64,000 nt of DNA, taken from contig NZ_VMNK01000015.1 of NCBI RefSeq assembly GCF_007625155.1, positions 62,001 through 126,000 of the forward strand. The letters run 5' to 3'. This document shows positions 1-64,000 of the stretch, one piece after another. The notes under the pieces were generated by a model. That model did not search any database. It worked only from the letters and a program-made list of their open reading frames with translations, and had not been told where the DNA came from. How positions within the stretch are numbered: position 1 is the first letter of the stretch; each line of letters opens with the position of its first letter. The stretch is from Denitromonas halophila (GTDB taxonomy: Bacteria; Pseudomonadota; Gammaproteobacteria; Burkholderiales; Rhodocyclaceae). The position numbers and the translations under genes were made by a program.

Positions 1-1263
1 ATCGTTGTCGTGCTCAAGCACGGCCCCTGAGTAAAGCCGTTCGTAAAGCCAGCGGTCAAAGGCAGGCAATGACAGCAGTTTCTGATCTACAAGCCCCGAC
101 GTGCTCGGCACCTGGCGCACGTTGAACGTGCTGGTGTCGTGGTGCATCAGGATATGCAGCAGCGCAGCCAGTCCGCCGTCTTCCGCTTGTTCGTGGAGCT
201 TGTCGAAGTAGGCGTGTTTTTGCTTGCGGCAGTCCGATACATCGAGCACCAGATACCGCCGTTCGTCGATGCCGGCAGGTACAACCCAGTCTGAGTTTGA
301 GGCCATCATGATTTTCAGCCTGTTGGGTGCGGTGTAGGCATCTACCCCCTTGCGTTCGATGGTCAGCGTCGGTTCAGTGACCAGCCCCTTGAGCACGTCC
401 GCGCCTTGGCGATCGCCCGCAAAAAACGCCTCATCTGCGAACAGCATGCACACGCCGCGAAGATGTGCATTGAACGTACCGACCAGATGGCGCGAGTGAA
501 GCACGTGCATCCCGTGCGGACCGAACAAGCGGCACATCCACCGGCCCACAGTCGATTTGCCCGTACCGCGCCCACCTCGCATCACGATGGCGACCTCAGC
601 CGGTTTTGCCGGGTGCTGCACGCATCGAGCCATCCAGCCCAGCAGATACAGGAAGTGGTCGTGATTGCCTGCGCAAACCACGTTTCGGAGGTGCCACAAC
701 AGCGGCGCGGCCTTCTTCGTTGAGCGGTCAGGCTCGATACCAAAGCCCCGCCACAGGTTATAGACCCCCTCCGGTGCCTCCATGCCGGGGAGCAGGGCAA
801 TCCCGTTGGGGTACTGGCGTCGCTGCGGTGCACGCAGCCACACATCGGCAAGATTGGCCGACTTAGTGTTTCCGTTGGTGTCGGTCGTCGTGACCGTGCG
901 GTTTGCGTGCAGGAGTCGGAATTCCGCCTGCGATAGCCCGATCAACTCGTGCAGCCCGGTTTCGGGGTTCGTGCCCTCGATGAAGATACACACGGTCCCG
1001 CCTTCGATAGACACGAAAAATTCGCGGTTCAGCGCCTCGATAGCGTCTTCAAGGGCTTCCCTTGTGCTGTCGGTCTGGATGGTGTCGAGCTGGGCGAGTG
1101 CGTCCGTTTTCGGAGGCGTGGCCTGCGCCTTCTTCGCATCGGGTGTGTGCAGTGGCACAACCTGTGCTGTTGCGGGGGCGGCGTCGGTTGCCTCGACGTG
1201 TTGCGTCCCTTGGCGGGCCTCCAACATGCGCTTGAAGTAATCCGTGGTGAGTTTCGCGGTCAT
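1..1263 (-). CDS. Phage/plasmid-type SF3-like replicative helicase (DUF5906-like), partial at left edge
   Basis: The first 421 codons are visible and the C-terminus lies beyond base 1. A P-loop (GGRGTGKST, about residues 230-238) and a Walker B segment (MLFADE, about 273-278) are followed by a conserved-looking block ending in the motif MMASNSDWVVPAGIDERR. This is the layout of the primase-associated helicases of phages and integrative elements (DUF5906/D5-type superfamily 3). Such proteins unwind the element's origin for replication. The start ATG overlaps the TGA of the upstream primase gene (ATGA), so translation is probably coupled and no separate ribosome site is needed. The N-terminal 150 residues are less conserved-looking and may contact the primase. 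Family assignment is from motif reading only. Confidence 0.75.
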   Translation of the reverse strand, partial: MTAKLTTDYFKRMLEARQGTQHVEATDAAPATAQVVPLHTPDAKKAQATPPKTDALAQLDTIQTDSTREALEDAIEALNREFFVSIEGGTVCIFIEGTNPETGLHELIGLSQAEFRLLHANRTVTTTDTNGNTKSANLADVWLRAPQRRQYPNGIALLPGMEAPEGVYNLWRGFGIEPDRSTKKAAPLLWHLRNVVCAGNHDHFLYLLGWMARCVQHPAKPAEVAIVMRGGRGTGKSTVGRWMCRLFGPHGMHVLHSRHLVGTFNAHLRGVCMLFADEAFFAGDRQGADVLKGLVTEPTLTIERKGVDAYTAPNRLKIMMASNSDWVVPAGIDERRYLVLDVSDCRKQKHAYFDKLHEQAEDGGLAALLHILMHHDTSTFNVRQVPSTSGLVDQKLLSLPAFDRWLYERLYSGAVLEHDND

Positions 1264-2324
1264 TGTGAGTTACCCAATTCGGTACGCAGCGCCTTGAACG
1301 CTCGGGCGTGGTGTCGGGATACGTAGCGCGCTGCGTTAAGCCCTTTTCCATCAAGCGCCCCGTCTGTCGTGATCTGATCGCGCACCACATCCAGCGCAGC
1401 ATCACGCGCGGCAGCATAGAGCGCTCCCAGCAGGGCATCAGCGGGTGCCGTGGACGGCGACCAGCGCACCCACATTGCGGACGGGTCGAAACGGGTGTCA
1501 TCGTTTTGCGCGGTGGCCTGTGGCCCTGCGGCCTCGCTCCAAGCTGCAAACATCGCCTGCCCGTCGTCGTCACTGAGTACGCCGAGCGTCACAGCGGCTT
1601 TGATTGCGCCTAGCCCACGAATCCACGCCGCATATTCGGCAGCTGGGGTCATGGCCAGTGCTTCAGCAAGGCGCTTTGCCTGCTGGGTGTGCGGCACCAT
1701 GGGTGCGACGTAGGGCCGTTTGCGCTGCTGTTTAGGGAGCACAAGCCCCAGCCCCTGCACAAGATCATCCACGCTATACCGTCGGGTAGGCTCCCATTCG
1801 TGCATGACGCAGCGAAACGGCGGACTGTGCTTGGCGTTCCATCCTCGGGGCATGCGTGCATATCGCGCAGTAGGCCCACCAGCGCCCGGATCGCACAGCC
1901 CAGCGGCGATAACGGCCCGCATCACCCGCCCGGCCAGACCCGCATCAGCGATAGGGGGTGAAATTATGTACCCCCACTGTGCGTTACCGGGTGAAGTCTC
2001 CAGCCTCCAAGTCGGCTGCAGTGTTACACCATCCGCACCGGCCTTAGTGCCAACGTCATCGAGCATAACCGCATGCAGCGCGGCGAAGTTGGCAGAGGTG
2101 CGACGAAACCCATCGCCGGGACGCCGGTAGTAACTCGACACAGTGAAGTAGTTGTTGGCATCGCTAGGCACCGCGGGCACCGCACCGGGCACCCATGGCT
2201 CCGCGCGCCATGCCCCAGCCCCTGCAGTCCGGGGGTTTTGGCCGAAACTGGCCAGCCCCGGCATCGCGCCATCGGGCAACTCGCCGAATACCGTGCGCAT
2301 GAACACAGCGTTACTCGGGTTCAT
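1260..2324 (-). CDS. Element-encoded primase/primase-polymerase-like protein
   Basis: The protein is 354 residues. The start at 2324 is chosen because a GGGAGG ribosome site lies just upstream; a longer open frame upstream has no such support. The segment MLDDVGTK (about residues 87-94) followed by WRLETSPGN (about 106-114) resembles the acidic and nucleotide-binding motifs of the AEP-type primases of phages and plasmids (RepB/NrS-1-like). It would make primers for replication of the element, working with the helicase encoded immediately downstream, with which it overlaps by 4 bp. It overlaps the preceding gene by 14 bp. Primase and helicase are separate here, whereas P4 alpha-type proteins fuse them. 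The primase call is moderately sure. Confidence 0.6.
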   Translation of the reverse strand: MNPSNAVFMRTVFGELPDGAMPGLASFGQNPRTAGAGAWRAEPWVPGAVPAVPSDANNYFTVSSYYRRPGDGFRRTSANFAALHAVMLDDVGTKAGADGVTLQPTWRLETSPGNAQWGYIISPPIADAGLAGRVMRAVIAAGLCDPGAGGPTARYARMPRGWNAKHSPPFRCVMHEWEPTRRYSVDDLVQGLGLVLPKQQRKRPYVAPMVPHTQQAKRLAEALAMTPAAEYAAWIRGLGAIKAAVTLGVLSDDDGQAMFAAWSEAAGPQATAQNDDTRFDPSAMWVRWSPSTAPADALLGALYAAARDAALDVVRDQITTDGALDGKGLNAARYVSRHHARAFKALRTELGNSQ

Positions 2325-2844
2325 CAGAGCCTCCCGCAGGCTCGGCGTCAATGATGTCGCCTTGTGGGCGTGGCGTTGCAGGCAACCGGATCGTGATACG
2401 CGACTCTCCGGCGCGGGTTGGCGGGGCCTTTTCGTCGCCGTGCAGTACAAACACTGTCGCACTGGGTTTTTCCGGTTCTGTGAGGCGCAGGCGGGATGCG
2501 CGTTCTTCCGCCAGCCCGGTCAGCTTCAACAACGTATCGGCCAACTTCGGTGCGGTGCCTGGCGGGATGTGGCCCGCGTCGATCATTTCGTCGATATGGG
2601 CGACCAGCTTTTCCAGGGGTGCCAGCGCTTGGCGCTTGAGAAGCTGCCCTGACTGCCGCAAGGCCTGCGCAGCCACAATCGCCGCGCGCAGGCCTTCGGG
2701 TTCTGCCAATGTGCTAAGCACGTGCTCAAGATCAACGCCGTACGCCGTGCAATGCTCCTCAGCTTTCGAGGGCTCGCAGTAGGTGAGGGCGAGCGCCAAT
2801 TTCAGGCGCTCTTTCTCGTCATCGGTGGGCACGGGGGAACTCAT
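2311..2844 (-). CDS. Hypothetical helical protein of the integrative element
   Basis: The protein is 177 residues and I do not recognise it. It is rich in predicted helix and charged: it has an N-terminal acidic/basic stretch, then a leucine/alanine-rich middle (KLADTLLKLTGLAEERASR), and a C-terminal tail rich in Pro, Gly and Glu. The start at 2844 overlaps the TGA of the upstream gene as ATGA, and the 3' end overlaps the primase by 14 bp, so it sits inside one translationally coupled replication operon. A role as a small DNA-binding or replication accessory protein is only a guess from position. The open frame continues upstream of 2844, but that part is antisense-like and conflicts with the neighbouring gene. 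Confidence 0.55.
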   Translation of the reverse strand: MSSPVPTDDEKERLKLALALTYCEPSKAEEHCTAYGVDLEHVLSTLAEPEGLRAAIVAAQALRQSGQLLKRQALAPLEKLVAHIDEMIDAGHIPPGTAPKLADTLLKLTGLAEERASRLRLTEPEKPSATVFVLHGDEKAPPTRAGESRITIRLPATPRPQGDIIDAEPAGGSDEPE

Positions 2845-3248
2845 GCGGGCCACACCAGCATAGGTTTCGTCGGAAGGATGCCAGCCGCGACGCCGATCAA
2901 GTCGCGCAACGCCATGGGCCACCGCGAAGGGTGCGCATCCAATACAACGCGGATATGCTCCAGCGTCAGTGTGATCAGCGTAAGGCGGGCATCGACGGCG
3001 ACCAGCCATTGCTGACCATCCCGATGGACAAGCACGGCGTGTTTGTACCCCTCCGGCGCCTGCCACAAAGGGCGCGGATCGTCATCAGTCGTCCATCCGC
3101 GCAAGCGAAAATCTGCTTCGGGCCGCAACTCGAAGTAGTCATCGTCCGGTGCGTCTTCAAGCAGTTGCCACGCAAGGCGCGAGCCGCCGAAGCCGTCATC
3201 ATAGTAGTAGCGGTTCAGGTGATCGGGGATGTCGGCGTGCGTGGTCAT
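2841..3248 (-). CDS. Hypothetical protein of the integrative element
   Basis: The protein is 135 residues. Its start at 3248 has a clear GGGAGG ribosome site about 8 nt upstream, and it overlaps the TGA of the AlpA-like gene by ATGA. The N-terminal half is acidic and aromatic (repeated Tyr, Asp and Trp, for example the cluster NRYYYDDG), and the C-terminal half looks hydrophobic and helical (HIRVVLDAHPSRWPMALRD). I see no catalytic motif or membrane segment. Because it lies between the regulator and the replication genes, it probably belongs to the same early operon. Function unknown. Confidence 0.6.
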   Translation of the reverse strand: MTTHADIPDHLNRYYYDDGFGGSRLAWQLLEDAPDDDYFELRPEADFRLRGWTTDDDPRPLWQAPEGYKHAVLVHRDGQQWLVAVDARLTLITLTLEHIRVVLDAHPSRWPMALRDLIGVAAGILPTKPMLVWPA

Positions 3249-3469
3249 TGCGAGGCCTCCCTCTTGCTTTCGGCCCATGCAACTAGATCACGGCGAGGAA
3301 ACAGGGTTTTTCGCGTCGATGGACGTGCGGGGGTAGGAAAGGTGGGGTCGGTGCGGGCGTATCGCCACAGGGTACTGAGACCGACGCCGAGGAAATGTGC
3401 CGCATCAGCGGGTGTCATGTAGCCCGCGTGCTCGGTAGCGGAGGCGAGCAGATCAACAGGTTCTTTCAT
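3245..3469 (-). CDS. AlpA-family helix-turn-helix regulator / excisionase-like protein
   Basis: The protein is 74 residues, the usual AlpA/Cox size. The segment MTPADAAHFLGVGLSTLWRYAR (broken around residue 30) is a MerR-like winged-helix DNA-recognition unit, followed by a basic TRKTLFPRRDLVAW wing typical of AlpA proteins. In P4-like and CP4-57 elements these proteins activate integrase expression or act as recombination directionality factors. Here it heads the replication operon and lies 0.6 kb downstream of the integrase gene on the same strand. The upstream spacer (3470-3581) should hold its promoter. The family call is firm; the exact role (excisionase or activator) is inference. Confidence 0.8.
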   Translation of the reverse strand: MKEPVDLLASATEHAGYMTPADAAHFLGVGLSTLWRYARTDPTFPTPARPSTRKTLFPRRDLVAWAESKREASQ

Positions 3470-3565
3470 GGTAGGTGCCTTGTCATGTCGGGAATCGAAA
3501 CGAGCCGTATTGGCATCGTGTCTTCATGAAACCCCACCCATGACGGGACCTAGTACAACCGAAAA

Positions 3566-3584
3566 TGACCGTATATTTATGTCA
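3566..3584. promoter_or_regulatory. Possible operator/promoter for the AlpA operon
   Basis: An AT-rich patch (TGACCGTATATTTATGTCA) with TGAC/GTCA ends lies in the 112-bp spacer upstream of the AlpA-like gene, partly over the stop codon of the preceding gene. The AT-rich centre stands out in this GC-rich DNA and could include a -10 hexamer on the minus strand. Support is weak. Confidence 0.3.
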
Positions 3585-4067
3585 TGCGCCGCGCCACGTT
3601 CTGGCTTGTCGTATCTGCCGCTTGGCGATGATGGCGTTCCTTCCAGTCATTCGGCGGATCATGGCCCGAGCAAGCCGTACGGCGAGTGAAGGCGCCCCGC
3701 CCCTGTCGTTATCACCGTGAATGCCACCGGACAGCCCAGCGTTCGCAAGCACACGCGCTACATCGGCGATCATTGCCGCCTGTGCGCTTCTTGGACGCCC
3801 CTTTGTGCGTTCTCGTAGGCGCTTGAAAAGCACACTCGTTGCTTGATAGGCCCCCCATGCCTCGTTCAGTCCGTGAGCGACATAGCTGATCTTGTCTGTA
3901 GGCACCGACTCCGCTTTAGCTGCTTCCTCGGCTACAGCCAGCGAATTCAAGTCGATTTGCCCGATGGGTGCCTGCGGGCTGCTCTTGGGGCGCCCCCGCT
4001 TGCGGGGAGTGGCTGGATTGTCCGGAGGGTCGCACGGGAAAAACCACGGGGGGGTATTGATTGCCAT
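3582..4067 (-). CDS. Hypothetical protein with AT-hook-like N-terminus, coupled to integrase
   Basis: The protein is 161 residues and directly follows the integrase: the integrase TGA overlaps this ATG (TGATG). A GTG one codon upstream is an alternative start. Near the N-terminus is a basic, proline-flanked RKRGRPKSS segment, which is an AT-hook-like minor-groove binder. The rest is helical and basic (RLRERTKGRPRS, then RLARAMIRRMTGRN), so nucleic-acid binding is plausible. The tight coupling to the integrase suggests a role in recombination or its control, but I recognise no family. No membrane segment or enzyme motif is visible. Confidence 0.55.
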   Translation of the reverse strand: MAINTPPWFFPCDPPDNPATPRKRGRPKSSPQAPIGQIDLNSLAVAEEAAKAESVPTDKISYVAHGLNEAWGAYQATSVLFKRLRERTKGRPRSAQAAMIADVARVLANAGLSGGIHGDNDRGGAPSLAVRLARAMIRRMTGRNAIIAKRQIRQARTWRGA

Positions 4068-5422
4068 CACGCGGCCCCACGCAGCGTAACCACGTTGTCA
4101 GCGCCCGAGCGTGTCAGCAGTTCAAGCCGCTCGCCCAGCAGGCGCCATCCCTCGTGCATTTCGTTTTCGTAGCTGTGTCGCTGGTAGGTGCGTTTAACCC
4201 GGTTTTCTTCGGTGTGGTTCAAGCAGCGTTCGGCGACTTCGGGAATCACCCCGAGTGCGACCATCATCGTTGCCCCTGTGCGGCGCAGATCGTGGGGCGT
4301 CCATCTACCACCTGAAAGGGTAAGCGACGATGCCCGTTCCACCTTTACACGCCGGCTCATGGGGGCTTTGCCTTCCCGCTGGCGATCGCCAAGTTGCTTT
4401 GTGACTGTCTTGGGGCACACGGGGGCATCCCCTTGCCGGTTCGGGTAAATCCACGGGCAGGGCTGAGCGTCTGGTGATTTCTTTCGTGCTTCCGCCAGCT
4501 TGGCGTTGGCTGTGGCTTTCAGTTGTTCAAACTGGGTCAGCGCGAAGGCGGACAGGAAAACGGTGTGCTCTTTGCTGTTCTTGCTGTTCTCGGCGGGGAT
4601 GCGCCATGTTCCTGTGTTCAGGTCGACGTGCTCCCATCTTGCCCCTAGCAGTTCACCAATGCGGCAGCAGGTCGACAGGGCGAGCCATACGGCACACTGT
4701 GTGGACGCACTGGCTGCGCTGGTCGGCAGTTGGCGGGCGAGGGCTTTGATTTCCCCTTCGGAAAGGACGCGATCCCGTTCGGTGTCCTTGCCGCCGATCT
4801 TGGCTTTCCTGATGGCGGATGTTGGTTCGAACTCAATGATGTCGCGGTCGACGGCGAAGCGGAACATCTGGCGCATGAGCGAAAAAATCACCTTCGCCAT
4901 GCGGGGAACGCCTCGCGCCAGTAGTGCGTCAGTCACGCCGGTTACATGCCCCTTCCGGACATCCTCAACGGGGAGTGCGCCCAGCGTCGGTAGCACGTCC
5001 TTTTCGAACATGCGCCGGACTTCCGCGCCGCCGTCTTTGCGGCGAATTAGGTCCACTTCTGCCCAGCGCTTGAACAGCCCGCTAACGGTAATGCGGGCGT
5101 TCTGTGCTTCAAGTGCCTCCGCCTGGGCGTTCGCCGCAGCTTCCCGCTCCATGGTTTCGCGTTCTCGTTCCGCGACAGGATCAATGCCCTGTTTGCGATC
5201 AGCGGTGAGTCGCGTCGCTTCGGCACGCGCGTCGGCCAAGGAGAGTGAGGGGTACATTCCCAAGTCAAACCACCGGGTCCGTGTGCCGACCTTGTAACGA
5301 TACAGCCAGTATTTGCCGCCCGACTTGCGCACGCGCAGGTACAGCCCGCTTCCGTCGCTTAGGAATTTGTCGTCATCTTCGTGCTTGGCAGCTCGAATCA
5401 GCCGGTCGTTCAATTTGGCCAT
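4067..5422 (-). CDS. int: Tyrosine recombinase/integrase, P4-type (DUF4102 N-terminus)
   Basis: The protein is 451 residues. The start at 5422 is preceded by GAGGTG at normal spacing; the frame extends 25 codons further but without support. The N-terminal 85 residues are the DUF4102 arm-binding domain (YLRVRKSGGKYWLYRYKVG), followed by a SAM-like core-binding domain and the catalytic domain. Visible catalytic residues are Arg in CCRIGELLG, His-x-x-Arg in HDLRRTGA, the late His in CLNHT and the nucleophile Tyr in RTYQRH. These enzymes insert elements into tRNA 3' ends, which matches the tRNA remnant 190 bp upstream. The gene reads away from the attachment site. The family call is secure. Confidence 0.95.
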   Translation of the reverse strand: MAKLNDRLIRAAKHEDDDKFLSDGSGLYLRVRKSGGKYWLYRYKVGTRTRWFDLGMYPSLSLADARAEATRLTADRKQGIDPVAERERETMEREAAANAQAEALEAQNARITVSGLFKRWAEVDLIRRKDGGAEVRRMFEKDVLPTLGALPVEDVRKGHVTGVTDALLARGVPRMAKVIFSLMRQMFRFAVDRDIIEFEPTSAIRKAKIGGKDTERDRVLSEGEIKALARQLPTSAASASTQCAVWLALSTCCRIGELLGARWEHVDLNTGTWRIPAENSKNSKEHTVFLSAFALTQFEQLKATANAKLAEARKKSPDAQPCPWIYPNRQGDAPVCPKTVTKQLGDRQREGKAPMSRRVKVERASSLTLSGGRWTPHDLRRTGATMMVALGVIPEVAERCLNHTEENRVKRTYQRHSYENEMHEGWRLLGERLELLTRSGADNVVTLRGAA

Positions 5423-5562
5423 GCAGCACCTCATCGAGTCGATTGGTGACACTTCTGGTGACACCTTTGCGTGGGTCTTGATGGGATTGTATAGCATGTC
5501 ACGAGACGCTGCAAACGCTTAAAATCGAGTGAAAACAGGTAGATGCGATGTTTTATGCTGCC

Positions 5563-5592
5563 GCATGTTGTTGCATGCTGTCGCATTGTTAC
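5563..5592. repeat. Three tandem 10-bp repeats beside the attachment site (candidate integrase arm sites)
   Basis: GCATGTTGTT, GCATGCTGTC and GCATTGTTAC follow one another at an exact 10-bp pitch, between the integrase start and the tRNA remnant. One-turn phased repeats next to att fit arm-type integrase binding sites or a directionality-factor site. This is inferred from position and pattern only. Confidence 0.45.
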
Positions 5593-5613
5593 CTTTATGG
5601 GGTGCAAGGGGTA

Positions 5614-5641
5614 GCGAGTTCGAATCCCGCCGCCCCGACCA
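5614..5641 (+). other. attR: 3' end of a tRNA-Pro-type gene (T-arm, acceptor and CCA)
   Basis: The stretch contains GTTCGAATC (T-loop), then CGCCCCG (3' acceptor strand) and ACCA. An acceptor pairing with CGGGGCG and discriminator A fits bacterial tRNA-Pro. There is no D-arm, anticodon arm or 5' half upstream, so this is only a 3' fragment, as expected at the distal end of an element inserted into a tRNA gene. The T-stem has one A-C mismatch, which could be drift. The intact tRNA should lie left of the window. Confidence 0.75.
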
Positions 5642-5658
5642 ATAGAAACAGGCACTTG

Positions 5659-5689
5659 GCCCAGTCTTCGGACTGGGCTTTTTGCTTTT
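5659..5689 (+). terminator. Rho-independent terminator with TTCG loop, after the tRNA remnant
   Basis: GCCCAGTC, loop TTCG, GACTGGGC, then TTTTTGCTTTT. It is an 8-bp perfect stem with a stable tetraloop. It lies 18 bp after the CCA of the tRNA remnant, so it is probably the original tRNA terminator displaced by the insertion. Confidence 0.85.
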
Positions 5690-5812
5690 CGGCGTTTGGG
5701 TGGCACCGAGTGCGGTGTCTTTCCTTCTTTACAGTTTGAACATCCCGGGCGCTGCGGCACCAACCAAGGTCTTTGGTCCGAGCGCATTGTGTTGAACACG
5801 CCTTGACTCACT

Positions 5813-6028
5813 ATGAACCCAGAACTCCTGGAATTGTTGCTAATCCATGAGATGCCCTTCGGTAAATACAAAGGGCGTGTCATTGCGGACCTTCCGGGGC
5901 ACTACCTTGCGTGGTTCGCACGACAAGGTTTTCCCGAAGGCCGGTTGGGGCATCTACTGGCGCTCATGTATGAGCTCGACCACAATAATCTGGTAGGCCT
6001 GATCGACCCCTTGCGGAAAACCCGTTGA
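5813..6028 (+). CDS. DUF3820 family small protein
   Basis: The protein is 71 residues. It matches the compact DUF3820 pattern: MPFGKYKGR near residue 14, then ADLPGHYLAWFARQGFPEG and a C-terminal LLALMYELDHN. The family is widespread in Gammaproteobacteria and Betaproteobacteria and has been annotated as a putative quorum-sensing-regulated factor, but its biochemical role is unknown to me. The aromatic, acidic profile suggests a small soluble protein, without signal peptide or membrane helix. It stands alone between the tRNA terminator and the convergent membrane-protein gene. It is probably the first native chromosomal gene right of the element. Confidence 0.85.
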   Translation: MNPELLELLLIHEMPFGKYKGRVIADLPGHYLAWFARQGFPEGRLGHLLALMYELDHNNLVGLIDPLRKTR

Positions 6029-6099
6029 CCTGTGGCAGGTAGACCCACTTCCGGCAAACCCGCGGTGTCCGTCTGAGTTACGGGTTTGGCGATCGGCCC

Positions 6100-8598
6100 T
6101 TAGTTTGAATCCGATCGCGTGAGCCACTTGCGGAGGAGGCGCCACAGCATGAAGGAGGCGGGGAGCGCTGTCTTTAGCCAGCTGAAGCTTTGCCGGTTGG
6201 TGGCACTGTCTTCCGGCGTCGAAGGCTCGGGCATGGGGATTGTTGCGGACTGTTCGGTGAGTTCGGTCGGCACGTCGGATTCCTCGGGGGAATTGTCGAA
6301 CGGGCTGTTGACGGTATTTTTGCTCTCGGACGCGTTCCGAGTCTTGCCAAGGTCGGTGCCGTCTTTGGATTCAGGGTGGTCGGAATGCCGTGGCCGCGCT
6401 TCGACGTTGATCAATTGGCGGGCCAGCGCTGGCAGGGCGTCGGCCAGCGCGCTTGGCGCGGGCAGGCTGATGCGGGCGGTGTATTCGTTGGCGGTGTACA
6501 GCGTCGGTGCATCGTGAGCGCGTATTGCCGGGGTCAGGCCGATCACCGAATCCACCATCCGTTCGAGGCCGCGCGCAGCGGCTGATTCTGCCGGATTCAT
6601 GCCCGCTTCGATCACGATCAAATCAAAGCGTTGTGTCCGTGCACGCGTCTCCGGCGCTGGCAGAAAGCGCCAGATCAGCCGTCCAAGGCTGCCGAGTCCG
6701 CCTTGTTTGGCAAAACGGTTAAACAGGGCTAGCAGGGTCAGCCAGGTGGTTACCGACCAGGCCAGTGCTGCGGTGCCCGATGTTGCGGGTTGAAGCAGGG
6801 ACGCGGCAACGCGCTGCCCGTGCGTGTCGGATTGCGTATTCAGCGTCGCGGCGAGTGCTTCGGCAAGTGCGCTGTCTGATGCGCAGTGAAGAATCAGGAT
6901 GCGGCGTTCCTTGATGGGTCTTGGCCGGTGTTTGAAGAAGAATCCGGTAGTCAGATGCTCGCGGTCCGGTCCTTCGTTCCAGGATGTGTCAATGGACTTG
7001 TCCAGCGTTGCGGTGCGAAGGCTGAAGCGTTCTGAATGTTCGGGCAGTTCGGCCAGCGCAGCGGTCCAGCCTTCGGCCATCGGACCGTCGGCCAGGGCCA
7101 GCACGCGCGCGTCGTCGGGAAGCAGGGTCATCAGGGCGTGGGCGGCTGCCGGGGTGGCATAGACTGCTCGCAAGTGCAGTGCGCTACGGGTGGCCTCGGC
7201 CATCGGCTGGTGCTGCCAGGCCTTCGCATCCATGGCGGTGTTCAGGAACAGGTCGGCGACCGAGTCGGCGTATTGAGCCAGACGCAGGTGTGTGCCCCGC
7301 AAGCGGGGTGCCGCAGCGCTCGGTGCGAGTAGCGTGACCGGCCCATCGTTCCATTCGGTGGCGACGCGTTCGGCGATGTGCAGACCTTCCGTGAATTCGG
7401 CGTCGCTGGGGAGCACCAGCCAGAGGGGGGGGCCCGGCGAGTGCGCAGGGCGGCCGAGCAGAATGCGGGCGACACCGTGGACAAGGACGACCAGACAAGC
7501 CAGTGCCACCTGCGCTGCTGCTTCATTGCGCGGGCCAAAATCGACCGGCATACCGTGCAGAAAAACGCCTTCTCGGCCAAGCTCGCTCAGAAGTGCGGCA
7601 ACGGCTTCGTCCAGCCATACAGCATTGCTCATCAGTAGCATCCAGGCGGCGAACCAGGCAACTTCGCCGGCCGTGCTGGCGCTGACTCTCGCCCCCAGTT
7701 GCCAGCGAGCAAGGAGCGCAGGGAGTGCCATGCCGGCGCCGGCCACGGCCAGTCCGCAGCCCATGCCTGCCATCATGCCCGCGATGGGTGCAATGCCTTC
7801 GAGCGGCGTGTTGAGGGCGACTCGCCAGGCAGCGGTCTCCAGCCAGGGCACTGCGATCTGGGCGAGTGCGATACCGCTTAACAGGCCGCCCAGCCGGATC
7901 GTGCCATTTCGCAAGGCAAGCAGTCGCCCGGCGCTGCGAAATCCCCGTGTGGCCTCAAAGCGGTTGCACAGAAACGCGGCAACCCACAGCCCACCGACAA
8001 TCGCCATCAAGCGGACCAGGTCGTCGCCGGTTTGCCAGGCGGTGACGCCCAGCACGAACAGCGCCGCGCCGCTGGCGATCGCCAGGGCGGCAGAGAGCGG
8101 AAGTGCGAATGTGCCGAGGATGCGCCCAAGGCGTTGTGTGATGAGCACCATCGAGAGCGACAAACACGCCGCAATGGCGCAGCTGACCAACACCGCCTGG
8201 CGAAGCATCTGTGCCTGAGCCGGATTGTCGGGTAGGACAGTGGTCAGCCCGATGACGGAAAAAAATCCGGCCCCCAGCATCAGTGCGGCGAAGCGGCCGA
8301 TGGCCGCTTGCGACCAGCCAATGACAGCGGGCAGCGCCATCAGTGCGGTGCCGCCGCCAACCTGCAGGGCGATCCACACGCCAGGCCAGGTGGTGTCGCT
8401 TCCGCCCAGAACCAGCGGCAGAACGAGAAGCATGGCGGTGATGGCGATGCCGCGCTGGGTGCCTGGCGCGCGCTCGAGCGCGACGCGCATGGTGGCGGGT
8501 AGCGCGCTGGCCACACGGTTTCCGTGCTCGGCTTCGCGCCGGGCGGCGTGCCAGAGAGCGAGCAAGGCCTCGCCAGGCGTGCGGGTTGAGTGATTCAT
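6100..8598 (-). CDS. Large polytopic membrane protein, last gene of the TIR-MoxR-WD40 operon
   Basis: The protein is 832 residues. The start at 8598 overlaps the TGA of the WD40 gene (ATGA), so it is co-translated. After about 55 soluble N-terminal residues, residues 60-410 hold roughly ten hydrophobic helices (for example AMLLVLPLVLGG, GGGTALMALPAVIGW, LVSCAIAACLSLSMVLI). A soluble region of about 420-630 contains two alpha/beta-looking strands (LWLVLPSDAEF; RRILILHCASDSALAEAL). One more hydrophobic helix follows near 650, and the tail is low-complexity, acidic and Ser/Pro-rich before a final LLRKWL segment. I do not recognise the family. Its place in the operon suggests a membrane partner or pore of the system rather than an enzyme with known motifs. 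Function is open. Confidence 0.8.
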   Translation of the reverse strand: MNHSTRTPGEALLALWHAARREAEHGNRVASALPATMRVALERAPGTQRGIAITAMLLVLPLVLGGSDTTWPGVWIALQVGGGTALMALPAVIGWSQAAIGRFAALMLGAGFFSVIGLTTVLPDNPAQAQMLRQAVLVSCAIAACLSLSMVLITQRLGRILGTFALPLSAALAIASGAALFVLGVTAWQTGDDLVRLMAIVGGLWVAAFLCNRFEATRGFRSAGRLLALRNGTIRLGGLLSGIALAQIAVPWLETAAWRVALNTPLEGIAPIAGMMAGMGCGLAVAGAGMALPALLARWQLGARVSASTAGEVAWFAAWMLLMSNAVWLDEAVAALLSELGREGVFLHGMPVDFGPRNEAAAQVALACLVVLVHGVARILLGRPAHSPGPPLWLVLPSDAEFTEGLHIAERVATEWNDGPVTLLAPSAAAPRLRGTHLRLAQYADSVADLFLNTAMDAKAWQHQPMAEATRSALHLRAVYATPAAAHALMTLLPDDARVLALADGPMAEGWTAALAELPEHSERFSLRTATLDKSIDTSWNEGPDREHLTTGFFFKHRPRPIKERRILILHCASDSALAEALAATLNTQSDTHGQRVAASLLQPATSGTAALAWSVTTWLTLLALFNRFAKQGGLGSLGRLIWRFLPAPETRARTQRFDLIVIEAGMNPAESAAARGLERMVDSVIGLTPAIRAHDAPTLYTANEYTARISLPAPSALADALPALARQLINVEARPRHSDHPESKDGTDLGKTRNASESKNTVNSPFDNSPEESDVPTELTEQSATIPMPEPSTPEDSATNRQSFSWLKTALPASFMLWRLLRKWLTRSDSN

Positions 8599-11500
8599 TG
8601 GCTGGCCTCCGCGATCCAGTGCGTGATCTCGCGCGCTTGCCGGCGTTTGCGCCAGAGCAGCAGTACCGGCCATAGACCCAAAGTGGCCAACAAGGCGTAG
8701 CTCCATAGCTGCGGTGGGGCTTCGGCCGGGCGCAGCGGCAGCGGATAGGGCGGCACACGCCAGATCTGTACGCCGCCGGTGGGTGCTGGCACATCGGCCG
8801 TGAGCGGGGCAGATCCGCTCGATTGTGCGCGGGCTTCGCCTGCCAAGTTGGCGCGCGGCGTTGCCGTTTGGCGCGTCGGTGGCTCGGCGTTTTGGGCCAG
8901 CACGATGGCCGGTGTGGCGGCTTGGGCCGTGGAAATGATGTCGCCCAAGAGCGACGCTAATGTCTCACGGGCGCCCGAGTCATGGAGGGACTTTTTCGCC
9001 GGTGCCTGCTGCTTTTGCGGCGGCGAAATCTGCTTTTGGCGTGGCGGCAACTTCTCTTGTGGTGTGCGAACGGAAGGGGCTTCAGGGGTTGTTGGCGGCG
9101 CAACCGACTGCACGTTGTTGTTTCCAGCTTCTTCCGGCGTTTGAATTGTCGCGGTGTTGTCAGGTGGCCCGCCGACTTTGTCGAGTTGCGGCGCAATGAC
9201 TGGTTGATTGGCGATCCAGGCGCTGACAATCCGGGCGCCGTCTGGACTGAAAGCCACGCTTTCGCCCCCGCCTGCTTGCGCTATTGGCGCACCGATGAGC
9301 TGACCCGTGGTCACATCCCACAGACGCAGGGTCGCGTCGTAACTGCTTGAGACGATTCGCCCGCCGTCGGGGCTAAAGGCCACACTCCTGACCTCCGCCG
9401 AATGCCCCTGCAGCGGTGCGCCGATGGCTTGGCCGGTGGTGGCATCCCATAGGCGCAGGGTGGTGTCGTTGCTTCCCGAGACGATGCGCGTGTCGTCGGG
9501 GCTGAAGGCGACGCTCCAGATCGTGCCCGAGTGCCCCCGCAGTGGTCCGCCGACGGCTTGGCCGGTGGCAGCGTCCCATAGTCGCAAGGTGTCGTCCTCA
9601 CTGCCGGAAACGATGCGTGTGCCGTCGGGGCTGAAGGCGACACTCCAGACTGGGCCCGAGTGCCCCTGCAACGGCGCGCCGATGGTTTGTCCCGTAGCGG
9701 CATCCCACAGGCGCAGCTCGTCACCGCCCGAGACGATGCGCGTGCCGTCGGGGCTGAAGCTGAGTGTCAGGATTGGGCCCGAGTGCCCCTGCAGCGGTGT
9801 GCCGATGGCCTGCCCAGTGATGGCATCCCACAGGCGCAGCGTGGTGTCGAAGCTGCCAGAGACGATTCGCCTGCCGTCGGGACTGAAGGCCACGCTTGAG
9901 ACCATGTCCGAGTGCCCCTGCAGCGGTGCACCGATGGCTTGACCGGTGGTGGCATCCCACAGGCGCACGGTCTTGTCTTCGCCTGCGGTGGCGATTTTGC
10001 TGCCGTCGGGGCTGAATACCGCCTGATAGATTGCGGCGGTGCCGTCGAGTGTGACGCTTGCGGTTTCATCACCTTGGTTGATCCAGAATCGAAGCGTGCC
10101 GTCCGCACCGCCCGAGACCACCTGCGCGCCGTCGGGGCTGAAGGCGAGGCTGTTGACCGGGCCCGCATGGCCGCGCATCGGCGGGCCGACGGCTTCGCCT
10201 GTTTTGGTATCCCACAGGCGCAGGCTGGCGTCGTTGCTGCCCGACAGAAGGTAGGCGCCGTCAGGGCTGAAGGCCACGCTGGTGATCTCGTCTTCATGGC
10301 CGGCCATGGTTGGGCCGATGGCTTGGCCAGTGCTGGCGTCCCACAGCTGTATTTCGCCGTTGCCGCTGCCCGAGACGAGACGTCGGCCGTCGGGGCTGTA
10401 AGCCAGACTGGTGAGGAAGATGTTCTGGGGCGGCATGGGCCGGTTGACGGCTTCGGCGGTGGCGGTATTCCATTGACGAATGCCAGTGTCAGTGGCACCG
10501 CTCGAGGCAATGACGCTGCCATCCGGGCTGAAAGCGAGGGTGCTCACCATCCCGTCGTGGGCCTGGATCGGCGGGTCAATCGTTTTCCCGGTCCGTACGT
10601 CCCACAGTCGCAGCATGCCGTCGGTGTCGCCGGTCGCCATGTACCTGGCGTCGGCGCTGAAGGCGACGCTGGTGAAGGGGGTTGTCGATATCGCGCTTTT
10701 GTCAGCCTTCAATAGCGTCCCGATCAGTCCTCCGGTGCGCGCATCCCATTGGCGTTGCCCGCCATCCCAGTCGTTCGAGATGATCGTTGCACCGTCTGCG
10801 TCATACGCGACGGCGCGAATCGAGGCGCTTTGCACGCCGCCGGTCCATCGGCCTTGTTCGGTGTAGAGCGCATCTCGCGCGCCGGTCGGCAGGGTGTCGG
10901 GCTCGGTGCGCAGGGCGGTGACGGAAAGCACCACACCGATGGCGAGCACACCGGCGGAGACCCGCAGCATGCGCCGTGAGCTGCCGTAGAAGCTCAAGCC
11001 ATTGCGCCACAGCAGGCGGTCGCGCCAGGCGGTGAGCCATTCGCGCCACAGGCCCGTGCGCTGGCGCACGGGCAGCTGGGCCAGCCAGCCCGACCATTCG
11101 CTGGGGGCGCGCAGCATCAACTGGCGCGGGGTGTGGCCGGCGAGGTAGCCGAGGTAGAGTGTGTCGGCGGCGTCGTTGGTCTCGTTCGATGGGGCACGGC
11201 TCAGTGGCCCCGGCGGCTCTTCGAGGCTGAGCGCGTCGTCGCCGCGGGCGTCGAGTTGAATCTGGCCGAGCTTGTTGCGTACCACGGCGCGGACTTCTTC
11301 CTGAACGCTGGGCGAGAGGCTGTCGAGCAGGGCCAGGCGCAGCCAGTCGGGCATGCGCTGGCGACGCAGCCAGGGCAGCATGGCCAGGCGCGGGTAGTCG
11401 TCGGCGATGTAGTCGGCGAGGTCTTCGGGTGGCAGCTTGGCGTTGAGGTAGTACTGCTCACCGAGGAGCAGGGTCAGCTCCCAGCGAATGATCGGGGGGA

Positions 11501-13073
11501 CGGCGCAGGCGCACAGCCAGTAGTAGCCGTTTTCGCCAAGGTAGTACTTGAGTTGGTCGAGCAGTTCGGCGAGGCCGTCGATGGGGGTGTCGGGGTCGAG
11601 CAGGGCGTCGATACGCTTGTCGGCCTCGAGCGCGCGCAGGCGGGCCGGGTAGCGCTGTGAGCGGCTGAGGGTAAAGCGCGGCAAGCGGCCGGTGACGACA
11701 AGTTCGGCCCAGGCCGCCAGTGCCGGCTCGTCCAGCGGCAGCACATAGAAGCCGGGGTCGGTGGGGCGTTCGCGGCGCTCGATGGCGTCTTCGCGTTCGC
11801 CCCAGTGACGGGGTTCGGTCGGGGTGAACATCACGCGCTGGGGCCAGCGATGGAAGCGCGCGCTGACGGCCCAGTCACGCCACTGGTGATCGGCGTCGAT
11901 CAGCAAATGGCCGTCGGAGACGATGACCAGCCGCTGGCCGACCGGCGGTGTTGGCAGGCGATCCAGCGACTCGCCCTCGTCGCCGTCGAGTCGCCAGCCG
12001 GTGCCGGTGGGGCGGCAGACCCGCGCGGTCTGCGCTTCGGCATCGAAGCGTGCGAGGCGGATGTCGACATCGATGCCGTGCTTTCGCAGGCGCTCGGCCC
12101 AGTGGTAGAACATGCGCCCGCGCGGGTCGTTGATCAACTGGTGAGGTGTCTGGTCGGTGTCGGCGTCGACTTCGACAATCAGCAGATACGAGGGGCGCAG
12201 GCGGGCATCGCGATGGCGCAGACTGAGCACACCGAGTCGGCGTGCGGTGGCTTCGATGGTGCGCCCGATATGCAGCGGTGGCCTGCGTTGCAGGCGGCTG
12301 CGTGCGGTGGCTGGGCCGGCGACATGGCGTTCGAGCCGGGCCTGGATGTCGGCGGAGAGCGGCGGCACGATGCGCCGGGCTTCTTCGCGCAGGCTGGTGA
12401 GATCGAGCGGTACGCGCCGCCCGCTGCGCCGCGCATGCCCCAACCATGGGGTGGCAAGCGGCAGCGCGAGGCCAAGCACGCCAAGCGCGCCGAGACCGAG
12501 CAGGGCGGCTGCGACCCACGGGCGCAACTCCCAGTTGTAGCGCACGGCCGGCGTGTAGCCAGCGAAGCGGGGGGGCGTTTTTTTGACCACTGGCGCGGGG
12601 GGCGGTGATGCCGTTGGCGCGACGGGGCTTTGTTTCACCGCCTCTTGCACCGCTGGCGTGTCGGCGGGGCGCTGGCGTGAGTCCCACCAAGCCAGCACCA
12701 TGATGATGCTGAAGACCAGCAGCGCCAGATTTCGCCAGATGGACGTGCGCGGCGGTGGGGCGGCGGTGGCGGTTTGGGGGGCGTCGGCCACGGCTTTGCG
12801 TTGTGGCTTGAGTGCGTTTGCCCATTCGTGGAAGAGCGCGTCAAAGCGCGCCTGATCTTCTTGACGCTTGCACAGCACGGGGCGCAGCTTCGGGATCAAC
12901 CCGGCGGGATCGGGTTGTTCGGTGCTTGGTGAGGCGCGGCGCGCCAGGTGGGCGATCAGCCGCGCCGCGTCGACCGCTTCGGCCGGCCCGACGGGAAATC
13001 CGCGTGCGCGCAGGAAGACGATCAGACCGTCGACGCCGCCACCCGGAGACACTGCGTCCGCCGGGGAGCTCAT
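8595..13073 (-). CDS. CoxE-like/vWA/WD40-propeller membrane protein, predicted sensor
   Basis: The protein is 1492 residues. Residues about 12-95 resemble the N-terminal helical domain of CoxE-type vWA proteins (FLRARGFPVGPAEAVDAAR ... KRQEDQARFDALF). Two membrane helices follow (about 112-130 and 186-206), then a vWA-like domain (about 290-440) whose MIDAS motif is altered to DADTD. A helical region leads to a third helix near 703-722. Residues about 745-1295 hold 12 WD40 blades and a partial thirteenth, with SVAFSPDG and LRLWD signatures. A Pro/Gln/Lys-rich linker follows, and a fourth helix near 1457-1475 ends in RKRRQAREI. Basic residues flank helices 2, 3 and 4 on one side, which places the propeller outside the cytoplasm. 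It overlaps MoxR and the next gene as ATGA. Confidence 0.9.
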   Translation of the reverse strand: MSSPADAVSPGGGVDGLIVFLRARGFPVGPAEAVDAARLIAHLARRASPSTEQPDPAGLIPKLRPVLCKRQEDQARFDALFHEWANALKPQRKAVADAPQTATAAPPPRTSIWRNLALLVFSIIMVLAWWDSRQRPADTPAVQEAVKQSPVAPTASPPPAPVVKKTPPRFAGYTPAVRYNWELRPWVAAALLGLGALGVLGLALPLATPWLGHARRSGRRVPLDLTSLREEARRIVPPLSADIQARLERHVAGPATARSRLQRRPPLHIGRTIEATARRLGVLSLRHRDARLRPSYLLIVEVDADTDQTPHQLINDPRGRMFYHWAERLRKHGIDVDIRLARFDAEAQTARVCRPTGTGWRLDGDEGESLDRLPTPPVGQRLVIVSDGHLLIDADHQWRDWAVSARFHRWPQRVMFTPTEPRHWGEREDAIERRERPTDPGFYVLPLDEPALAAWAELVVTGRLPRFTLSRSQRYPARLRALEADKRIDALLDPDTPIDGLAELLDQLKYYLGENGYYWLCACAVPPIIRWELTLLLGEQYYLNAKLPPEDLADYIADDYPRLAMLPWLRRQRMPDWLRLALLDSLSPSVQEEVRAVVRNKLGQIQLDARGDDALSLEEPPGPLSRAPSNETNDAADTLYLGYLAGHTPRQLMLRAPSEWSGWLAQLPVRQRTGLWREWLTAWRDRLLWRNGLSFYGSSRRMLRVSAGVLAIGVVLSVTALRTEPDTLPTGARDALYTEQGRWTGGVQSASIRAVAYDADGATIISNDWDGGQRQWDARTGGLIGTLLKADKSAISTTPFTSVAFSADARYMATGDTDGMLRLWDVRTGKTIDPPIQAHDGMVSTLAFSPDGSVIASSGATDTGIRQWNTATAEAVNRPMPPQNIFLTSLAYSPDGRRLVSGSGNGEIQLWDASTGQAIGPTMAGHEDEITSVAFSPDGAYLLSGSNDASLRLWDTKTGEAVGPPMRGHAGPVNSLAFSPDGAQVVSGGADGTLRFWINQGDETASVTLDGTAAIYQAVFSPDGSKIATAGEDKTVRLWDATTGQAIGAPLQGHSDMVSSVAFSPDGRRIVSGSFDTTLRLWDAITGQAIGTPLQGHSGPILTLSFSPDGTRIVSGGDELRLWDAATGQTIGAPLQGHSGPVWSVAFSPDGTRIVSGSEDDTLRLWDAATGQAVGGPLRGHSGTIWSVAFSPDDTRIVSGSNDTTLRLWDATTGQAIGAPLQGHSAEVRSVAFSPDGGRIVSSSYDATLRLWDVTTGQLIGAPIAQAGGGESVAFSPDGARIVSAWIANQPVIAPQLDKVGGPPDNTATIQTPEEAGNNNVQSVAPPTTPEAPSVRTPQEKLPPRQKQISPPQKQQAPAKKSLHDSGARETLASLLGDIISTAQAATPAIVLAQNAEPPTRQTATPRANLAGEARAQSSGSAPLTADVPAPTGGVQIWRVPPYPLPLRPAEAPPQLWSYALLATLGLWPVLLLWRKRRQAREITHWIAEASQ
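9300..10300. repeat. Near-identical WD40 blade repeats at 129-bp pitch
   Basis: The codons for SPDG recur with the landmark TCGGGGCT (or a one-base variant) at 9367, 9496, 9625, 9748, 9877, 10006, 10132 and 10261. The intervals are 129, 129, 123, 129, 129, 126 and 129 bp. Phrases such as LRLWDA-TTGQAIGAPLQGHS recur almost unchanged in protein and DNA. The 123-bp unit lacks two residues. This points to recent duplication or gene conversion among blades. Confidence 0.9.
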
Positions 13074-14215
13074 GTCGTTCCGGGGCCTGGCGCGAGCCCG
13101 AAGCGCTTGAGCTTCGAGGTCAGCGTCTGGCGATCGTCCTGATGCTTGAGGATTGTACCCAGGGTGCGACCGATCAGGCCCGCGTTTGCCTTCAGATCGC
13201 CCTGTGGGTCAGCGTGGTAGCGGGCCAGCGCGTTGGCCCAGTCGATGAGTTCCGAGGTGCCCGGCCGGTAGGCCAGATGGGCGGCGCGTTCGTCGCGGTA
13301 TTCAACGAAGAAGCTCAGCAAATCCTGATAGAAGGGCGCGAGCTGGTCGATTGCGTTGACGCCTGTCGCGCCGCCGGATGGGCCGCCCAGCGAAGCGGGG
13401 ACGCGCAGACGCAAGATTTCGGCGAGCTTTTCCTGCGTGGGGTCGGGGATGTTGTAGTAGACGCAACGACGCAGGAACGGATCGGGCAGGTCGCGCTCAG
13501 AGTTGCTGGTGATGATCACGATCGGCTTGAGGGTGTCGTCATTGGGCGCTGACACAAGGTGATTGCGCATTTCACGGATGCGGAAGGCCATGCGCTCGAT
13601 GCCGTTGAGCAGGTCGTTGGGCACGTCGCGCGCGGCCTTGTCGATCTCGTCGATCAACACCACGCTGCGCTGCGCCTCGTTGATCGGTGGGGCGATCAGT
13701 GAATCCTGGGTTTGGCCACCGTCGACCCGCAACTGCCGCGTATTGTGCTGATCCCATTCGATCAATCTGGCGTGAGCCTGCGGATTGGCATAGAGAATGG
13801 CCTTCCCCAGCGCACCGAAGCTGAGAAAGTGTTCCGGCGGACGGGGGGCATCGTCGCCACGCAGCTGCGCATCGGCCATTTGCGCGATCAGGTCAAAGCG
13901 ATAGAACAGTTCCTGCGCTTCGGTCAGTGACTGGCTTTCAAAACGCAGTACCGGGCCCAGAGCCAACTCCCAGCTGATGCGCTCGGCCAGTTCGCTCTTG
14001 CCGGTGCCCGGGCGGCCGGTGAGTAGCAGTGGTTTGGCCAGGATGAGCGCTGTATTGACCGCTTCGACCAAGCCTTCGTCGGCGCTGTAGCCGGCCGGGT
14101 GGCCAGGCATTGCCGTGTCGCTGACCGGGGCATAGCCTTCGCGCAGCCACAGGCCGGCCTCCGGCAGCGTGCCTTTACCAACGAAGTGTGTGCGTGCGGA
14201 ATCAGGGCGTGTCAT
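13070..14215 (-). CDS. MoxR-family AAA+ ATPase
   Basis: The protein is 381 residues. It has a P-loop LLTGRPGTGKSELAE (about residues 77-91), Walker B SVVLIDEIDKA, sensor 1 IVIITSNSERDLPD and an arginine-finger FLRRC. The spacing is that of MoxR ATPases, which remodel partner proteins, normally vWA-domain proteins. Here the partner gene follows immediately and overlaps by ATGA. The start at 14215 is chosen for the GGAG site upstream; it overlaps the preceding TIR-like gene by 14 bp. An unusually long insert between P-loop and Walker B (the PRPPEHFLSFGALGKAIL region) may contact the other subunits. In MoxR/vWA conflict systems this ATPase gates effector activation, and that role is inferred here. 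Confidence 0.9.
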   Translation of the reverse strand: MTRPDSARTHFVGKGTLPEAGLWLREGYAPVSDTAMPGHPAGYSADEGLVEAVNTALILAKPLLLTGRPGTGKSELAERISWELALGPVLRFESQSLTEAQELFYRFDLIAQMADAQLRGDDAPRPPEHFLSFGALGKAILYANPQAHARLIEWDQHNTRQLRVDGGQTQDSLIAPPINEAQRSVVLIDEIDKAARDVPNDLLNGIERMAFRIREMRNHLVSAPNDDTLKPIVIITSNSERDLPDPFLRRCVYYNIPDPTQEKLAEILRLRVPASLGGPSGGATGVNAIDQLAPFYQDLLSFFVEYRDERAAHLAYRPGTSELIDWANALARYHADPQGDLKANAGLIGRTLGTILKHQDDRQTLTSKLKRFGLAPGPGTT

Positions 14216-14819
14216 CGGGCGGGTCTCCGGCGGCGTGGGTGCAAGGGGCGCATAAGTCGGGGTGCTTGAGAATCTGGTCAATGCGGCGCCCCATGTCGTC
14301 GTTGAATTCCTGGATCGAACGGGCGGTGTCGCTGGGCAAGGGGATGCGGTCGTTCTCGCCGCCCCAGCCGTGCCACCAGTCAAAATCCAGGCGAGCGATG
14401 TTGGCGTTGCGGAAACTCACCCGATGCAGGGCGATGGCCTCGACCGGGAAGATCCACATGGTCAGTTTGTCCGGCGGATTGGCGCTGCCTTTGGTCTCGA
14501 TGAAGTAGAGCAGGTCCGGCACTTCGTCGGTATCGGTGGCTTTCTTGGCGTCCACCAGATAGTCGGTGGTGAAGATAGCCACGAAGTCCGTGGCGTCGGC
14601 GCGGAATTTGCGAATTTCGGCGCTCTCTTGCCCGGCCTGCTGGCCCGGATCGCTGGCCACGACCATCAGCATGCGCCCGTGGTCGTCCCAGTCAGACAGT
14701 TGCAGACGCGCGGTGAGCTTGCCGAACACCTCGCTGGCCAGCGCGTCCGGCCGCCACGAGACGTAGATCAGCCGCCGGCTGTCCTCCATGTCGGTGATCT
14801 GACAACTCGCCCGTGCCAT
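14202..14819 (-). CDS. Divergent TIR-like protein of the MoxR/WD40 operon
   Basis: The protein is 205 residues. The opening RRLIYVSWRPDA aligns with the first strand and loop of TIR domains (compare VFISYKH in its upstream neighbour), and DFVAIFTTDYLVD looks like the central strand that precedes the catalytic region. The usual C-x-x-E motif after that strand is absent, and the following DAKKATDTDEVPDLLYF is different, so NADase activity is doubtful. A Trp-rich C-terminal part (LDFDWWHGWGG) is not typical TIR. Only 3 bp separate it from the canonical TIR gene. It could be a non-catalytic assembly or inhibitory partner. The TIR-fold call rests on pattern reading and needs structure prediction. 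Confidence 0.55.
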   Translation of the reverse strand: MARASCQITDMEDSRRLIYVSWRPDALASEVFGKLTARLQLSDWDDHGRMLMVVASDPGQQAGQESAEIRKFRADATDFVAIFTTDYLVDAKKATDTDEVPDLLYFIETKGSANPPDKLTMWIFPVEAIALHRVSFRNANIARLDFDWWHGWGGENDRIPLPSDTARSIQEFNDDMGRRIDQILKHPDLCAPCTHAAGDPPDDTP

Positions 14820-14822
14820 GGC

Positions 14823-15368
14823 TCACCGCCCCCGTGCCGGCAACGTGCGTTCGAAATGGTCGATCAGTTGTTTGATCTGGTCGCGCAGCACCGCTTCGTT
14901 TTCCCACTGCAACCGCACCAATTGTTTGGCGCTGTTGTAGGGACCGAGAAAATGGATGTCACCGATGCGCTGGACTTTCGGGTCGTCGCTGACCAAGCGT
15001 CCGGCCCGGCGATCGGGGTTCAGGCTCAGCAGGTCGGGGCGCATGTCGTCGACCAGCACAAACAGCAGACGGGTTTTCATGCCATCCTCGTAACGGTTGA
15101 TCGCCGCATTCAACTCCCTGCGGCACTCCGGTGATAGCCAGAAGTCGTCAGTCAGCAAGGCGATGAAATGCGTCATCCCGTCCAGCGCCGCGTTCACCTC
15201 GCCCTGCCAGTTGTCGCTCGCACGCAAGTTTTCGTCATCGAGAAAAACGCGAAAATCGAGTGCATCGGAGACCACTTCGAGTGCGTTGCGCAGGCGTCGG
15301 GCGACACGCGTCGAATGTTCGACATGCTTGTAGGAAATGAAAACCAGCTGGGTGGGTTCAGCCCGCAT
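14823..15368 (-). CDS. TIR-domain protein, probable effector
   Basis: The protein is 181 residues and almost all of it is one TIR domain. Box 1 is VFISYKHVEHS (residues 9-19), the BB-loop region is DFRVFLDDENLRASDNW, and the central strand is HFIALLTDDFWLSPECRREL with Glu85 in the position of the NAD-cleaving glutamate. Later strands are LLFVLVDD and DIHFLG. There is no signal peptide or membrane helix, so it is cytosolic. Bacterial TIR domains of this type hydrolyse NAD+ or make cyclic ADP-ribose-type signals in antiphage systems; that is family knowledge, not shown here. It is the first gene of the five-gene operon, with a GGAG site before its ATG. Confidence 0.9.
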   Translation of the reverse strand: MRAEPTQLVFISYKHVEHSTRVARRLRNALEVVSDALDFRVFLDDENLRASDNWQGEVNAALDGMTHFIALLTDDFWLSPECRRELNAAINRYEDGMKTRLLFVLVDDMRPDLLSLNPDRRAGRLVSDDPKVQRIGDIHFLGPYNSAKQLVRLQWENEAVLRDQIKQLIDHFERTLPARGR

Positions 15369-15955
15369 TGGTGAGGTTCTCCTGGTTGTGCGCCGTCGGC
15401 GTGCGGCGCAGACACGCCGGAACGGATATCGAAGGACGGGCCGCCGGATAGTGCGTCCGCATAGGCACCCCTTCAGAATTCATTCAAGCACTTGCGCGCG
15501 CTCATTCAAGTGAACTCGTGCTGTCGGCAACGGCCAGTGCGTCTGGCGCCGGCCTGTCGGGCGAGCAATCAGACGCGAAACAAAGGGCATGAAGTGATCC
15601 GGGCGCGCATGACGATCGGCAATGAGGCTGCGGCCTTGGCCGCGGGCGCGTCGTCGCATGTCAGGCGCGGCCGGTGGCGATGTCAAAGGCGTGACGGGGC
15701 GTGGTCTTCGCGCGAGGATGAGGCCCTGTGCGTGCAAGGCATGGCGTACTTTCTGGTCGTACCAGATCTGCGGGTGTCGAGGCGCGGACCGGTGACCTAT
15801 GAGAAATCGGTATTTCTGAGGGCGTTTGTTTTCAGGGGCCATGCGCTTGATACGCGTCGATGAGTGAAAAAATACGACACTCAACCGCGGGGGACGATGG
15901 CTTTGGTGGTTGATGCTGGATAATTGTTGTCCTGCACCATCTCCAGGATTTGTTT
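15369..15955. other. 587-bp divergent spacer between the TIR operon and the PBP gene
   Basis: I see no convincing gene here. Short open frames on both strands lack ribosome sites and family features. The promoters of both divergent units must lie in it. A direct repeat, TTCATTCAAG (15479-15488) and CTCATTCAAG (15501-15510), is spaced 22 bp, which is about two helical turns, and lies about 110-140 bp upstream of the TIR start. It is a weak operator candidate. Confidence 0.5.
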
Positions 15956-18900
15956 GTGACCCGTAACATCAAACCCGCTCGGCGGCTGACGTTCTTTCGT
16001 CTGCTTGGTATTGCCGTATTTATTGTCGTGCTGGTGGCTCTTGTCGCCGGCGGGCTGCTGGTTGCCCATGAGCTGAACTATTCGCGTTTGCAGGCGCGCG
16101 AAATCTCGCGCTATGCCGAAACGCTCACATTCGAGGTGTCGGGCAAGCCGAATCAGGCGGTGCTCTATCCGTCGCATGGGCCTTTTGATCAGCGCATGGG
16201 TTACACCGAGCTTCCGCGCGTTGCTGAGCGTTTGCAGGCGCGGGGCTTCGCGTTGACTGGGCAGACGCAGTTTTCAGCGGCCTTGATGAGTTACACCCAG
16301 CGGGGCTATTTCGCGCCGTATCGGGAGAAGGCGCAGGCGGGATTCGAGCTGACGGATTGCCGCGATGCGTCGCTCTACCGATTTCGCTATCCCTTCCATG
16401 CGTATTCGGACTTCGCTGCGGTGCCAAGGCGCGTCGCGCAGTCTTTGCTGTTTATCGAGAACCGCGACTTGCTGGACGCATCCCGCCCGGCGCTGAATCC
16501 AGCTGTGGATTGGGTGCGTTTCGGGCGGGCGGGCATTGGTCAGCTGGGGCGGATGGTTGACGCCGATCTGGATGCGCCCGGCGGCAGCACCTTGGCGACG
16601 CAGATCGAGAAATACCGGCATTCGCCCGATGGCATTACGCACAATGCGCGCGAGAAACTGCGTCAGATGGTGTCGGCCAGTGTGCGGGCCTACCAGGACG
16701 GCGAAGACACGTTGCCGGTGCGCGAGCGCTTGGTGGTCGATTACCTCAACACGGTGCCCTTGTCGGCGGCGCCGGGCTACGGCGAGGTCAATGGCTTGGG
16801 CGACGGCTTGTGGGTGTGGTTCGGCGCGGATTTTGCCCAGGTGAATGCGGCCCTGTCGCGCGAGGATGGCGACGATGAGGCGCTTGCGGCGCAAGGTTTG
16901 GCCATGCGTCAGGTGGTGGCGCTGATGATCGCGCATCGCCGGCCGTCTTATTACCTGGCGCGTGGGCACGATGAACTGGCGCAGCTGACCGGGAGTTATC
17001 TGCGTCTGCTTGCTGAGGCGGGTGTGATTTCGTCGCGTTTGAGTGAGGCGGCGCGCGCGCAGACCTTGGTTTTTCGCGACCAGGCGAGTGATCCGGCGCG
17101 GCATCCGACGGTGACGGGGAAGGGCGCTGGCGCGGTGCGCTCGCGTGTGGCCGGACTGCTTGGCACCTCGCTCTATGGACTTGATCGTATGGATGTGGAT
17201 GTGTCGTCCACCCTGAACCGGGATCTGCAGTACGCGGTGAGCGACTACCTGGCACGCCTGAGCGAGCCGGCGTTTGCCGCCGAGCAAGGCTTGATCGGCG
17301 AGCGCATGCTGGGCCCGACCAGCCTGGGGGCGGTGCGCTACAGTTTCAATCTGGTCGAACGCGCCGCGGGCGGCAACCGGGTGCGGGTACAGACCGACAC
17401 CACCGATCAGCCGCTCGACATCAATGAGGGCAGCAAGCTCGAACTCGGTTCGACCGCCAAGCTGCGAGTGCTGGCGACGTATCTCGAGATCGTCGCTGAA
17501 CTGCATGAGCGCTATTCAACGTGGGACAAGGATGCCTTGCGCGGCGTCGAACTGGCGCGGCGCGACCGGCTCAGTCGCTGGGCCGTCGACTACCTGGCGG
17601 CGGCCGATGATCGCGCCTTGCCCGCGATGCTCGAAGCCGCGCTGGAGCGCCGCTTTTCGGCCAGCCCGGATGAAAGCTTTTTTACCGGTGGCGGCTTGCA
17701 TACCTTTGGCAACTTCAACAACAAGGACAATCATCGTTCGCCGACCGTGCGTGAGGCCTTGCAGGCGTCGATCAATCTGCCCTTTGTGCGGCTGATGCGC
17801 GAGATCGTGCGCTATTCGATGTATCAGGTGCCCGGCAGCACCGCGAAGCTGCTCGAAGACAGTGAAGACCCGCGCCGCGCCGAGTATCTGGCGCGCTTTG
17901 CCGACCGCGAAGGTCAGACCTTTTTGCGGCGTTTCTGGCGCAAGTATCAGGGACTGACGCCTGACGCGATGCGGGCCCAATTGCTCGATGGCTTGCGCCC
18001 GAGCGCGGATCGCTTGAGTACCGTGTTTCGGTATCTCGACCCGGCCGCGCCGCCGGCCGCGCTTGCCCGTTTTCTTGGCGAGCGGCTTGGCGATGCGCAG
18101 ATGTCGGAAGCCCAGATTGCACAGTTGTATTCGCGCCACGCGCCAGCGGCCTTTGATCTGCCGGATCGCGGCTATGTGGCTCGCCTTCACCCATTGGAGC
18201 TGTGGCTGGTGGCGTATCGTACGGCGCATCCGGACGCGACGCTGGGCGCGGCCCTGGAGGCGAGCGAGAACGAGCGCCAGGCGGTGTATCGCTGGTTGTT
18301 CCGCACGCGCTTCAAGCGGGCGCAGGATGTGCGCATCGACACCATGCTTGAGGTCGAGGCCTTCCTCGATATTCACCGGCGCTGGGCGCGCATGGGCTAT
18401 CCCTTCGAGCATCTGGTGCCCTCGCTGGCCACGGCGCTGGGTAGCTCGGGCGACCGTCCGGCGGCCCTGGCGGAGTTGATGGGCATCATCATCAATGATG
18501 GCGTGCGCCTGCCGACGGCGCGTATCGAGGCGCTCCGATTTGCGGCCGACACGCCGTACGAGACGCGCTTTACCCGCCGACGCGCGGAGGGTGAGCGGGT
18601 GATGGCGTCGGAAGTGGCAACGGCCTTGCGGCATGCCTTGTCGGAAGTGGTCGAAAGCGGAACAGCACGGCGACTCGCGGGGGCCTTTGAGCTGGCCGAT
18701 GGTACGGTGCTGACTCTGGGGGGCAAGACCGGCACGGGCGACAACCGCATCGTGCTGGCCGGCGATCGCACCGGCCCGGCGCTCAATCGCACGGCCACCT
18801 TCGTGTTCTATCTTGGCCCGCGGCACTACGGGACGCTGACCGCCTATGTGCTCGGCCCGAACGCGGCAGGCTACCGCTTTACCTCGGCGTTGCCGGTGCA

Positions 18901-18976
18901 GATTCTGAAATCGATGGGGCCGGTGTTGCTGCCCTATCTGGCGCCCGAGATGGCGGTGGGGTGTCGGGCCGATTGA
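15956..18976 (+). CDS. Large class A penicillin-binding protein (GT51 + transpeptidase)
   Basis: The protein is 1006 residues. A GTG at 15956 is preferred because AGGA lies 7 nt upstream; the TTG at 15950 is too close to it. After an N-terminal membrane anchor (about residues 10-38), a glycosyltransferase 51 domain covers about 140-330, with catalytic Glu near 167 (FIENRDL) and GGSTLATQIEK. The transpeptidase domain has SxxK as STAK near 499, SxN as SIN near 604 and KTG in GGKTGTGDNR near 923. A large helical insert of about 250 residues separates SIN from KTG, making it longer than PBP1a/1b. It is transcribed divergently from the TIR operon. It builds and cross-links peptidoglycan at the outer face of the cytoplasmic membrane. 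Confidence 0.85.
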   Translation: MTRNIKPARRLTFFRLLGIAVFIVVLVALVAGGLLVAHELNYSRLQAREISRYAETLTFEVSGKPNQAVLYPSHGPFDQRMGYTELPRVAERLQARGFALTGQTQFSAALMSYTQRGYFAPYREKAQAGFELTDCRDASLYRFRYPFHAYSDFAAVPRRVAQSLLFIENRDLLDASRPALNPAVDWVRFGRAGIGQLGRMVDADLDAPGGSTLATQIEKYRHSPDGITHNAREKLRQMVSASVRAYQDGEDTLPVRERLVVDYLNTVPLSAAPGYGEVNGLGDGLWVWFGADFAQVNAALSREDGDDEALAAQGLAMRQVVALMIAHRRPSYYLARGHDELAQLTGSYLRLLAEAGVISSRLSEAARAQTLVFRDQASDPARHPTVTGKGAGAVRSRVAGLLGTSLYGLDRMDVDVSSTLNRDLQYAVSDYLARLSEPAFAAEQGLIGERMLGPTSLGAVRYSFNLVERAAGGNRVRVQTDTTDQPLDINEGSKLELGSTAKLRVLATYLEIVAELHERYSTWDKDALRGVELARRDRLSRWAVDYLAAADDRALPAMLEAALERRFSASPDESFFTGGGLHTFGNFNNKDNHRSPTVREALQASINLPFVRLMREIVRYSMYQVPGSTAKLLEDSEDPRRAEYLARFADREGQTFLRRFWRKYQGLTPDAMRAQLLDGLRPSADRLSTVFRYLDPAAPPAALARFLGERLGDAQMSEAQIAQLYSRHAPAAFDLPDRGYVARLHPLELWLVAYRTAHPDATLGAALEASENERQAVYRWLFRTRFKRAQDVRIDTMLEVEAFLDIHRRWARMGYPFEHLVPSLATALGSSGDRPAALAELMGIIINDGVRLPTARIEALRFAADTPYETRFTRRRAEGERVMASEVATALRHALSEVVESGTARRLAGAFELADGTVLTLGGKTGTGDNRIVLAGDRTGPALNRTATFVFYLGPRHYGTLTAYVLGPNAAGYRFTSALPVQILKSMGPVLLPYLAPEMAVGCRAD

Positions 18977-19199
18977 CCGGTCGGCGCCCTGCTGATCTGG
19001 ATGGCCCGGTCGGCCGGTCGGGTTTCCAGGATGATGGCTTTACGGCCGAGTCCGCCTTTCATTGCGCCGCGCATTCTGTGTTGGATGACGCGGCGCCGAC
19101 CTGGGTACGGCGAACCCGTTAACGGGCGCTACTGCGGGCGTGTGTCGCGCCGGGGCCGGGCGTGAGGTGTTTGATCAACCGCTGGCACTATGTGACACA

Positions 19200-19217
19200 G
19201 ATGTGTGCGTTCACATC
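19200..19217. promoter_or_regulatory. GATGTG-N6-CACATC palindrome (CRP/FNR-family-like site)
   Basis: This perfect 6+6 inverted repeat with a 6-bp spacer lies directly upstream of the Pho-box-like repeat of pstS. The spacing matches CRP/FNR-family sites, but the half-site is shifted from the TGTGA consensus. Which regulator uses it is unknown. Confidence 0.4.
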
Positions 19218-19218
19218 A

Positions 19219-19236
19219 CTGTAACGTTGCTGACAA
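19219..19236 (+). promoter_or_regulatory. Candidate Pho box of pstS
   Basis: CTGTAAC-GTTG-CTGACAA consists of two PhoB-like half-sites at 11-bp pitch, compared with CTGTCAT-N4-CTGTCAT. A GATAGGAA segment about 15 bp further on could serve as the -10. The position about 130 bp upstream of the pstS start is reasonable for a long leader. Confidence 0.55.
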
Positions 19237-19364
19237 ATAATGGCGCCGCTCGATAGGAAAAGGGCGGTGGCCAGAAGGGCTGCCTCCTGATCTCATCAAG
19301 GTGAAATACCGCGACAACCCGGCATTGGCCGGGGTCCGGAATTGTTCTCAACAGGAGATTCTCG

Positions 19365-20405
19365 ATGAAAAAGGCGGCTCTCGCCCTTGCAGTTCTCTCA
19401 GCGGTTGCTACCGCTCCGGTGCTGGCTCAGTCCTCGCGTGATTACATCAGCATCGTCGGTTCCTCGACGGTGTATCCGTTTGCCACGGTGGTTGCCGAGC
19501 AGTTCGGCAAGGCCACCAAGTTCAAGACGCCCAAGATCGAATCGACTGGTTCGGGCGGTGGTATCAAGCTGTTCTGCGCCGGCGTCGGCGTGCAGCATCC
19601 GGACATCACCAACGCCTCGCGCGCCATCAAGAAGTCCGAACTCGAGCAATGCGCCGCCAACGGCGTGAAGGAAGTGGTCGAGGTCAAGATTGGTTACGAT
19701 GGCTTGTCGATTGCTCAGAGCAAGGCCGGCAAAGGCATGCAGCTGACCCGCAAAGAGGTGTTTCTGGCGCTGGCCAAGCAGGTGCCGAATCCGAATGGCA
19801 CCCAGACCCTGGTCGACAACCCCTACAAGACCTGGAAAGACGTCAACGCCGCGTTGCCGGCGATCAAGATTGAAGTGCTCGGCCCGCCGCCGACCTCCGG
19901 TACGCGTGACGCCTTTGTTGAACTGGTGATGGACGAGGGCTGCGACGCTTTCGATTTCATCAAGGCAATGAAGAAGGCTGACAAGAACGCGCATAAAGCC
20001 GCATGCCAGACCATCCGCGAAGACGGCGCCTATGTCGAAGCCGGCGAGAACGACAACCTGATCGTTCAGAAACTCGAAGCCAATCCGGCCGCACTGGGGA
20101 TCTTCGGCTTCAGCTTCCTTGACCAGAACCGCGACAAGGTGCGTGGTCTGGCCATTGAAGGTGTGCAGCCGGAATTCGAGACGATCTCGAACGGCAGCTA
20201 CCCGGTGTCGCGTCCGCTGTTCTTCTATGTGAAGAAAGCGCACGTTGCCGTGATCCCGGGCATGAAGGAGTACCTGGACGAGTTCATCAGCAAGAAAGCC
20301 ATGGGTGAGGAAGGCTATCTGGCCGAGCGTGGCCTGATTCCGCTGCCCAAGGATGAATACATGAGCGTTTCGAAGGGCGTTACCGCACTGGACGTCATGA
20401 AGTAA
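19365..20405 (+). CDS. pstS: Phosphate ABC transporter substrate-binding protein PstS
   Basis: The protein is 346 residues with a Sec signal peptide (MKKAALALAVLSAVATAPVLAQ). It binds phosphate in the periplasm and delivers it to PstCA. VGSSTVYPFATVV after the signal peptide and GSGGGIKLFC carry the Ser/Gly residues that contact phosphate, and PPPTSGTRDAFVEL is the matching C-lobe loop. An ACAGGAG ribosome site precedes the ATG. This belongs to the subgroup found with long PstC/PstA permeases rather than the E. coli type. It is first in the operon pstSCAB, with a candidate Pho box upstream, so induction by phosphate starvation is expected. No phoU, phoB or phoR is in the window. Confidence 0.93.
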   Translation: MKKAALALAVLSAVATAPVLAQSSRDYISIVGSSTVYPFATVVAEQFGKATKFKTPKIESTGSGGGIKLFCAGVGVQHPDITNASRAIKKSELEQCAANGVKEVVEVKIGYDGLSIAQSKAGKGMQLTRKEVFLALAKQVPNPNGTQTLVDNPYKTWKDVNAALPAIKIEVLGPPPTSGTRDAFVELVMDEGCDAFDFIKAMKKADKNAHKAACQTIREDGAYVEAGENDNLIVQKLEANPAALGIFGFSFLDQNRDKVRGLAIEGVQPEFETISNGSYPVSRPLFFYVKKAHVAVIPGMKEYLDEFISKKAMGEEGYLAERGLIPLPKDEYMSVSKGVTALDVMK

Positions 20406-20480
20406 GGTAGCATCCGCGGGCCGGCGACCCGGTCGCCGTTCCGCGGACTTCTTCCCGTCCTTATTGGCTGACTGTTTCTC

Positions 20481-21866
20481 GTGACCCAGACCCCCATACT
20501 TCTCGTTCTGCTGCTGGCGCTGACGTCGGCAGCCTATTACTTTGGATGCAAGCGCGCCTTCCGCGTGGCGGACGGCAAGATCCGGAAGCTGCATTCCTTG
20601 CCGGGGTACTACGGCCTGTATGTTGCGCTGTGGGCAGCCTTGCCGGCGCTGCTGATTCTTTGCGCCTGGCTTTTGTTTCAAGGCTCGATCATTACCCGCA
20701 TGGTGGTGTCCTCACTGCCCGATGCGATTCAGCAGCTGGGGCCCGATCGGCTCAATCTGGTGGTCAATGACATCCGCAATCTGGTGTCGGGCAATATCGT
20801 GTCCGGCGAGCCGGACGCCATCATGCTGGCAGCCGCGGACTACTATCGCGGCCTGCTGAGCGTGAGCCGTAATATGCTGTTTGCGATCGTGCTCGTCGTG
20901 GCGGGCCTGAGTGGCTGGTACGGGTACTCGAAAATTCGTGTGCAGCATCGTGCCCGCAATGGTGTCGAGTCGATCATCAACTGGTTGTTGGTGGCATGTT
21001 CCACCGTGGCGATTCTCACCACCGTCGGTATTGTTCTGTCGGTGTTGTTCGAGTCGATCCGTTTTTTCCAGTCCGTGCCGATCACCGAGTTTCTGTTTGG
21101 TCTGGAGTGGAGCCCCCAGATTGCGCTGCGCGCTGATCAGGCGGGCTCGTCCGGTGCCTTCGGTGCCGTGCCGCTGTTTGCCGGCACCTTGCTGATCACC
21201 TTCATTGCCATGACGGTCGCCGTGCCGATCGGCCTGATGTCAGCGCTCTATCTGGCCGAATACGCAAGTGCGCGGGTGCGCGCCATTGCCAAGCCTTTGC
21301 TTGAGGTGCTGGCGGGTATTCCGACCGTGGTGTATGGCTTTTTTGCGGCGCTGACCGTGGCGCCCTTCATTCGTGAGTCAGGCGGTTTCCTGGGGCTGGA
21401 CGTGGCCTCCGAGAGCGCCTTGGCGGCCGGCCTGGTGATGGGAATGATGATCATCCCCTTCGTCTCGTCCCTGTCCGACGATGTGATCAACGCCGTGCCG
21501 CAGTCGCTACGCGAAGGCGCTTATGGCATGGGCGCGACTTCGTCCGAGACGATCCGCCGGGTGATTCTTCCCGCCGCGTTGCCGGGCATTGTGGGTGCGA
21601 TTTTGCTGGCCGTGTCGCGTGCCATTGGCGAAACCATGATTGTGGTGATGGCGGCGGGCCTTGCGTCCAATCTGACGGCCAACCCGCTCGAAGCGGTGAC
21701 GACGGTGACCGTGCAGATCGTGACCTTGCTGGTCGGCGACCAGGAATTCGACAGCCCGAAAACACTGGCGGCCTTTGCGCTGGGCCTGGTGCTGTTTGTG
21801 GTGACCCTGGCGCTGAACTTCGTGGCCCTCTATATCGTTCGAAAGTATCGGGAGCAGTATGACTAA
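20481..21866 (+). CDS. pstC: Phosphate ABC transporter permease PstC (long form)
   Basis: The protein is 461 residues. The start is GTG at 20481. The first 190 residues form an extension with extra membrane helices and a periplasmic segment (SSLPDAIQQLGPDRLNL), absent from the 320-residue E. coli protein. The C-terminal 250 residues are a standard binding-protein-dependent permease: LAEYASARVRAIAKPLLEVLAG is the ABC-coupling region. With PstA it forms the channel for phosphate in the cytoplasmic membrane. It follows pstS by 75 bp and overlaps pstA by 8 bp. The long form is typical of one Pst branch in Proteobacteria. Confidence 0.92.
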   Translation: MTQTPILLVLLLALTSAAYYFGCKRAFRVADGKIRKLHSLPGYYGLYVALWAALPALLILCAWLLFQGSIITRMVVSSLPDAIQQLGPDRLNLVVNDIRNLVSGNIVSGEPDAIMLAAADYYRGLLSVSRNMLFAIVLVVAGLSGWYGYSKIRVQHRARNGVESIINWLLVACSTVAILTTVGIVLSVLFESIRFFQSVPITEFLFGLEWSPQIALRADQAGSSGAFGAVPLFAGTLLITFIAMTVAVPIGLMSALYLAEYASARVRAIAKPLLEVLAGIPTVVYGFFAALTVAPFIRESGGFLGLDVASESALAAGLVMGMMIIPFVSSLSDDVINAVPQSLREGAYGMGATSSETIRRVILPAALPGIVGAILLAVSRAIGETMIVVMAAGLASNLTANPLEAVTTVTVQIVTLLVGDQEFDSPKTLAAFALGLVLFVVTLALNFVALYIVRKYREQYD

Positions 21867-23166
21867 TCCAGGCAAAGCGCTGCCCGAGGGCGCAACGAGC
21901 TTCGCGCGTATTCAGGCCGGCATGGCCAAGCGCCGGGCGGCGGAGCGTCGCTTCAAGATGCTGGGGCGTTTGGCGGTGAGCGTTGGCTTGCTGTTTTTGT
22001 CGGTGTTGCTAATCAGCATCGTCAGCAAGGGCTACACCGCGTTCTGGCAAACCCAGATGCGGATCGATGTGGTGTTGGCAGCCGAGGACATCGACCCGGA
22101 AGGCACGCGTAACGCAGAGACGCTGCGCAAGGCCGATTACTCGTCCTTGATCAAGCAGAGCATGCGCGACATGTTCCCCGAGGTGTCGGGTCGCCGCGAT
22201 AAATTCGCCTTGTATGGCCTGGTCAGCAACGGCGCAGCCTTCGATCTGCGCGACAAGGTCATGGCCGATCCGTCCCTGATCGGCACCAAGGTGTCGCTGT
22301 GGGTGCCCGCCGACGACGATGTCGACATGCTCATGAAGGGGCATATCGATCGCAATGCGGCCGAGGACGACCGGCGGATCAAGGACAATGTGCTGGGCTG
22401 GATCAATCAACTCGAGGCAGAGGATCGTCTTGAACTGCGCTTCAATATTGACTTTTTCACCAAGGGCGACTCACGTGACCCGGAGCTGGCCGGTATCCGC
22501 GGCGCGCTGATGGGCACCATCTTTACCTTGATCGTGACCTTGTCGCTGTCCTTCCCGCTCGGTGTGGCGGCGGCGGTGTATCTCGAAGAGTTTGCGCCCA
22601 AGAACAAATGGACCGACCTGATCGAGGTGAACATCAACAACCTCGCCGCCGTGCCGTCCATTGTGTTCGGCCTGCTCGGCCTGGCGGTGTTCATCAATGT
22701 GTTCGGGCTGCCGCGTTCGGCACCGCTGCTCGGTGGCCTGGTGCTGACGCTGATGACGCTGCCGACCATCATCATCGCCAGCCGCGCCGCGCTCAAATCG
22801 GTGCCGCCGTCGATCCGCGACGCCGCGCTGGGCATTGGTGCCTCGCCGATGCAGGCTACGCTGTATCACGTGATTCCGCTGGCACTGCCCGGCATGCTCA
22901 CCGGCACCATCATCGGCATGGCGCAGGCGCTGGGCGAGACGGCGCCGCTGCTGATGATCGGCATGGTGGCCTTCATTGCCGATGTGCCGCAGGGGGTGTT
23001 CGATCCTTCAACGGCGTTGCCGGTGCAAATCTACCTGTGGGCCGACAGCCCCGAGCGCGCCTATGTTGAGCGCACCTCGGCGGCCATCATGGTGCTGCTG
23101 GGCTTCCTTGCGCTGATGAATCTGGTGGCCGTGCTGCTGCGCAAACGTTTCGAGCGGCGCTGGTAA
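21859..23166 (+). CDS. pstA: Phosphate ABC transporter permease PstA (DUF3333 long form)
   Basis: The protein is 435 residues and overlaps pstC by 8 bp. The first 200 residues are an N-terminal extension of the DUF3333 type: a basic cytoplasmic start, one membrane helix (LAVSVGLLFLSVLLISIVSKGY), then a soluble periplasmic part with FPEVSGRRDKFALYGLVS and FNIDFFTKGDSRDPELAG. The C-terminal permease domain carries the coupling helix YLEEFAPKNKWTDLIEVNINNLAAV (read in two parts). It pairs with PstC to move phosphate across the cytoplasmic membrane. The extension in both permeases suggests that they contact each other, or PstS, in the periplasm. Confidence 0.92.
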   Translation: MTNPGKALPEGATSFARIQAGMAKRRAAERRFKMLGRLAVSVGLLFLSVLLISIVSKGYTAFWQTQMRIDVVLAAEDIDPEGTRNAETLRKADYSSLIKQSMRDMFPEVSGRRDKFALYGLVSNGAAFDLRDKVMADPSLIGTKVSLWVPADDDVDMLMKGHIDRNAAEDDRRIKDNVLGWINQLEAEDRLELRFNIDFFTKGDSRDPELAGIRGALMGTIFTLIVTLSLSFPLGVAAAVYLEEFAPKNKWTDLIEVNINNLAAVPSIVFGLLGLAVFINVFGLPRSAPLLGGLVLTLMTLPTIIIASRAALKSVPPSIRDAALGIGASPMQATLYHVIPLALPGMLTGTIIGMAQALGETAPLLMIGMVAFIADVPQGVFDPSTALPVQIYLWADSPERAYVERTSAAIMVLLGFLALMNLVAVLLRKRFERRW

Positions 23167-23204
23167 GCGTTGGCAGATAGAATATTGAGAATCGAGGTCA
23201 AATC

Positions 23205-24074
23205 ATGAGTCCCCAAGGGCAAGCAATGGCTTTCAAGTTGGATGGTGCGGCAGGGGCGGCACACGTAACCACCGTGGGCCGTGATGTTCGCGAAACCGTG
23301 GGCGAAGTGCGGGTGAACGACCCGCGTGTTCGCTGTACGGATGTGAACGTGCACTACGGCGATAAGCACGCCATCAAGAACATCAGCCTGGATGTCGGCA
23401 AGGGCGAAGTGCTTGCCATGATCGGTCCGTCCGGTTGCGGCAAGAGTACTTTCCTGCGCTGCCTGAATCGCATGAATGACACGGTGCGCGAGTGCCGCGT
23501 GACCGGCGAGATCCTGCTCGACGGCGAAGACATCAACAGCCGTCACATCGACGTGGTGCCGCTGCGCGCGCGTGTGGCCATGGTGTTCCAGAAGCCGAAC
23601 CCGTTTCCCAAATCGATCTACGAAAACGTGGCCTTCGGACCGCGCATTCATGGCTTGTGCGAGAGCAAGGCCGATCTGGACGTGGTTGTCGAGAGTAGTT
23701 TGCGCAAGGCCAACCTGTGGGACGAGGTCAAGGACCGCCTGGATGATGTCGGCACCGGCTTGTCTGGCGGCCAGCAGCAGCGTCTGTGCATCGCGCGGGC
23801 GATTGCCATCGAGCCCGAAGTGATCCTGATGGACGAGCCGTGCTCCGCGCTCGACCCGATCTCGACCGCGAAAGTCGAGCAGCTCATCGAAGAGTTGCGC
23901 CAGCAGTTCTCGATCGTGATCGTGACGCACTCGATGCAGCAGGCCGCGCGGGTATCGCAGCGCACGGCCTACTTCCATATGGGCGACCTGATCGAGGTAA
24001 GCGAGACCGATCGCTTGTTCATCAAGCCACGCCACCAGCTGACCGAAGACTACATTACCGGTCGTTTCGGCTGA
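23205..24074 (+). CDS. pstB: Phosphate ABC transporter ATPase PstB
   Basis: The protein is 289 residues. It has Walker [11 protein letters not shown], signature [14 protein letters not shown], Walker [14 protein letters not shown] and the switch His in VTHSMQQA. It powers phosphate import through PstCA. The N-terminus carries about 40 extra residues before the usual ABC start ([13 protein letters not shown]); the start at 23205 has a GAGG site, although an internal ATG at 23226 is possible. It is the last gene of the operon, followed by a two-way terminator. phoU, which usually follows pstB, is missing here. Confidence 0.95.
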
Positions 24075-24090
24075 GTTGCCCCCGCGCATG

Positions 24091-24126
24091 AAAAAGCCCG
24101 CGACCTGACGGTTTGCGGGCTTTTTT
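24091..24126. terminator. Bidirectional terminator between pstB and the MCP gene
   Basis: AAAAA, GCCCGC, a 13-nt loop, GCGGGC, TTTTTT. The A-tract on the left and T-tract on the right let it end both convergent units. Confidence 0.85.
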
Positions 24127-24146
24127 GTTTTTTGAGTGGCAGGCGG

Positions 24147-25433
24147 TCAGCGCATCTGCTGCTCCAGGTTCTCGAACAGGTGATCGTAGATCTCGACCAG
24201 GGCACTGCGGTCGCGGCTGTCCTTGACCCAGCGCCGGTCGGCCGCAATCCGCGCGGCTTCCTGTTCCATGTCCGTGAGACTGCGCAGGTCGGTGACCTCG
24301 CCCTGAATGATGAGGTTGGCGTCGGCGCGCGCTTTTTGTGCGGTAGACACTATGTTCATTGAGCGACTCATCGATAACGCGCCTTCGCCGATTCGGCTGG
24401 CCAGCGTTCCTACCTGGTGGGCCGATTTGGCTGAGGTGATGAGCTTTTCTTGAAACTCGTCGGCGGTGTCGCGGGCGTCGGACACCGCGCTCGCCAAGGC
24501 GTTGATCTGACTGTTGGCGGCGGCCATGGAGGCGCTTATTGCACTGATGGCCTCGGCGATTTCCTCCGCCGATCGCTGGGCCTGATCGGCCAGTTGCCGC
24601 ACCTCGTCAGCGACGACCGCAAATCCGCGCCCGGCCTCGCCGGCTCGGGCTGCTTCGATCGACGCGTTAAGTGCGAGCAGATTGGTTTGCTTGGCGATGT
24701 GGTCGATGTTACCAGTCAGCGCTCGAATCGCACCGGCCTTTTCAGACAGGTCACTCACCGCGCGTGCGCCTTCGTTGGCACGCACGCTGGCGTCGCCGAG
24801 CGCGCCCGACATGTGCGATGCCGCCTCGGACATTGAGTGGGCGGTGTCTGAAAAATCGTGGGCGAGCGTGGCCGACTCCGTGGCATTGACGCAGACGGTG
24901 CCGAGTGATCCGCTCACATGATCGATGGCCAGCGACAGGCCACGCTCCGAGCGCAAAAAAATGCGTGAAAGCAGCGCTTCGCGCGCGACTGACACCTGTG
25001 CTGCGTCGAGGTTGTCGAGCATCACCTGCATGCGATCGAGTACGTTTTTGAACAGTCCGTGCAGCCCAACGGTCTGCAAGCGGCGCCATGGGCGCTGGTT
25101 AGTGCCGGCGTCCATGCCGCCGAGAATCTCGCGGAAGGCAGTTTCTGTCTGGTCAAGGGCGGAGTTCAGGCTGACGCGCATGGTTTCGAGCGTCGGATCG
25201 CGATAGGCGCGCGGCACGCGGTTACTCAGCGATCCTTCGCCGATTTCGCCGAGTAAAGTTGCCAGTGAGTCGATCTCGCCTGCTGCCGATTTACGGGGCA
25301 GTATTACAAGGATGCCCGCCAGCGTTGAGAGGGCCGTCGCCAGAGCGGGCATCCAGAATGTCGTCGCCGCGGCGCCGAGGGCGAGCAGCAGCACGCCATG
25401 GCGCCGATCAAAGTGCGAAAACAAGTTCTTCAT
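24147..25433 (-). CDS. Methyl-accepting chemotaxis protein, membrane half of a split Aer-like receptor
   Basis: The protein is 428 residues. It starts with a short cytoplasmic stretch and a hydrophobic hairpin (about residues 13-46, [15 protein letters not shown] ... [11 protein letters not shown]) with almost no periplasmic loop. A HAMP-like linker follows, and then the chemoreceptor signalling hairpin whose tip, [24 protein letters not shown] (read in two parts), binds CheA and CheW. There is no periplasmic ligand domain, as in Aer. It overlaps the upstream PAS gene by 26 bp, so the two are made together and probably form one energy/redox sensor. No obvious pentapeptide tether for CheR is seen at the C-terminus. 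Confidence 0.85.
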
Positions 25434-25926
25434 AGCGCATATCCTTGGCCTTCATCACATCTACCAGAACCTGCGTGCCGGCTGCAATGGCATCGCGTGC
25501 GCCCGCCTGCTTTTCGGCTTGCAGCATTTGCGTGTAGACCGCCGAGACGGTTTCGACGGCTGGACGGGTGGGGCAGCGGCGTACCGAGGTGTAGCCGGTG
25601 ATGCGCCCGTGGGTATCGACATCGGGGGTGATATGGGCAAGCACCCAGTAGAATCCGCCGTCTTTGGACAGGTTTTTCACGTAGGCGAACACTTCCTTGC
25701 CCGTGGCAATGGTGTCCCACACCAGCTTGAAGGCAGCGCGCGGCATGTCCGGGTGGCGAATGATGTTGTGCTGCACGCCGAGGAGCTCATCTTCGGTGTA
25801 GCCGGAGAACTCGACAAAGATCGGGTTGCAGTAGGTGATGATGCCTTTGGGGTTGGTCTTCGAGACGATGAAATCGTCGTCGCGCATGATGCGCTCGATC
25901 TGGGTGGGGGTGATGGCTCTCTTCAT
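25408..25926 (-). CDS. Aer-type PAS domain protein, soluble sensor half
   Basis: The protein is 172 residues and consists of one PAS domain (about 15-120) and a helical tail. [21 protein letters not shown] and [14 protein letters not shown] are signatures of the FAD-binding PAS of Aer-type aerotaxis receptors, and [13 protein letters not shown] is the last strand block. There is no membrane segment. It overlaps the MCP gene by 26 bp; in E. coli Aer the PAS and signalling parts are one polypeptide. FAD binding is expected from the family, not proven. It is probably the redox sensor that controls the MCP encoded next to it. Confidence 0.85.
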
Positions 25927-26027
25927 GCGCGGCTCCCGTGGGGCATGGGGAAATTAGCGGCATGAATTGCCACGGCTTGAGTGAAACGTGCTGCGACGCC
26001 GTGGTGCGGCGTCGCAGGTGGGGCGGT

Positions 26028-28112
26028 TTAGCTGCTTGGCCGGGGCTCGACCAGCATTTCGAGCAGCGCCTGTTGCGCCGGATGCCGTGCGCCCCGGGGG
26101 TGTTTGCGACGGTAGCTACCGTCGGGTTGCATTTCCCAGGCGTTGCAGTTGTCGTTGAGATAGACGCGGAAGCCTTCTTTCATGACGCGGCGCTTGAGCC
26201 GCGGGTCGAGAATCGGGAAGGCGGTTTCAATGCGGCGGAAGAAGTTGCGATCCATCCAGTCGGCGCTCGACAGGTAGAGTTTGTCTTCGCCATCGGCATG
26301 GAAACAGAAAATGCGGTGGTGCTCGAGAAAGCGGCCGATGATGGAGCGCACCCGGATGTGCTCCGACAGTCCGGGCACGCCCGGACGTAGCGCGCAGGGG
26401 CCGCGGATGATGAGATCGACCTCGACGCCGGCTTGCGATGCTTCGTACAGCGCCATGATGGTTTGGGGTTCGAGCAGGGCGTTCATCTTGGCGCTGATGC
26501 GCGCCTTGCGGCCAGCGCGGGCGATCTCGGTTTCTGCTTTGATGTTCGCGATCACGTTGGCGTGCAGGGCAAAGGGGGCCTGCCACAGATGGGTCAGGGT
26601 GGAGGCTTTGCCCAGGCCGGTGATCTGCTTGAATAGCGCGGCCACGTCTTCGCCGATTTCGGGGTTGGCGGTGAGCAGGCCGAAGTCGGTGTAGAAGCGG
26701 GTGGTGCGCGGGTGGTAGTTGCCCGTGCCCAGGTGGATGTAGCGGCGCAGCCCATCGGTCTCGCGACGGATCAGCATCAGCAGCTTGGCGTGGGTCTTGT
26801 AACCGAACACGCCATACACCACATGTGCGCCGACTTCTTCAAGCCGCGCGGCCCAGCCGATGTTGGCTTCTTCATCGAAGCGCGCCATCAGCTCGACCAC
26901 CACGGTGACTTCCTTGCCCTTTTGCGCGGCGCGCATCAGGTGCTCCATCAGCACCGAGTCGGTGCCGGTGCGGTACACCGTCATCTTGATGGCCAGCACG
27001 CCGGGGTCGTCGGCCGCGGCCTTGATCAGCTCAATCACCGGCGTGAAGCTTTCAAAGGGGTGGTGGAGCAGGATGTCCTGCTTGCGGATGGCGGCGAAGA
27101 TGTCGGACGACGACCCCCCCAGACCGGCCGGCATGGCCGGCTTGAAGGGGGTAAAGGTCAGGTCCGGGCGGTCGACGCTGTCTGGCAACTGCATCAGGCG
27201 CACGAGGTTGACGATGCCGGGGGTGCGGTACAAGTCGTTTTCCGACAGCCCGAACTGGGTCAGCAAAAAGGCTTCCATGCCCGGCGAGCAGTTGTCGGCC
27301 ACCTCAAGGCGAACGGAGTCGCCGAAATGGCGTTGCTGTAATTCGCCCTTGAGCGCGCTGCGCAGATTGGTGATCTCTTCTTCATCCACGAACAGATCGG
27401 AGTTTCGGGTGAGTCGGAACTGATAGCAGCCGAGCACCGCCATGCCCGGAAAGAGCTTGTCGACATGGGCATGGAGGATGGACGACAGGAACATGAAGCC
27501 GTGCTCGATGCCGGTGATGTGTTTGGGCATCTGGATGATGCGGGGCAGGGCGCGCGGGGCCTGGACGATGGCGGTATTGGTGTCGCGGCCGAAGGCGTCG
27601 AGCCCGTCGAGTTCGACCGCGAAGTTCAGACTCTTGTTGAGCACCCGCGGGAACGGGTGCGCCGGATCCAGGCCGATGGGCGTTAGCACCGGCGCGACCT
27701 CGCGCTCAAAGTACTCGGCGACCCAGGCCTGCTGGGCTTCGGTCAGCGCTTCACGCTTGAGCAGGACAATGCCCTCGGCTTCGAGCGACGGCAGGATCTC
27801 CTCGTTGAGCAGACGGTATTGCTCCTCGATGATGTCATTGACCACCACGCTGATCTGGTCGAGCAACTCGTGCGGTGTCAGGCCGTCTTCGGTGTCGGGC
27901 GCGCGCAGGCCCTGGCGAATCTTCTCCTTGATGCCGCCGACGCGGATTTCGAAGAATTCATCCAGATTGCTGGAGACGATGCACAGAAAGCGCAGGCGCT
28001 CGAGCAGCGGGACACTGTGGTCCGCCGCCTGCGCCAGCACGCGTTGCTGGAACTGCAGCAGGGACAGCTCGCGGTTGATGAAGCTTACATGCGGGAGGTC
28101 GTCGGGATTCAT
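26028..28112 (-). CDS. ppk1: Polyphosphate kinase 1
   Basis: The protein is 694 residues, the usual Ppk1 length. It reversibly polymerises the ATP gamma-phosphate into polyphosphate. The N-terminal domain begins FINRELSLLQFQQRVL, the middle holds VYGVFGYKTHAKLLMLIRRE (read in two parts) with the autophosphorylated His near residue 439, and HLGTGNYHPRTTRFYTD carries the second essential His. The C-terminal SSADWMDRNFFRRIE block is also intact. A three-unit Pho-box-like repeat lies 44 bp upstream, so phosphate control with pst is likely. It is divergent from ppx, giving synthesis and breakdown enzymes side by side. Confidence 0.96.
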   Translation of the reverse strand: MNPDDLPHVSFINRELSLLQFQQRVLAQAADHSVPLLERLRFLCIVSSNLDEFFEIRVGGIKEKIRQGLRAPDTEDGLTPHELLDQISVVVNDIIEEQYRLLNEEILPSLEAEGIVLLKREALTEAQQAWVAEYFEREVAPVLTPIGLDPAHPFPRVLNKSLNFAVELDGLDAFGRDTNTAIVQAPRALPRIIQMPKHITGIEHGFMFLSSILHAHVDKLFPGMAVLGCYQFRLTRNSDLFVDEEEITNLRSALKGELQQRHFGDSVRLEVADNCSPGMEAFLLTQFGLSENDLYRTPGIVNLVRLMQLPDSVDRPDLTFTPFKPAMPAGLGGSSSDIFAAIRKQDILLHHPFESFTPVIELIKAAADDPGVLAIKMTVYRTGTDSVLMEHLMRAAQKGKEVTVVVELMARFDEEANIGWAARLEEVGAHVVYGVFGYKTHAKLLMLIRRETDGLRRYIHLGTGNYHPRTTRFYTDFGLLTANPEIGEDVAALFKQITGLGKASTLTHLWQAPFALHANVIANIKAETEIARAGRKARISAKMNALLEPQTIMALYEASQAGVEVDLIIRGPCALRPGVPGLSEHIRVRSIIGRFLEHHRIFCFHADGEDKLYLSSADWMDRNFFRRIETAFPILDPRLKRRVMKEGFRVYLNDNCNAWEMQPDGSYRRKHPRGARHPAQQALLEMLVEPRPSS

Positions 28113-28155
28113 GTGTGAGCGTGCCGTGTTGGAACAAGGTAAGAGCGAGAGTCTT

Positions 28156-28184
28156 TGACATCCATATTACATCGCGATGACAAA
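28156..28184 (-). promoter_or_regulatory. Pho box with three half-sites upstream of ppk1
   Basis: On the minus strand the units TTGTCAT, ATGTAAT and ATGTCAA start exactly 11 bp apart (plus-strand positions 28178-28184, 28167-28173 and 28156-28162). This is the direct-repeat geometry of PhoB sites. It lies 44 bp before the ppk1 ATG. Confidence 0.7.
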
Positions 28185-28227
28185 AGGCGAACCGGGTGGA
28201 TTGGGCCGCGGCCCGGCTGCGTGTCGG

Positions 28228-28236
28228 TGCTAGAAT
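28228..28236 (+). promoter_or_regulatory. Possible extended -10 of ppx
   Basis: TGCTAGAAT fits an extended -10 (TGn-TAtAAT) about 50 bp before the ppx ATG. No clear -35 is seen. Confidence 0.35.
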
Positions 28237-28284
28237 CCGGGGCGTCTGCCTACGCCTTTCGCCGGGCGCCGCCCGGCCATACCA

Positions 28285-29787
28285 ATGACTAACGAATTGA
28301 TTGCCGCAATCGATCTGGGTTCCAACAGCTTTCGCCTTCAGGTCGGGCGCATCGTCGAGGGGCAGATCTATCCGCTCGATGGGCTCAAGGAGCCCGTGCG
28401 GCTTGCCGCCGGGCTGTCGCCCGAAAAATACCTCGATACCGCCGCGCAAACCCGCGGCACCATGGCCTTGAGCCGGTTTCGTGAGCGGCTGGCGGGGTTC
28501 AAGCCAAGCCAGGTGCGGGCGGTGGCGACCAACACCTTGCGCGTTGCCAAGAATGCACCGGAGTTTCTGATCCGCGCCGAGGCCGCGCTCGGTTTCCCGA
28601 TCGAAGTCATTGCGGGTCGTGAAGAGGCGCGTCTGATCTATATCGGTGTCGCGCACTCGCTGGCCGACCCGCAGCGTCAGCAACTGGTGGTCGATATTGG
28701 TGGCGGCTCGACGGAGTTTGTCATCGGCCGGGCGTTCGAGCCGCTGGAACTCGAGTCCTTGTACATGGGCTGCGTCAGCTTCAGCCTGCGCTATTTTCCA
28801 GACGGCAAAATCGATCGACGTGGTTTTCAGGAGGCCGACCTGGCCGCTCAGCGGGAATTGCAGACCATCGTCACACGCTTTGCCGAAGTCGGCTGGGAGC
28901 TGGCCGTTGGCTCCAGCGGTACCGCCAAATCGCTCAGCGACATTCTGCGCGGCAATGGCTACACCGACGGCCGCATTACCTTGGTGGGGCTTGAAAAGCT
29001 CCGCTCGGCGCTGATCAAGGCAGGGCGTCTGGATGGCTTGTCGCTATCGGGCATCAAGGCCGATCGTCTGCCCGTGTTGCCCGGCGGCCTGGCCATCATG
29101 ATTGCCGTTTTGAAGGCTTTCAGCCTGAAAGAGATGGTGTTCTCGGAAGGTGCGTTGCGCCTCGGCGTGCTCTACGATCTGCTGGGTCGCTATCATCATC
29201 ACGACTTGCGCGACGCGACGGTCGAGGCCTTCGCCATCCGATATCGCGTGGGCCGTCAGCAGGCGGAGCGGGTCGCGGATACGGCGAGCTTTCTGTTTTC
29301 CCAGCTTGACCCGATGGCCTCTCAAGAGGGCAATCTCGACCTGCGCTACCTCAAGTGGGCCGCCTTGCTGCACGAGGTTGGCATTTCGGTCGCGCATTCG
29401 AGCTATCACAAGCACAGTGCCTACATTCTGGGCAACGCCGACATGCCGGGGTTTTCGCGCATGGATCAGGGCCGGCTGGCCAGACTCGTGCTCGCCCATC
29501 GCGGCAAGCTCGCGCGCATCGCGAGTCTCGACCCGGCCAGCAGCGACTGGTTGCTGATCGCCTGTTTGCGTCTGGCGGTGGTCTTTCACCGCGCGCGGGA
29601 CAACCGCGGGCGTCCGCCAGTCGGTATCGAGCGAAAGGGCAGCGGATTTGCCCTGGTGGCCGACAAAGCCTGGCTGGATGCGCTGCCGCTGACGGCCGCA
29701 ACGCTGGCCGATGAAGTGGCGCAGTGGTCCGCCCTGGGGCATCCGCTGTCGGTCGCGACACGGTCCGGTTTCGCCCTGACCGTTTGA
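28285..29787 (+). CDS. ppx: Exopolyphosphatase, Ppx/GppA family
   Basis: The protein is 500 residues. It belongs to the ASKHA fold: AIDLGSNSFRLQVGRI (phosphate 1 loop), VDIGGGSTEFVIG (phosphate 2 loop), and the catalytic-region Glu in GREEARLIYIGV. The C-terminal third is an HD-like helical domain (LLHEVGISVAHSSYHKHSAYIL, read in two parts). It removes terminal phosphates from polyphosphate and possibly pppGpp; the two activities cannot be told apart from sequence. It is divergent from ppk1 and followed by the mla-type genes 8 bp later, possibly one transcript. Confidence 0.92.
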   Translation: MTNELIAAIDLGSNSFRLQVGRIVEGQIYPLDGLKEPVRLAAGLSPEKYLDTAAQTRGTMALSRFRERLAGFKPSQVRAVATNTLRVAKNAPEFLIRAEAALGFPIEVIAGREEARLIYIGVAHSLADPQRQQLVVDIGGGSTEFVIGRAFEPLELESLYMGCVSFSLRYFPDGKIDRRGFQEADLAAQRELQTIVTRFAEVGWELAVGSSGTAKSLSDILRGNGYTDGRITLVGLEKLRSALIKAGRLDGLSLSGIKADRLPVLPGGLAIMIAVLKAFSLKEMVFSEGALRLGVLYDLLGRYHHHDLRDATVEAFAIRYRVGRQQAERVADTASFLFSQLDPMASQEGNLDLRYLKWAALLHEVGISVAHSSYHKHSAYILGNADMPGFSRMDQGRLARLVLAHRGKLARIASLDPASSDWLLIACLRLAVVFHRARDNRGRPPVGIERKGSGFALVADKAWLDALPLTAATLADEVAQWSALGHPLSVATRSGFALTV

Positions 29788-29795
29788 CCACCCAC

Positions 29796-30908
29796 ATGGC
29801 CGACGCGATCCGCACGCCAGAACTCCATTTGAGTGAGGGGTGCCTGAGTCCGGCAGGCGACTGGACTTTGCTGGCGCTGGCTTCACACGCGAACCGCTTG
29901 CGCCAGGAGCTGGCCGGTGCCAAAGCGACCCGCTGGGACTTGTCGGCGCTGAACCGGCTGGACAGCTTTGGCGCGCTGTTGTTGTGGCGCGCCTGGGGCG
30001 GGCGCCTTCCCGCAGACATGGTGCTGCCCGACGGCTACGCGACGCAGTTCGAGCGTCTGGCCGCCATGGACGAGGCGCCGGTGCCGCGTCCGCCGCGCGT
30101 GGGTGTCGTCGATGTGGTGGCCGGACTGGGCGGCGCCTTGCTTGGGCTGTTTGCGCATCTGGGCGACTTCCTGGCGCTGATCGGCCGCCTGGCGCTCGAT
30201 GGTCTGCACCTGCTGGGCCGACCGCGCAACTGGCCGCTCAAGGAATTTTCGGCCAATCTGTACAAGGTCGGCGTCAAGGCCATGCCAGTGAGTGCGCTGG
30301 TCGGCTTCCTGATCGGTGTGGTGTTGTCTTACTTGTCGGCCTTGCAACTGAAGGCCTTTGGCGCGGACATCTTCATCGTCAACATTCTGGGCCTGGGCAT
30401 CATCCGAGAGCTCGGGCCGGTGCTGGTCTCGGTGCTGGTGGCCGGGCGCTCCGGCTCGGCGATGACCGCGCAGCTTGGCGTGATGCGCGTGACCGAAGAG
30501 GTCGACGCGCTCACGGTGATGGGTATTTCCAACTACATCCGGCTGGTGCTGCCCAAAGTGATGGCGCTGTCGGTGGCGATGCCGCTGCTGGTGTTGTGGA
30601 CCTCGGCCGTGGCGCTGGTCGGCGGCATGATGTCGGCTGAGTTGCAGCTGGGTCTGAGCTATGGCTATTTTATTGAAACCCTGCCCAAGGTGGTGCCGGC
30701 GGCCAACCTGTTCATCGCGCTGGGCAAAGGCGCGGTCTTCGGTGTGCTGATCGCGCTGGTGGCCTGCCATTTTGGTCTTCGGGTCAAGCCGAACACCGAG
30801 AGCCTGAGCGCCAATACCACCGCGTCGGTGGTGACGTCGATCACCTTGGTGATTCTGGTCGATGCGGTGTTTGCCATCGCCACGCGCTCGATCGGGGTGC
30901 CGCTATGA
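29796..30908 (+). CDS. mlaE: MlaE-type lipid ABC permease with N-terminal STAS-like domain
   Basis: The protein is 370 residues. The first 100 residues look like a STAS domain (TRWDLSALNRLDSFGALLLWRAW), the role MlaB plays as a separate protein elsewhere. The rest is the MlaE/TTG2B permease with ELGPVLVSVLVAGRSGSAMTAQLG and TEEVDALTVMGI, in six or so membrane helices. It forms the inner-membrane part of an MCE lipid transporter. The start at 29796 is used; a longer frame reads into ppx. It precedes mlaF and mlaD homologues, with the stop codon 25 bp before mlaF. Confidence 0.9.
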   Translation: MADAIRTPELHLSEGCLSPAGDWTLLALASHANRLRQELAGAKATRWDLSALNRLDSFGALLLWRAWGGRLPADMVLPDGYATQFERLAAMDEAPVPRPPRVGVVDVVAGLGGALLGLFAHLGDFLALIGRLALDGLHLLGRPRNWPLKEFSANLYKVGVKAMPVSALVGFLIGVVLSYLSALQLKAFGADIFIVNILGLGIIRELGPVLVSVLVAGRSGSAMTAQLGVMRVTEEVDALTVMGISNYIRLVLPKVMALSVAMPLLVLWTSAVALVGGMMSAELQLGLSYGYFIETLPKVVPAANLFIALGKGAVFGVLIALVACHFGLRVKPNTESLSANTTASVVTSITLVILVDAVFAIATRSIGVPL

Positions 30909-30933
30909 GTGCGCCTGCGGAACGGGTCGGCCC

Positions 30934-31707
30934 ATGACGACGCCGGTGCTCAGCCTGCGCGGCCTCAGTACGCGCTTTGGCAGTAACTGGGTGCACAAGG
31001 GCGTGGACCTCGATATCCCGCCGGGCGAGGTGGTGTCCTTGGTCGGTGGCTCGGGGAGCGGCAAGACCACGCTGCTTCGCCAGATGGTGGGCTTGTTGAC
31101 GCCCACCGAGGGCGAGGTGCGGGTGTTCGACGAACCCTTGTTTGCGGGCAGTCGCGAGGCCCAGCGCCAGCGCCGTCGTCGTTTCGCCATGTGCTTTCAG
31201 GGCGGTGCCTTGTTCTCGGCGTTTACGGTTTACGAGAACATTGCTTTCCCGCTGCGCGAGGCTGGTATCGCGACCGAAGCCGAGATCCGTGAGCTGGTGG
31301 CGCTCAAGCTGACCATGGTCGAGTTGCTGCCCAGCCATGCCGCGCTGATGCCAGCGGAGCTCTCCGGTGGCATGATCAAGCGGGTGGCGCTGGCCCGTGC
31401 GTTGGCGCTGGAGCCCGAGTTATTGCTGCTTGATGAGCCGACGGCCGGGCTGGACCCGACGCGCAGCGCGTCCTTTGTGGCGCTGATTCGCGATCTGCAG
31501 CAGCAACTGGGGCTGACCGTGGTGTTGGTGACCCACGATCTGGACACGCTGGCGGCTTTGTCCTCGAAGGTGGCGGTGCTGGCCGAGCGCCGCATTCTGG
31601 CCTTTGATTCGCTGGAAGCGGTGATGCAGGTCGACCATCCTTTCATTCAGGAATTTTTCCTCAGCGAGCGCAGTGCACGTGCGTTGGCTCGGGCGCAGGG
31701 AGCTTAA
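30934..31707 (+). CDS. mlaF: MlaF-type lipid ABC ATPase
   Basis: The protein is 257 residues. It has Walker A VGGSGSGKTT, an LSGGMIKRVALARAL signature in the MlaF style (G-M-x-K-R), Walker B LLLLDEPTAGLDP and switch His in VTHDLDTL. It energises the MCE lipid transporter with MlaE and MlaD. The start at 30934 is the only ATG consistent with the conserved beginning VLSLRGLSTRFG. It lies 3 bp before the mlaD homologue. Confidence 0.92.
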   Translation: MTTPVLSLRGLSTRFGSNWVHKGVDLDIPPGEVVSLVGGSGSGKTTLLRQMVGLLTPTEGEVRVFDEPLFAGSREAQRQRRRRFAMCFQGGALFSAFTVYENIAFPLREAGIATEAEIRELVALKLTMVELLPSHAALMPAELSGGMIKRVALARALALEPELLLLDEPTAGLDPTRSASFVALIRDLQQQLGLTVVLVTHDLDTLAALSSKVAVLAERRILAFDSLEAVMQVDHPFIQEFFLSERSARALARAQGA

Positions 31708-31710
31708 ACC

Positions 31711-32658
31711 ATGGAGAATCGGGCACATGCCATTCTGGCCGGCCTGTTCGTGCTGTTGCTTGGCGCGGCGACGGTCTCGGGGGTGTGGTGGTTTTCGGGT
31801 GAGCGTGAGGCCACCCGCACGCTGGAGTTGGTGAGCCGGGGCAGCATCACCGGCCTCAATCTGCAGGCGGCGGTGCGCTACCGTGGTATTTCAGCGGGGC
31901 GGGTGGAGTCGATTTCCATCGATCAGACCGATCCCCAGAACATTTTGGTCCGGGTGAGCCTGCGCACCGATCTGCCGGTCACCCAGGGCACCAAGGCATC
32001 GCTGGGCTATCAGGGCGTGACGGGCCTGGCCTTTATCCAGCTCGACGACAAGGGGACGGACCCCACGCCGCTGGTGGGTGAGGGCGGCAATCCGCCGCGC
32101 ATCGCGCTGTCGTCGGGCCTGCTGGACGAGTTGTCGACCGTAGCCGTGCAGGCGCTCGACCAGTTCCGCAAGATCGCGGCGCAGGTCGAGCGGGTGTTCG
32201 ACGAAAAATCGGTGGCGCGGGTGGAGTCGACCATGACCCGGCTGGAGTCGGCGGTCAAAGGCATGGACGAGACCTTTGCTGCGGCCCCCGAGGTGCTGGC
32301 CGAGGCGCGCCGCTTCCTGACACCGGAGAATCGGCAGCATCTGACGCGCAGCCTCGCCAATCTGTCCAGCGCGTCAGAGCAGGCCGGCCCGACGCTCGTC
32401 GAACTTCGTGGATTGCTGCTCAAACTGCAGGAAGTGAGCGAGCATATCGATGAGACCGCGGTGGCGACCGGCGACGGTTTGCTCAATGGCACACTGCCGC
32501 GTCTGAACGGCTTGATGAAGGAGTTGACCGTCACGTCACAGCGCCTGACGCGGTTGATTGAAGAAGTCGACGCATCGCCGCAAATGTTGTTGTTGGGCCG
32601 GGGTGAGCAGGCGCCCGGCCCCGGCGAGGCGGGTTTTGCCGTTCCGCCAGTGCGCTGA
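31711..32658 (+). CDS. mlaD: MlaD/MCE-domain substrate-binding protein
   Basis: The protein is 315 residues. An N-terminal membrane anchor (about 5-29) is followed by the MCE beta-barrel core (SRGSITGLNLQAAVRYRGI, about 43-61), then a long helical region predicted to form a needle or coiled coil (DQFRKIAAQVERVFDE ... SEQAGPTLVELRGLLLKLQE). This size and shape fit the MCE proteins of the PqiB/YebT-like or Pseudomonas Ttg2C type. It sits in the periplasm, anchored in the inner membrane, and handles phospholipids. An AGGGAG site lies before its ATG. Confidence 0.9.
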   Translation: MENRAHAILAGLFVLLLGAATVSGVWWFSGEREATRTLELVSRGSITGLNLQAAVRYRGISAGRVESISIDQTDPQNILVRVSLRTDLPVTQGTKASLGYQGVTGLAFIQLDDKGTDPTPLVGEGGNPPRIALSSGLLDELSTVAVQALDQFRKIAAQVERVFDEKSVARVESTMTRLESAVKGMDETFAAAPEVLAEARRFLTPENRQHLTRSLANLSSASEQAGPTLVELRGLLLKLQEVSEHIDETAVATGDGLLNGTLPRLNGLMKELTVTSQRLTRLIEEVDASPQMLLLGRGEQAPGPGEAGFAVPPVR

Positions 32659-32676
32659 CAGACAGGAGACGCACGC

Positions 32677-33297
32677 ATGACACGATACAAAGGCCTGGCT
32701 GCGCTGATGCTGCTTGCCGGTTTGAGCGGATGCACCAGCTTCAGCGCCATTCCCGAGTCCTTCAGCATTTACGACATCGGCCCCCAGGGGAATACACCCG
32801 TGCCAGTCGCGGTGCCGCTGGTGGGCATCGACGTGGTCGCGCCCTCATGGCTGTCCTCTTCGGCCATGCAATATCGTCTGATACCGCAGCATCCGCTGGA
32901 GCGTCGGGCCTATACCAACAGTCGGTGGGCCGGAATGCCCTCGGAGATGATCCGGATTGTGATTGGACGCGTGATCGAAGCCCAGCACGCCACCAATGGC
33001 TCGGGTTGCCGCCTGCGGGTGGATGTGGATGAATTTATTCAGCGTTTTGACACGGTCGACACCAGTGTGGCCCTGATCGAACTGCGCGCCAGCTTGCTTG
33101 CGCCGCGCACTGATGCGGTGATGGCCGGCCAGAGCTTTGCGGTCGAAGTGCCCGCGCCGACGGCCGATGCCGCCGGCGGCGTGGTCGCGATGCGAGCCGG
33201 CGTCAATCAGCTTGCGGTCGACGCCGGGCGCTGGCTGGCTGCGCTTGAGGCGCCGGGCGCGGGCGCCGAGTCTTTCCGGGCGCGATGTTCGCGCTAA
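32677..33297 (+). CDS. PqiC-like outer-membrane lipoprotein of the MCE system
   Basis: The protein is 206 residues. The signal peptide ends in a lipobox (LLAGLSGC), so the mature protein is lipidated at Cys20. The pattern FSIYDIGPQGNTP followed by SSSAMQYRLIPQHPLERRAYTNSRWAG (read in two parts) is typical of ABC-type transport auxiliary lipoproteins (PqiC/DUF330). It probably docks the MCE needle at the outer membrane. It is the last gene of the mlaEFD unit. No MlaC or MlaA homologue is present nearby. Confidence 0.88.
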   Translation: MTRYKGLAALMLLAGLSGCTSFSAIPESFSIYDIGPQGNTPVPVAVPLVGIDVVAPSWLSSSAMQYRLIPQHPLERRAYTNSRWAGMPSEMIRIVIGRVIEAQHATNGSGCRLRVDVDEFIQRFDTVDTSVALIELRASLLAPRTDAVMAGQSFAVEVPAPTADAAGGVVAMRAGVNQLAVDAGRWLAALEAPGAGAESFRARCSR

Positions 33298-33347
33298 GCG
33301 GAGTCGTTCAACCCTCGTTTCAAACCACCACCTTGCGGGAGTGACGC

Positions 33348-34997
33348 ATGACCCTGACATCCAGCCCCTATGCCGAAGGCCTTGATCGATGTGACGCCAA
33401 TTATGTGCCGCTCTCGCCGCTGAGTTTTTTGGCGCGCAGTGCGGCGGTGTACCCCGACCGCCTCGCCGTCATTCACGGCGCGCGTCGCTACACCTGGCGC
33501 GAAATGTACGCGCGCAGCCGACGTCTCGCCTCGGCGCTGAAGGCGCGGGGAGTGGGCCGGGGCGATACCGTGGCCGTGGTGCTTAACAACACCCCGGAAA
33601 TGCTCGAAGCGCACTTTGGCGTGCCGGCTATCGGCGCCGTGCTCAACACCATCAACACCCGGCTCGATGCCGATGTGACTGCCTTCATTCTTGGTCATGG
33701 CGAAGCCAAGGTGCTGCTCACCGATCGCGAGTATTCGCCAGTGATGCGCGAGGCCTTGCGCCGTGCCAACCGGCAGGATCTGCTGGTGGTCGATGTAGAC
33801 GACCCCGAGTTTACCGGCCCCGGCGAACGCGTCGGCACGCTCGACTACGACACCTTGCTGGCCGAAGGCGACCCCGAGTTCGCATTTGAGATGCCGGCCG
33901 ATGAATGGGCTGCCATCTCTCTCAACTACACCTCCGGCACCACGGGCAATCCGAAAGGCGTGGTGTATCACCACCGCGGTGCGTACCTGAATGCGCTGTC
34001 AAACATCGTCTCCTGGGGCATGGCGCCGCATGCCGTGTATCTGTGGACCTTGCCGATGTTCCACTGCAATGGCTGGTGCTTTCCGTGGACCATGGCGGCC
34101 AATGCCGGGGTGAACGTGTGCCTGCGCCGGGTGGACCCGGCGTTGATTTTTGACGCGATTCGCGCGCATGGCGTCACGCATTACTGCGGCGCGCCGATTG
34201 TGCATGCGATGCTGGCCAATGCGCCGGCCGCGATGCGCGAAGGCATCCATCACAAGCTCAACGGCCTGGTGGCCGCCGCGCCGCCACCGGCGTCGGTGAT
34301 TGAAGGCATGGCGAAAATCGGGGTCGAGCTGACGCATGTGTATGGCCTGACCGAGACCTACGGCCCGGCAGCGGTGTGCGCCAAGCATGATGACTGGGCC
34401 GATCTTCCGCTGGCTGAGCAGGTGCGGCTCAACGGCCGGCAAGGCGTGACCTACCATGTGCAGGAAGGCATCACGGTGATGGACCCGGAGACCATGCAGC
34501 CCGTGCCGCGCGACGGCGAAACCATGGGCGAGATCATGTTCCGCGGCAATCTGGTCATGAAGGGTTACCTCAAGAATCCGCAGGCGACACGCGAGGCGCT
34601 GAGCGGCGGGTGGTTCCATTCGGGCGACCTGGGCGTGCTGCAGCCCGATGGCTACGTGAAGATCAAGGATCGCTCCAAGGACATCATCATCTCGGGCGGC
34701 GAGAACATCTCCTCCATTGAGGTCGAAGATGCGCTCTACAAGCATCCGGCCGTGATGGCTGTGGCCGTGGTGGCTGCGCCAGACGACAAGTGGGGCGAAG
34801 TGCCGGCGGCCTTTATCGAACTGCGCGAGGGGGCGAGCGTGACCGAGGCCGAACTGGTGGCGCATTGCCGCGAGCATCTGGCGAGTTACAAGTTGCCGAA
34901 AAAAATCGTGTTCAGCGAATTGCCGAAGACCTCGACCGGCAAGATCCAGAAGTTCGTGCTGCGCGAGCGCATGCGTTCGACCGACGCGATCGACTGA
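33348..34997 (+). CDS. Acyl-CoA synthetase (AMP-forming)
   Basis: The protein is 549 residues. It activates a fatty or other carboxylic acid to its CoA thioester using ATP. The P-loop signature NYTSGTTGNPKGVVYHHRG is near residue 190, VYGLTETYGP is the A5 motif, the A7 motif is WFHSGDLGVLQPDGYVKIKDRSKD (read in two parts), and the catalytic A10 Lys is in KTSTGKIQKF. It resembles the AlkK/medium-chain group. Substrate length cannot be read from sequence. The gene is followed by the operator-bearing spacer and enoyl-CoA hydratase, and no operator copy is seen in its own 50-bp upstream spacer. Confidence 0.9.
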   Translation: MTLTSSPYAEGLDRCDANYVPLSPLSFLARSAAVYPDRLAVIHGARRYTWREMYARSRRLASALKARGVGRGDTVAVVLNNTPEMLEAHFGVPAIGAVLNTINTRLDADVTAFILGHGEAKVLLTDREYSPVMREALRRANRQDLLVVDVDDPEFTGPGERVGTLDYDTLLAEGDPEFAFEMPADEWAAISLNYTSGTTGNPKGVVYHHRGAYLNALSNIVSWGMAPHAVYLWTLPMFHCNGWCFPWTMAANAGVNVCLRRVDPALIFDAIRAHGVTHYCGAPIVHAMLANAPAAMREGIHHKLNGLVAAAPPPASVIEGMAKIGVELTHVYGLTETYGPAAVCAKHDDWADLPLAEQVRLNGRQGVTYHVQEGITVMDPETMQPVPRDGETMGEIMFRGNLVMKGYLKNPQATREALSGGWFHSGDLGVLQPDGYVKIKDRSKDIIISGGENISSIEVEDALYKHPAVMAVAVVAAPDDKWGEVPAAFIELREGASVTEAELVAHCREHLASYKLPKKIVFSELPKTSTGKIQKFVLRERMRSTDAID

Positions 34998-34998
34998 C

Positions 34999-35016
34999 CC
35001 ATACGCTACCGTCTGG
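34999..35016. promoter_or_regulatory. TetR-type operator upstream of the enoyl-CoA hydratase gene
   Basis: CCATAC-GCTACC-GTCTGG. The first 14 bases are identical to those of the operator at 37356-37373 in the tetR/etfB spacer. It lies 112 bp before the hydratase ATG and just after the synthetase stop codon. Confidence 0.65.
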
Positions 35017-35127
35017 TCAATTCGCCATCAGCGCGCTAACATGAATCGATAGCGCCGCTCACAGCCGTGGGCGGTCGAGCCAATGCCCGGGCGTCCGTAG
35101 AGACTGCCCGGCACGGAGGAGAGAATC

Positions 35128-35928
35128 ATGAGTGCAGTGCTGAACCAGGACGATAGCCCCATGGTCTTGCGCGAGGACCGCGATGGCGTCGCCCAGCTGA
35201 CCTTGAACCGCCCTGCGCAGTTCAACGCCTTGTCCGAAGCCATGTTGAACGCGTTGATCGCCGAGCTTGACGCGATCGCCGCCGATCCGACGGTGCGCGT
35301 GGTGGTGCTGGCCGGCGAGGGCAAGGCCTTTTGTGCCGGTCACGACCTCAAGGAAATGCGTGGCAATCACACGCTTGAATTTCAGCAAGCCCTGTTCCGC
35401 CTGTGCGGCAAGCTGATGTGCAAGATCATCGCCATCCCCCAGCCGGTCATCGCGCGGGTGCACAGCATCGCCACCGCGGCAGGCTGCCAGCTGGTGTCGA
35501 TGTGCGATCTGGCCGTGGCCGCCGAAGGCGCGCGCTTTGCCGTGTCGGGGATCAACGTCGGGCTGTTCTGCTCGACGCCGAGCGTGGGCCTGTCGCGCAA
35601 CATGGGGCGCAAGGCCGCGTTTGAGATGCTGGTCACCGGCGAGTTCATTGATGCCGCCGAAGCACAGCGTCGCGGCCTGATCAACCGGGTGGTGCCGCTC
35701 GAGCAGCTTGATGAAGAAGTCGCCAAGCTGGCCGCGTCAATCTGCACCAAATCGTCGGCCGCCATCAGCATGGGCAAGCAGCTGTTCTATCAGCAACTCG
35801 AAATGGGCATCGACGCGGCTTATCAGACCGCGGCCGAAACCATGGCCTGCAACATGATGACCGAGGATGCGGGCGAGGGCATCGATGCCTTCATCGCCAA
35901 GCGCAAGCCGGTCTGGAAGGGCCGCTGA
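35128..35928 (+). CDS. Enoyl-CoA hydratase/isomerase family protein
   Basis: The protein is 266 residues of the crotonase fold. It has the oxyanion-hole segments KAFCAGHDLKEM and HSIATAAGCQLVSMCDLAV, and NVGLFCSTPSVGLSR in the substrate region. Usual beta-oxidation hydratases have two catalytic Glu in the regions ...GALAGGGCELAL and FGQPEI; here these regions differ (CQLVSMCD, LFCSTPSV), as in the ECHDC3-like group, so hydration is not certain. The start has GGAGAG upstream. The upstream spacer carries a TetR-type operator, which ties it to the fatty-acid regulon. Confidence 0.85.
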   Translation: MSAVLNQDDSPMVLREDRDGVAQLTLNRPAQFNALSEAMLNALIAELDAIAADPTVRVVVLAGEGKAFCAGHDLKEMRGNHTLEFQQALFRLCGKLMCKIIAIPQPVIARVHSIATAAGCQLVSMCDLAVAAEGARFAVSGINVGLFCSTPSVGLSRNMGRKAAFEMLVTGEFIDAAEAQRRGLINRVVPLEQLDEEVAKLAASICTKSSAAISMGKQLFYQQLEMGIDAAYQTAAETMACNMMTEDAGEGIDAFIAKRKPVWKGR

Positions 35929-35947
35929 GCGACAGGATGCGGGTGCG

Positions 35948-36724
35948 ATGCTGATCGACACCCACATTCATCTCGACGCCGATGAATTTGCGCCAGACCG
36001 CCAATCGGTGATCGACGCGGCGCGCGCGGCGGGGGTTGGGGCCTTCGTGGTCCCGGCCGTCACCGCGACTGGCTTTGATGCGCTCGACACCTTCGCTGAT
36101 GCCACACCGAACGTAGCGCGCGCCTACGGGCTGCATCCTCTCTACATCGACAGCGCAAGGCAGGAAGACCTTGAGTTGCTCACGCAGCGACTGGCGCGAC
36201 CTGAGGCGGTGGCGGTGGGCGAGATCGGTCTGGATGGGTATATTCCGGCGCCGGATCTTGCCACGCAGTTGCCGTGGTTCGAGGCGCAGCTGGCGCTGGC
36301 CAAACGATTTGATCTGCCGGTGATTCTGCATGTGCGCCACGCCGTTGAGCCGATTATCCGATCCTTGAAAAAAGTCGGGGTCGGTGGTGGCATTGCCCAC
36401 GCCTTTAATGGCAGCCGCCAGCAGGCCGACACCTTGCTGGCGATGGGCTTCAAACTGGGGTTTGGCGGGACGCTGACCTATCCAGGATCGCGCCGGATTC
36501 GTGCGTTGGCGACGAGCTTGCCGCTCACCGCGATGGTGCTCGAAACCGATGCGCCGGACATGTCGCCCGAATGGGCGCGGGGGCAGCGCAACGCGCCGGC
36601 CAACTTGGTGCGAATTGCCGAGACGCTGGCGGCGTTGCGAGGTGAGCCGCTGGCGGAGGTGATCGCGGCAACCGAGGCGAATGCGCGGTGCGCATTGCCA
36701 CGGCTGGACACGTTGATCGCGTGA
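35948..36724 (+). CDS. tatD: TatD-family metal-dependent DNase
   Basis: The protein is 258 residues. It has the TIM-barrel amidohydrolase pattern of TatD: the metal-binding HIHLD after the first strand (residues 5-9), GEIGLDGY in place of the usual GE-x-GLD, ILHVRHA and HAFNGS, and the late ETDAPDM metal motif. TatD proteins cleave DNA 3'-5' and are involved in repair of oxidative damage. The start at 35948 follows a GACAGGATG sequence. It lies 19 bp after the hydratase stop, so it is probably on the same transcript. Confidence 0.92.
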   Translation: MLIDTHIHLDADEFAPDRQSVIDAARAAGVGAFVVPAVTATGFDALDTFADATPNVARAYGLHPLYIDSARQEDLELLTQRLARPEAVAVGEIGLDGYIPAPDLATQLPWFEAQLALAKRFDLPVILHVRHAVEPIIRSLKKVGVGGGIAHAFNGSRQQADTLLAMGFKLGFGGTLTYPGSRRIRALATSLPLTAMVLETDAPDMSPEWARGQRNAPANLVRIAETLAALRGEPLAEVIAATEANARCALPRLDTLIA

Positions 36725-36734
36725 AGCTGGTGCG

Positions 36735-37328
36735 TTAGCTGCTGGTGGCGTTGGACGAGCTCGCGATCAGGCCGGCAATATCGTTCTTGAGGTCGTTCAC
36801 GTTGTCAGCGTAGCGGTCGCAGAACATCAGCGAGACGCCGAACACATACGCGTAGAGCAACATGCTGCGGCTGGACGCTTCGGCCATTGGCACACCGCAG
36901 GCCAGAAAGAGTTCTCTGGCGCACTTGAGGCGCCAGGTATCCACCTCTTCAACAATCGCCGCGGCGGCTTCGTCACGACGTGCCCAATCGCGCACAGCCA
37001 GCTCGATCATCATGCCCTTGCGGCTGCGGCTGGCGCTGTAGACCTCGATCACGTGGTGCAATTGCGACAACTCTTTGCCGGTGTTGGCGCGTGTTTGCTT
37101 CACGATGTCGCGGATACGGCCTTCTTTCCAGACCTCCAGCACCGATAGCAGCAGATCGCTGCGATCCTTGAAGTGCCAGTAGAAACTGCCCTTGGTCACC
37201 TTCAAGTGCTTGGCCAGCAACTCCACGCGTAAGCCGGCGACGCCTTCTTTCGCCAGCAGTTCGGTGGCGGCGAGCACCCAGGCCGAACGGTCGAGTTGGG
37301 CGCGGGGTTTGGTCTTCGAATTTTCCAT
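36735..37328 (-). CDS. TetR-family repressor of the fatty-acid block
   Basis: The protein is 197 residues. The DNA-binding domain at about 15-62 includes [21 protein letters not shown] with the usual TetR recognition helix, and the rest is a helical ligand domain. The start at 37328 is preferred, since the longer frame reads through the operator. An operator, CCATAC-GGCGTA-GTATTG, lies across its start codon, so autorepression is likely. Two further copies sit in the spacer shared with etfB and one upstream of the enoyl-CoA hydratase. By context the ligand is probably an acyl-CoA, but this is inference. Confidence 0.88.
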
Positions 37329-37392
37329 ACGGCGTAGTATTGACAAAATCACCCTCCATACGCTACCGTACGGCCCATACTTTTCCGTATGG
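37325..37392. promoter_or_regulatory. Three TetR-type operators in the tetR/etfB spacer
   Basis: Copies are CCATAC-N6-GTATTG (37325-37342), CCATAC-N6-GTACGG (37356-37373) and CCATAC-N6-GTATGG (37375-37392, perfect). The second and third are 19 bp apart. The first covers the tetR start codon. They would control tetR and the divergent etfBA genes. Confidence 0.75.
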
Positions 37393-37500
37393 AAATTTGT
37401 CATCCGGGGGCATCGAGCGAAACATCGTGGGCGATGCCATAATGATTGTTGGCTTTGTAGCAGTATTGCCTTTCTGAAGATTGGATTAAGGAGGACAGCC

Positions 37501-38250
37501 TTGAAAATTCTGGTTCCCGTCAAACGGGTCGTTGATTACAACGTAAAAGTACGCGTGAAGGCCGATGCGAGCGGCGTCGATATTGCCAACGTCAAGATGA
37601 GCATGAACCCCTTCGACGAAATTGCCGTTGAAGAGGCTGTTCGCCTCAAAGAAGCGGGTGTGGCAACGGAAGTGATCGCCGTGTCTTGCGGTGTGGCCCA
37701 GTGTCAGGAAACCCTGCGCACCGCCATGGCCATCGGTGCCGACCGCGGCATTCTGGTGCAGACCGATGAAGAGCTTCAGCCGTTGGCGGTGGCCAAGCTG
37801 CTCAAGACGCTGGTCGAGAAGGAAGGCCCGCAACTGGTCATCCTCGGCAAGCAGGCGATCGATGACGACGCCAACCAGACTGGTCAGATGCTGGCCGCGC
37901 TGCTGAATTTGCCGCAAGCGACCTTCGCCTCCAAAGTGGCGATCGCCGACGGCAAAGCCACCGTGACCCGCGAGATCGACGGCGGTCTCGAGACGCTGTC
38001 GATGAGCCTGCCGGCCATCGTCACTACTGACCTGCGCCTGAACGAGCCGCGTTATGCCACGCTGCCGAATATCATGAAGGCCAAGAAGAAGCCGCTGGAA
38101 ACCGTCACCCCCGCCGATCTGGGCGTGGATGTGGCGCCGCGCCTGAAGACGCTCAAGGTTGAAGAGCCGCCCAAGCGCAGCGCCGGTGTCAAAGTCGCCG
38201 ATGTGGCCGAACTGGTCGCCAAACTCAAGAACGAAGCGAAGGTGATCTGA
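37501..38250 (+). CDS. etfB: Electron transfer flavoprotein beta subunit
   Basis: The protein is 249 residues. The start is TTG at 37501, supported by AAGGAGGA 7-10 nt upstream and by the conserved beginning (M)[18 protein letters not shown]. The AMP-binding signature and the recognition-loop region [20 protein letters not shown] are present, with [14 protein letters not shown] typical of ETF beta. With EtfA it accepts electrons from acyl-CoA dehydrogenases, one of which is encoded 1.7 kb downstream. The spacer upstream carries three TetR-type operators. Confidence 0.95.
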
Positions 38251-38252
38251 AC

Positions 38253-39188
38253 ATGAGCATTCTCGTCATTGCAGAACACGATAACGCCAGCATCAAGGCT
38301 GGCACCCTCAATACCCTCGCCGCGGCCCAGGCCATCGGTGGCGATATCGACCTGCTCGTGGTTGGCAGCGGATGCGGTGCTGCCGCTGAAGCCGGCGCCA
38401 AGATTGCCGGTGTGAGCAAAGTGCGCGTGGCCGATGCCGCCCACTACGCCGACGGTGGCGCCGAGAACGTTGCCGCCCTCGTGGTGGCCAACGCCGGTGG
38501 TTACACCCATATCCTCGCCGCGGCCTCCACCTTCGGCAAGAACGTGATGCCGCGCGTGGCTGCCCAGCTGGATGTGGCGCAGATCTCCGAGATCGTGACC
38601 GTGGTGTCGGCCGATACCTTCCGTCGTCCGATCTATGCCGGCAACGCGATTGCCACCGTGCAAAGTGCGGATCCGGTCAAGATCATCACCGTGCGGACGA
38701 CCGGTTTCGATCCGGTCGCTGAAACCGGTGGTAGTGCCAGTGTCGAAGCGCTTGACGCGGCTGCCGATACCGGCCTGACCAAGCTGGTCAATCGCGAGCT
38801 GACCAAATCCGAGCGCCCCGAACTGGGCGCTGCCGGCATCATCGTGTCCGGCGGTCGCGGCCTGGGCAATGGCGAGAACTATCACAGCCTGCTCGAGCCG
38901 CTTGCTGACAAGCTCAACGCTGCGCTGGGCGCCAGCCGTGCTGCCGTCGATGCGGGCTATGTGCCCAATGACTATCAGGTCGGCCAGACCGGCAAGATCG
39001 TCGCGCCGCAGCTGTATGTGGCGATCGGTATTTCGGGTGCCATTCAGCACCTGGCCGGCATGAAGGATTCGAAAGTGATCGTTGCCATCAACAAGGACGA
39101 AGAAGCCCCGATCTTCCAGGTGGCCGATTACGGTCTGGTGGCCGATCTGTTCGACGCCGTCCCGGCGCTGACTGCGGCACTGGGTTAA
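38253..39188 (+). CDS. etfA: Electron transfer flavoprotein alpha subunit
   Basis: The protein is 311 residues and starts 2 bp after etfB. The C-terminal FAD domain contains IIVSGGRGLGNGENYHSLLEPLADKL (read in two parts), AAVDAGYVPNDYQVGQTGKIV and GAIQHLAGMKDSKVIVAIN, which are standard ETF alpha landmarks. EtfAB passes electrons to ETF-ubiquinone oxidoreductase in the cytoplasmic membrane. The length is normal. It is followed closely by a membrane protein gene that is likely on the same transcript. Confidence 0.95.
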   Translation: MSILVIAEHDNASIKAGTLNTLAAAQAIGGDIDLLVVGSGCGAAAEAGAKIAGVSKVRVADAAHYADGGAENVAALVVANAGGYTHILAAASTFGKNVMPRVAAQLDVAQISEIVTVVSADTFRRPIYAGNAIATVQSADPVKIITVRTTGFDPVAETGGSASVEALDAAADTGLTKLVNRELTKSERPELGAAGIIVSGGRGLGNGENYHSLLEPLADKLNAALGASRAAVDAGYVPNDYQVGQTGKIVAPQLYVAIGISGAIQHLAGMKDSKVIVAINKDEEAPIFQVADYGLVADLFDAVPALTAALG

Positions 39189-39206
39189 GCGCAAGGTGTT
39201 GCGGCG

Positions 39207-39872
39207 GTGAACTTCACCGCTGGGTTGTTTGCCGAAGGCTGGCTTTGGGGGGCGTACGTGCTCGCCAGTGCGGTGCTGGTCTGGATTATCCGGACCGGTC
39301 CGTGGGCCAGCTTGCGTCGTCCCGAGCGCATCAATGTGTGGCTCGGGACGTCGGTAGCGCTGATGCTGGTGTGGCGAATGAAGGCGGGGGTGCTCCCCGG
39401 TCTGGACCTGCACCTGCTCGGCGCAATGGTGGCGACCTTGTTGTTTGGCCCTCAGTTGGCCATGGCCGTGCTCGCCATCGTGCTGGCAGCGGTCGTGCTG
39501 GCCACCGGCGGCGACTGGCCGAGTCTGGGGCTGAACTGGCTACTGATGGTGGTATGGCCGGTGTTGGTCGCCGAAGGTGTGCGCCGTCTGGTGGCGTGGC
39601 GCCTGCCGCGGCACTTTTTTGTGTATGTGTTTGTGGTCGCGTTTTTCGGCAGTGCGGCCACGGTGATGGCGCAGGGGTTGTTGGCGTCGGTGGTGCTGAG
39701 CATCGCCGGTGTGTATTCCCTGGAATTTCTTGCGTCGGACTATCTGCCGTATTTCCTGCTGCTGGGCTTCTCCGAGGCCTGGTTGTCAGGCGCAGTGATT
39801 ACCGTGATGGTCATCTATCGACCCGATTGGGTCGCCACTTTCGATGACCGTCTTTACTTGAAGAACAAATAG
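39207..39872 (+). CDS. COG3235-like polytopic membrane protein (CbiM-related)
   Basis: The protein is 221 residues with a GTG start at 39207, 18 bp after etfA. It has about six hydrophobic helices (GAYVLASAVLVWII, LHLLGAMVATLLFGPQLAMAVLAIVL, LLMVVWPVLVAEGV, FVYVFVVAFFGSAAT, then YLPYFLLLGFSEAWLSG). The pattern LGAMVATLLFGP and the late FSEAWLSGAVITVM match COG3235, a group distantly related to the CbiM metal-transport permeases. A transport role is possible, but no metal ligands stand out. Why it sits between ETF and acyl-CoA dehydrogenase is not clear. Possible autonomous expression cannot be excluded. Confidence 0.75.
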   Translation: MNFTAGLFAEGWLWGAYVLASAVLVWIIRTGPWASLRRPERINVWLGTSVALMLVWRMKAGVLPGLDLHLLGAMVATLLFGPQLAMAVLAIVLAAVVLATGGDWPSLGLNWLLMVVWPVLVAEGVRRLVAWRLPRHFFVYVFVVAFFGSAATVMAQGLLASVVLSIAGVYSLEFLASDYLPYFLLLGFSEAWLSGAVITVMVIYRPDWVATFDDRLYLKNK

Positions 39873-39930
39873 GCACGGCTGCGGCGATCGTCGCAACCAC
39901 AATCAAACACTGGACAGGAGTGCATGGACA

Positions 39931-41727
39931 ATGAGCGAGTACGTTGCCCCGATTCGGGATATGCAGTTCGTGATGAAGGAACTGGCAGGCCTTGAGCAAG
40001 TGGGTCAGTTGCCCAGCTTTGGCGATGCCACCGACGACCTGGTCGACGCGGTGCTCGAAGAGGCCGGCAAGTTCGCCACCGGCGTGCTGTCGCCGTTGAA
40101 CCGCACCGGCGACCAGATCGGCGCCAAGTGGGCCGACGGCCAGGTAACGACGGCGCCGGGCTGGCAGGCGGCCTACCGCCAGTTCGCCGAGTCCGGCTGG
40201 ACGGCGCTGGCCTGCGATCCGGAGTATGGCGGCCAGGGCCTGCCCAAGCTGGTTAGCACCGCGGTGATGGAAATGTGGAAGTCGGCCAACATGGCCTTTT
40301 CGCTGTGCCCGATGCTGACCAATGGCGCCATTGAGGCGTTGATGCTGCGTGGCACCGACGAGCAGAAGGCGGTGTACCTGACCAAGATGGTCAGCGGCGA
40401 ATGGACCGGCACCATGAACCTGACCGAGCCGCAGGCCGGCTCCGATCTGGCGGCGGTACGCACCCGTGCTGAACCGCAGGCCGACGGCAGCTACAAGGTC
40501 TTCGGTCAGAAAATTTTCATCACCTATGGCGAACACGACCTCACCGACAACATCGTGCATCTGGTGCTGGCGCGCCTGCCGGATGCGCCGGAAGGCGTGA
40601 AGGGCATTTCGCTGTTCCTGGTGCCGAAGTTCATGGTCGATGCCGAGGGTACGATCGGCGAGCGCAACGATGTGCATTGCGTGTCGATCGAGCACAAGCT
40701 GGGCATCCATGCCAGCCCGACCTGCGTGCTGGCCTTTGGCGACAAGGGCGGTGCAACGGGCTACCTGATCGGCGAAGCGAACCGTGGTCTCGAGTACATG
40801 TTCATCATGATGAACGAGGCGCGTTTTGCGGTCGGCATGGAAGGTCTGGCGCTCGCCGAGCGTGCTTACCAGCAGGCGCTGGGCTATGCCCGTGACCGCG
40901 TGCAGGGCACCGAACCTGGTGTGCGTGGCGGCGGTAAGGTGGCAATCATCCGTCACCCGGATGTGCGTCGCATGCTGATGTCGATGAAGTCCCAGACCGA
41001 GGCGATGCGTGCGCTGGCCTATGTGGTGGGTGCAGCCACCGATATGGCCCATGATCATCCGGATGAGACCGTGCGTGCGCAGAACCAGGCCTTCGTCGAT
41101 CTGCTGATCCCGATCGTCAAGGGCTGGTGCACCGAGAACTCGATCGACATCGCCTCGACCGGCGTTCAGATTCACGGCGGCATGGGCTTTATCGAAGAAA
41201 CGGGTGCCGCACAGCATTTCCGTGATGCCCGTATCACCACCATCTACGAAGGCACCACGGCCATCCAGGGCAACGACCTGATCGGCCGCAAGATCTCGCG
41301 CGATGGCGGCATGGCCATGAAGGCTGTGATCGAGCAGATGCGCGGCGTTGTGGTTCAGTTGAACGAGCAGAGCGCCCCGGAATACAAGGCGATCCGCACG
41401 GCGCTGTCGGCGGGCATTACCGCGCTGGAAGAGGCCACTGACTATGTGTTGGCCACTTATGGCAACGACATCAAGGCGGCTTCGGTGGGCGCCGTGCCCA
41501 TGCTCAAGCTGTTCGGCATTGTGGCCGGTGGCTGGCAGATGGCGCGCGCGGCAATGATCTCGCAGACGCGCTTGAACGAAGGCGCGGGTGATGCGTCGTT
41601 CTATCAGGCCAAGATCGTGACGGCGCGTTTCTACGCCGACCACATCTTGTCGCAGGCACCAGGGTTGGCCTACTCGGTCGTCAATGGCGCGGCCGGTGCG
41701 CTGGCGCTTGAAGACGACATGTTCTGA
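39931..41727 (+). CDS. Acyl-CoA dehydrogenase, 600-residue type
   Basis: The protein is 598 residues, longer than the 380-residue classical enzymes owing to an N-terminal helical block and a C-terminal extra domain, as in the group annotated as DmdC/long acyl-CoA dehydrogenases. It contains [18 protein letters not shown] (flavin-contact region), [16 protein letters not shown] and the catalytic base in [17 protein letters not shown], with Glu near residue 440. It oxidises acyl-CoA to enoyl-CoA and hands electrons to the EtfAB encoded upstream. The chain-length preference cannot be read. A strong terminator follows. Confidence 0.93.
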
Positions 41728-41747
41728 TCACTGAGCACCGCCTGACA

Positions 41748-41778
41748 CCCCCATGCGCGAGAGCCCATGGGGGTTTTT
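41748..41778 (+). terminator. Terminator after the acyl-CoA dehydrogenase gene
   Basis: CCCCCATG, a 10-nt loop, CATGGGGG, TTTTT. It is an 8-bp perfect stem placed 20 bp after the stop codon. Confidence 0.88.
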
Positions 41779-41851
41779 CTTTTGGGGTACCGGCGTGCTG
41801 CCGGCGGTGAGGGTTTGGGCGCTCGACGGCTAAAGTCGCGGTGTGTCGGCG

Positions 41852-41875
41852 AAAAAAAGCGACCCGAAGGCCGCT
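41852..41875 (-). terminator. Terminator after the ferric-binding protein gene
   Basis: On the minus strand it reads AGCGGCC, TTCG, GGTCGCT, TTTTTTT. The stem is 7 bp with one G-T pair and a TTCG loop. It lies 18 bp downstream of the stop codon of the minus-strand gene. Confidence 0.8.
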
Positions 41876-41893
41876 TTGCTGGCGTGTATCGAC

Positions 41894-42910
41894 TCAGCGA
41901 TAGCCGGCGCGATCGTAGGCTTTTTGCGCCTCGGCAACCGAGTTGGCGAGCTTGCCGACAGGCAGGGCATCGGCTTTGAAGGTGCCCAGCTTCTCAAGTG
42001 CGGCATTGCTCACCTTGACGGACTGCACCACCGGCCATTCGTTGTTGCCATCGGCGAAGTAGCGTTGTGCTTCGTCCGACGCCAGGTACTCAAGGAAGGC
42101 CACGGCAGCGGCCTTGTTCGGTGCGTGCTTGAGCATGCCGCCGCCAGACACGTTGATGTGCGTGCCGACGTTGGCCTGGTTCGGCCAGATGACGCCAACG
42201 GCGTCCATGACTTGCTGGTCTTCCGGCTTGGTCGAGTTGATCAGGCGCGCCACGTAGTAGCTGTTGGCAATCGCCACGCCGCATTCGCCCGCCGCGACGG
42301 CGCGGATCTGGTCGGTGTCGCCGCCTTTGGGCTGACGTGCGAAGTTGGCGACGATGCCTTTGGCCCAGGCTTCGGTCTTTTCAATGCCATGGTGCTCAAT
42401 CATGGAAGCGCCCAGCGACAGGTTGTAGGGGTGGCTGCCCGAGCGGGTGCACACCTTGGCTTTCAGTGCCGGGTTGGCGAGGTCTTCGTAGTTCTGGACC
42501 AGTTCAGGCTTGATGCCAGCCTTGTTGTACACAATGACACGGGCGCGGGTGGAGAAGGCGAACCAGGTGTCGGTGCGCAGGTTTGCCGGGATGCGGCTGG
42601 TGAGCAATTCGGATTTGACCGGGGCGAACACCCCCAACTCGTCGGCCTTGGCGAGGCGGGAGGCGTCGACCGTGATGAGCACGTCGGCCGGGCTGTTCTC
42701 CCCTTCGCTGCGAATCCGTTCCAGTAAGGCGTCTTCCTTGCCCTCGATACGGTTGACCTTGATGCCGGTGGCCTTGGTGAAGTTGGCGTATAGCGCTTCA
42801 TCAGTCTGATAGTGGCGCGCGGTATAGAGGTTGAGCACTTTGTCGTCGGCGTGTGCCGAGGAGACGGAGAACAGTGCGCACAAGGCGGCAGCAGCAACAG
42901 TACGATTCAT
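41894..42910 (-). CDS. futA: Iron(III) ABC transporter substrate-binding protein (FutA/FbpA family)
   Basis: The protein is 338 residues with a signal peptide (MNRTVAAAALCALFSVSSAHA). Residues matching the ferric-binding family include LYTARHYQTDEALY near the mature N-terminus and the paired tyrosines in IANSYYVARL, which bind Fe(III). It delivers ferric iron to an inner-membrane permease, but no permease or ATPase gene is beside it. The start at 42910 is chosen for the signal peptide; a longer frame reads across the promoter. Two Fur-box-like sequences lie upstream in the shared divergent promoter, so iron repression is expected. Confidence 0.92.
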   Translation of the reverse strand: MNRTVAAAALCALFSVSSAHADDKVLNLYTARHYQTDEALYANFTKATGIKVNRIEGKEDALLERIRSEGENSPADVLITVDASRLAKADELGVFAPVKSELLTSRIPANLRTDTWFAFSTRARVIVYNKAGIKPELVQNYEDLANPALKAKVCTRSGSHPYNLSLGASMIEHHGIEKTEAWAKGIVANFARQPKGGDTDQIRAVAAGECGVAIANSYYVARLINSTKPEDQQVMDAVGVIWPNQANVGTHINVSGGGMLKHAPNKAAAVAFLEYLASDEAQRYFADGNNEWPVVQSVKVSNAALEKLGTFKADALPVGKLANSVAEAQKAYDRAGYR

Positions 42911-42972
42911 GGCTAGTCGGACCTTTGGTTCAAGAAAATTTGAGTGTCCAAAGTGTAACGAGAACAAATTAC

Positions 42973-43026
42973 AAATGCAAACGATTCTCATTCGGTGTAA
43001 TCTGGATGCGAATCGTTCTCAATAGG
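42973..43026. promoter_or_regulatory. Two Fur boxes in the futA/DUF2325 divergent promoter
   Basis: The first is near 42973-42993 (GCAAACGATTCTCATTC core, which reads GAATGAGAATCGTTTGC on the other strand). The second is near 43005-43026 (GATGCGAATCGTTCTCAAT). Both resemble the Fur consensus (GATAATGATAATCATTATC) through their GAATCGTT/AACGATTC cores. They are placed to control both divergent genes. Confidence 0.75.
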
Positions 43027-43034
43027 AATTTGTC

Positions 43035-43355
43035 ATGAATGCAATGCTCATCGGCGCCGACCGTCTCGGCAATATCCCCGGGGTTCTGGATGAGTTCGGA
43101 ATCCGGATCGCGGCCCACGTGACTGGCCGGGACCGATCTCATCAAAGACGCGCGGCGGACTTGCCGGTGGGCGTGGACCTGGTGATCCTGTTTACGGATT
43201 TCCTTGGTCACAATGTCATGCAGCGCTTCCGGGAAGCGGCCGGCAAGGCAGGCGTGGAGTTTGTGTGTTGTCGGCGTTCGGTGTGCGCGCTCAAGCAGGC
43301 GCTCGACAAGCGCGCCGGCAGCCGTTGCCGAGACTGCCCGAATCGAGGCGCTTGA
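43035..43355 (+). CDS. DUF2325 protein, probably iron-regulated
   Basis: The protein is 106 residues. It fits the DUF2325 pattern: GADRLGNIPGVLDEFGI at the start, HVTGRDRSHQRR in the middle, and VDLVILFTDFLGHNVMQRFREAA followed by VEFVCCRRSVCALKQAL. The fold looks Rossmann-like (alternating strands and helices). No function is established to my knowledge. It starts directly under a pair of Fur boxes and divergently from a ferric-binding protein gene, which suggests an iron-related role. The C-terminus has a Cys/Arg-rich tail (GSRCRDCPNRGA) not typical of a folded core. Confidence 0.85.
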   Translation: MNAMLIGADRLGNIPGVLDEFGIRIAAHVTGRDRSHQRRAADLPVGVDLVILFTDFLGHNVMQRFREAAGKAGVEFVCCRRSVCALKQALDKRAGSRCRDCPNRGA

Positions 43356-43366
43356 GCGGCGGCGGC

Positions 43367-43909
43367 TTACTGCAGGGTGGCGGCGATGGTCGGGCTTGCT
43401 GTGTGGCTGACGACGCGCCGGCCACCGTTGAATCGCTTGTTCCAGTAGCGGGCGTTCAGGCTTTCGATGCGCACCTTGCCGCCGCTGGAGGGCGCATGGA
43501 GGAAGCGATCGCTACCCAGGTAGATGCCCACGTGAGAATACGCACGGCGACGCGTATTGAAGAACACCAGGTCGCCTGCTTTGAGCTGCGCGCGTTTGAG
43601 ACTGTCGCCAATCTTGGCCAACTCGCTGGTCGTGCGGGGCAGATCAAGGCCCAGCGCCCGCTGGAAGACTTGTTGCACCAGAGCACTGCAATCGATGCCG
43701 GTGTCGCGGGAATTGCCGCCGAAGCGATACGGGGTGTCGAGATACGCCAGACCCTGCACAATCAGTTCGCTGATCGGCGCGCCTGCGCTCACGGGCTTGC
43801 TGTTGGGCTCCGCCAAGGCCGCGCTTGCGTTTTCCGTGCTGTACGCCGTGCCAGGCAAAGTCAGGGCGAGCAGAAGTGCAGCAACAGGAAGTGCGTGTCG
43901 AATACCCAT
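43367..43909 (-). CDS. NlpC/P60 family cell-wall peptidase, exported
   Basis: The protein is 180 residues with a signal peptide (LPVAALLLALTLPGTAYS). The NlpC/P60 core has catalytic Cys in TGIDCSALVQQVF, His in YSHVGIYLG and a third polar residue in the FLHAPSSGG segment. These enzymes cut peptides of peptidoglycan between D-Glu and meso-diaminopimelate. The start at 43909 is preferred for the signal peptide, since the upstream frame overlaps the divergent gene. No lipobox is seen, so it is probably periplasmic. Confidence 0.9.
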   Translation of the reverse strand: MGIRHALPVAALLLALTLPGTAYSTENASAALAEPNSKPVSAGAPISELIVQGLAYLDTPYRFGGNSRDTGIDCSALVQQVFQRALGLDLPRTTSELAKIGDSLKRAQLKAGDLVFFNTRRRAYSHVGIYLGSDRFLHAPSSGGKVRIESLNARYWNKRFNGGRRVVSHTASPTIAATLQ

Positions 43910-44003
43910 CCGCGCGAATATACTTTCTTGGCGCGCTTCAGTAAAGCGCTGATTATTGGCACTGTTTTTATCTTTGGCGCTGACGACAAGGAGAGCGAAC
44001 GGG

Positions 44004-44585
44004 ATGGCGTGGATTTTTTTCTTTGTGTCGGTACTGGCTATCGTTTGGCTAGGTGTGTTGCTGCGCCGTCGCAGGCGCGAGCATCGAGAGTCGGAGCAAG
44101 CCCGAGAGATGGCCTTTTTGTTGGCCCACGGCGAACTGCCAGGTGGGCAGGTGGTGAGGGGCGATGCCGCGACGCCCCGGGCCATGGATGGCGAGCGCTC
44201 TCATGATGTTGTGCCGCCGGTTGCGCCGCTTGTCGAGATGGTTGCGGTGCCGGAAAGCGCAAGGCCTGCGTATCTGGATGCCGTGCGGGCAACGGCGTAT
44301 CAGCGTCTTAAGGCGGCGCTGCCCGCGTATGAGATTTTTCCAAGGGCCTCATTGCGCCGGGCGGCTGGACTGGAGGCGATTGAAAAGGACGCTTTGCTCG
44401 ATTTTGTGGTCTGTACCCGCGCGCTGATTCCCGTGGCAGCGGTGGATCTTGCGCGGGGTGAGCGTTCGTCGCCGGGCGATGCATTCAAGCGCGAAACGCT
44501 GGAAGCGGCGGGCGTGCGCTATGCGCGCTGGCCCCATGATGCGCTGCCGCCCAGTGCGTCGATTGCGCATTGGGTGGCAGATTGA
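44004..44585 (+). CDS. DUF2726 protein with N-terminal membrane anchor
   Basis: The protein is 193 residues. A single membrane helix (AWIFFFVSVLAIVWLGVLL) and a strongly basic stop-transfer segment (RRRRREHRES) place the bulk in the cytoplasm. The C-terminal part is the DUF2726 domain: FPRASLRRAAGLEAIEKDALLDFVVC (read in two parts), VAAVDLA, KRETLEAAGVRYARW. DUF2726 resembles restriction-endonuclease-like folds in other proteins, although active-site residues are not obvious here. AGGAGA before the ATG at 44004 supports the start. It ends 6 bp from the convergent exonuclease-like gene. Confidence 0.8.
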   Translation: MAWIFFFVSVLAIVWLGVLLRRRRREHRESEQAREMAFLLAHGELPGGQVVRGDAATPRAMDGERSHDVVPPVAPLVEMVAVPESARPAYLDAVRATAYQRLKAALPAYEIFPRASLRRAAGLEAIEKDALLDFVVCTRALIPVAAVDLARGERSSPGDAFKRETLEAAGVRYARWPHDALPPSASIAHWVAD

Positions 44586-44591
44586 GTGCGT

Positions 44592-45236
44592 TCAGAGCGG
44601 GCGTTTCAGGCGCTGACGGGCATGCTCGAGCTCGATGAGCGCTTGGGGTGTGCTGTGGCCCAGAAGGCGCCCTCGGGCCTGCGTTGCGAGAAATAGCTGC
44701 GCAATGGCGTAGCCGTCGCCCAGCGCATGGTGCCGCTGGAAGGTCTCGATTCGCAAGGCGTTCATCCAGTCGGTCAGTTTGCTTGCGCTCTGGCCACGCT
44801 CGGCAAACAGGGCCGGCAGCAGCCAGTACAGGTCGATGCAGTGCAGTTCGGGCTCAACATCCAGTACGCGTTCGATGGCGTTGAGGATCACGCGTTTATT
44901 GAAGCCCGCGTTGAAAACGACGATCGGTGAGTTGCCGATGAATTCGAGCAAGCCGGTCAGCGCGTCTGCGGGATCGGGTTCGAGACTTTGATAGAACGCG
45001 AGTTTTGGGTCGATCAGCCCGCCTTCGATGGCAATGGCCGCGACCGACAGGAGCCGATCCTTGCTCAGGTCCAGGCCGCTGGCCTCCGTGTTGACAATGA
45101 CATAGCGCGTCTCGGCGTGTTGTGAGGTGAGCGCCGTCTCGGGCAGTTTGCGCCAGGCGTCGAGCCGTGCACGGATCTCGGGTGCCAGTTGTACGGGGGG
45201 GTGAGCGCCAGGGATAAGTCGAGAGAGCCAGGTCAT
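44592..45236 (-). CDS. DEDDh exonuclease-like protein with altered catalytic residues
   Basis: The protein is 214 residues. It has the fold pattern of DnaQ/PolC-type 3'-5' exonucleases but not all metal ligands. Motif I reads VNTEASGL (Asn49 instead of Asp), motif II reads FNAGFNKRV (Asn113 instead of Asp), and motif III, HHALGDGYA, is intact (His170, Asp174). Loss of two of the acidic ligands suggests weak or no nuclease activity. It lies 97 bp downstream of a cNMP/CBS/DUF294 nucleotidyltransferase on the same strand; these two families are often paired. It may bind nucleic acid or regulate its partner. Confidence 0.8.
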   Translation of the reverse strand: MTWLSRLIPGAHPPVQLAPEIRARLDAWRKLPETALTSQHAETRYVIVNTEASGLDLSKDRLLSVAAIAIEGGLIDPKLAFYQSLEPDPADALTGLLEFIGNSPIVVFNAGFNKRVILNAIERVLDVEPELHCIDLYWLLPALFAERGQSASKLTDWMNALRIETFQRHHALGDGYAIAQLFLATQARGRLLGHSTPQALIELEHARQRLKRPL

Positions 45237-45333
45237 CGGTGGTGGTTTGCCAAGCGTGAGTCGTAAAAAAGCGGAATCTGCATGCGCGACGCCTGAGAAG
45301 TGTTGCCGTCGCGCAAGGGGTGCAAGTGTTGCC

Positions 45334-47226
45334 TTAGAGCTGGTAATCCAGTTTAAGCCGGAGTTGCAGCTTTCGAGCCTGTCGGAAAGCTTCTTTGAGA
45401 ATGCGTCGATCGAGCTCATTGAGCGTATCGGGGTCGATTTTATTGTCGCCGGGCGCGTCGTGCTCGGTGTCGAGGTGTTGTGAGCGTAGGCGCAGGAGCT
45501 GGATGAAGTGGAAGCCGTCGGTGATGGCATCGAGTTCTTCTTCAGCCATGTTGGCGCGCTGACCCGACTGGCGCAGGCGACCGACCGTGCTGGATGCCTC
45601 GACGCCGGAGCGTAGCGACAGAATGCGGGCGACGTCGACGAACAGGCGTGCGCCCGATTTTTTCAGATCGATCATGCCGTCGTCTTCGACCACAAAGTCG
45701 CGGAAGCGACCCAGGGGGGGGGCCACGGCCAGCGCATTTTGCGCCATCATGCGCAGGAAGGTGGAGTTGCCGCGCGCGGTTTCGAGCAACCAGCGACGTA
45801 GTTGGTCGCCAATCTTCTCGCTGCCGAAGAGCACCCGGAAGTCGAAGAAAATCGACGCGTTGAGCAGGGCTTGCGGGTCGGGCTCACGAATCCAGGCACC
45901 GAAGCGGCGCTTCCACTCTTCGAGCGTCAGACACAGCTCGGGGTTGCTGGCCATGATGTTGCCTTTGCACAGCGGGAAGCCGCAGGCGGCCAGCGCATCG
46001 TTGGCGTCTTTGGCGAAGGCCAGCAGTTTTTGCTTGATCGCGTCGCGTTCGCCTTCGGGGGCGGAGAAGATGATGCCGTTGTCCTGATCGGTCGACAGCG
46101 TCTGCTCGTGACGCCCTTCAGAGCCAAAGGCCAGCCAGCAAAACTGCACGCCGAACAATTCGTGACGCCCCAGCTCGAGGGTAATGATGCGGCGGGTGAG
46201 GGCGTCGTTGAGGGCGGAGATGAAGCGCGTGAGCTGTTCAGAACCGATGCCCTGAGCGATGAGGTTGAGCGCCAGTTGCCGGATGTCGCGGCTGGCGTGC
46301 TGCAGCGATTCGATGTCGTCGGCGCCTTCGATGCTGGCGCGAATCTGGCGCAGGCCGATGCGTTGCAACGAGAACAGATCGCGCTCGGACACCACGCCGC
46401 GCAGTTTGTCATCGGAGTCGACCACCAGCAGATGCCGGCGGGCATGGGTGGCCATTTCGAGCGCGGCGTCGTAGGCCGTTGCCGTCATTTGCAACACTTG
46501 CGGCGCTGGGGTCATGACATCCGAAATCGGCCGACTCAGGTCGAAGGCGGGGAGCACGATGCGCGACAGCAGATCGCTCTGGGTGAGAATGCCCACCGGG
46601 CGGGCGTCGGCATCAGCGACCACCATGCAGCCGATGCGCATTTCGTTCATTTTTTCGAGCGCGCTGCGGGTGCTGGTGTCGGGCGTGACAAAGATCGGGT
46701 CGCGCTTGATCAGATGGCCGAGCGGGGTTGTCATGGTCTGCTGTTCGGCTGCGCGTTGCGAGAAAGTGCTCTGCAACTGCTGGCGTGACTGACTGAGCAG
46801 GCTAGCAATGTACTGGGTGCAGAAGACGTGGAAGACCGGGCTGATGCGCATCAGCGCCATGAAGTCGTCGGCCGGGAGCTGGAAGCAGAAGCTGTCTTCG
46901 AGCGCCATGTAGGTGTTGGTGGAGGGGCGGCCGGCGGAGATGGCGCCGATCGGGAAGCACTCGCCCGGCCCGAGCGTCATGGAGGCGTATTCGGTGAGGG
47001 CGACATCACCGCTCTGGCTGGCTTGCACCTTGCCGCGCTGGATGATGTAGAAGTGGCGTGGCTGACCCATTTCGGCGGACAGAATGGTCGCGCCCTTGCT
47101 GAAGAAGCCGAGGAGTACGCGTTCGGACAGATAGTCCAGCGCCTCCGGCTCCATTTGGTCGAAGGGTGAAAAGCGCTTGAGAAAATCGGCGCTGGCGCCC
47201 ACGAGCGTTTCTGTTGCTGTTGTCAT
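45334..47226 (-). CDS. cNMP-binding/CBS/DUF294 nucleotidyltransferase-like protein
   Basis: The protein is 630 residues. Domains in order are a cyclic-nucleotide-binding fold (about 15-135), a CBS pair (about 175-290), and a DUF294 putative nucleotidyltransferase with GSEGRHEQTLSTDQDNGI (G-S followed by D-x-D, near 367-383), which is intact. A helical C-terminal domain follows. Proteins of this kind are thought to transfer nucleotides in a cyclic-nucleotide- and adenylate-sensitive way; the substrate is unknown. GGGGAGG precedes the ATG. The gene is upstream of the exonuclease-like gene. Confidence 0.9.
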   Translation of the reverse strand: MTTATETLVGASADFLKRFSPFDQMEPEALDYLSERVLLGFFSKGATILSAEMGQPRHFYIIQRGKVQASQSGDVALTEYASMTLGPGECFPIGAISAGRPSTNTYMALEDSFCFQLPADDFMALMRISPVFHVFCTQYIASLLSQSRQQLQSTFSQRAAEQQTMTTPLGHLIKRDPIFVTPDTSTRSALEKMNEMRIGCMVVADADARPVGILTQSDLLSRIVLPAFDLSRPISDVMTPAPQVLQMTATAYDAALEMATHARRHLLVVDSDDKLRGVVSERDLFSLQRIGLRQIRASIEGADDIESLQHASRDIRQLALNLIAQGIGSEQLTRFISALNDALTRRIITLELGRHELFGVQFCWLAFGSEGRHEQTLSTDQDNGIIFSAPEGERDAIKQKLLAFAKDANDALAACGFPLCKGNIMASNPELCLTLEEWKRRFGAWIREPDPQALLNASIFFDFRVLFGSEKIGDQLRRWLLETARGNSTFLRMMAQNALAVAPPLGRFRDFVVEDDGMIDLKKSGARLFVDVARILSLRSGVEASSTVGRLRQSGQRANMAEEELDAITDGFHFIQLLRLRSQHLDTEHDAPGDNKIDPDTLNELDRRILKEAFRQARKLQLRLKLDYQL

Positions 47227-47352
47227 TCGGCCTCCCCTTTCTGCTTATTCGGAAATTATAGGGCGCTCCGATGGCGCAAAACTGATCTGACGCAAGAAAA
47301 CAGCGTGTATTGCGGGAGGTTGATGCTGACTTGCCGGGCTCGCGGCGTGGGG

Positions 47353-50300
47353 TCATTCGCCGAGGCAAAAGCGAAAGGTCGCGCCCGGCTTCTCACCGGA
47401 TTGCGCTTCAATTCGACCGCCGTGGCGGGTAACGATGCGCTGCACGGTGGCGAGGCCAACGCCGGTGCCGTCGAAGTCGCGCGGCGAGTGCAGGCGCTGA
47501 AAAGGTTTGAAGAGCTTGTCGGCGTAGGCCATGTCGAAACCCGCGCCGTTGTCTTCGACCACAAACCAGTGTTGCCCGTCGCGTTGTTCCGAAAACACTT
47601 TGATGTGTGCCGCATCGACGCGCCGGCTGAACTTCCAGGCGTTGCTGAGCAGATTGTCGAGGACCGACTGCATCAGGATGGGGTCGGCATTGGCGCGCAG
47701 ATCGCCGGCAATATCCCAGGTAACGGCGCGCTCCGGGTCTCGTTCAGACAGGTCGGTGAAAACTCGGCGTGCCATCTGGCTGATGTCCACGGGCTGACGT
47801 TCCACCGGTTTGCGTGACAGTCGGGCGAGGTCGAGCATGTCGTCGATGAGGCCGCCCATCCGGTCGACGGCGGATTGAATGCGTTCCAGATACTCACGAT
47901 TCACTTCGTTGAGCTGGCCCGCCAAGTTCTGCCCGAGCAGGCGGCCGAATCCGTCGATTGCCCGCAGCGGCGCGCGTAGATCGTGCGAGAGCGAATAGCT
48001 GAAGGATTCGAGCTCATCAAGTGCGTTCTTCAGCTCGCCGGTACGGGCATCGACATGGTCTTCCATGGTGGCTTTGAGGCGATCGAGCTGTTCGGCGGTC
48101 TTTCGGCTGGCGGTGATGTCGCGAATCATCAGCGTCATGCCGTTCTGCCCGCCATTGGCCAACCGGTGGCGCGACACCCTGACATTGAACCAGTGTGTTT
48201 GCTCGCCGACCTCGACCGAGTAGTCGAATTGCTGAATGCCAAGCCCGCTGCGAAGTTTTTCGTGTGCGGCATCGAAGTGCGCGAGTGCCTCGGAGGGGAG
48301 GATCGTGCTGACGTTCAGGCCGGTGAGCTCGGGGCTGGGGAATTGAAAACGCTGGGGGGCGGGTTTGGGGTAATGATCCTGAATCTGCCCCTCGCAGTTG
48401 GTGATCAACATCAGATCGTCCATGCCCGAGAGTGCACCGTGCAGGCGCTCATCGCTTTCGCGGCGCGAGCTTTCGGCGCGCATGCGCTCGGTGATGTCAC
48501 GGCCTATCACCATCAGGGCTTTTGGCTGCTGATGTGTGTCCAGAATCGGGGTCTTGATCATGTCCAGCGAGCGCAGGCCGGGGGCGTCGGTGTGAGGGAT
48601 TTCTTCGATGTAGCGGATGGACTCGCGGCGAGACCAGGCGAGCTTGTCGGTGTTGTTGCAGCGGGACAGGATGTCCTGCATGGGGCCGCCGGCGTGGGCG
48701 GCGAGTTGTGAGTTGGTCTTTCCTTTCCAGTCCGTCTGGTTCAGCCCGTACATGTGCAGACCGGCGGAGTTGGCGATTTGCCAGCGGCCCGCCGCGTCCT
48801 TGACGGCGATGAAATCCGGAGACGTGGCAAGCAGGGTGTCGAGGCGCTGTTCGGACTCGTGCAGTGCCTGCTCGATGGCGTCCTGAACCGTGAGGTCGAT
48901 GATGAATCCGCCCAGGTAGTGCTTGCCCAGGAAGTGCATTTTGTTGAAGAACAACTCGACCGGGATCTTCTGGCCGTCGGCGCGTATCAGCTGGCACTGA
49001 AGACGTAAGGCGTCGCTGTCGTCCGGCAGGGTGCGCAGGGTGTCGGCAGGGTCGAAGAGCTGGTCCACGCTGAGCGTTGTGTCGGCGCCCTCGCAACCGG
49101 CCAGTCGCTTGAACGCCGCATTGCTCAGCGAGATCGTGCCTTCGGTGTCGGCCCACATCATCGGGAGCGCCATGGTGCCAAAGGCGTGTCGGCTGAAACC
49201 CAGCAGCTCTCCGGCCTCCTTGGCGACCGATTCGTCGATCAGGATCAGCAGCTGCGACAGCGCGCCGCTCTGGGCATGGGTCGCAAACGGTTGCGCCTGC
49301 ACCATGAGTTGGCGCTCGCCAAGCGGGATCGATACCGGGGCGGCGGGCGGCGTGGTGTGGATAAGCGCGGCAATGGCGGCCCGAGCTTCTTCGGTTGCAT
49401 GCTGGAGAGCGTCATCGAGCCGGCCGGCAGGCTGAGCCGGTGCAAGTTGGAGCAATGCGCGTGCGGCAGCGTTGATGAAATCAACCTGGCCGTCGGCCTC
49501 GACAAGACACAATCCGAGCGCCTGGCTGCGCGACAGGAGTTGGTCGAGAACGTTGTTGTGCGCGTGAACTTGCCGGTGGGCTTCGAGTTCGTCGGCCTGG
49601 CAGTGGATGACCCGGCGCAGCACGTCGACGTAGCGATGCTCCAGGCAGCGCACGATGTCGTGTTCGGAGACGACGCCGCACAACTCATCGCCCCGCGTGA
49701 TGATGACGTGTCGGATGCCGTGTGAGGACATCAGGCGGGCGGCTTCGAACACCGGGCGATCCGCGGTCAGTTGAATGACTGGCGATGTCATCACCTCAGC
49801 GACTTGCACGGTATGCAATGCGTCGCGTTTGACCAGCAAACGGGTGATGTCGCGTGTGGTCAGGATGCCCAGCGGCATGTCGGCGTCGGATGCCACGACG
49901 ACGCAACCGATGTGTTCCTTGCGCATCAGGTCGGCGCAATCGTGCACCGATGTGCCCGGGGTCACCGTGGTTAGCCGCGGGGTCATGACCTGATCGATGG
50001 CGTCGAGGTGTGCAAAGTGCTCAATGCCCATCCGGCCGAGGATGGCACTTTCGGAGAGCAGGCCGATCATCTCGCCATCGGTGCCCCGGACAATGGCGTG
50101 GCGCATGCCGTGGCGGAGCATGCGCTCGTATACATCGACATAGTTCTCATCCGCCTTCGCCCACAGCACCGGGTGCTGGCAGACGTCTGCCAGCCGTGGT
50201 TCGGTCGGTTGATTCCGGGATGTCAGCTCCAGCCCCAGCGCCAAGGCGGAGCGCTCGGTCAGAATGCCGATGATTTCGCCGTGGCGTTCGGCCAGCACGG

Positions 50301-50439
50301 CGTGGGATGCGCTACTGGCCAGATTGGCCAACGCGGCAGACAGCGGCGTATCGGCGGCCAGGGCAGTGATCGGCAGGGCGAGTTCGGCCGCCGACGAGGT
50401 CGTAAAAGGCGAATGGCCGATACGGCGGGATGCGGACAT
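47353..50439 (-). CDS. Hybrid CBS/PAS sensor histidine kinase, soluble
   Basis: The protein is 1028 residues with no membrane helices. The N-terminal third holds four CBS motifs in two pairs (DVCQHPVLWAKADENY; DQVMTPRLTTVTPGTS; EVMTSPVIQLTADRP). Then come three or four PAS units (ADTEGTISLSNAAFKRL; ATSPDFIAVKDAAGRWQIAN). The kinase core has SLSHDLRAPLRAIDGF with the phosphorylated His near 820, N-box NLLSNAWKF, G1 EDNGAGFD and G2 GTGVGLATVQRI. The CBS pairs suggest control by adenosine nucleotides or cyclic dinucleotides. No partner regulator is adjacent, but a similar kinase fragment runs in at the window's right edge. Confidence 0.9.
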   Translation of the reverse strand: MSASRRIGHSPFTTSSAAELALPITALAADTPLSAALANLASSASHAVLAERHGEIIGILTERSALALGLELTSRNQPTEPRLADVCQHPVLWAKADENYVDVYERMLRHGMRHAIVRGTDGEMIGLLSESAILGRMGIEHFAHLDAIDQVMTPRLTTVTPGTSVHDCADLMRKEHIGCVVVASDADMPLGILTTRDITRLLVKRDALHTVQVAEVMTSPVIQLTADRPVFEAARLMSSHGIRHVIITRGDELCGVVSEHDIVRCLEHRYVDVLRRVIHCQADELEAHRQVHAHNNVLDQLLSRSQALGLCLVEADGQVDFINAAARALLQLAPAQPAGRLDDALQHATEEARAAIAALIHTTPPAAPVSIPLGERQLMVQAQPFATHAQSGALSQLLILIDESVAKEAGELLGFSRHAFGTMALPMMWADTEGTISLSNAAFKRLAGCEGADTTLSVDQLFDPADTLRTLPDDSDALRLQCQLIRADGQKIPVELFFNKMHFLGKHYLGGFIIDLTVQDAIEQALHESEQRLDTLLATSPDFIAVKDAAGRWQIANSAGLHMYGLNQTDWKGKTNSQLAAHAGGPMQDILSRCNNTDKLAWSRRESIRYIEEIPHTDAPGLRSLDMIKTPILDTHQQPKALMVIGRDITERMRAESSRRESDERLHGALSGMDDLMLITNCEGQIQDHYPKPAPQRFQFPSPELTGLNVSTILPSEALAHFDAAHEKLRSGLGIQQFDYSVEVGEQTHWFNVRVSRHRLANGGQNGMTLMIRDITASRKTAEQLDRLKATMEDHVDARTGELKNALDELESFSYSLSHDLRAPLRAIDGFGRLLGQNLAGQLNEVNREYLERIQSAVDRMGGLIDDMLDLARLSRKPVERQPVDISQMARRVFTDLSERDPERAVTWDIAGDLRANADPILMQSVLDNLLSNAWKFSRRVDAAHIKVFSEQRDGQHWFVVEDNGAGFDMAYADKLFKPFQRLHSPRDFDGTGVGLATVQRIVTRHGGRIEAQSGEKPGATFRFCLGE

Positions 50440-50540
50440 ATGAGGGTCGCTACAGGTGTGGTGTGATCCACTTGTTACCAAATGTAGCTGATCCCCGGTT
50501 TAAAAAGAAGTCATATGGCAATTGGATGAAGCTCGCGCGG

Positions 50541-52043
50541 TTAGTAGTGCTGATGCTGTGCTACCCATTGATTCATCAACATTCTCACCGCATCGGGGAG
50601 CTCTGATGCGCCCATGCCGATGGGGCCGATACCTTTGGCGAGCAACAGGTCGGCGGCGGCGCCGTGCAGATGAACGGCGCCGAGTATGGCGGCCTCGATG
50701 GGCCAGCGCTGGGCGAGCAAGGCGGCGAGCAGGCCGGTGAGCACATCGCCCATGCCAGCGGCCGACATGCCCGGATTGCCGCTGCGGTTGATCAGCCAGC
50801 GGCCGTCCGGATGGGCGATCAGGCTGCCGTTGCCTTTGAGGATCACGTGGGCGTCAAATCGCTGAGCCAGCTTCAGTGCGGCATCGAGCCGGTTGGCCTG
50901 GATTTCGTCTGGCAGGGCCTTGAGCAGTCGCGCGGCTTCGGCCGGGTGAGGCGTCAGTACCACCGGGGCATGACGGCGCGTGAGGGCGCCGGCCAGTGTA
51001 TCGTCCGTGGCCAGCAGGTTCAGCGCATCGGCATCGAGCACCAGCGTGTGTTTGCTGGCGACGGCTCGGTGCAGCAGTGCGGAGGCCGCTTCGTCGCGGC
51101 CCAGTCCGGGGCCAATGGCGATGGCCTGGCCTTCGCTCAGGGCATCTTCGGCAGGGCGAAGCATCAGCTCGGGCTGGATCAGATCGACGACTGGCGCGCG
51201 CGGATCGAGCAGACCGACAAACACGCGGCCGGCACCGGCACGCAGCGCCGCGCGGCCCGACAGCAAGGGGGCGCCGCACATGCCAGGGGCGCCGCCAATG
51301 ATCACGGCGTCACCAAACAGGCCCTTGTGCGAGTTCAGCCGCCGCGGCGCGAACTGGTCGCCAAACAGGGCGGGTCGAACCTCCCAGCCGGGGGCGGGCA
51401 GATAACTGTTGGCGTCAAGATCCAGTCGCTTGACCACCAGCTCGCCGCAGTGGTCCGGCCCATCCAGCGTGAGCAGACCGGGCTTGAGCGCGATAAAGGT
51501 GACCGTGTGGGTGGCTTTGAAGGCGACGCCCAGTACGCGACCAGTGTCGGCGCACAGGCCGCTGGGCACGTCGATCGACATGCGCGGGCAGGGCAGCGCG
51601 TTGAGCGCGCGAATCCAGTCAGCGTAGCGGCCATTGATGGGGCGTTGCAGGCCGATGCCGAATAAGGCGTCGACGACCAGCGCCCAGCCTTCGGGCGGCG
51701 CCGAGGGCAGGTCAGAGAGCGTTTCGCCGCCGGCATCTCGCCAGGCTTCCCAGGACTTTTTGGCGTCACCGGGCAGTTTCGCGGTGTCGCCCGAAAAGGC
51801 CACCACGACCTTGCGACCGGCTTGCAAAAAGTGGCGCGCCATGACGAAGCCGTCACCGCCGTTATTGCCGGGGCCGCAGGCGATCAGCAGCGCGCCGGGG
51901 CGGTCGATCATCAGGCGCACGGCTTCTTCGGCCGATGCGCGTCCGGCGCGTTCCATCAAGGGCGGCTTGGCGGAAGGCATCGCGGCCGTTTCGATGGTGC
52001 GGATGCCGGCAACGGTGTAGATCGGTTGGCTCGGTTGCAGCAT
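50541..52043 (-). CDS. nnr: Bifunctional NAD(P)HX epimerase/dehydratase
   Basis: The protein is 500 residues. The N-terminal half is the NnrE epimerase (LMERAGRASAEEAVRLM, GPGNNGGDGFVMARHF, SIDVPSGL), and the C-terminal half is the NnrD ADP-dependent dehydratase (GGAPGMCGAPLLSGRAALRAGAG in two parts, AIGPGLGRD, LTPHPAEAARLL, GNPGMSAAGMGDVLTG). It repairs NADH and NADPH hydrates. The two activities are fused as in E. coli YjeF. The start at 52043 is used; the longer frame lacks support. Whether it is on one transcript with its neighbours is unclear. Confidence 0.95.
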   Translation of the reverse strand: MLQPSQPIYTVAGIRTIETAAMPSAKPPLMERAGRASAEEAVRLMIDRPGALLIACGPGNNGGDGFVMARHFLQAGRKVVVAFSGDTAKLPGDAKKSWEAWRDAGGETLSDLPSAPPEGWALVVDALFGIGLQRPINGRYADWIRALNALPCPRMSIDVPSGLCADTGRVLGVAFKATHTVTFIALKPGLLTLDGPDHCGELVVKRLDLDANSYLPAPGWEVRPALFGDQFAPRRLNSHKGLFGDAVIIGGAPGMCGAPLLSGRAALRAGAGRVFVGLLDPRAPVVDLIQPELMLRPAEDALSEGQAIAIGPGLGRDEAASALLHRAVASKHTLVLDADALNLLATDDTLAGALTRRHAPVVLTPHPAEAARLLKALPDEIQANRLDAALKLAQRFDAHVILKGNGSLIAHPDGRWLINRSGNPGMSAAGMGDVLTGLLAALLAQRWPIEAAILGAVHLHGAAADLLLAKGIGPIGMGASELPDAVRMLMNQWVAQHQHY

Positions 52044-52110
52044 GGCGTGTGTGCCCAGGACGTCAGAGAGGGCACATTCTACGCGTTTCAAACGGTGTGG
52101 CGTGCAGGCC

Positions 52111-52923
52111 TCAGGCGGTGGCGATCCAGCCTTCGAGCGGGTCGGCGTGTGCTGGCATGCCAAATTGGGGGGCGCCATGGCGGGCGCAACGGGCGGCTTG
52201 CGCCAGTGCGAGTACGGCATCGAGCCAGTCGCCGCGGGCATCGGCGATCAAGGACGTGCGTTGTTCAGGCGTCAGCGTCAGGCGCAGTCCCGCCAGTGCG
52301 GTGCCGGCGATCAGTTCGGCGACGATGTGTTGCCGTGCTGCGAGCCGCTCGGGGCTTTGCTTGCGGCGGGTGTCACTCTTGTAGGAAGCCCGTGTGATGC
52401 GCCGGGCAAGCAGACCGGGGTAGGCCTCGACCGCGATGCGCATCGGGTCGCCGTCGTGCAGGCCCGGCAAGCGACAGCCTGCGGCAAGCAGGCGTGGCGC
52501 GCCTTCAAAAAACATCAGCCCGACCGGTGGGTTGACCAGCTTCATCGGGCTGTGCGAGTGGGCGGTGGCGTCGGTGGCGCGGTGCGGGTAGCGGGCGCCC
52601 ATGGGCCGGCGCAGGCGGTCGGCGTCGAGTGCGGCGCGAAAGTCGGTTTTGCTGAGCGTGGCGACATGACGCACCAGCGTCGCCCAGTCGGGGTGCGGCC
52701 AGCCCAGCGCGGTGAGGCCTTCGCGCGGCAGGCCAAAGGGGAAGTCGAAGGCGCCCAGCCAGGGGCCGGGCGTGTTAAGCAGGGCGTCGAAGGACGGCCA
52801 GTCGGGCAGGGCGGCGAGGCGGTCGAGGTGAATCTCCTCACCCGCGAGTCGGCCGTGTGCCACCGTAATCGGTTTGGCCGCGCGCGGCGCCGAGGTGAAG
52901 TCGACGCCGATCAGCACGCTCAC
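52111..52923 (-). CDS. DUF429 family protein
   Basis: The protein is 270 residues. It has the DUF429 opening LIGVDFTSAPRAAKPITVA, whose early Asp resembles an RNase H-like active-site strand, then FDFPFGLPR and a C-terminal IADARGDWLDAVLALAQAA with a conserved DAxxCA-like acidic region. DUF429 proteins are predicted RNase H-fold enzymes without a defined substrate. It overlaps the end of the NYN gene by 4 bp, so it is translationally coupled to a predicted RNase. Confidence 0.85.
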   Translation of the reverse strand: MSVLIGVDFTSAPRAAKPITVAHGRLAGEEIHLDRLAALPDWPSFDALLNTPGPWLGAFDFPFGLPREGLTALGWPHPDWATLVRHVATLSKTDFRAALDADRLRRPMGARYPHRATDATAHSHSPMKLVNPPVGLMFFEGAPRLLAAGCRLPGLHDGDPMRIAVEAYPGLLARRITRASYKSDTRRKQSPERLAARQHIVAELIAGTALAGLRLTLTPEQRTSLIADARGDWLDAVLALAQAARCARHGAPQFGMPAHADPLEGWIATA

Positions 52924-53672
52924 GTGCCGGCGCTGCCTTTGCTCTTGTTGCGCTTGTCGCGCAGGTAGAGGTGGCTGCCGCGACGCTCGGATTCAAACAG
53001 GCCGGTGGCTTCGATCAGGTCGCCGAGTTTTTTGTAGCCATAGTTGCGCGGATCAAACGGTGTCTGGTTGCTGATGTGCGAGCCGATAGAGGACAGGCTG
53101 GCCCAGTTGTCTTCCTCGTCGGCGCAGGCTTCGACCGCGTTGCGCAGCAAACTGGTGATGCGCGAATCGCCACGCAGCGCCTTGCTGCTCACCCGCTCCG
53201 GTTTGGCCGCGGCGGGGGCGGTGTCATCGGCGGATTCGACGATCAGGTTTTCAAGGTAGAGAAAGCGCGAGCAGGCATTGACGAAGGGCATCGGCGTTTT
53301 CTTCTCGCCAAAGCCATACACCTTGAGCCCGTTGGCGCGGATGCGCATGACCAGCGGGGTGAAGTCGGAATCGGACGAGGCGAGGCAGAAGCCGTCGAGT
53401 TGTTGGGTGTAGAGCAGGTCCATGGCGTCGATGATCATCGCCGAGTCGGTGGCGTTCTTGCCCTTGGTGTAGGCGAATTGCTGCACGGGCTGGATGGCGA
53501 ACTCGTGCACTTTGTCGGCCCAGCCGTTGAGGCTGCTGCTTTTCCAGTTGCCATAGGCGCGGCGGATGTTGGTGACGCCGTATTTGGCCAGCTCGTCGAG
53601 CATCAGGTCGATCTTGCTGGCGGGGCAGTTGTCGGCGTCGATGAGTAGGGCGATTCGGGATTCTTCTTGCAT
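52920..53672 (-). CDS. NYN-domain RNase with LOTUS/OST-HTH domain
   Basis: The protein is 250 residues. The N-terminal NYN (PIN-like) domain at about 5-150 has RIALLIDADNCP, GKNATDSAMIIDAMDLL and ASSDSDFTPLVMRIR, giving the Asp residues that bind metal. The C-terminal OST-HTH/LOTUS domain at about 170-245 has ITSLLRNAVEACADEEDNWASLSSIGS and PFDPRNYGYKKLGDLIEAT, which bind RNA. It probably cuts or binds structured RNA in the cytoplasm. It sits between the HDAC-like and DUF429 genes in an overlapping run. Confidence 0.9.
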   Translation of the reverse strand: MQEESRIALLIDADNCPASKIDLMLDELAKYGVTNIRRAYGNWKSSSLNGWADKVHEFAIQPVQQFAYTKGKNATDSAMIIDAMDLLYTQQLDGFCLASSDSDFTPLVMRIRANGLKVYGFGEKKTPMPFVNACSRFLYLENLIVESADDTAPAAAKPERVSSKALRGDSRITSLLRNAVEACADEEDNWASLSSIGSHISNQTPFDPRNYGYKKLGDLIEATGLFESERRGSHLYLRDKRNKSKGSAGT

Positions 53673-54577
53673 CAGGTGCTCCGGAACAGCCGGGCGGCTG
53701 TGAGTAATGTGGTGGCGTGAATGGCGACGGTGTCGTTGATGTCATGACCATAGCCGCCGGCCATGGCGATGGCAACGGGAATGCGCAGGCTGTGGCACAT
53801 GCTGAGTATCAGGGCGTCGCGTTGGGCGAGGCCGTCGAAGCTGAGGGACAGGCGGCCGAGGCGGTCGCCTTCGTGCGGGTCGGCGCCGGCGAGGTAAATC
53901 ACCAGCTCGGGCCGGAAGTGGGTGACGATGTCGTCGAGCGCGGGGCCGAGGGCGGCCAGGTAGTCGGCGTCGCCGGTGCCGTCGGGCAGGGCGATGTCGC
54001 GGTCGGACACCGTTTTGCGGAAGGGGAAGTTCTTGTCGCCATGCAGGCTGAGCGTGAACACCTCGGGCGTGTTGGCGAGGATGGCGGCGGTGCCGTCGCC
54101 CTGATGCACATCGCAGTCGATGATGGCGACGCGCTCGATGCGGCCTTCGGCGCGCATCGCCAGCGCGGCCACGGCGGCATCGTTGAACACGCAGAAGCCG
54201 GAGCCGAAGTCGCGGTGCGCGTGGTGGGTGCCGCCGGCCATGTTGGCTGCGCAACCGTGTTCAAGCGCGCTGCGGCAGGCGGCCAGCGTCGCGCCGGCGG
54301 AGCGGCGTGAGCGCTCGACCATCTCGGGCGTCCAGGGGAAGCCGATGCGGCGCTGCTCGGCCTCGGTGAGCTGGCCGGCGACCACGCGCTCGAGATAATC
54401 GGCGCTGTGGGCGCGCAGCAAGGCGGTGTCGTCGGCACCGTCGGGTACGCAGAAATCGGTGGCCTCGAACTGCCCGCTGGCCATCAGCTGCTCGCGCAGT
54501 CGGCTGTACTTGGCCATCGGGAAGCGATGGCCCGGCGGCAGTGGCAAAACGAAGTGGTCGGCGTAGAAAAGTTGCAT
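53672..54577 (-). CDS. Histone-deacetylase-like amidohydrolase
   Basis: The protein is 301 residues. The HDAC fold residues are present: GGTHHAHRDFGSGFCVFND with the paired His, IIDCDVHQGDGTA with the zinc-binding Asp and His, YLAGADPHEGDRLGRL with the third Asp, and GGYGHD with the Tyr. It would remove acyl groups from small molecules or lysines. The start at 54577 has TGGAG upstream; an ATG 12 bp earlier overlaps the preceding stop codon and is an alternative. In bacteria the substrate is normally unknown (polyamines, acetoin or proteins). It is within a tight minus-strand operon. Confidence 0.92.
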   Translation of the reverse strand: MQLFYADHFVLPLPPGHRFPMAKYSRLREQLMASGQFEATDFCVPDGADDTALLRAHSADYLERVVAGQLTEAEQRRIGFPWTPEMVERSRRSAGATLAACRSALEHGCAANMAGGTHHAHRDFGSGFCVFNDAAVAALAMRAEGRIERVAIIDCDVHQGDGTAAILANTPEVFTLSLHGDKNFPFRKTVSDRDIALPDGTGDADYLAALGPALDDIVTHFRPELVIYLAGADPHEGDRLGRLSLSFDGLAQRDALILSMCHSLRIPVAIAMAGGYGHDINDTVAIHATTLLTAARLFRST

Positions 54578-54588
54578 CCGCGGCTCCA

Positions 54589-55809
54589 TCAGCGCTCGCG
54601 CGCCAGGCAGCGGTCGTAACGCCATTCGACCCGTTTGGCAAACCAGGCGGTGGTGAGTTTGCGCTGGATTTTCGGGCTCTTGAGCAGGATGTCCGGCATC
54701 TGCTGGCGCGGCAGCGTCCGCCCGGCCTTGCGCTCGGCCAGTTGCCAGAGGCGGTCGTAGAGTCGGGTGTGGCTGAAGTCGGCGGATTTTTCGCGCGTCA
54801 GATCGCTGCGGATCTGGCGGGCGCTGAGGTGAAGGTGGCCGGCGATCGCACGCAAGGCGGCCTCGGTGCTGCTGGCCTCGTTGCTGGGCGATTTGCCTTG
54901 GTAGCGCAGCAGGTCGCCATCCGGCGCGAGCTTGCGACCGGAGACGCGGGTGATCGCGCTCTGGAAGGCGGCGTTGCGGCTGCTGTATTGCCCAGCGTTG
55001 AAATCGGCGAAGCGGTAGCGCGGGTGCGGGTAGTCGGCGGGGTAGTCGAGCAGGTTGGCGATACCAAAGTAGAGCCCGCCACGGCGGGTGAACACTTCGT
55101 GGCGGACGCTGCCGGTGCGCGCGTAGGGGAAGGGGCGCTGGCGCAGGTGGTCTTCGGCGAAGGCGATGCTGACCTGCATGGGTCCGCCGGTGCGGATCGG
55201 GTTGAATCCCGACAGCAGGGTCTTGCCCAGCGGCAGTTCGGAGAGCATGTCTTCGAACAGCGTGTTCATCTGCTTTTCGGTGCGCAGGGCGGCGATGCGC
55301 CTGGCGTAGCTGCGGCCGTCGGGCGAGGATTTTTCGAGCGCCGCGCTGACGACGATTTTCGGAATGCCGTAGCGCTCGGCGCGGCTGTCGATTTCATTGC
55401 GCACGATGCGCGGCAGGCCGGCCACCACCGGGTCGGCCTGCCAAGTGGACTCCTGCTCGATCACGGCCATGGCGGCGCACAGATTTTCGGCGCTGCGGGG
55501 GACCTCGAGGTGGTCGAGTGCGGCGTCGATGTCGCGTGCCCAGCCCGGGCGATCGGTGATGCCGCCGGGTAGCAGATCGGCCGCGCTCAGGCGCGGGCCT
55601 GCGGGTGGCGTGAACGGCCACGGCGTGACTGGCGCCTCCTGCACCGGCGCTGTTGGCTGTGGCGGCTGGCTGGGGGTGGGCGTGGCTTGCCCCGGCACCG
55701 TCGGTGGCAGCGAGGGCGAGGGGCGGGATTCGTAAGGCGTGGTTTGGCAGGCCGCGAGAAACATCGGGGCTGCGATGAGCGCAATGCGCCGCAACAGGAT
55801 CTCGGACAT
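54589..55809 (-). CDS. DUF1615 outer-membrane lipoprotein
   Basis: The protein is 406 residues with a lipobox (FLAAC, Cys21), so it is lipidated. After a Pro-rich linker (about 22-75) comes the DUF1615 domain with MAVIEQESTWQADPVV, which resembles the catalytic Glu region of lytic transglycosylases, and later GGPMQVSIAFAEDH and RRGGLYFGIANLLDY. A cell-wall role is plausible but unproved. It lies 5 bp upstream of the HDAC-like gene's possible start and 4 bp downstream of the folE paralogue. Confidence 0.85.
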   Translation of the reverse strand: MSEILLRRIALIAAPMFLAACQTTPYESRPSPSLPPTVPGQATPTPSQPPQPTAPVQEAPVTPWPFTPPAGPRLSAADLLPGGITDRPGWARDIDAALDHLEVPRSAENLCAAMAVIEQESTWQADPVVAGLPRIVRNEIDSRAERYGIPKIVVSAALEKSSPDGRSYARRIAALRTEKQMNTLFEDMLSELPLGKTLLSGFNPIRTGGPMQVSIAFAEDHLRQRPFPYARTGSVRHEVFTRRGGLYFGIANLLDYPADYPHPRYRFADFNAGQYSSRNAAFQSAITRVSGRKLAPDGDLLRYQGKSPSNEASSTEAALRAIAGHLHLSARQIRSDLTREKSADFSHTRLYDRLWQLAERKAGRTLPRQQMPDILLKSPKIQRKLTTAWFAKRVEWRYDRCLARER

Positions 55810-55813
55810 GGGG

Positions 55814-56446
55814 TCAGCGGGGGCCGGGTCCAATGGCGCGCATGAATTCGTTGCGCGCCTGCAGATCATTTTCGAAGCTGCCGGCAAAGGCTTGGGTGAT
55901 GACGCGCTCGTCACCACGGCGATCCTCACCCAGCAGCAGGCACAGTTGCTCGGCTTCAATCAGGCACGCGGCGCCGGCGGCCTGGCCGTGCTGGACCAGT
56001 ACGTCGGCGATGTCGCGGGTCATCCATTCCTGATAGGTGAAGCGGTGGCCGATGGCGTCGACCATGCGCGCGATGCGACCGAAGCCGTGTAGACGGCCGC
56101 CGGGAATGTAGGCCACGTGGGCCACGCCGCGAAACGGCACGAGATGGTGCGGGCAGATGCCATGCACGGCGATGCCACGCACCACCACCATGTCGCGGCG
56201 GGGGTCTTCAAAGCCATCGCCGAGGGCGTCGGCGGGGTCAAGCTCGTAACCGCCGAGCAGGCGTTTTTGCCACAGCTCGCGCACGCGCTGAACGGTGCGT
56301 CCGGTGTGCGGGCCGTCGGTCGATACGCCGCAGGCGCGCAGCATGTCACCGACGGCTTTCTCGAAGGCGATCGGGTCGAAATCGCCCTCGCGGGCGATGC
56401 CGATGCCGCGGCGCGGGGCGGGAGCGTGATGGCAATCGTCAGACAT
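55814..56446 (-). CDS. folE: GTP cyclohydrolase I-like protein with altered active site
   Basis: The protein is 210 residues. It follows GTP cyclohydrolase I: HGICPHHLVPFRGVAHVAYIPGG (Cys98 and two His) and the last Zn ligand, Cys169 in EAEQLCLLLGEDRRG. The position two before that Cys is normally a catalytic His (E. coli H179) but is Gln167 here, and the usual ARG motif after the Cys is replaced by LLGEDRRG. Folate-type GTP ring opening may be changed or lost. It is the first gene of the minus-strand run folE-DUF1615-HDAC-NYN-DUF429. Confidence 0.8.
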   Translation of the reverse strand: MSDDCHHAPAPRRGIGIAREGDFDPIAFEKAVGDMLRACGVSTDGPHTGRTVQRVRELWQKRLLGGYELDPADALGDGFEDPRRDMVVVRGIAVHGICPHHLVPFRGVAHVAYIPGGRLHGFGRIARMVDAIGHRFTYQEWMTRDIADVLVQHGQAAGAACLIEAEQLCLLLGEDRRGDERVITQAFAGSFENDLQARNEFMRAIGPGPR

Positions 56447-56632
56447 GATGGTTTTCCGATGGTGAGGTGTTCATGGTACCGAAAAGGGTTTCGACACGCC
56501 GCGCGGCGCGCTGGTGGCAAATTCAGCAAATCGTAAGCTTCGAGCAAGCATCGCGTAAGTGCTCTGGACATAAAGTGCTGCCAGCGCGTGCACCGCATGT
56601 GCGCTCAAGACACTTCGTGAGGAGACAACACA

Positions 56633-56899
56633 ATGACATCCCCTGATAAAAAATCAGGTGAGGCTTACTGGAAGGCGACGCTCAGTCTGCTGACCGTGAT
56701 TCTCATCCTGTGGTTTGTCGTGTCGTTCGGTTTCGGCATCATTTTGCAGCCGGCGCTCGACAGCATTCACCTGGGCGGCTATCCGCTGGGCTTCTGGTTC
56801 GCTCAGCAAGGCTCGATTTACGTATTTTTGATCCTGATCTTCTGGTACGCGGCGCGCATGAACAAGATCGACCGCGAACACGACGTTCACGAAGACTAA
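56633..56899 (+). CDS. DUF4212 small membrane subunit of a sodium/solute symporter
   Basis: The protein is 88 residues with two membrane helices (LLTVILILWFVVSFGFGIIL and GSIYVFLILIFWYAARMNKID). The SFGFGIILQPALD pattern and GFWFAQQGS loop are those of DUF4212, which pairs with the SSS-family symporter encoded 12 bp downstream. It probably stabilises or modulates that transporter. A GAGGAGA site precedes the ATG. It is divergent from the folE paralogue with a 186-bp spacer. Confidence 0.92.
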   Translation: MTSPDKKSGEAYWKATLSLLTVILILWFVVSFGFGIILQPALDSIHLGGYPLGFWFAQQGSIYVFLILIFWYAARMNKIDREHDVHED

Positions 56900-56911
56900 G
56901 GGGCGCAAGAC

Positions 56912-58690
56912 ATGGACTTGAAAACACTAACCTTCGTCGTCGTCGGCCTGTCCTTCGCGCTGTATATCGGCGTGGCGATCTGGGCCCGTGCCGGCAGCAC
57001 CAGCGACTTCTATGTGGCCGGTGGCGGTGTGCACCCGGTGGTCAACGGCATGGCAACGGCCGCTGACTGGATGTCCGCCGCGTCGTTTATCTCGATGGCC
57101 GGCCTGATCGCCTTTCTGGGCTACGGTGGCTCGGTTTACCTGATGGGCTGGACCGGCGGTTATGTGCTGCTCGCCGTGCTGCTCGCCCCCTACCTTCGCA
57201 AGTTCGGCAAGTTTACGGTGCCCCAGTTCATTGGTGACCGTTACTACTCGAACGGCGCGCGTCTGGTGGCGGTGATCTGCCTGATCTTCATCTCCTTCAC
57301 CTACGTGGCCGGCCAGATGCGCGGCGTCGGTATCGTGTTCTCGCGCTTCCTCGAGGTCGATATCGTCACCGGTCTGCTCGTCGGTATGGGTCTGGTGTTC
57401 TTCTACGCCGTGCTCGGCGGCATGAAGGGCGTGACCTATACCCAGGTGGCGCAGTACTGCGTGCTGATCTTCGCCTACATGGTGCCGGCGATCTTCATTT
57501 CGCTGAACCTGACCGGCAACGTCTTCCCGCAACTGGGGCTGGGTTCGTCGGTGGCCACGGGTGAGCCCTTCCTGGCCAAGCTGGACATGGTGGTGCACGA
57601 CCTGGGCTTCCAGGAATACACCTCCGGCAACAAATCGATGATCGACGTGATCGCCATCACCATGGCGCTGATGGCCGGTACGGCGGGTCTGCCCCACGTG
57701 ATCGTGCGCTTCTTTACTGTTCCGAAGGTCAAGGATGCGCGTTCGTCCGCTGGTTGGGCGCTGGTGTTCATCTCCATCCTCTACACCACCGCACCGGCAG
57801 TTGGCGCCATGGCGCGTTACAACCTGCATGCCACGATGACCCCGGGTGTGCTGACCGGTGAGACCTTCGCTGAAGGCAATGGCCTGAACTACGAGTCGCG
57901 TCCGGACTGGATGAAGCGCTGGGAAGCGACCAAGCTGATCAAGTTCGAAGACAAGAACGGTGACGGCCGCATCCAGTATTACAACGACAAGTCCAAGGAT
58001 GCCGAATTCAACGCCAAGGTGGAAGCCGCAGGCTGGAAAGGCAATGAGCTGACGGTTGACCGCGACATCATGGTGCTGGCCAACCCGGAAATCGCCAAAC
58101 TGCCTGATTGGGTGATCGCGCTGGTGGCTGCCGGCGGTATCGCGGCCGCACTGTCGACCGCCGCTGGCTTGCTGCTGGTGATCTCTTCGGCCATTTCGCA
58201 TGACTTGATGAAGGGCATCCTGACGCCGGATCTTTCGGAAAAATCGGAGCTGCTGGCCGGTCGCCTGGCTGCTGCTGTGGCGGTGGGTGTGGCAGGCTAT
58301 CTGGGTTACAACCCGCCAGGGTTTGTGGCACAGGTGGTGGCCTTTGCCTTCGGTCTGGCCTGCGCCTCGCTGTTCCCGACCATCCTCCTGGGTATTTTCT
58401 CCAAGACGATGAATAAGGAAGGTGCTATTGCCGGTATGTTGAGCGGCCTGATCTTCACTTTCGGCTACATCCTCTACTTCAAGGGGATTTTCATTACGCC
58501 GATGGCTGAGAACATTCCCGCCAACTGGCTGTTCGGCATTTCGCCGGAAGGTATTGGTACTGTCGGCGCGATCCTGAACATGCTCGTCGCTTTCACTGTG
58601 GCGAAGTTTACGGCCCCGTGCCCGGAGCATATCCAGCACCTGGTCGAAGACATCCGCACCCCGCGTGGTGCCGGTGCTGCGACGCACTAA
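56912..58690 (+). CDS. Sodium/solute symporter, ActP-like (VC_2705 family)
   Basis: The protein is 592 residues with about 13 membrane helices. SSS signatures include GGGVHPVVNGMATAADWMSAASF (in two parts), GYVLLAVLLAPYLRKFGKFTVPQFI and the Na-site region AAALSTAAGLLLVISSAI. An insert of about 70 residues after helix 8 contains DKNGDGRIQYY, an EF-hand-like calcium-loop pattern. By analogy it imports acetate or a similar monocarboxylate; substrate is inferred. It is coupled with DUF4212 and followed by a terminator. Confidence 0.9.
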   Translation: MDLKTLTFVVVGLSFALYIGVAIWARAGSTSDFYVAGGGVHPVVNGMATAADWMSAASFISMAGLIAFLGYGGSVYLMGWTGGYVLLAVLLAPYLRKFGKFTVPQFIGDRYYSNGARLVAVICLIFISFTYVAGQMRGVGIVFSRFLEVDIVTGLLVGMGLVFFYAVLGGMKGVTYTQVAQYCVLIFAYMVPAIFISLNLTGNVFPQLGLGSSVATGEPFLAKLDMVVHDLGFQEYTSGNKSMIDVIAITMALMAGTAGLPHVIVRFFTVPKVKDARSSAGWALVFISILYTTAPAVGAMARYNLHATMTPGVLTGETFAEGNGLNYESRPDWMKRWEATKLIKFEDKNGDGRIQYYNDKSKDAEFNAKVEAAGWKGNELTVDRDIMVLANPEIAKLPDWVIALVAAGGIAAALSTAAGLLLVISSAISHDLMKGILTPDLSEKSELLAGRLAAAVAVGVAGYLGYNPPGFVAQVVAFAFGLACASLFPTILLGIFSKTMNKEGAIAGMLSGLIFTFGYILYFKGIFITPMAENIPANWLFGISPEGIGTVGAILNMLVAFTVAKFTAPCPEHIQHLVEDIRTPRGAGAATH

Positions 58691-58716
58691 GTGTTGTTGT
58701 GATGCTGTGCTGAAAA

Positions 58717-58740
58717 ACTCCCGCTGCGGCGGGAGTTTTT
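58717..58740 (+). terminator. Terminator after the symporter gene
   Basis: ACTCCCGC, loop TGCG, GCGGGAGT, then TTTT. The stem is 8 bp and preceded by an A-tract; it lies 27 bp after the stop codon. Confidence 0.88.
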
Positions 58741-58840
58741 CTTTGTGAATCGGGTGTGCGATGGCTTGCCAGCGCGCGTGGTCGGGCTACACTTTGCTAG
58801 GCGCGTGAGGTGCCAGGGTGTGAGGCGTAAGAGGATAAAG

Positions 58841-59527
58841 ATGCGCGTACTGGTGGTCGAAGATGATGTCGAGTTGGCCCACGGCATGGTGACTCACCTG
58901 CAGGCGCAGGGTGTTGCCGTCGAGGCCGTAGACGATGGCGAGGTGGCGCGGCGCCGATTGGCCGCTGGCGGCATTGACATGGCGCTGATCGACGTGGGGC
59001 TGCCGGGCTTGTCCGGCTACGAACTGGTGCGCGGCATTCGCGCCGACAAGTTGCCCGTGGCGGTGATTCTGGTGACGGCGCGCGATGCTTTGTCGGACCG
59101 GATTTATGGCCTCGATCTGGGCGCGGACGATTACCTCGCCAAGCCCTTCGAGTTGGGCGAGCTGTCAGCGAGAATGCGCGCGGTGGCACGCCGAATCGGC
59201 CATCTGTCGCGCAGCGAGCGGGTGTTTGGCCCGCTCAGGATGGACGCCGAAGATCACCTGGCGACGCTCTCGGGCGAGCCGATGACGCTCACCGGGCGCG
59301 AGTGGACTGTGCTGGCCGCCCTGGTGGAGTCCGGTGGGCGGACCGTGCCCAAAGAGCGCCTGGTGGCCGATGGTTCGGCCAATGCGGTGGAGGTGTACAT
59401 CTCCCGCTTGCGGCCCCGGCTTGAGGTCGCCGGCCTGGTGATCCGGAGCGTGCGCGGGTTTGGCTATCGCCTTGAGCTCCGGGGCGGCGCGCCGGCACCG
59501 GATGCCGGTGGCTCCGCCAATGCCTGA
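58841..59527 (+). CDS. OmpR-type response regulator
   Basis: The protein is 228 residues. The receiver domain has VVEDD, the phosphorylated Asp in ALIDVGLPG (about residue 51) and the Lys in AKPFE. The C-terminal winged-helix domain has AVEVYISRLRPRLE and SVRGFGYRLE. The start at 58841 is supported by GAGG. It pairs with the sensor kinase 14 bp downstream. The symporter ends 150 bp upstream, with a terminator between, so linked regulation of that transporter is possible but not shown. Confidence 0.92.
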   Translation: MRVLVVEDDVELAHGMVTHLQAQGVAVEAVDDGEVARRRLAAGGIDMALIDVGLPGLSGYELVRGIRADKLPVAVILVTARDALSDRIYGLDLGADDYLAKPFELGELSARMRAVARRIGHLSRSERVFGPLRMDAEDHLATLSGEPMTLTGREWTVLAALVESGGRTVPKERLVADGSANAVEVYISRLRPRLEVAGLVIRSVRGFGYRLELRGGAPAPDAGGSANA

Positions 59528-59541
59528 GTCGAGGATGTTGC

Positions 59542-60906
59542 GTGTCTAGTCTTCGCCGTCGACTGCTTCGCGCCTTGCTCTTGCCGGGTGTGGTTACGTT
59601 GATGGGCGGTGTGCTGGCGCACCGCACGGCGATCGACGTCATCGGCGCGGCTTATGACGCGAGCCTGTTGAATCTGGCCGATGGTGTGGCCGAGCGTATC
59701 CGGGGCGGCGAGCAGCGGTTGCGGATGGATATCGCCGACGGCGGGGTGGCGTTGTTGCGCTCCGATACGGTGGATACCATTTTCTATCGCGTGCGGGATG
59801 ATGACGGCACGCTGGTTGCCGGAGAAGGCGATTTGCCCCCGGCCGATGCGATCAGCGTTGACGCACCGCCCGACTACTACGACACCGTCTATCGCGGCCA
59901 GGCCATTCGCGGCGTGCGCTTGCATCGGACGGTCGACGGCCGTGGCTTCTATGTCACTGTGGCTGAAACGCTGGGCAAGCGGCAGGCCGCACTTGAGCGG
60001 CTGCTGCTGGGCTTTGTTGCGGCGATCGCTGGCTTGGTGGTGGCGGGGGCGGCGATCGTGCGCATTGCCATCCCGTCAGGCTTGTCGCCGCTGGCCGGTC
60101 TGAGTGCTCGTCTTGCCGAACGAGATGGGAACGACTTAAGTTTGATTGATCCGGCCAGCGTGCCGCTTGAACTACGCACTTTGGTCGACGCACTTAATCA
60201 TTTGCTGGGGCGTGTGGCCTCGGCACAGGCACAGCAGCGAGGCTTTCTGCAAGACGCCGCGCATCAGCTGCGCACGCCATTGGCCAATTTGCAGATGCAG
60301 GTTGAGTTGCTGGGGGCTGCGCCGGGGCCGCAACAACTCGATCATGTGACCCGTGCGACCGTGCGGGTGACGCGCCTGGCGAATCAACTGCTCGCACTGG
60401 CGCGCGCCGAGGCGGGTGAGCGATTGATTCTTGACGCCGCGCCAGTCGACCTCGCGCTCTTGATTGATGACATGCTGGACGACTGGTTGGCGCAGGCCGA
60501 CCGCAAGCAGATTGATCTTGGTGTGCATCGTCAGTCGGCCAGGGTGGCGGGTGACGGAACGTTGCTTCGGGAGTTGATGGCCAATCTGGTGGACAACGCC
60601 CTTAAATACGCGCCGATCGGCGGTCGCGTCAGCCTGCATTGCGCGACGCATGACGGTGACGTGCTGCTGAGTGTCGAGGACGATGGACCGGGGATCGCGG
60701 CGCAAGAGCGCGAGCGCGTGTTCACCCGCTTCTATCGCACGCCGGGCAGTGCCGGTAGCGGGGTGGGGCTGGGCCTGGCGATTGTTCAGGAGATTGTGCG
60801 CGCCCACCACGGGCGGCTTGAGCTTGAAACGCCTGCGTCGGGGGCGGGGTTGCGGGTTCGGGTCAGCTTGCCGGCGGCGCAGCCCGACGGGGGGGCAGAG
60901 CGCTAG
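59542..60906 (+). CDS. TctE-type membrane sensor histidine kinase
   Basis: The protein is 454 residues with a GTG start and GAGGA upstream. Two membrane helices (about 12-28 and 155-177) enclose a periplasmic sensor domain typical of 2CSK_N kinases (AYDASLLNLADGVAERI, VDTIFYRVRDDDG). The kinase core has QDAAHQLRTPLANLQ, N-box NLVDNALKYAP, DDGPGIAAQERERVF and GVGLGLAIVQEIV. It forms a two-component system with the regulator upstream. TctE-like sensors often respond to carboxylates. The stop TAG overlaps the stop of the convergent gene. Confidence 0.92.
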   Translation: MSSLRRRLLRALLLPGVVTLMGGVLAHRTAIDVIGAAYDASLLNLADGVAERIRGGEQRLRMDIADGGVALLRSDTVDTIFYRVRDDDGTLVAGEGDLPPADAISVDAPPDYYDTVYRGQAIRGVRLHRTVDGRGFYVTVAETLGKRQAALERLLLGFVAAIAGLVVAGAAIVRIAIPSGLSPLAGLSARLAERDGNDLSLIDPASVPLELRTLVDALNHLLGRVASAQAQQRGFLQDAAHQLRTPLANLQMQVELLGAAPGPQQLDHVTRATVRVTRLANQLLALARAEAGERLILDAAPVDLALLIDDMLDDWLAQADRKQIDLGVHRQSARVAGDGTLLRELMANLVDNALKYAPIGGRVSLHCATHDGDVLLSVEDDGPGIAAQERERVFTRFYRTPGSAGSGVGLGLAIVQEIVRAHHGRLELETPASGAGLRVRVSLPAAQPDGGAER

Positions 60907-63365
60907 GTGTTCGCCGCCCGCGACGCCGTTGCATACCCGCGCGTCAGGGTGTCGGCACAGACCGCCTTGCTGAAGTGAAAACCCTGGCCGCGCTGGCAAC
61001 CTTCGGCCAGCAAAAAGGCGGCTTGATCCGGTGTTTCCACGCCTTCGGCGATGACATCGAGCGACAGGCTCTTGGCCAGCGCGATGATGGCCCGGGTGAT
61101 GGCCGCGTCGTCACGATCGTTGGGGATGTCGCGGACGAACGACTGGTCAATCTTGAGCCGTGTGACCGGCAGGCGCTTGAGGTAAGACAGTGACGAATAG
61201 CCGGTGCCGAAATCGTCGATGGCGATCCCGATGCCGAGCTCGCGCAGCTCGTTCAGGCGCGGTATGGCTTCGGCGGCCTGCTGCATGATGAAGCCTTCGG
61301 TGACTTCCAGTTCGAGCATCTCGGCTGGGAGTCCGGTGGCGGCGAGGGTGTCGCGGGTCAGGGCGACGAGGTCGCCTCGGCGCAGCTGTGAGGCGGCGAT
61401 ATTGACACCGATCCGGCCAAACGCCAGCCCGTCGTTTCGCCAATCGCTGGCTTGCCGGCATGCCGCTTCGAGAATCCAGCGACCGATGCGCGGCATCATG
61501 CCGCTTTCTTCGGCAATCGGGATGAAGGCCGATGGATAGAGCAGGCCTTTGTCGGGGTGGGCCCAGCGCACCAGAGCTTCGACGCCGGTGAGCTGGCCGG
61601 TGCGCAGGTCGACCTGCGGCTGGTAGTGCAGCAAGAACTGATCGAGATCCAGTGCTTTGTGCAGATCGTTTTCGAGGCGAACGCGCTCGGTGGCCTTGAG
61701 GGTCAGTTCCGGCGTGTAAAACGCAAAACCGAAACGTCCTTTGTCCTTGACCTGATACATCGCGGCATCGGCGTTGCGGATCAGTTCGGCGGCGTCGCCG
61801 CCGTCACGCGGGAACACGCTGATGCCAATACTGGCGGTGACAAACTGCTCGCGCTGCTCGATGGCGAAGGGCTGATTGAGCGCGAGCTGAATTTTTTCGG
61901 CTACCAGCACAGCGCTGTGGGGCTCCTTGACCTCTTCGAGCAAGACCACAAATTCATCCCCGCCGAGCCGGGCGACGGTGTCGTCGAGCCGGACGCAGTC
62001 GCGCAGCCGGCTGGCCACCTGGCGAAGGAGTTCGTCGCCGAAGGGGTGCCCGTAGACATCATTGATGTTCTTGAAGCGATCGAGGTCGAGGAACAGTAGT
62101 GCCAGCGACACGCCACTGCGCGTGGCGTGCTCGATGGCGTGCTTGAGGCGCGCATTGAGCAGCATGCGGTTGGGCAGATCGGTGAGCGGGTCGTGGTGCG
62201 CCAGGTGCTCCAGCTTCTGGGCAGATTGCTTGACGCGGGTAATGTCCGAGAAGACGCCGGTGTAAAATACGGGCTGGCCGTCATCGTCATAAACGGTGCT
62301 GAGCGTCAGCCATTCGGGGTAGATCTCGCCGTTTTTGCGTCGATTCCACATTTCTCCGCGCCATTGTCCGCTCTCTTGCAAGCTGCGCCAGAGCGATTGA
62401 TAGAACTGGGGCGGATGCTGGCCTGAACGAAGGACGCTGCTGGATTTTCCGATGACTTCGTCGCGCTCGTAGCCGGTGATTTCGGTAAAGGCGCGGTTGA
62501 CCTCAATGATGTTTGCCGACAAGTCGGTAATCATCATCCCTTCCGCGCTGCTCTCGAACACCGCGGCGGCCTGGCGCAGGCGGTCGTCGGCCTGGCGTTG
62601 TTCGGTGATGTCTTCCTGAATGCCGACGAAGTGCGTGGTCGCGCCAGCGCTGCTCTTGACCGGCCAGATGCTCATCCGGTTCCAGAATGCGCTGCCGTTC
62701 TTGCGATAGTTGCGAACCACCGCCTGGCAGCCTTCGCCTTGCGACAGGGCGGTGTATATCTTGGCGATTTCAGGCTGTTCTCGGTCGTCGCCTTGCAGCA
62801 CCCGGCAGTTGCGCCCGAGCATTTCGTCGGCCCGGTAGCCGGTGATGGCTTCGAAGGCCGGGTTGAGATAGACCACGGGCATGTCGCCGTCGGCGCGGGT
62901 GATGACGACGCCGTTGGTGGCGGCCGATAGCGCACGATCGCGCAACTGGAGCTCGCGTTCGGCATGCTGCTGGGCGCGTCGCGTTGCGGCGGCGTCTACC
63001 GCCCGATGGATGGCGGGTACGAGCCGGGTGAGGTTGTCTTTGCTGACGAAGTCGGCCACCCCTGCGCGCAGCAGGTCAATGATGGTTTCTTCGCCGATGG
63101 TGCCCGAGATGATGATGATTGGCGTTTCAGGGTGGGCCTTTGCCAGCTGGCTGACCGTCAGGCGAACGTCGATGCCCGGCAGGTTGTAGTCGCTGAGGAC
63201 GATGTTCCAGTGTGCGTCGGCTTTGGCCAGAGCCTGGGCAAGCGCGGCGGGGGTGTCGACCCGGGTGCAATGGCAGGACAGCTGGCTGCGCGCCAGATGA
63301 CGGACAAGAAGCTGAAAGTCTTGTTCGTCATCTTCAATGACCAGAATTTGAAGCGCCTCCGTCAT
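60903..63365 (-). CDS. REC-PAS-PAS-GGDEF-EAL protein (cyclic di-GMP turnover)
   Basis: The protein is 820 residues. A receiver domain (about 5-120; VLSDYNLPG with phosphorylated Asp) is followed by two PAS domains (GVVITRADGDMPVVYLNPAF; GMMITDLSANIIEVNRAF), an intact GGDEF near 468 (RLGGDEFVVLL) and an intact EAL near 597 (EALVRWAHP), plus DDFGTGYSSLSYLKRLP. It can in principle make and break c-di-GMP; which dominates is unknown. The start at 63365 overlaps the upstream REC gene's TGA (ATGA). It is the end of a signalling operon. Confidence 0.93.
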   Translation of the reverse strand: MTEALQILVIEDDEQDFQLLVRHLARSQLSCHCTRVDTPAALAQALAKADAHWNIVLSDYNLPGIDVRLTVSQLAKAHPETPIIIISGTIGEETIIDLLRAGVADFVSKDNLTRLVPAIHRAVDAAATRRAQQHAERELQLRDRALSAATNGVVITRADGDMPVVYLNPAFEAITGYRADEMLGRNCRVLQGDDREQPEIAKIYTALSQGEGCQAVVRNYRKNGSAFWNRMSIWPVKSSAGATTHFVGIQEDITEQRQADDRLRQAAAVFESSAEGMMITDLSANIIEVNRAFTEITGYERDEVIGKSSSVLRSGQHPPQFYQSLWRSLQESGQWRGEMWNRRKNGEIYPEWLTLSTVYDDDGQPVFYTGVFSDITRVKQSAQKLEHLAHHDPLTDLPNRMLLNARLKHAIEHATRSGVSLALLFLDLDRFKNINDVYGHPFGDELLRQVASRLRDCVRLDDTVARLGGDEFVVLLEEVKEPHSAVLVAEKIQLALNQPFAIEQREQFVTASIGISVFPRDGGDAAELIRNADAAMYQVKDKGRFGFAFYTPELTLKATERVRLENDLHKALDLDQFLLHYQPQVDLRTGQLTGVEALVRWAHPDKGLLYPSAFIPIAEESGMMPRIGRWILEAACRQASDWRNDGLAFGRIGVNIAASQLRRGDLVALTRDTLAATGLPAEMLELEVTEGFIMQQAAEAIPRLNELRELGIGIAIDDFGTGYSSLSYLKRLPVTRLKIDQSFVRDIPNDRDDAAITRAIIALAKSLSLDVIAEGVETPDQAAFLLAEGCQRGQGFHFSKAVCADTLTRGYATASRAANT

Positions 63366-63805
63366 TCGGCGCTCTTGGGCGGTTCGTTGAGTAGCATCCA
63401 GTAAAGGCCGAGCTGGGCGACCGCCTCGGTGAATTCTCCGGGATCGAGCGGCTTGCGCACATAGCTGTTGGCGCCCAGGTCGTAGCTGCGCAGGATGTCT
63501 TGCTCTTCGTCGGAGGAGGTGAGCATGACGACCGGGATCTTGTCGGTGCGGGTGTCCTGGCGTAGCTGCTCGAGCACTTCCAGACCGCTGAGCTTGGGGA
63601 GGCGTATGTCGAGCAGCACCACGGCCGGGGCGTCGGCGGGACTGCGCTGGGCGTAGGTGTTGCGACAGAAGAGATAGTCGAGCGCTGCCGCGCCGTCGCC
63701 TACCACGTCGACTTCGTTGACCACGTTGATGCGCTTGAGCGCGCGCAGGGTCAGGCGCAGGTCTTGGGCGTCGTCTTCGACCAGCAGCAGTTTGCGGTGG
63801 TTCAT
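63362..63805 (-). CDS. Stand-alone response regulator (Rcp1-like receiver)
   Basis: The protein is 147 residues and is only a receiver: [13 protein letters not shown], the phosphorylated Asp in [13 protein letters not shown] and Lys in [11 protein letters not shown]. The extended [11 protein letters not shown] segment is characteristic of Rcp1-type phosphotransfer receivers paired with PAS or phytochrome kinases. It lies between a sensor kinase (upstream, 4-bp overlap) and the REC-PAS-GGDEF-EAL protein (4-bp overlap), so it may relay phosphate between them. Confidence 0.92.
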
Positions 63806-64000
63806 TCCGTACTCCCTTCTTGCGGTCCCAGGCTGAACCGGAAACGGGCGCCTTCTCCTGGGCGCCCTTCGCCCTCAATCCAGCCGCCGTGGCGTCGTGT
63901 GATTCTTGCCACCGTCGCCAGCCCGATTCCGATACCTGGAAACTCGCTGGGATGGTGCAGGCGCTGGAATGGCTCGAACAGTTTGTTGGCAAAGGCCGGG
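63802..64000 (-). CDS. Sensor histidine kinase, C-terminal fragment (cut by right edge)
   Basis: The last 65 codons are visible: [18 protein letters not shown], then [18 protein letters not shown] and [10 protein letters not shown]. This is the G1-G2 end of a HATPase domain, similar to the CBS/PAS kinase at 47353-50439 (GTGVGLATVQRIVTRHGG). Its TGA overlaps the ATG of the Rcp1-like gene. The sensory part is beyond base 64000. Confidence 0.9.

Follow-up and report, generated by a model that had tools for sequence, protein, structure and literature searches.

A GTP cyclohydrolase I-like subfamily with glutamine in place of the catalytic histidine in Denitromonas halophila and its relatives

The gene and its neighbours

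The window, a stretch of 64,000 nt from Denitromonas halophila, contains on its reverse strand an open reading frame (55814-56446) that starts with ATG and encodes a GTP cyclohydrolase I-like protein of 210 amino acids, now on referred to as FolE-Q. The domain PF01227 (GTP cyclohydrolase I) covers the whole protein (165.6 bits, cut-off 27) and was the only family found when FolE-Q was scanned against Pfam at E 0.001. The nearest named relative, from Denitromonas ohlonensis, is 99% identical. FolE-Q passes two NCBIfam subfamily models named GTP cyclohydrolase I FolE, NF006825 (199.4, cut-off 174), which is not an equivalog model, and NF006826 (185.5, cut-off 162), and fails the folE equivalog model TIGR00063 (106.8 bits, cut-off 181.6) as well as the equivalog model NF006824 (71.2, cut-off 202).

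In an alignment with E. coli chain 1fbx, used as reference for residue numbering, H179 corresponds to Q167, C181 to C169 and R185 to G173, C110, H112 and H113 correspond to C98, H100 and H101, and Q151-E152 to Q139-E140. The segment E166-Q167-L168-C169-L-L-L-G173-E174 lies opposite V178-H179-Y180-C181-V-K-A-R185-G186 of E. coli, with no indels from C181 to T196, and by this alignment the original prediction, that Q167-L-C169 stands where GTP cyclohydrolase I has H-x-C, is exact. The codons of the invariant E166-Q-L-C-L-L-L-G-E-D-R-R-G-D-E-R-V182, which replaces the canonical H-x-C-x-x-x-R-G, are situated at 55901..55951 and those of C98-P-H-H101 at 56144..56155, both on the reverse strand; in the latter motif C98 and H101 are zinc ligands and H100 is the second catalytic-site histidine.

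The AlphaFold2 model of FolE-Q (49 aligned sequences) represents a monomer, in a family where active sites sit between three subunits (PMC4005822), and has a mean pLDDT of 88.9 and a pTM of 0.84, with values below 50 for residues 1–11 and an average of 68 for the block 171–180, which includes the new loop. Its best solved match is M. tuberculosis FolE (9p8z; Z 22.4, rmsd 1.8, 186 residues, about 35-36% identity), and Foldseek likewise gave GTP cyclohydrolases I as the top solved matches. The FolE2 domain PF02649 (GCYH-IB) was not found in the Pfam scan, and this separate family shares the T-fold core (Z 8.9 to 3d2o); the QueF/QueF-like profile was not matched either, the likeness being one of T-fold only (Z 9.7-12.3). 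The N-terminal tail, encoded at 56384..56446 on the reverse strand, contains Cys and His and is predicted to be disordered.

Several genes follow on the same strand. A DUF1615 lipoprotein-like gene (54589..55809; PF07759, 475.9 bits) has its ATG at 55809, 4 bases past the FolE-Q stop, and overlaps by one base (TGATG) with an HDAC-like gene (53672..54589; PF00850, 212.4 bits), which in turn shares one base with a gene (52920..53672; PF01936 and PF12872) in which a NYN nuclease-like domain is fused to an OST-HTH/LOTUS domain. The NYN gene is overlapped by 4 bases by a gene with a GTG start (52111..52923) encoding 270 aa, for which no Pfam or NCBIfam match was obtained at 0.001 and none over cut-off. 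PADLOC had no match for five proteins and a defence gene was therefore rejected, as was a riboswitch, since no Rfam element reached gathering score anywhere in the 64,000-nt window.

The tight arrangement, with gaps and overlaps of 1–4 bases, is that of the operon with HDAC-like and RNase-like genes proposed from the window, but it is conserved only in close relatives. Among 80 named loci, homologues of the DUF1615, HDAC and NYN genes lie near FolE-Q in just 9, 6 and 5, respectively, which leaves a functional link to the HDAC-like and RNase-like genes unsupported, and a functional operon was rejected on the same counts. Clustering of the neighbours, in which the subfamily gene was called in 55 of the 80 loci, gave DUF3301 (14), a gene of 198 aa that matches no Pfam family (13) and a FabI-type reductase (11) as the commonest genes within 1500 bases in these 55 loci; they point to no pathway, the neighbours in other lineages are unrelated, and no conserved gene partner able to use a formylaminopyrimidine product appeared in the clustering.

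Conservation and phylogeny of the Gln subfamily

In total 248 FolE-like loci were read and 247 aligned, a truncated gene (L009) being left out. At position 179 (E. coli numbering, used from here on) the aligned rows have Gln in 147 cases, His in 99 and a gap in one (L082), and since the latter when read directly shows Gln and the same motif, 148 sequences are of the Gln type. The 147 aligned Gln rows represent 126 distinct rows, many of them from close relatives and some from genomes present twice in the set, so all counts given here are of sequences and not of independent events. All 148 have the same Gln and the identical LCLLLGEDRRGDERV string, the segment Q167 to V182 of FolE-Q being found in 148/148 and E166 in 147/148, with synonymous variation at each position of the motif codons.

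The zinc ligands C110, H113 and C181, the catalytic-site residue H112, the guanine-binding Q151 and E152, and also R65 and R139 are kept in 147/147 Gln rows. The CPHH site is likewise intact in all 147, and the ARG motif is gone from them, R185 being replaced by Gly in every row, both as the original prediction stated for the protein of the window. K136 is Arg in 147/147 and the ribose-binding S135 is Gly in 146/147, and together with RRGDER, Y150 and W153 the residues G135, R136 and G185 form a new near-invariant set. Among the His-type rows H179 is present in 99/99 and R185 in 98/99. One His-type FolE-like sequence (L248, G465:C6:64400-64933) was observed to have Ser at the R185 position (HDCVNRSG); another FolE is present in its genome, and FolE2 is not matched there.

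Comparison of FolE-Q with ten relatives gave dN/dS values of 0.017 to 0.207 at dS of 0.25 to 1.16, the larger dS values being near saturation, and indicates that the subfamily is under strong purifying selection. The best 80 of 344 matching stretches were read, and all 80 are of the Gln type. A pseudogene, a sequencing error or chance is ruled out by the 148/148 conservation, the free synonymous change and the dN/dS values.

A first tree was built without the motif columns and comprised E. coli, 52 of 97 distinct His rows and 28 of 126 distinct Gln rows; in it the Gln rows were set apart by a branch with 4.48 changes per column, at support 100, and were joined to each other by short branches. 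The Gln clade was found again (100/100), on a branch of 2.43 changes per column, in a second tree of 42 rows including four viral sequences, where the support for its sister group was 40/79 only. Judging from both trees, FolE-Q is one discrete clade on a very long branch. When 398 genomes across the phylum were searched with the subfamily profile, the window's own genome and another of its order stood out with 376 and 366 bits, and no score elsewhere exceeded 136 bits. FolE-Q was present in all 10 genomes drawn from the window's genus. Spread by phage or plasmid was rejected because no match of at least 60% identity was found in 347 phage records or in 236 plasmid records.

The N-terminal tails also set the subfamily apart. 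Among distinct N-termini of the Gln clade Cys and His make up on average 14% of residues 2–22, compared with 1.4% for His-type FolE and 5.3% for background ORFs, and at least three Cys/His occur in this region in 52 of 87 distinct Gln N-termini, 0 of 53 His-type and 134 of 966 background ORFs. In these counts start sites followed a fixed rule, background ORFs came from the same loci and began at their first ATG or GTG, and there was no correction for kinship. Some Gln members, for example L080, have few or zero Cys/His in the tail. His/Asp repeats (HDHDHDH and HDHP runs) were noted at the N-termini of L066, L075, L084, L111 and L113, the run in L066 (near 5731) consisting of HDHP repeats.

Other GTP cyclohydrolases and folate supply

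FolE-Q had been described as a FolE paralogue, with the suggestion to look for a second, canonical folE in the genome. No second PF01227 match was found when the window's genome was searched; instead it contains one full FolE2 gene (PF02649, 333.5 bits, no stops). The description thus holds in that another GTP cyclohydrolase I is present, but this belongs to the FolE2 family and FolE-Q is the sole PF01227 match. FolE2 is likely the folate enzyme of this genome, which also has HPPK and PTPS/QueD-family genes, whose pathways draw on dihydroneopterin triphosphate, and because FolE2 is present FolE-Q is not the only possible source of this compound. Two GTP cyclohydrolase II-type matches were also observed in the genome (L280/L281, G000:C11:53112-53600 with 231.7 bits and G000:C10:43700-44167 with 127.3 bits). 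As two RibA-type genes already serve riboflavin and the genome has no creatininase-family match, a riboflavin route via a BrbF-like formamidase was rejected.

Among 399 genomes of the order, a FolE-like match was found in 196 and FolE2 in 318. The Gln form occurs in 48, of which 46 have FolE2; of the other two, G677 has an ordinary His-type FolE, and G575, a MAG that is 67% complete, has neither FolE2 nor a His-type FolE. In genomes more than 67% complete FolE-Q is therefore never the sole such gene among the 48, and at least six of them (G550, G552, G581, G677, G748 and G774) also have a His-type FolE. In comparison, FolE2 is missing from 72 of the 148 genomes with His-type FolE only (Fisher p 3e-9 for FolE2 presence, uncorrected for kinship), a difference to be read with the relatedness of the genomes in mind, since it makes Fisher and rank tests exaggerate independence. 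FolE2 without any FolE-like match was found in 196 of the 399 genomes, so FolE2 alone is common.

Since the Gln form has lost catalytic residues and its carriers normally have an ordinary enzyme, it very probably has another role, and we consider it highly likely that FolE-Q is a functional, zinc-site-bearing protein that is not the folate enzyme. The altered chemistry proposed from the window is well, though indirectly, supported: H179, R185 and S135 are missing from all members or nearly so, and this is joined by strong purifying selection, by the separate clade and by the near-constant presence of another source of dihydroneopterin triphosphate.

Possible functions of FolE-Q

For the Thermus enzyme, cleavage of N7-C8 is described as promoted by His177 (E. 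coli H179), which protonates N7; His110 (H112) works at the ribose oxygen, the 2' and 3' hydroxyls are held by Ser133 (S135), and guanine is recognised by Glu150 (E152) (PMC4005822). That H179 is required for catalysis in E. coli, as stated in the original prediction, agrees with the same source, according to which its replacement abolishes activity (PMC4005822), and H179 mutants were described to form 2-amino-5-formylamino-6-ribofuranosylamino-4(3H)-pyrimidinone triphosphate (Bracher 1999, cited in PMC7750480).

That the residues for ring opening are kept and those for formate loss are gone argues for a hydrolase which would stop at formylaminopyrimidine or have a changed substrate. We tentatively favour, in full awareness that it may well be wrong, the reading of FolE-Q as a neofunctionalised GTP cyclohydrolase I subfamily, a zinc hydrolase halting at formylaminopyrimidine. 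The retained fold, zinc ligands, H112 and guanine-reading Gln-Glu would permit zinc-assisted opening of the guanine ring, and the reaction would halt after the first cleavage (C8-N9), giving a 5-formylaminopyrimidine as in the E. coli FolE H179 mutants. Loss of H179 would preclude formate release, and without S135 and R185 ribose and phosphate would not be held in the usual way. In E. coli FolE the triphosphate is gripped by K136, R139 and R185. The rebuilt ribose/phosphate site (S135G, K136R, R185G, RRGDER) may thus take a substrate that is not plain GTP, or provide a different phosphate grip, and because these residues are lost plain GTP is a doubtful substrate; a different GTP-derived product, as first suggested, is possible. 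By analogy with metallochaperones, the Cys/His-rich N-terminal tail probably aids FolE-Q in zinc capture.

Several observations speak against this reading. It finds no conserved partner gene for the product and no creatininase-family formamidase in the genome, and riboflavin is already served by the two RibA-type genes. The ring opening of GTP is reversible with an equilibrium that favours GTP, so that an enzyme arrested at this stage would require a sink. With S135 and R185 lost, FolE-Q could also have given up nucleotide binding altogether, and the many genomes with FolE2 and no FolE-like match manage without FolE-Q.

Two other explanations appear unlikely, one no less so than the other. In the first, FolE-Q would have lost catalysis and become a pseudoenzyme that binds zinc through its former active site and its tail and serves to store or sense the metal or to regulate, for instance, FolE2. 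All zinc ligands are kept where H179, S135 and R185 are lost, the tail is enriched in Cys and His over both His-type FolE and background ORFs, and the protein co-occurs with FolE2, an enzyme type that is metal-promiscuous in C. metallidurans (PMC10882993), but H112 and the guanine-reading Gln151-Glu152, needless for a pure metal store, are also invariant, and a zinc theme was not found among the conserved neighbours.

In the second, FolE-Q would be a zinc hydrolase with full turnover on a clearly different small molecule that carries no triphosphate, be it a purine, a pterin or another heterocycle. The replacement of ribose- and phosphate-site residues by the near-invariant G135, R136, G185, RRGDER, Y150 and W153, and the single long branch followed by little change, would suit such a shift, although the guanine-reading Gln-Glu is retained and genome context indicates no other pathway.

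Rather more doubtful is a wider version of the favoured reading, in which FolE-Q, with its zinc-gathering tail, would either open a guanine nucleotide at its imidazole ring, halting at formylaminopyrimidine, or re-close ring-opened damaged guanine nucleotides; that it would then be a bacterial, FolE-derived counterpart of archaeal GTP cyclohydrolase III is equally doubtful. Quite improbable is an ordinary GTP cyclohydrolase I serving as zinc-dependent backup for FolE2, with Gln167 and the new loop compensating, for which the passed NF006825 and NF006826 cut-offs and the use of both IA and IB enzymes by C. metallidurans (PMC10882993) can be cited, against the failed equivalog models TIGR00063 and NF006824, the loss of activity when E. 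coli H179 is replaced (PMC4005822) and the fact that FolE-Q, unlike His-type FolE (72/148 without FolE2), is never the sole such gene in genomes more than 67% complete.

When compared to known systems, FolE-Q shares with GCYH-IA (FolE, PF01227) the fold, the zinc ligands, H112, Gln151-Glu152, Arg65 and Arg139, and differs from it in H179Q, R185G, S135G, K136R, the GEDRRGDER loop and the Cys/His-rich N-terminal tail. The E. coli H179 laboratory mutants lack the same histidine, with the other residues reportedly intact, whereas in FolE-Q the ribose and phosphate site is rebuilt too. Archaeal GTP cyclohydrolase III (ArfA) has as end product a formylaminopyrimidine nucleotide, the type proposed for FolE-Q (PMC9478397), but its product is a monophosphate and by Pfam profile it belongs to an unrelated family, its profile not being matched by FolE-Q, which has PF01227 alone. 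If the ring-opening reading is true, evolution has established in FolE-Q the block that mutation of E. coli H179 produced in the laboratory, and bacteria would have a way to make a formylaminopyrimidine nucleotide; the bacterial enzyme supplying this nucleotide to the formamidase of another bacterial class is described by the authors who studied it as still undiscovered (PMC9478397). No description of the FolE-Q subfamily was found in the literature covered, which mostly excludes subscription journals. FolE-Q is a real and conserved zinc-site protein, probably neofunctionalised and mislabelled by current models, and as profile models label these proteins GTP cyclohydrolase I FolE, it is probably included, as an enzyme of a step that it does not perform, when the folate pathway is reconstructed for Thauera, Azoarcus, Accumulibacter, Thiobacillus and their relatives.

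The CPHH motif, in place of CEHH, is common to FolE-Q and viral or phage FolE (HGVCPHH) and is not special, being found in 14 out of 14 FolE-like relatives from viral contigs. These are 26–34% identical and all retain His and R-G, both of which FolE-Q lacks. The best phage match has 35% identity and adjoins a 7-cyano-7-deazaguanine synthase gene.
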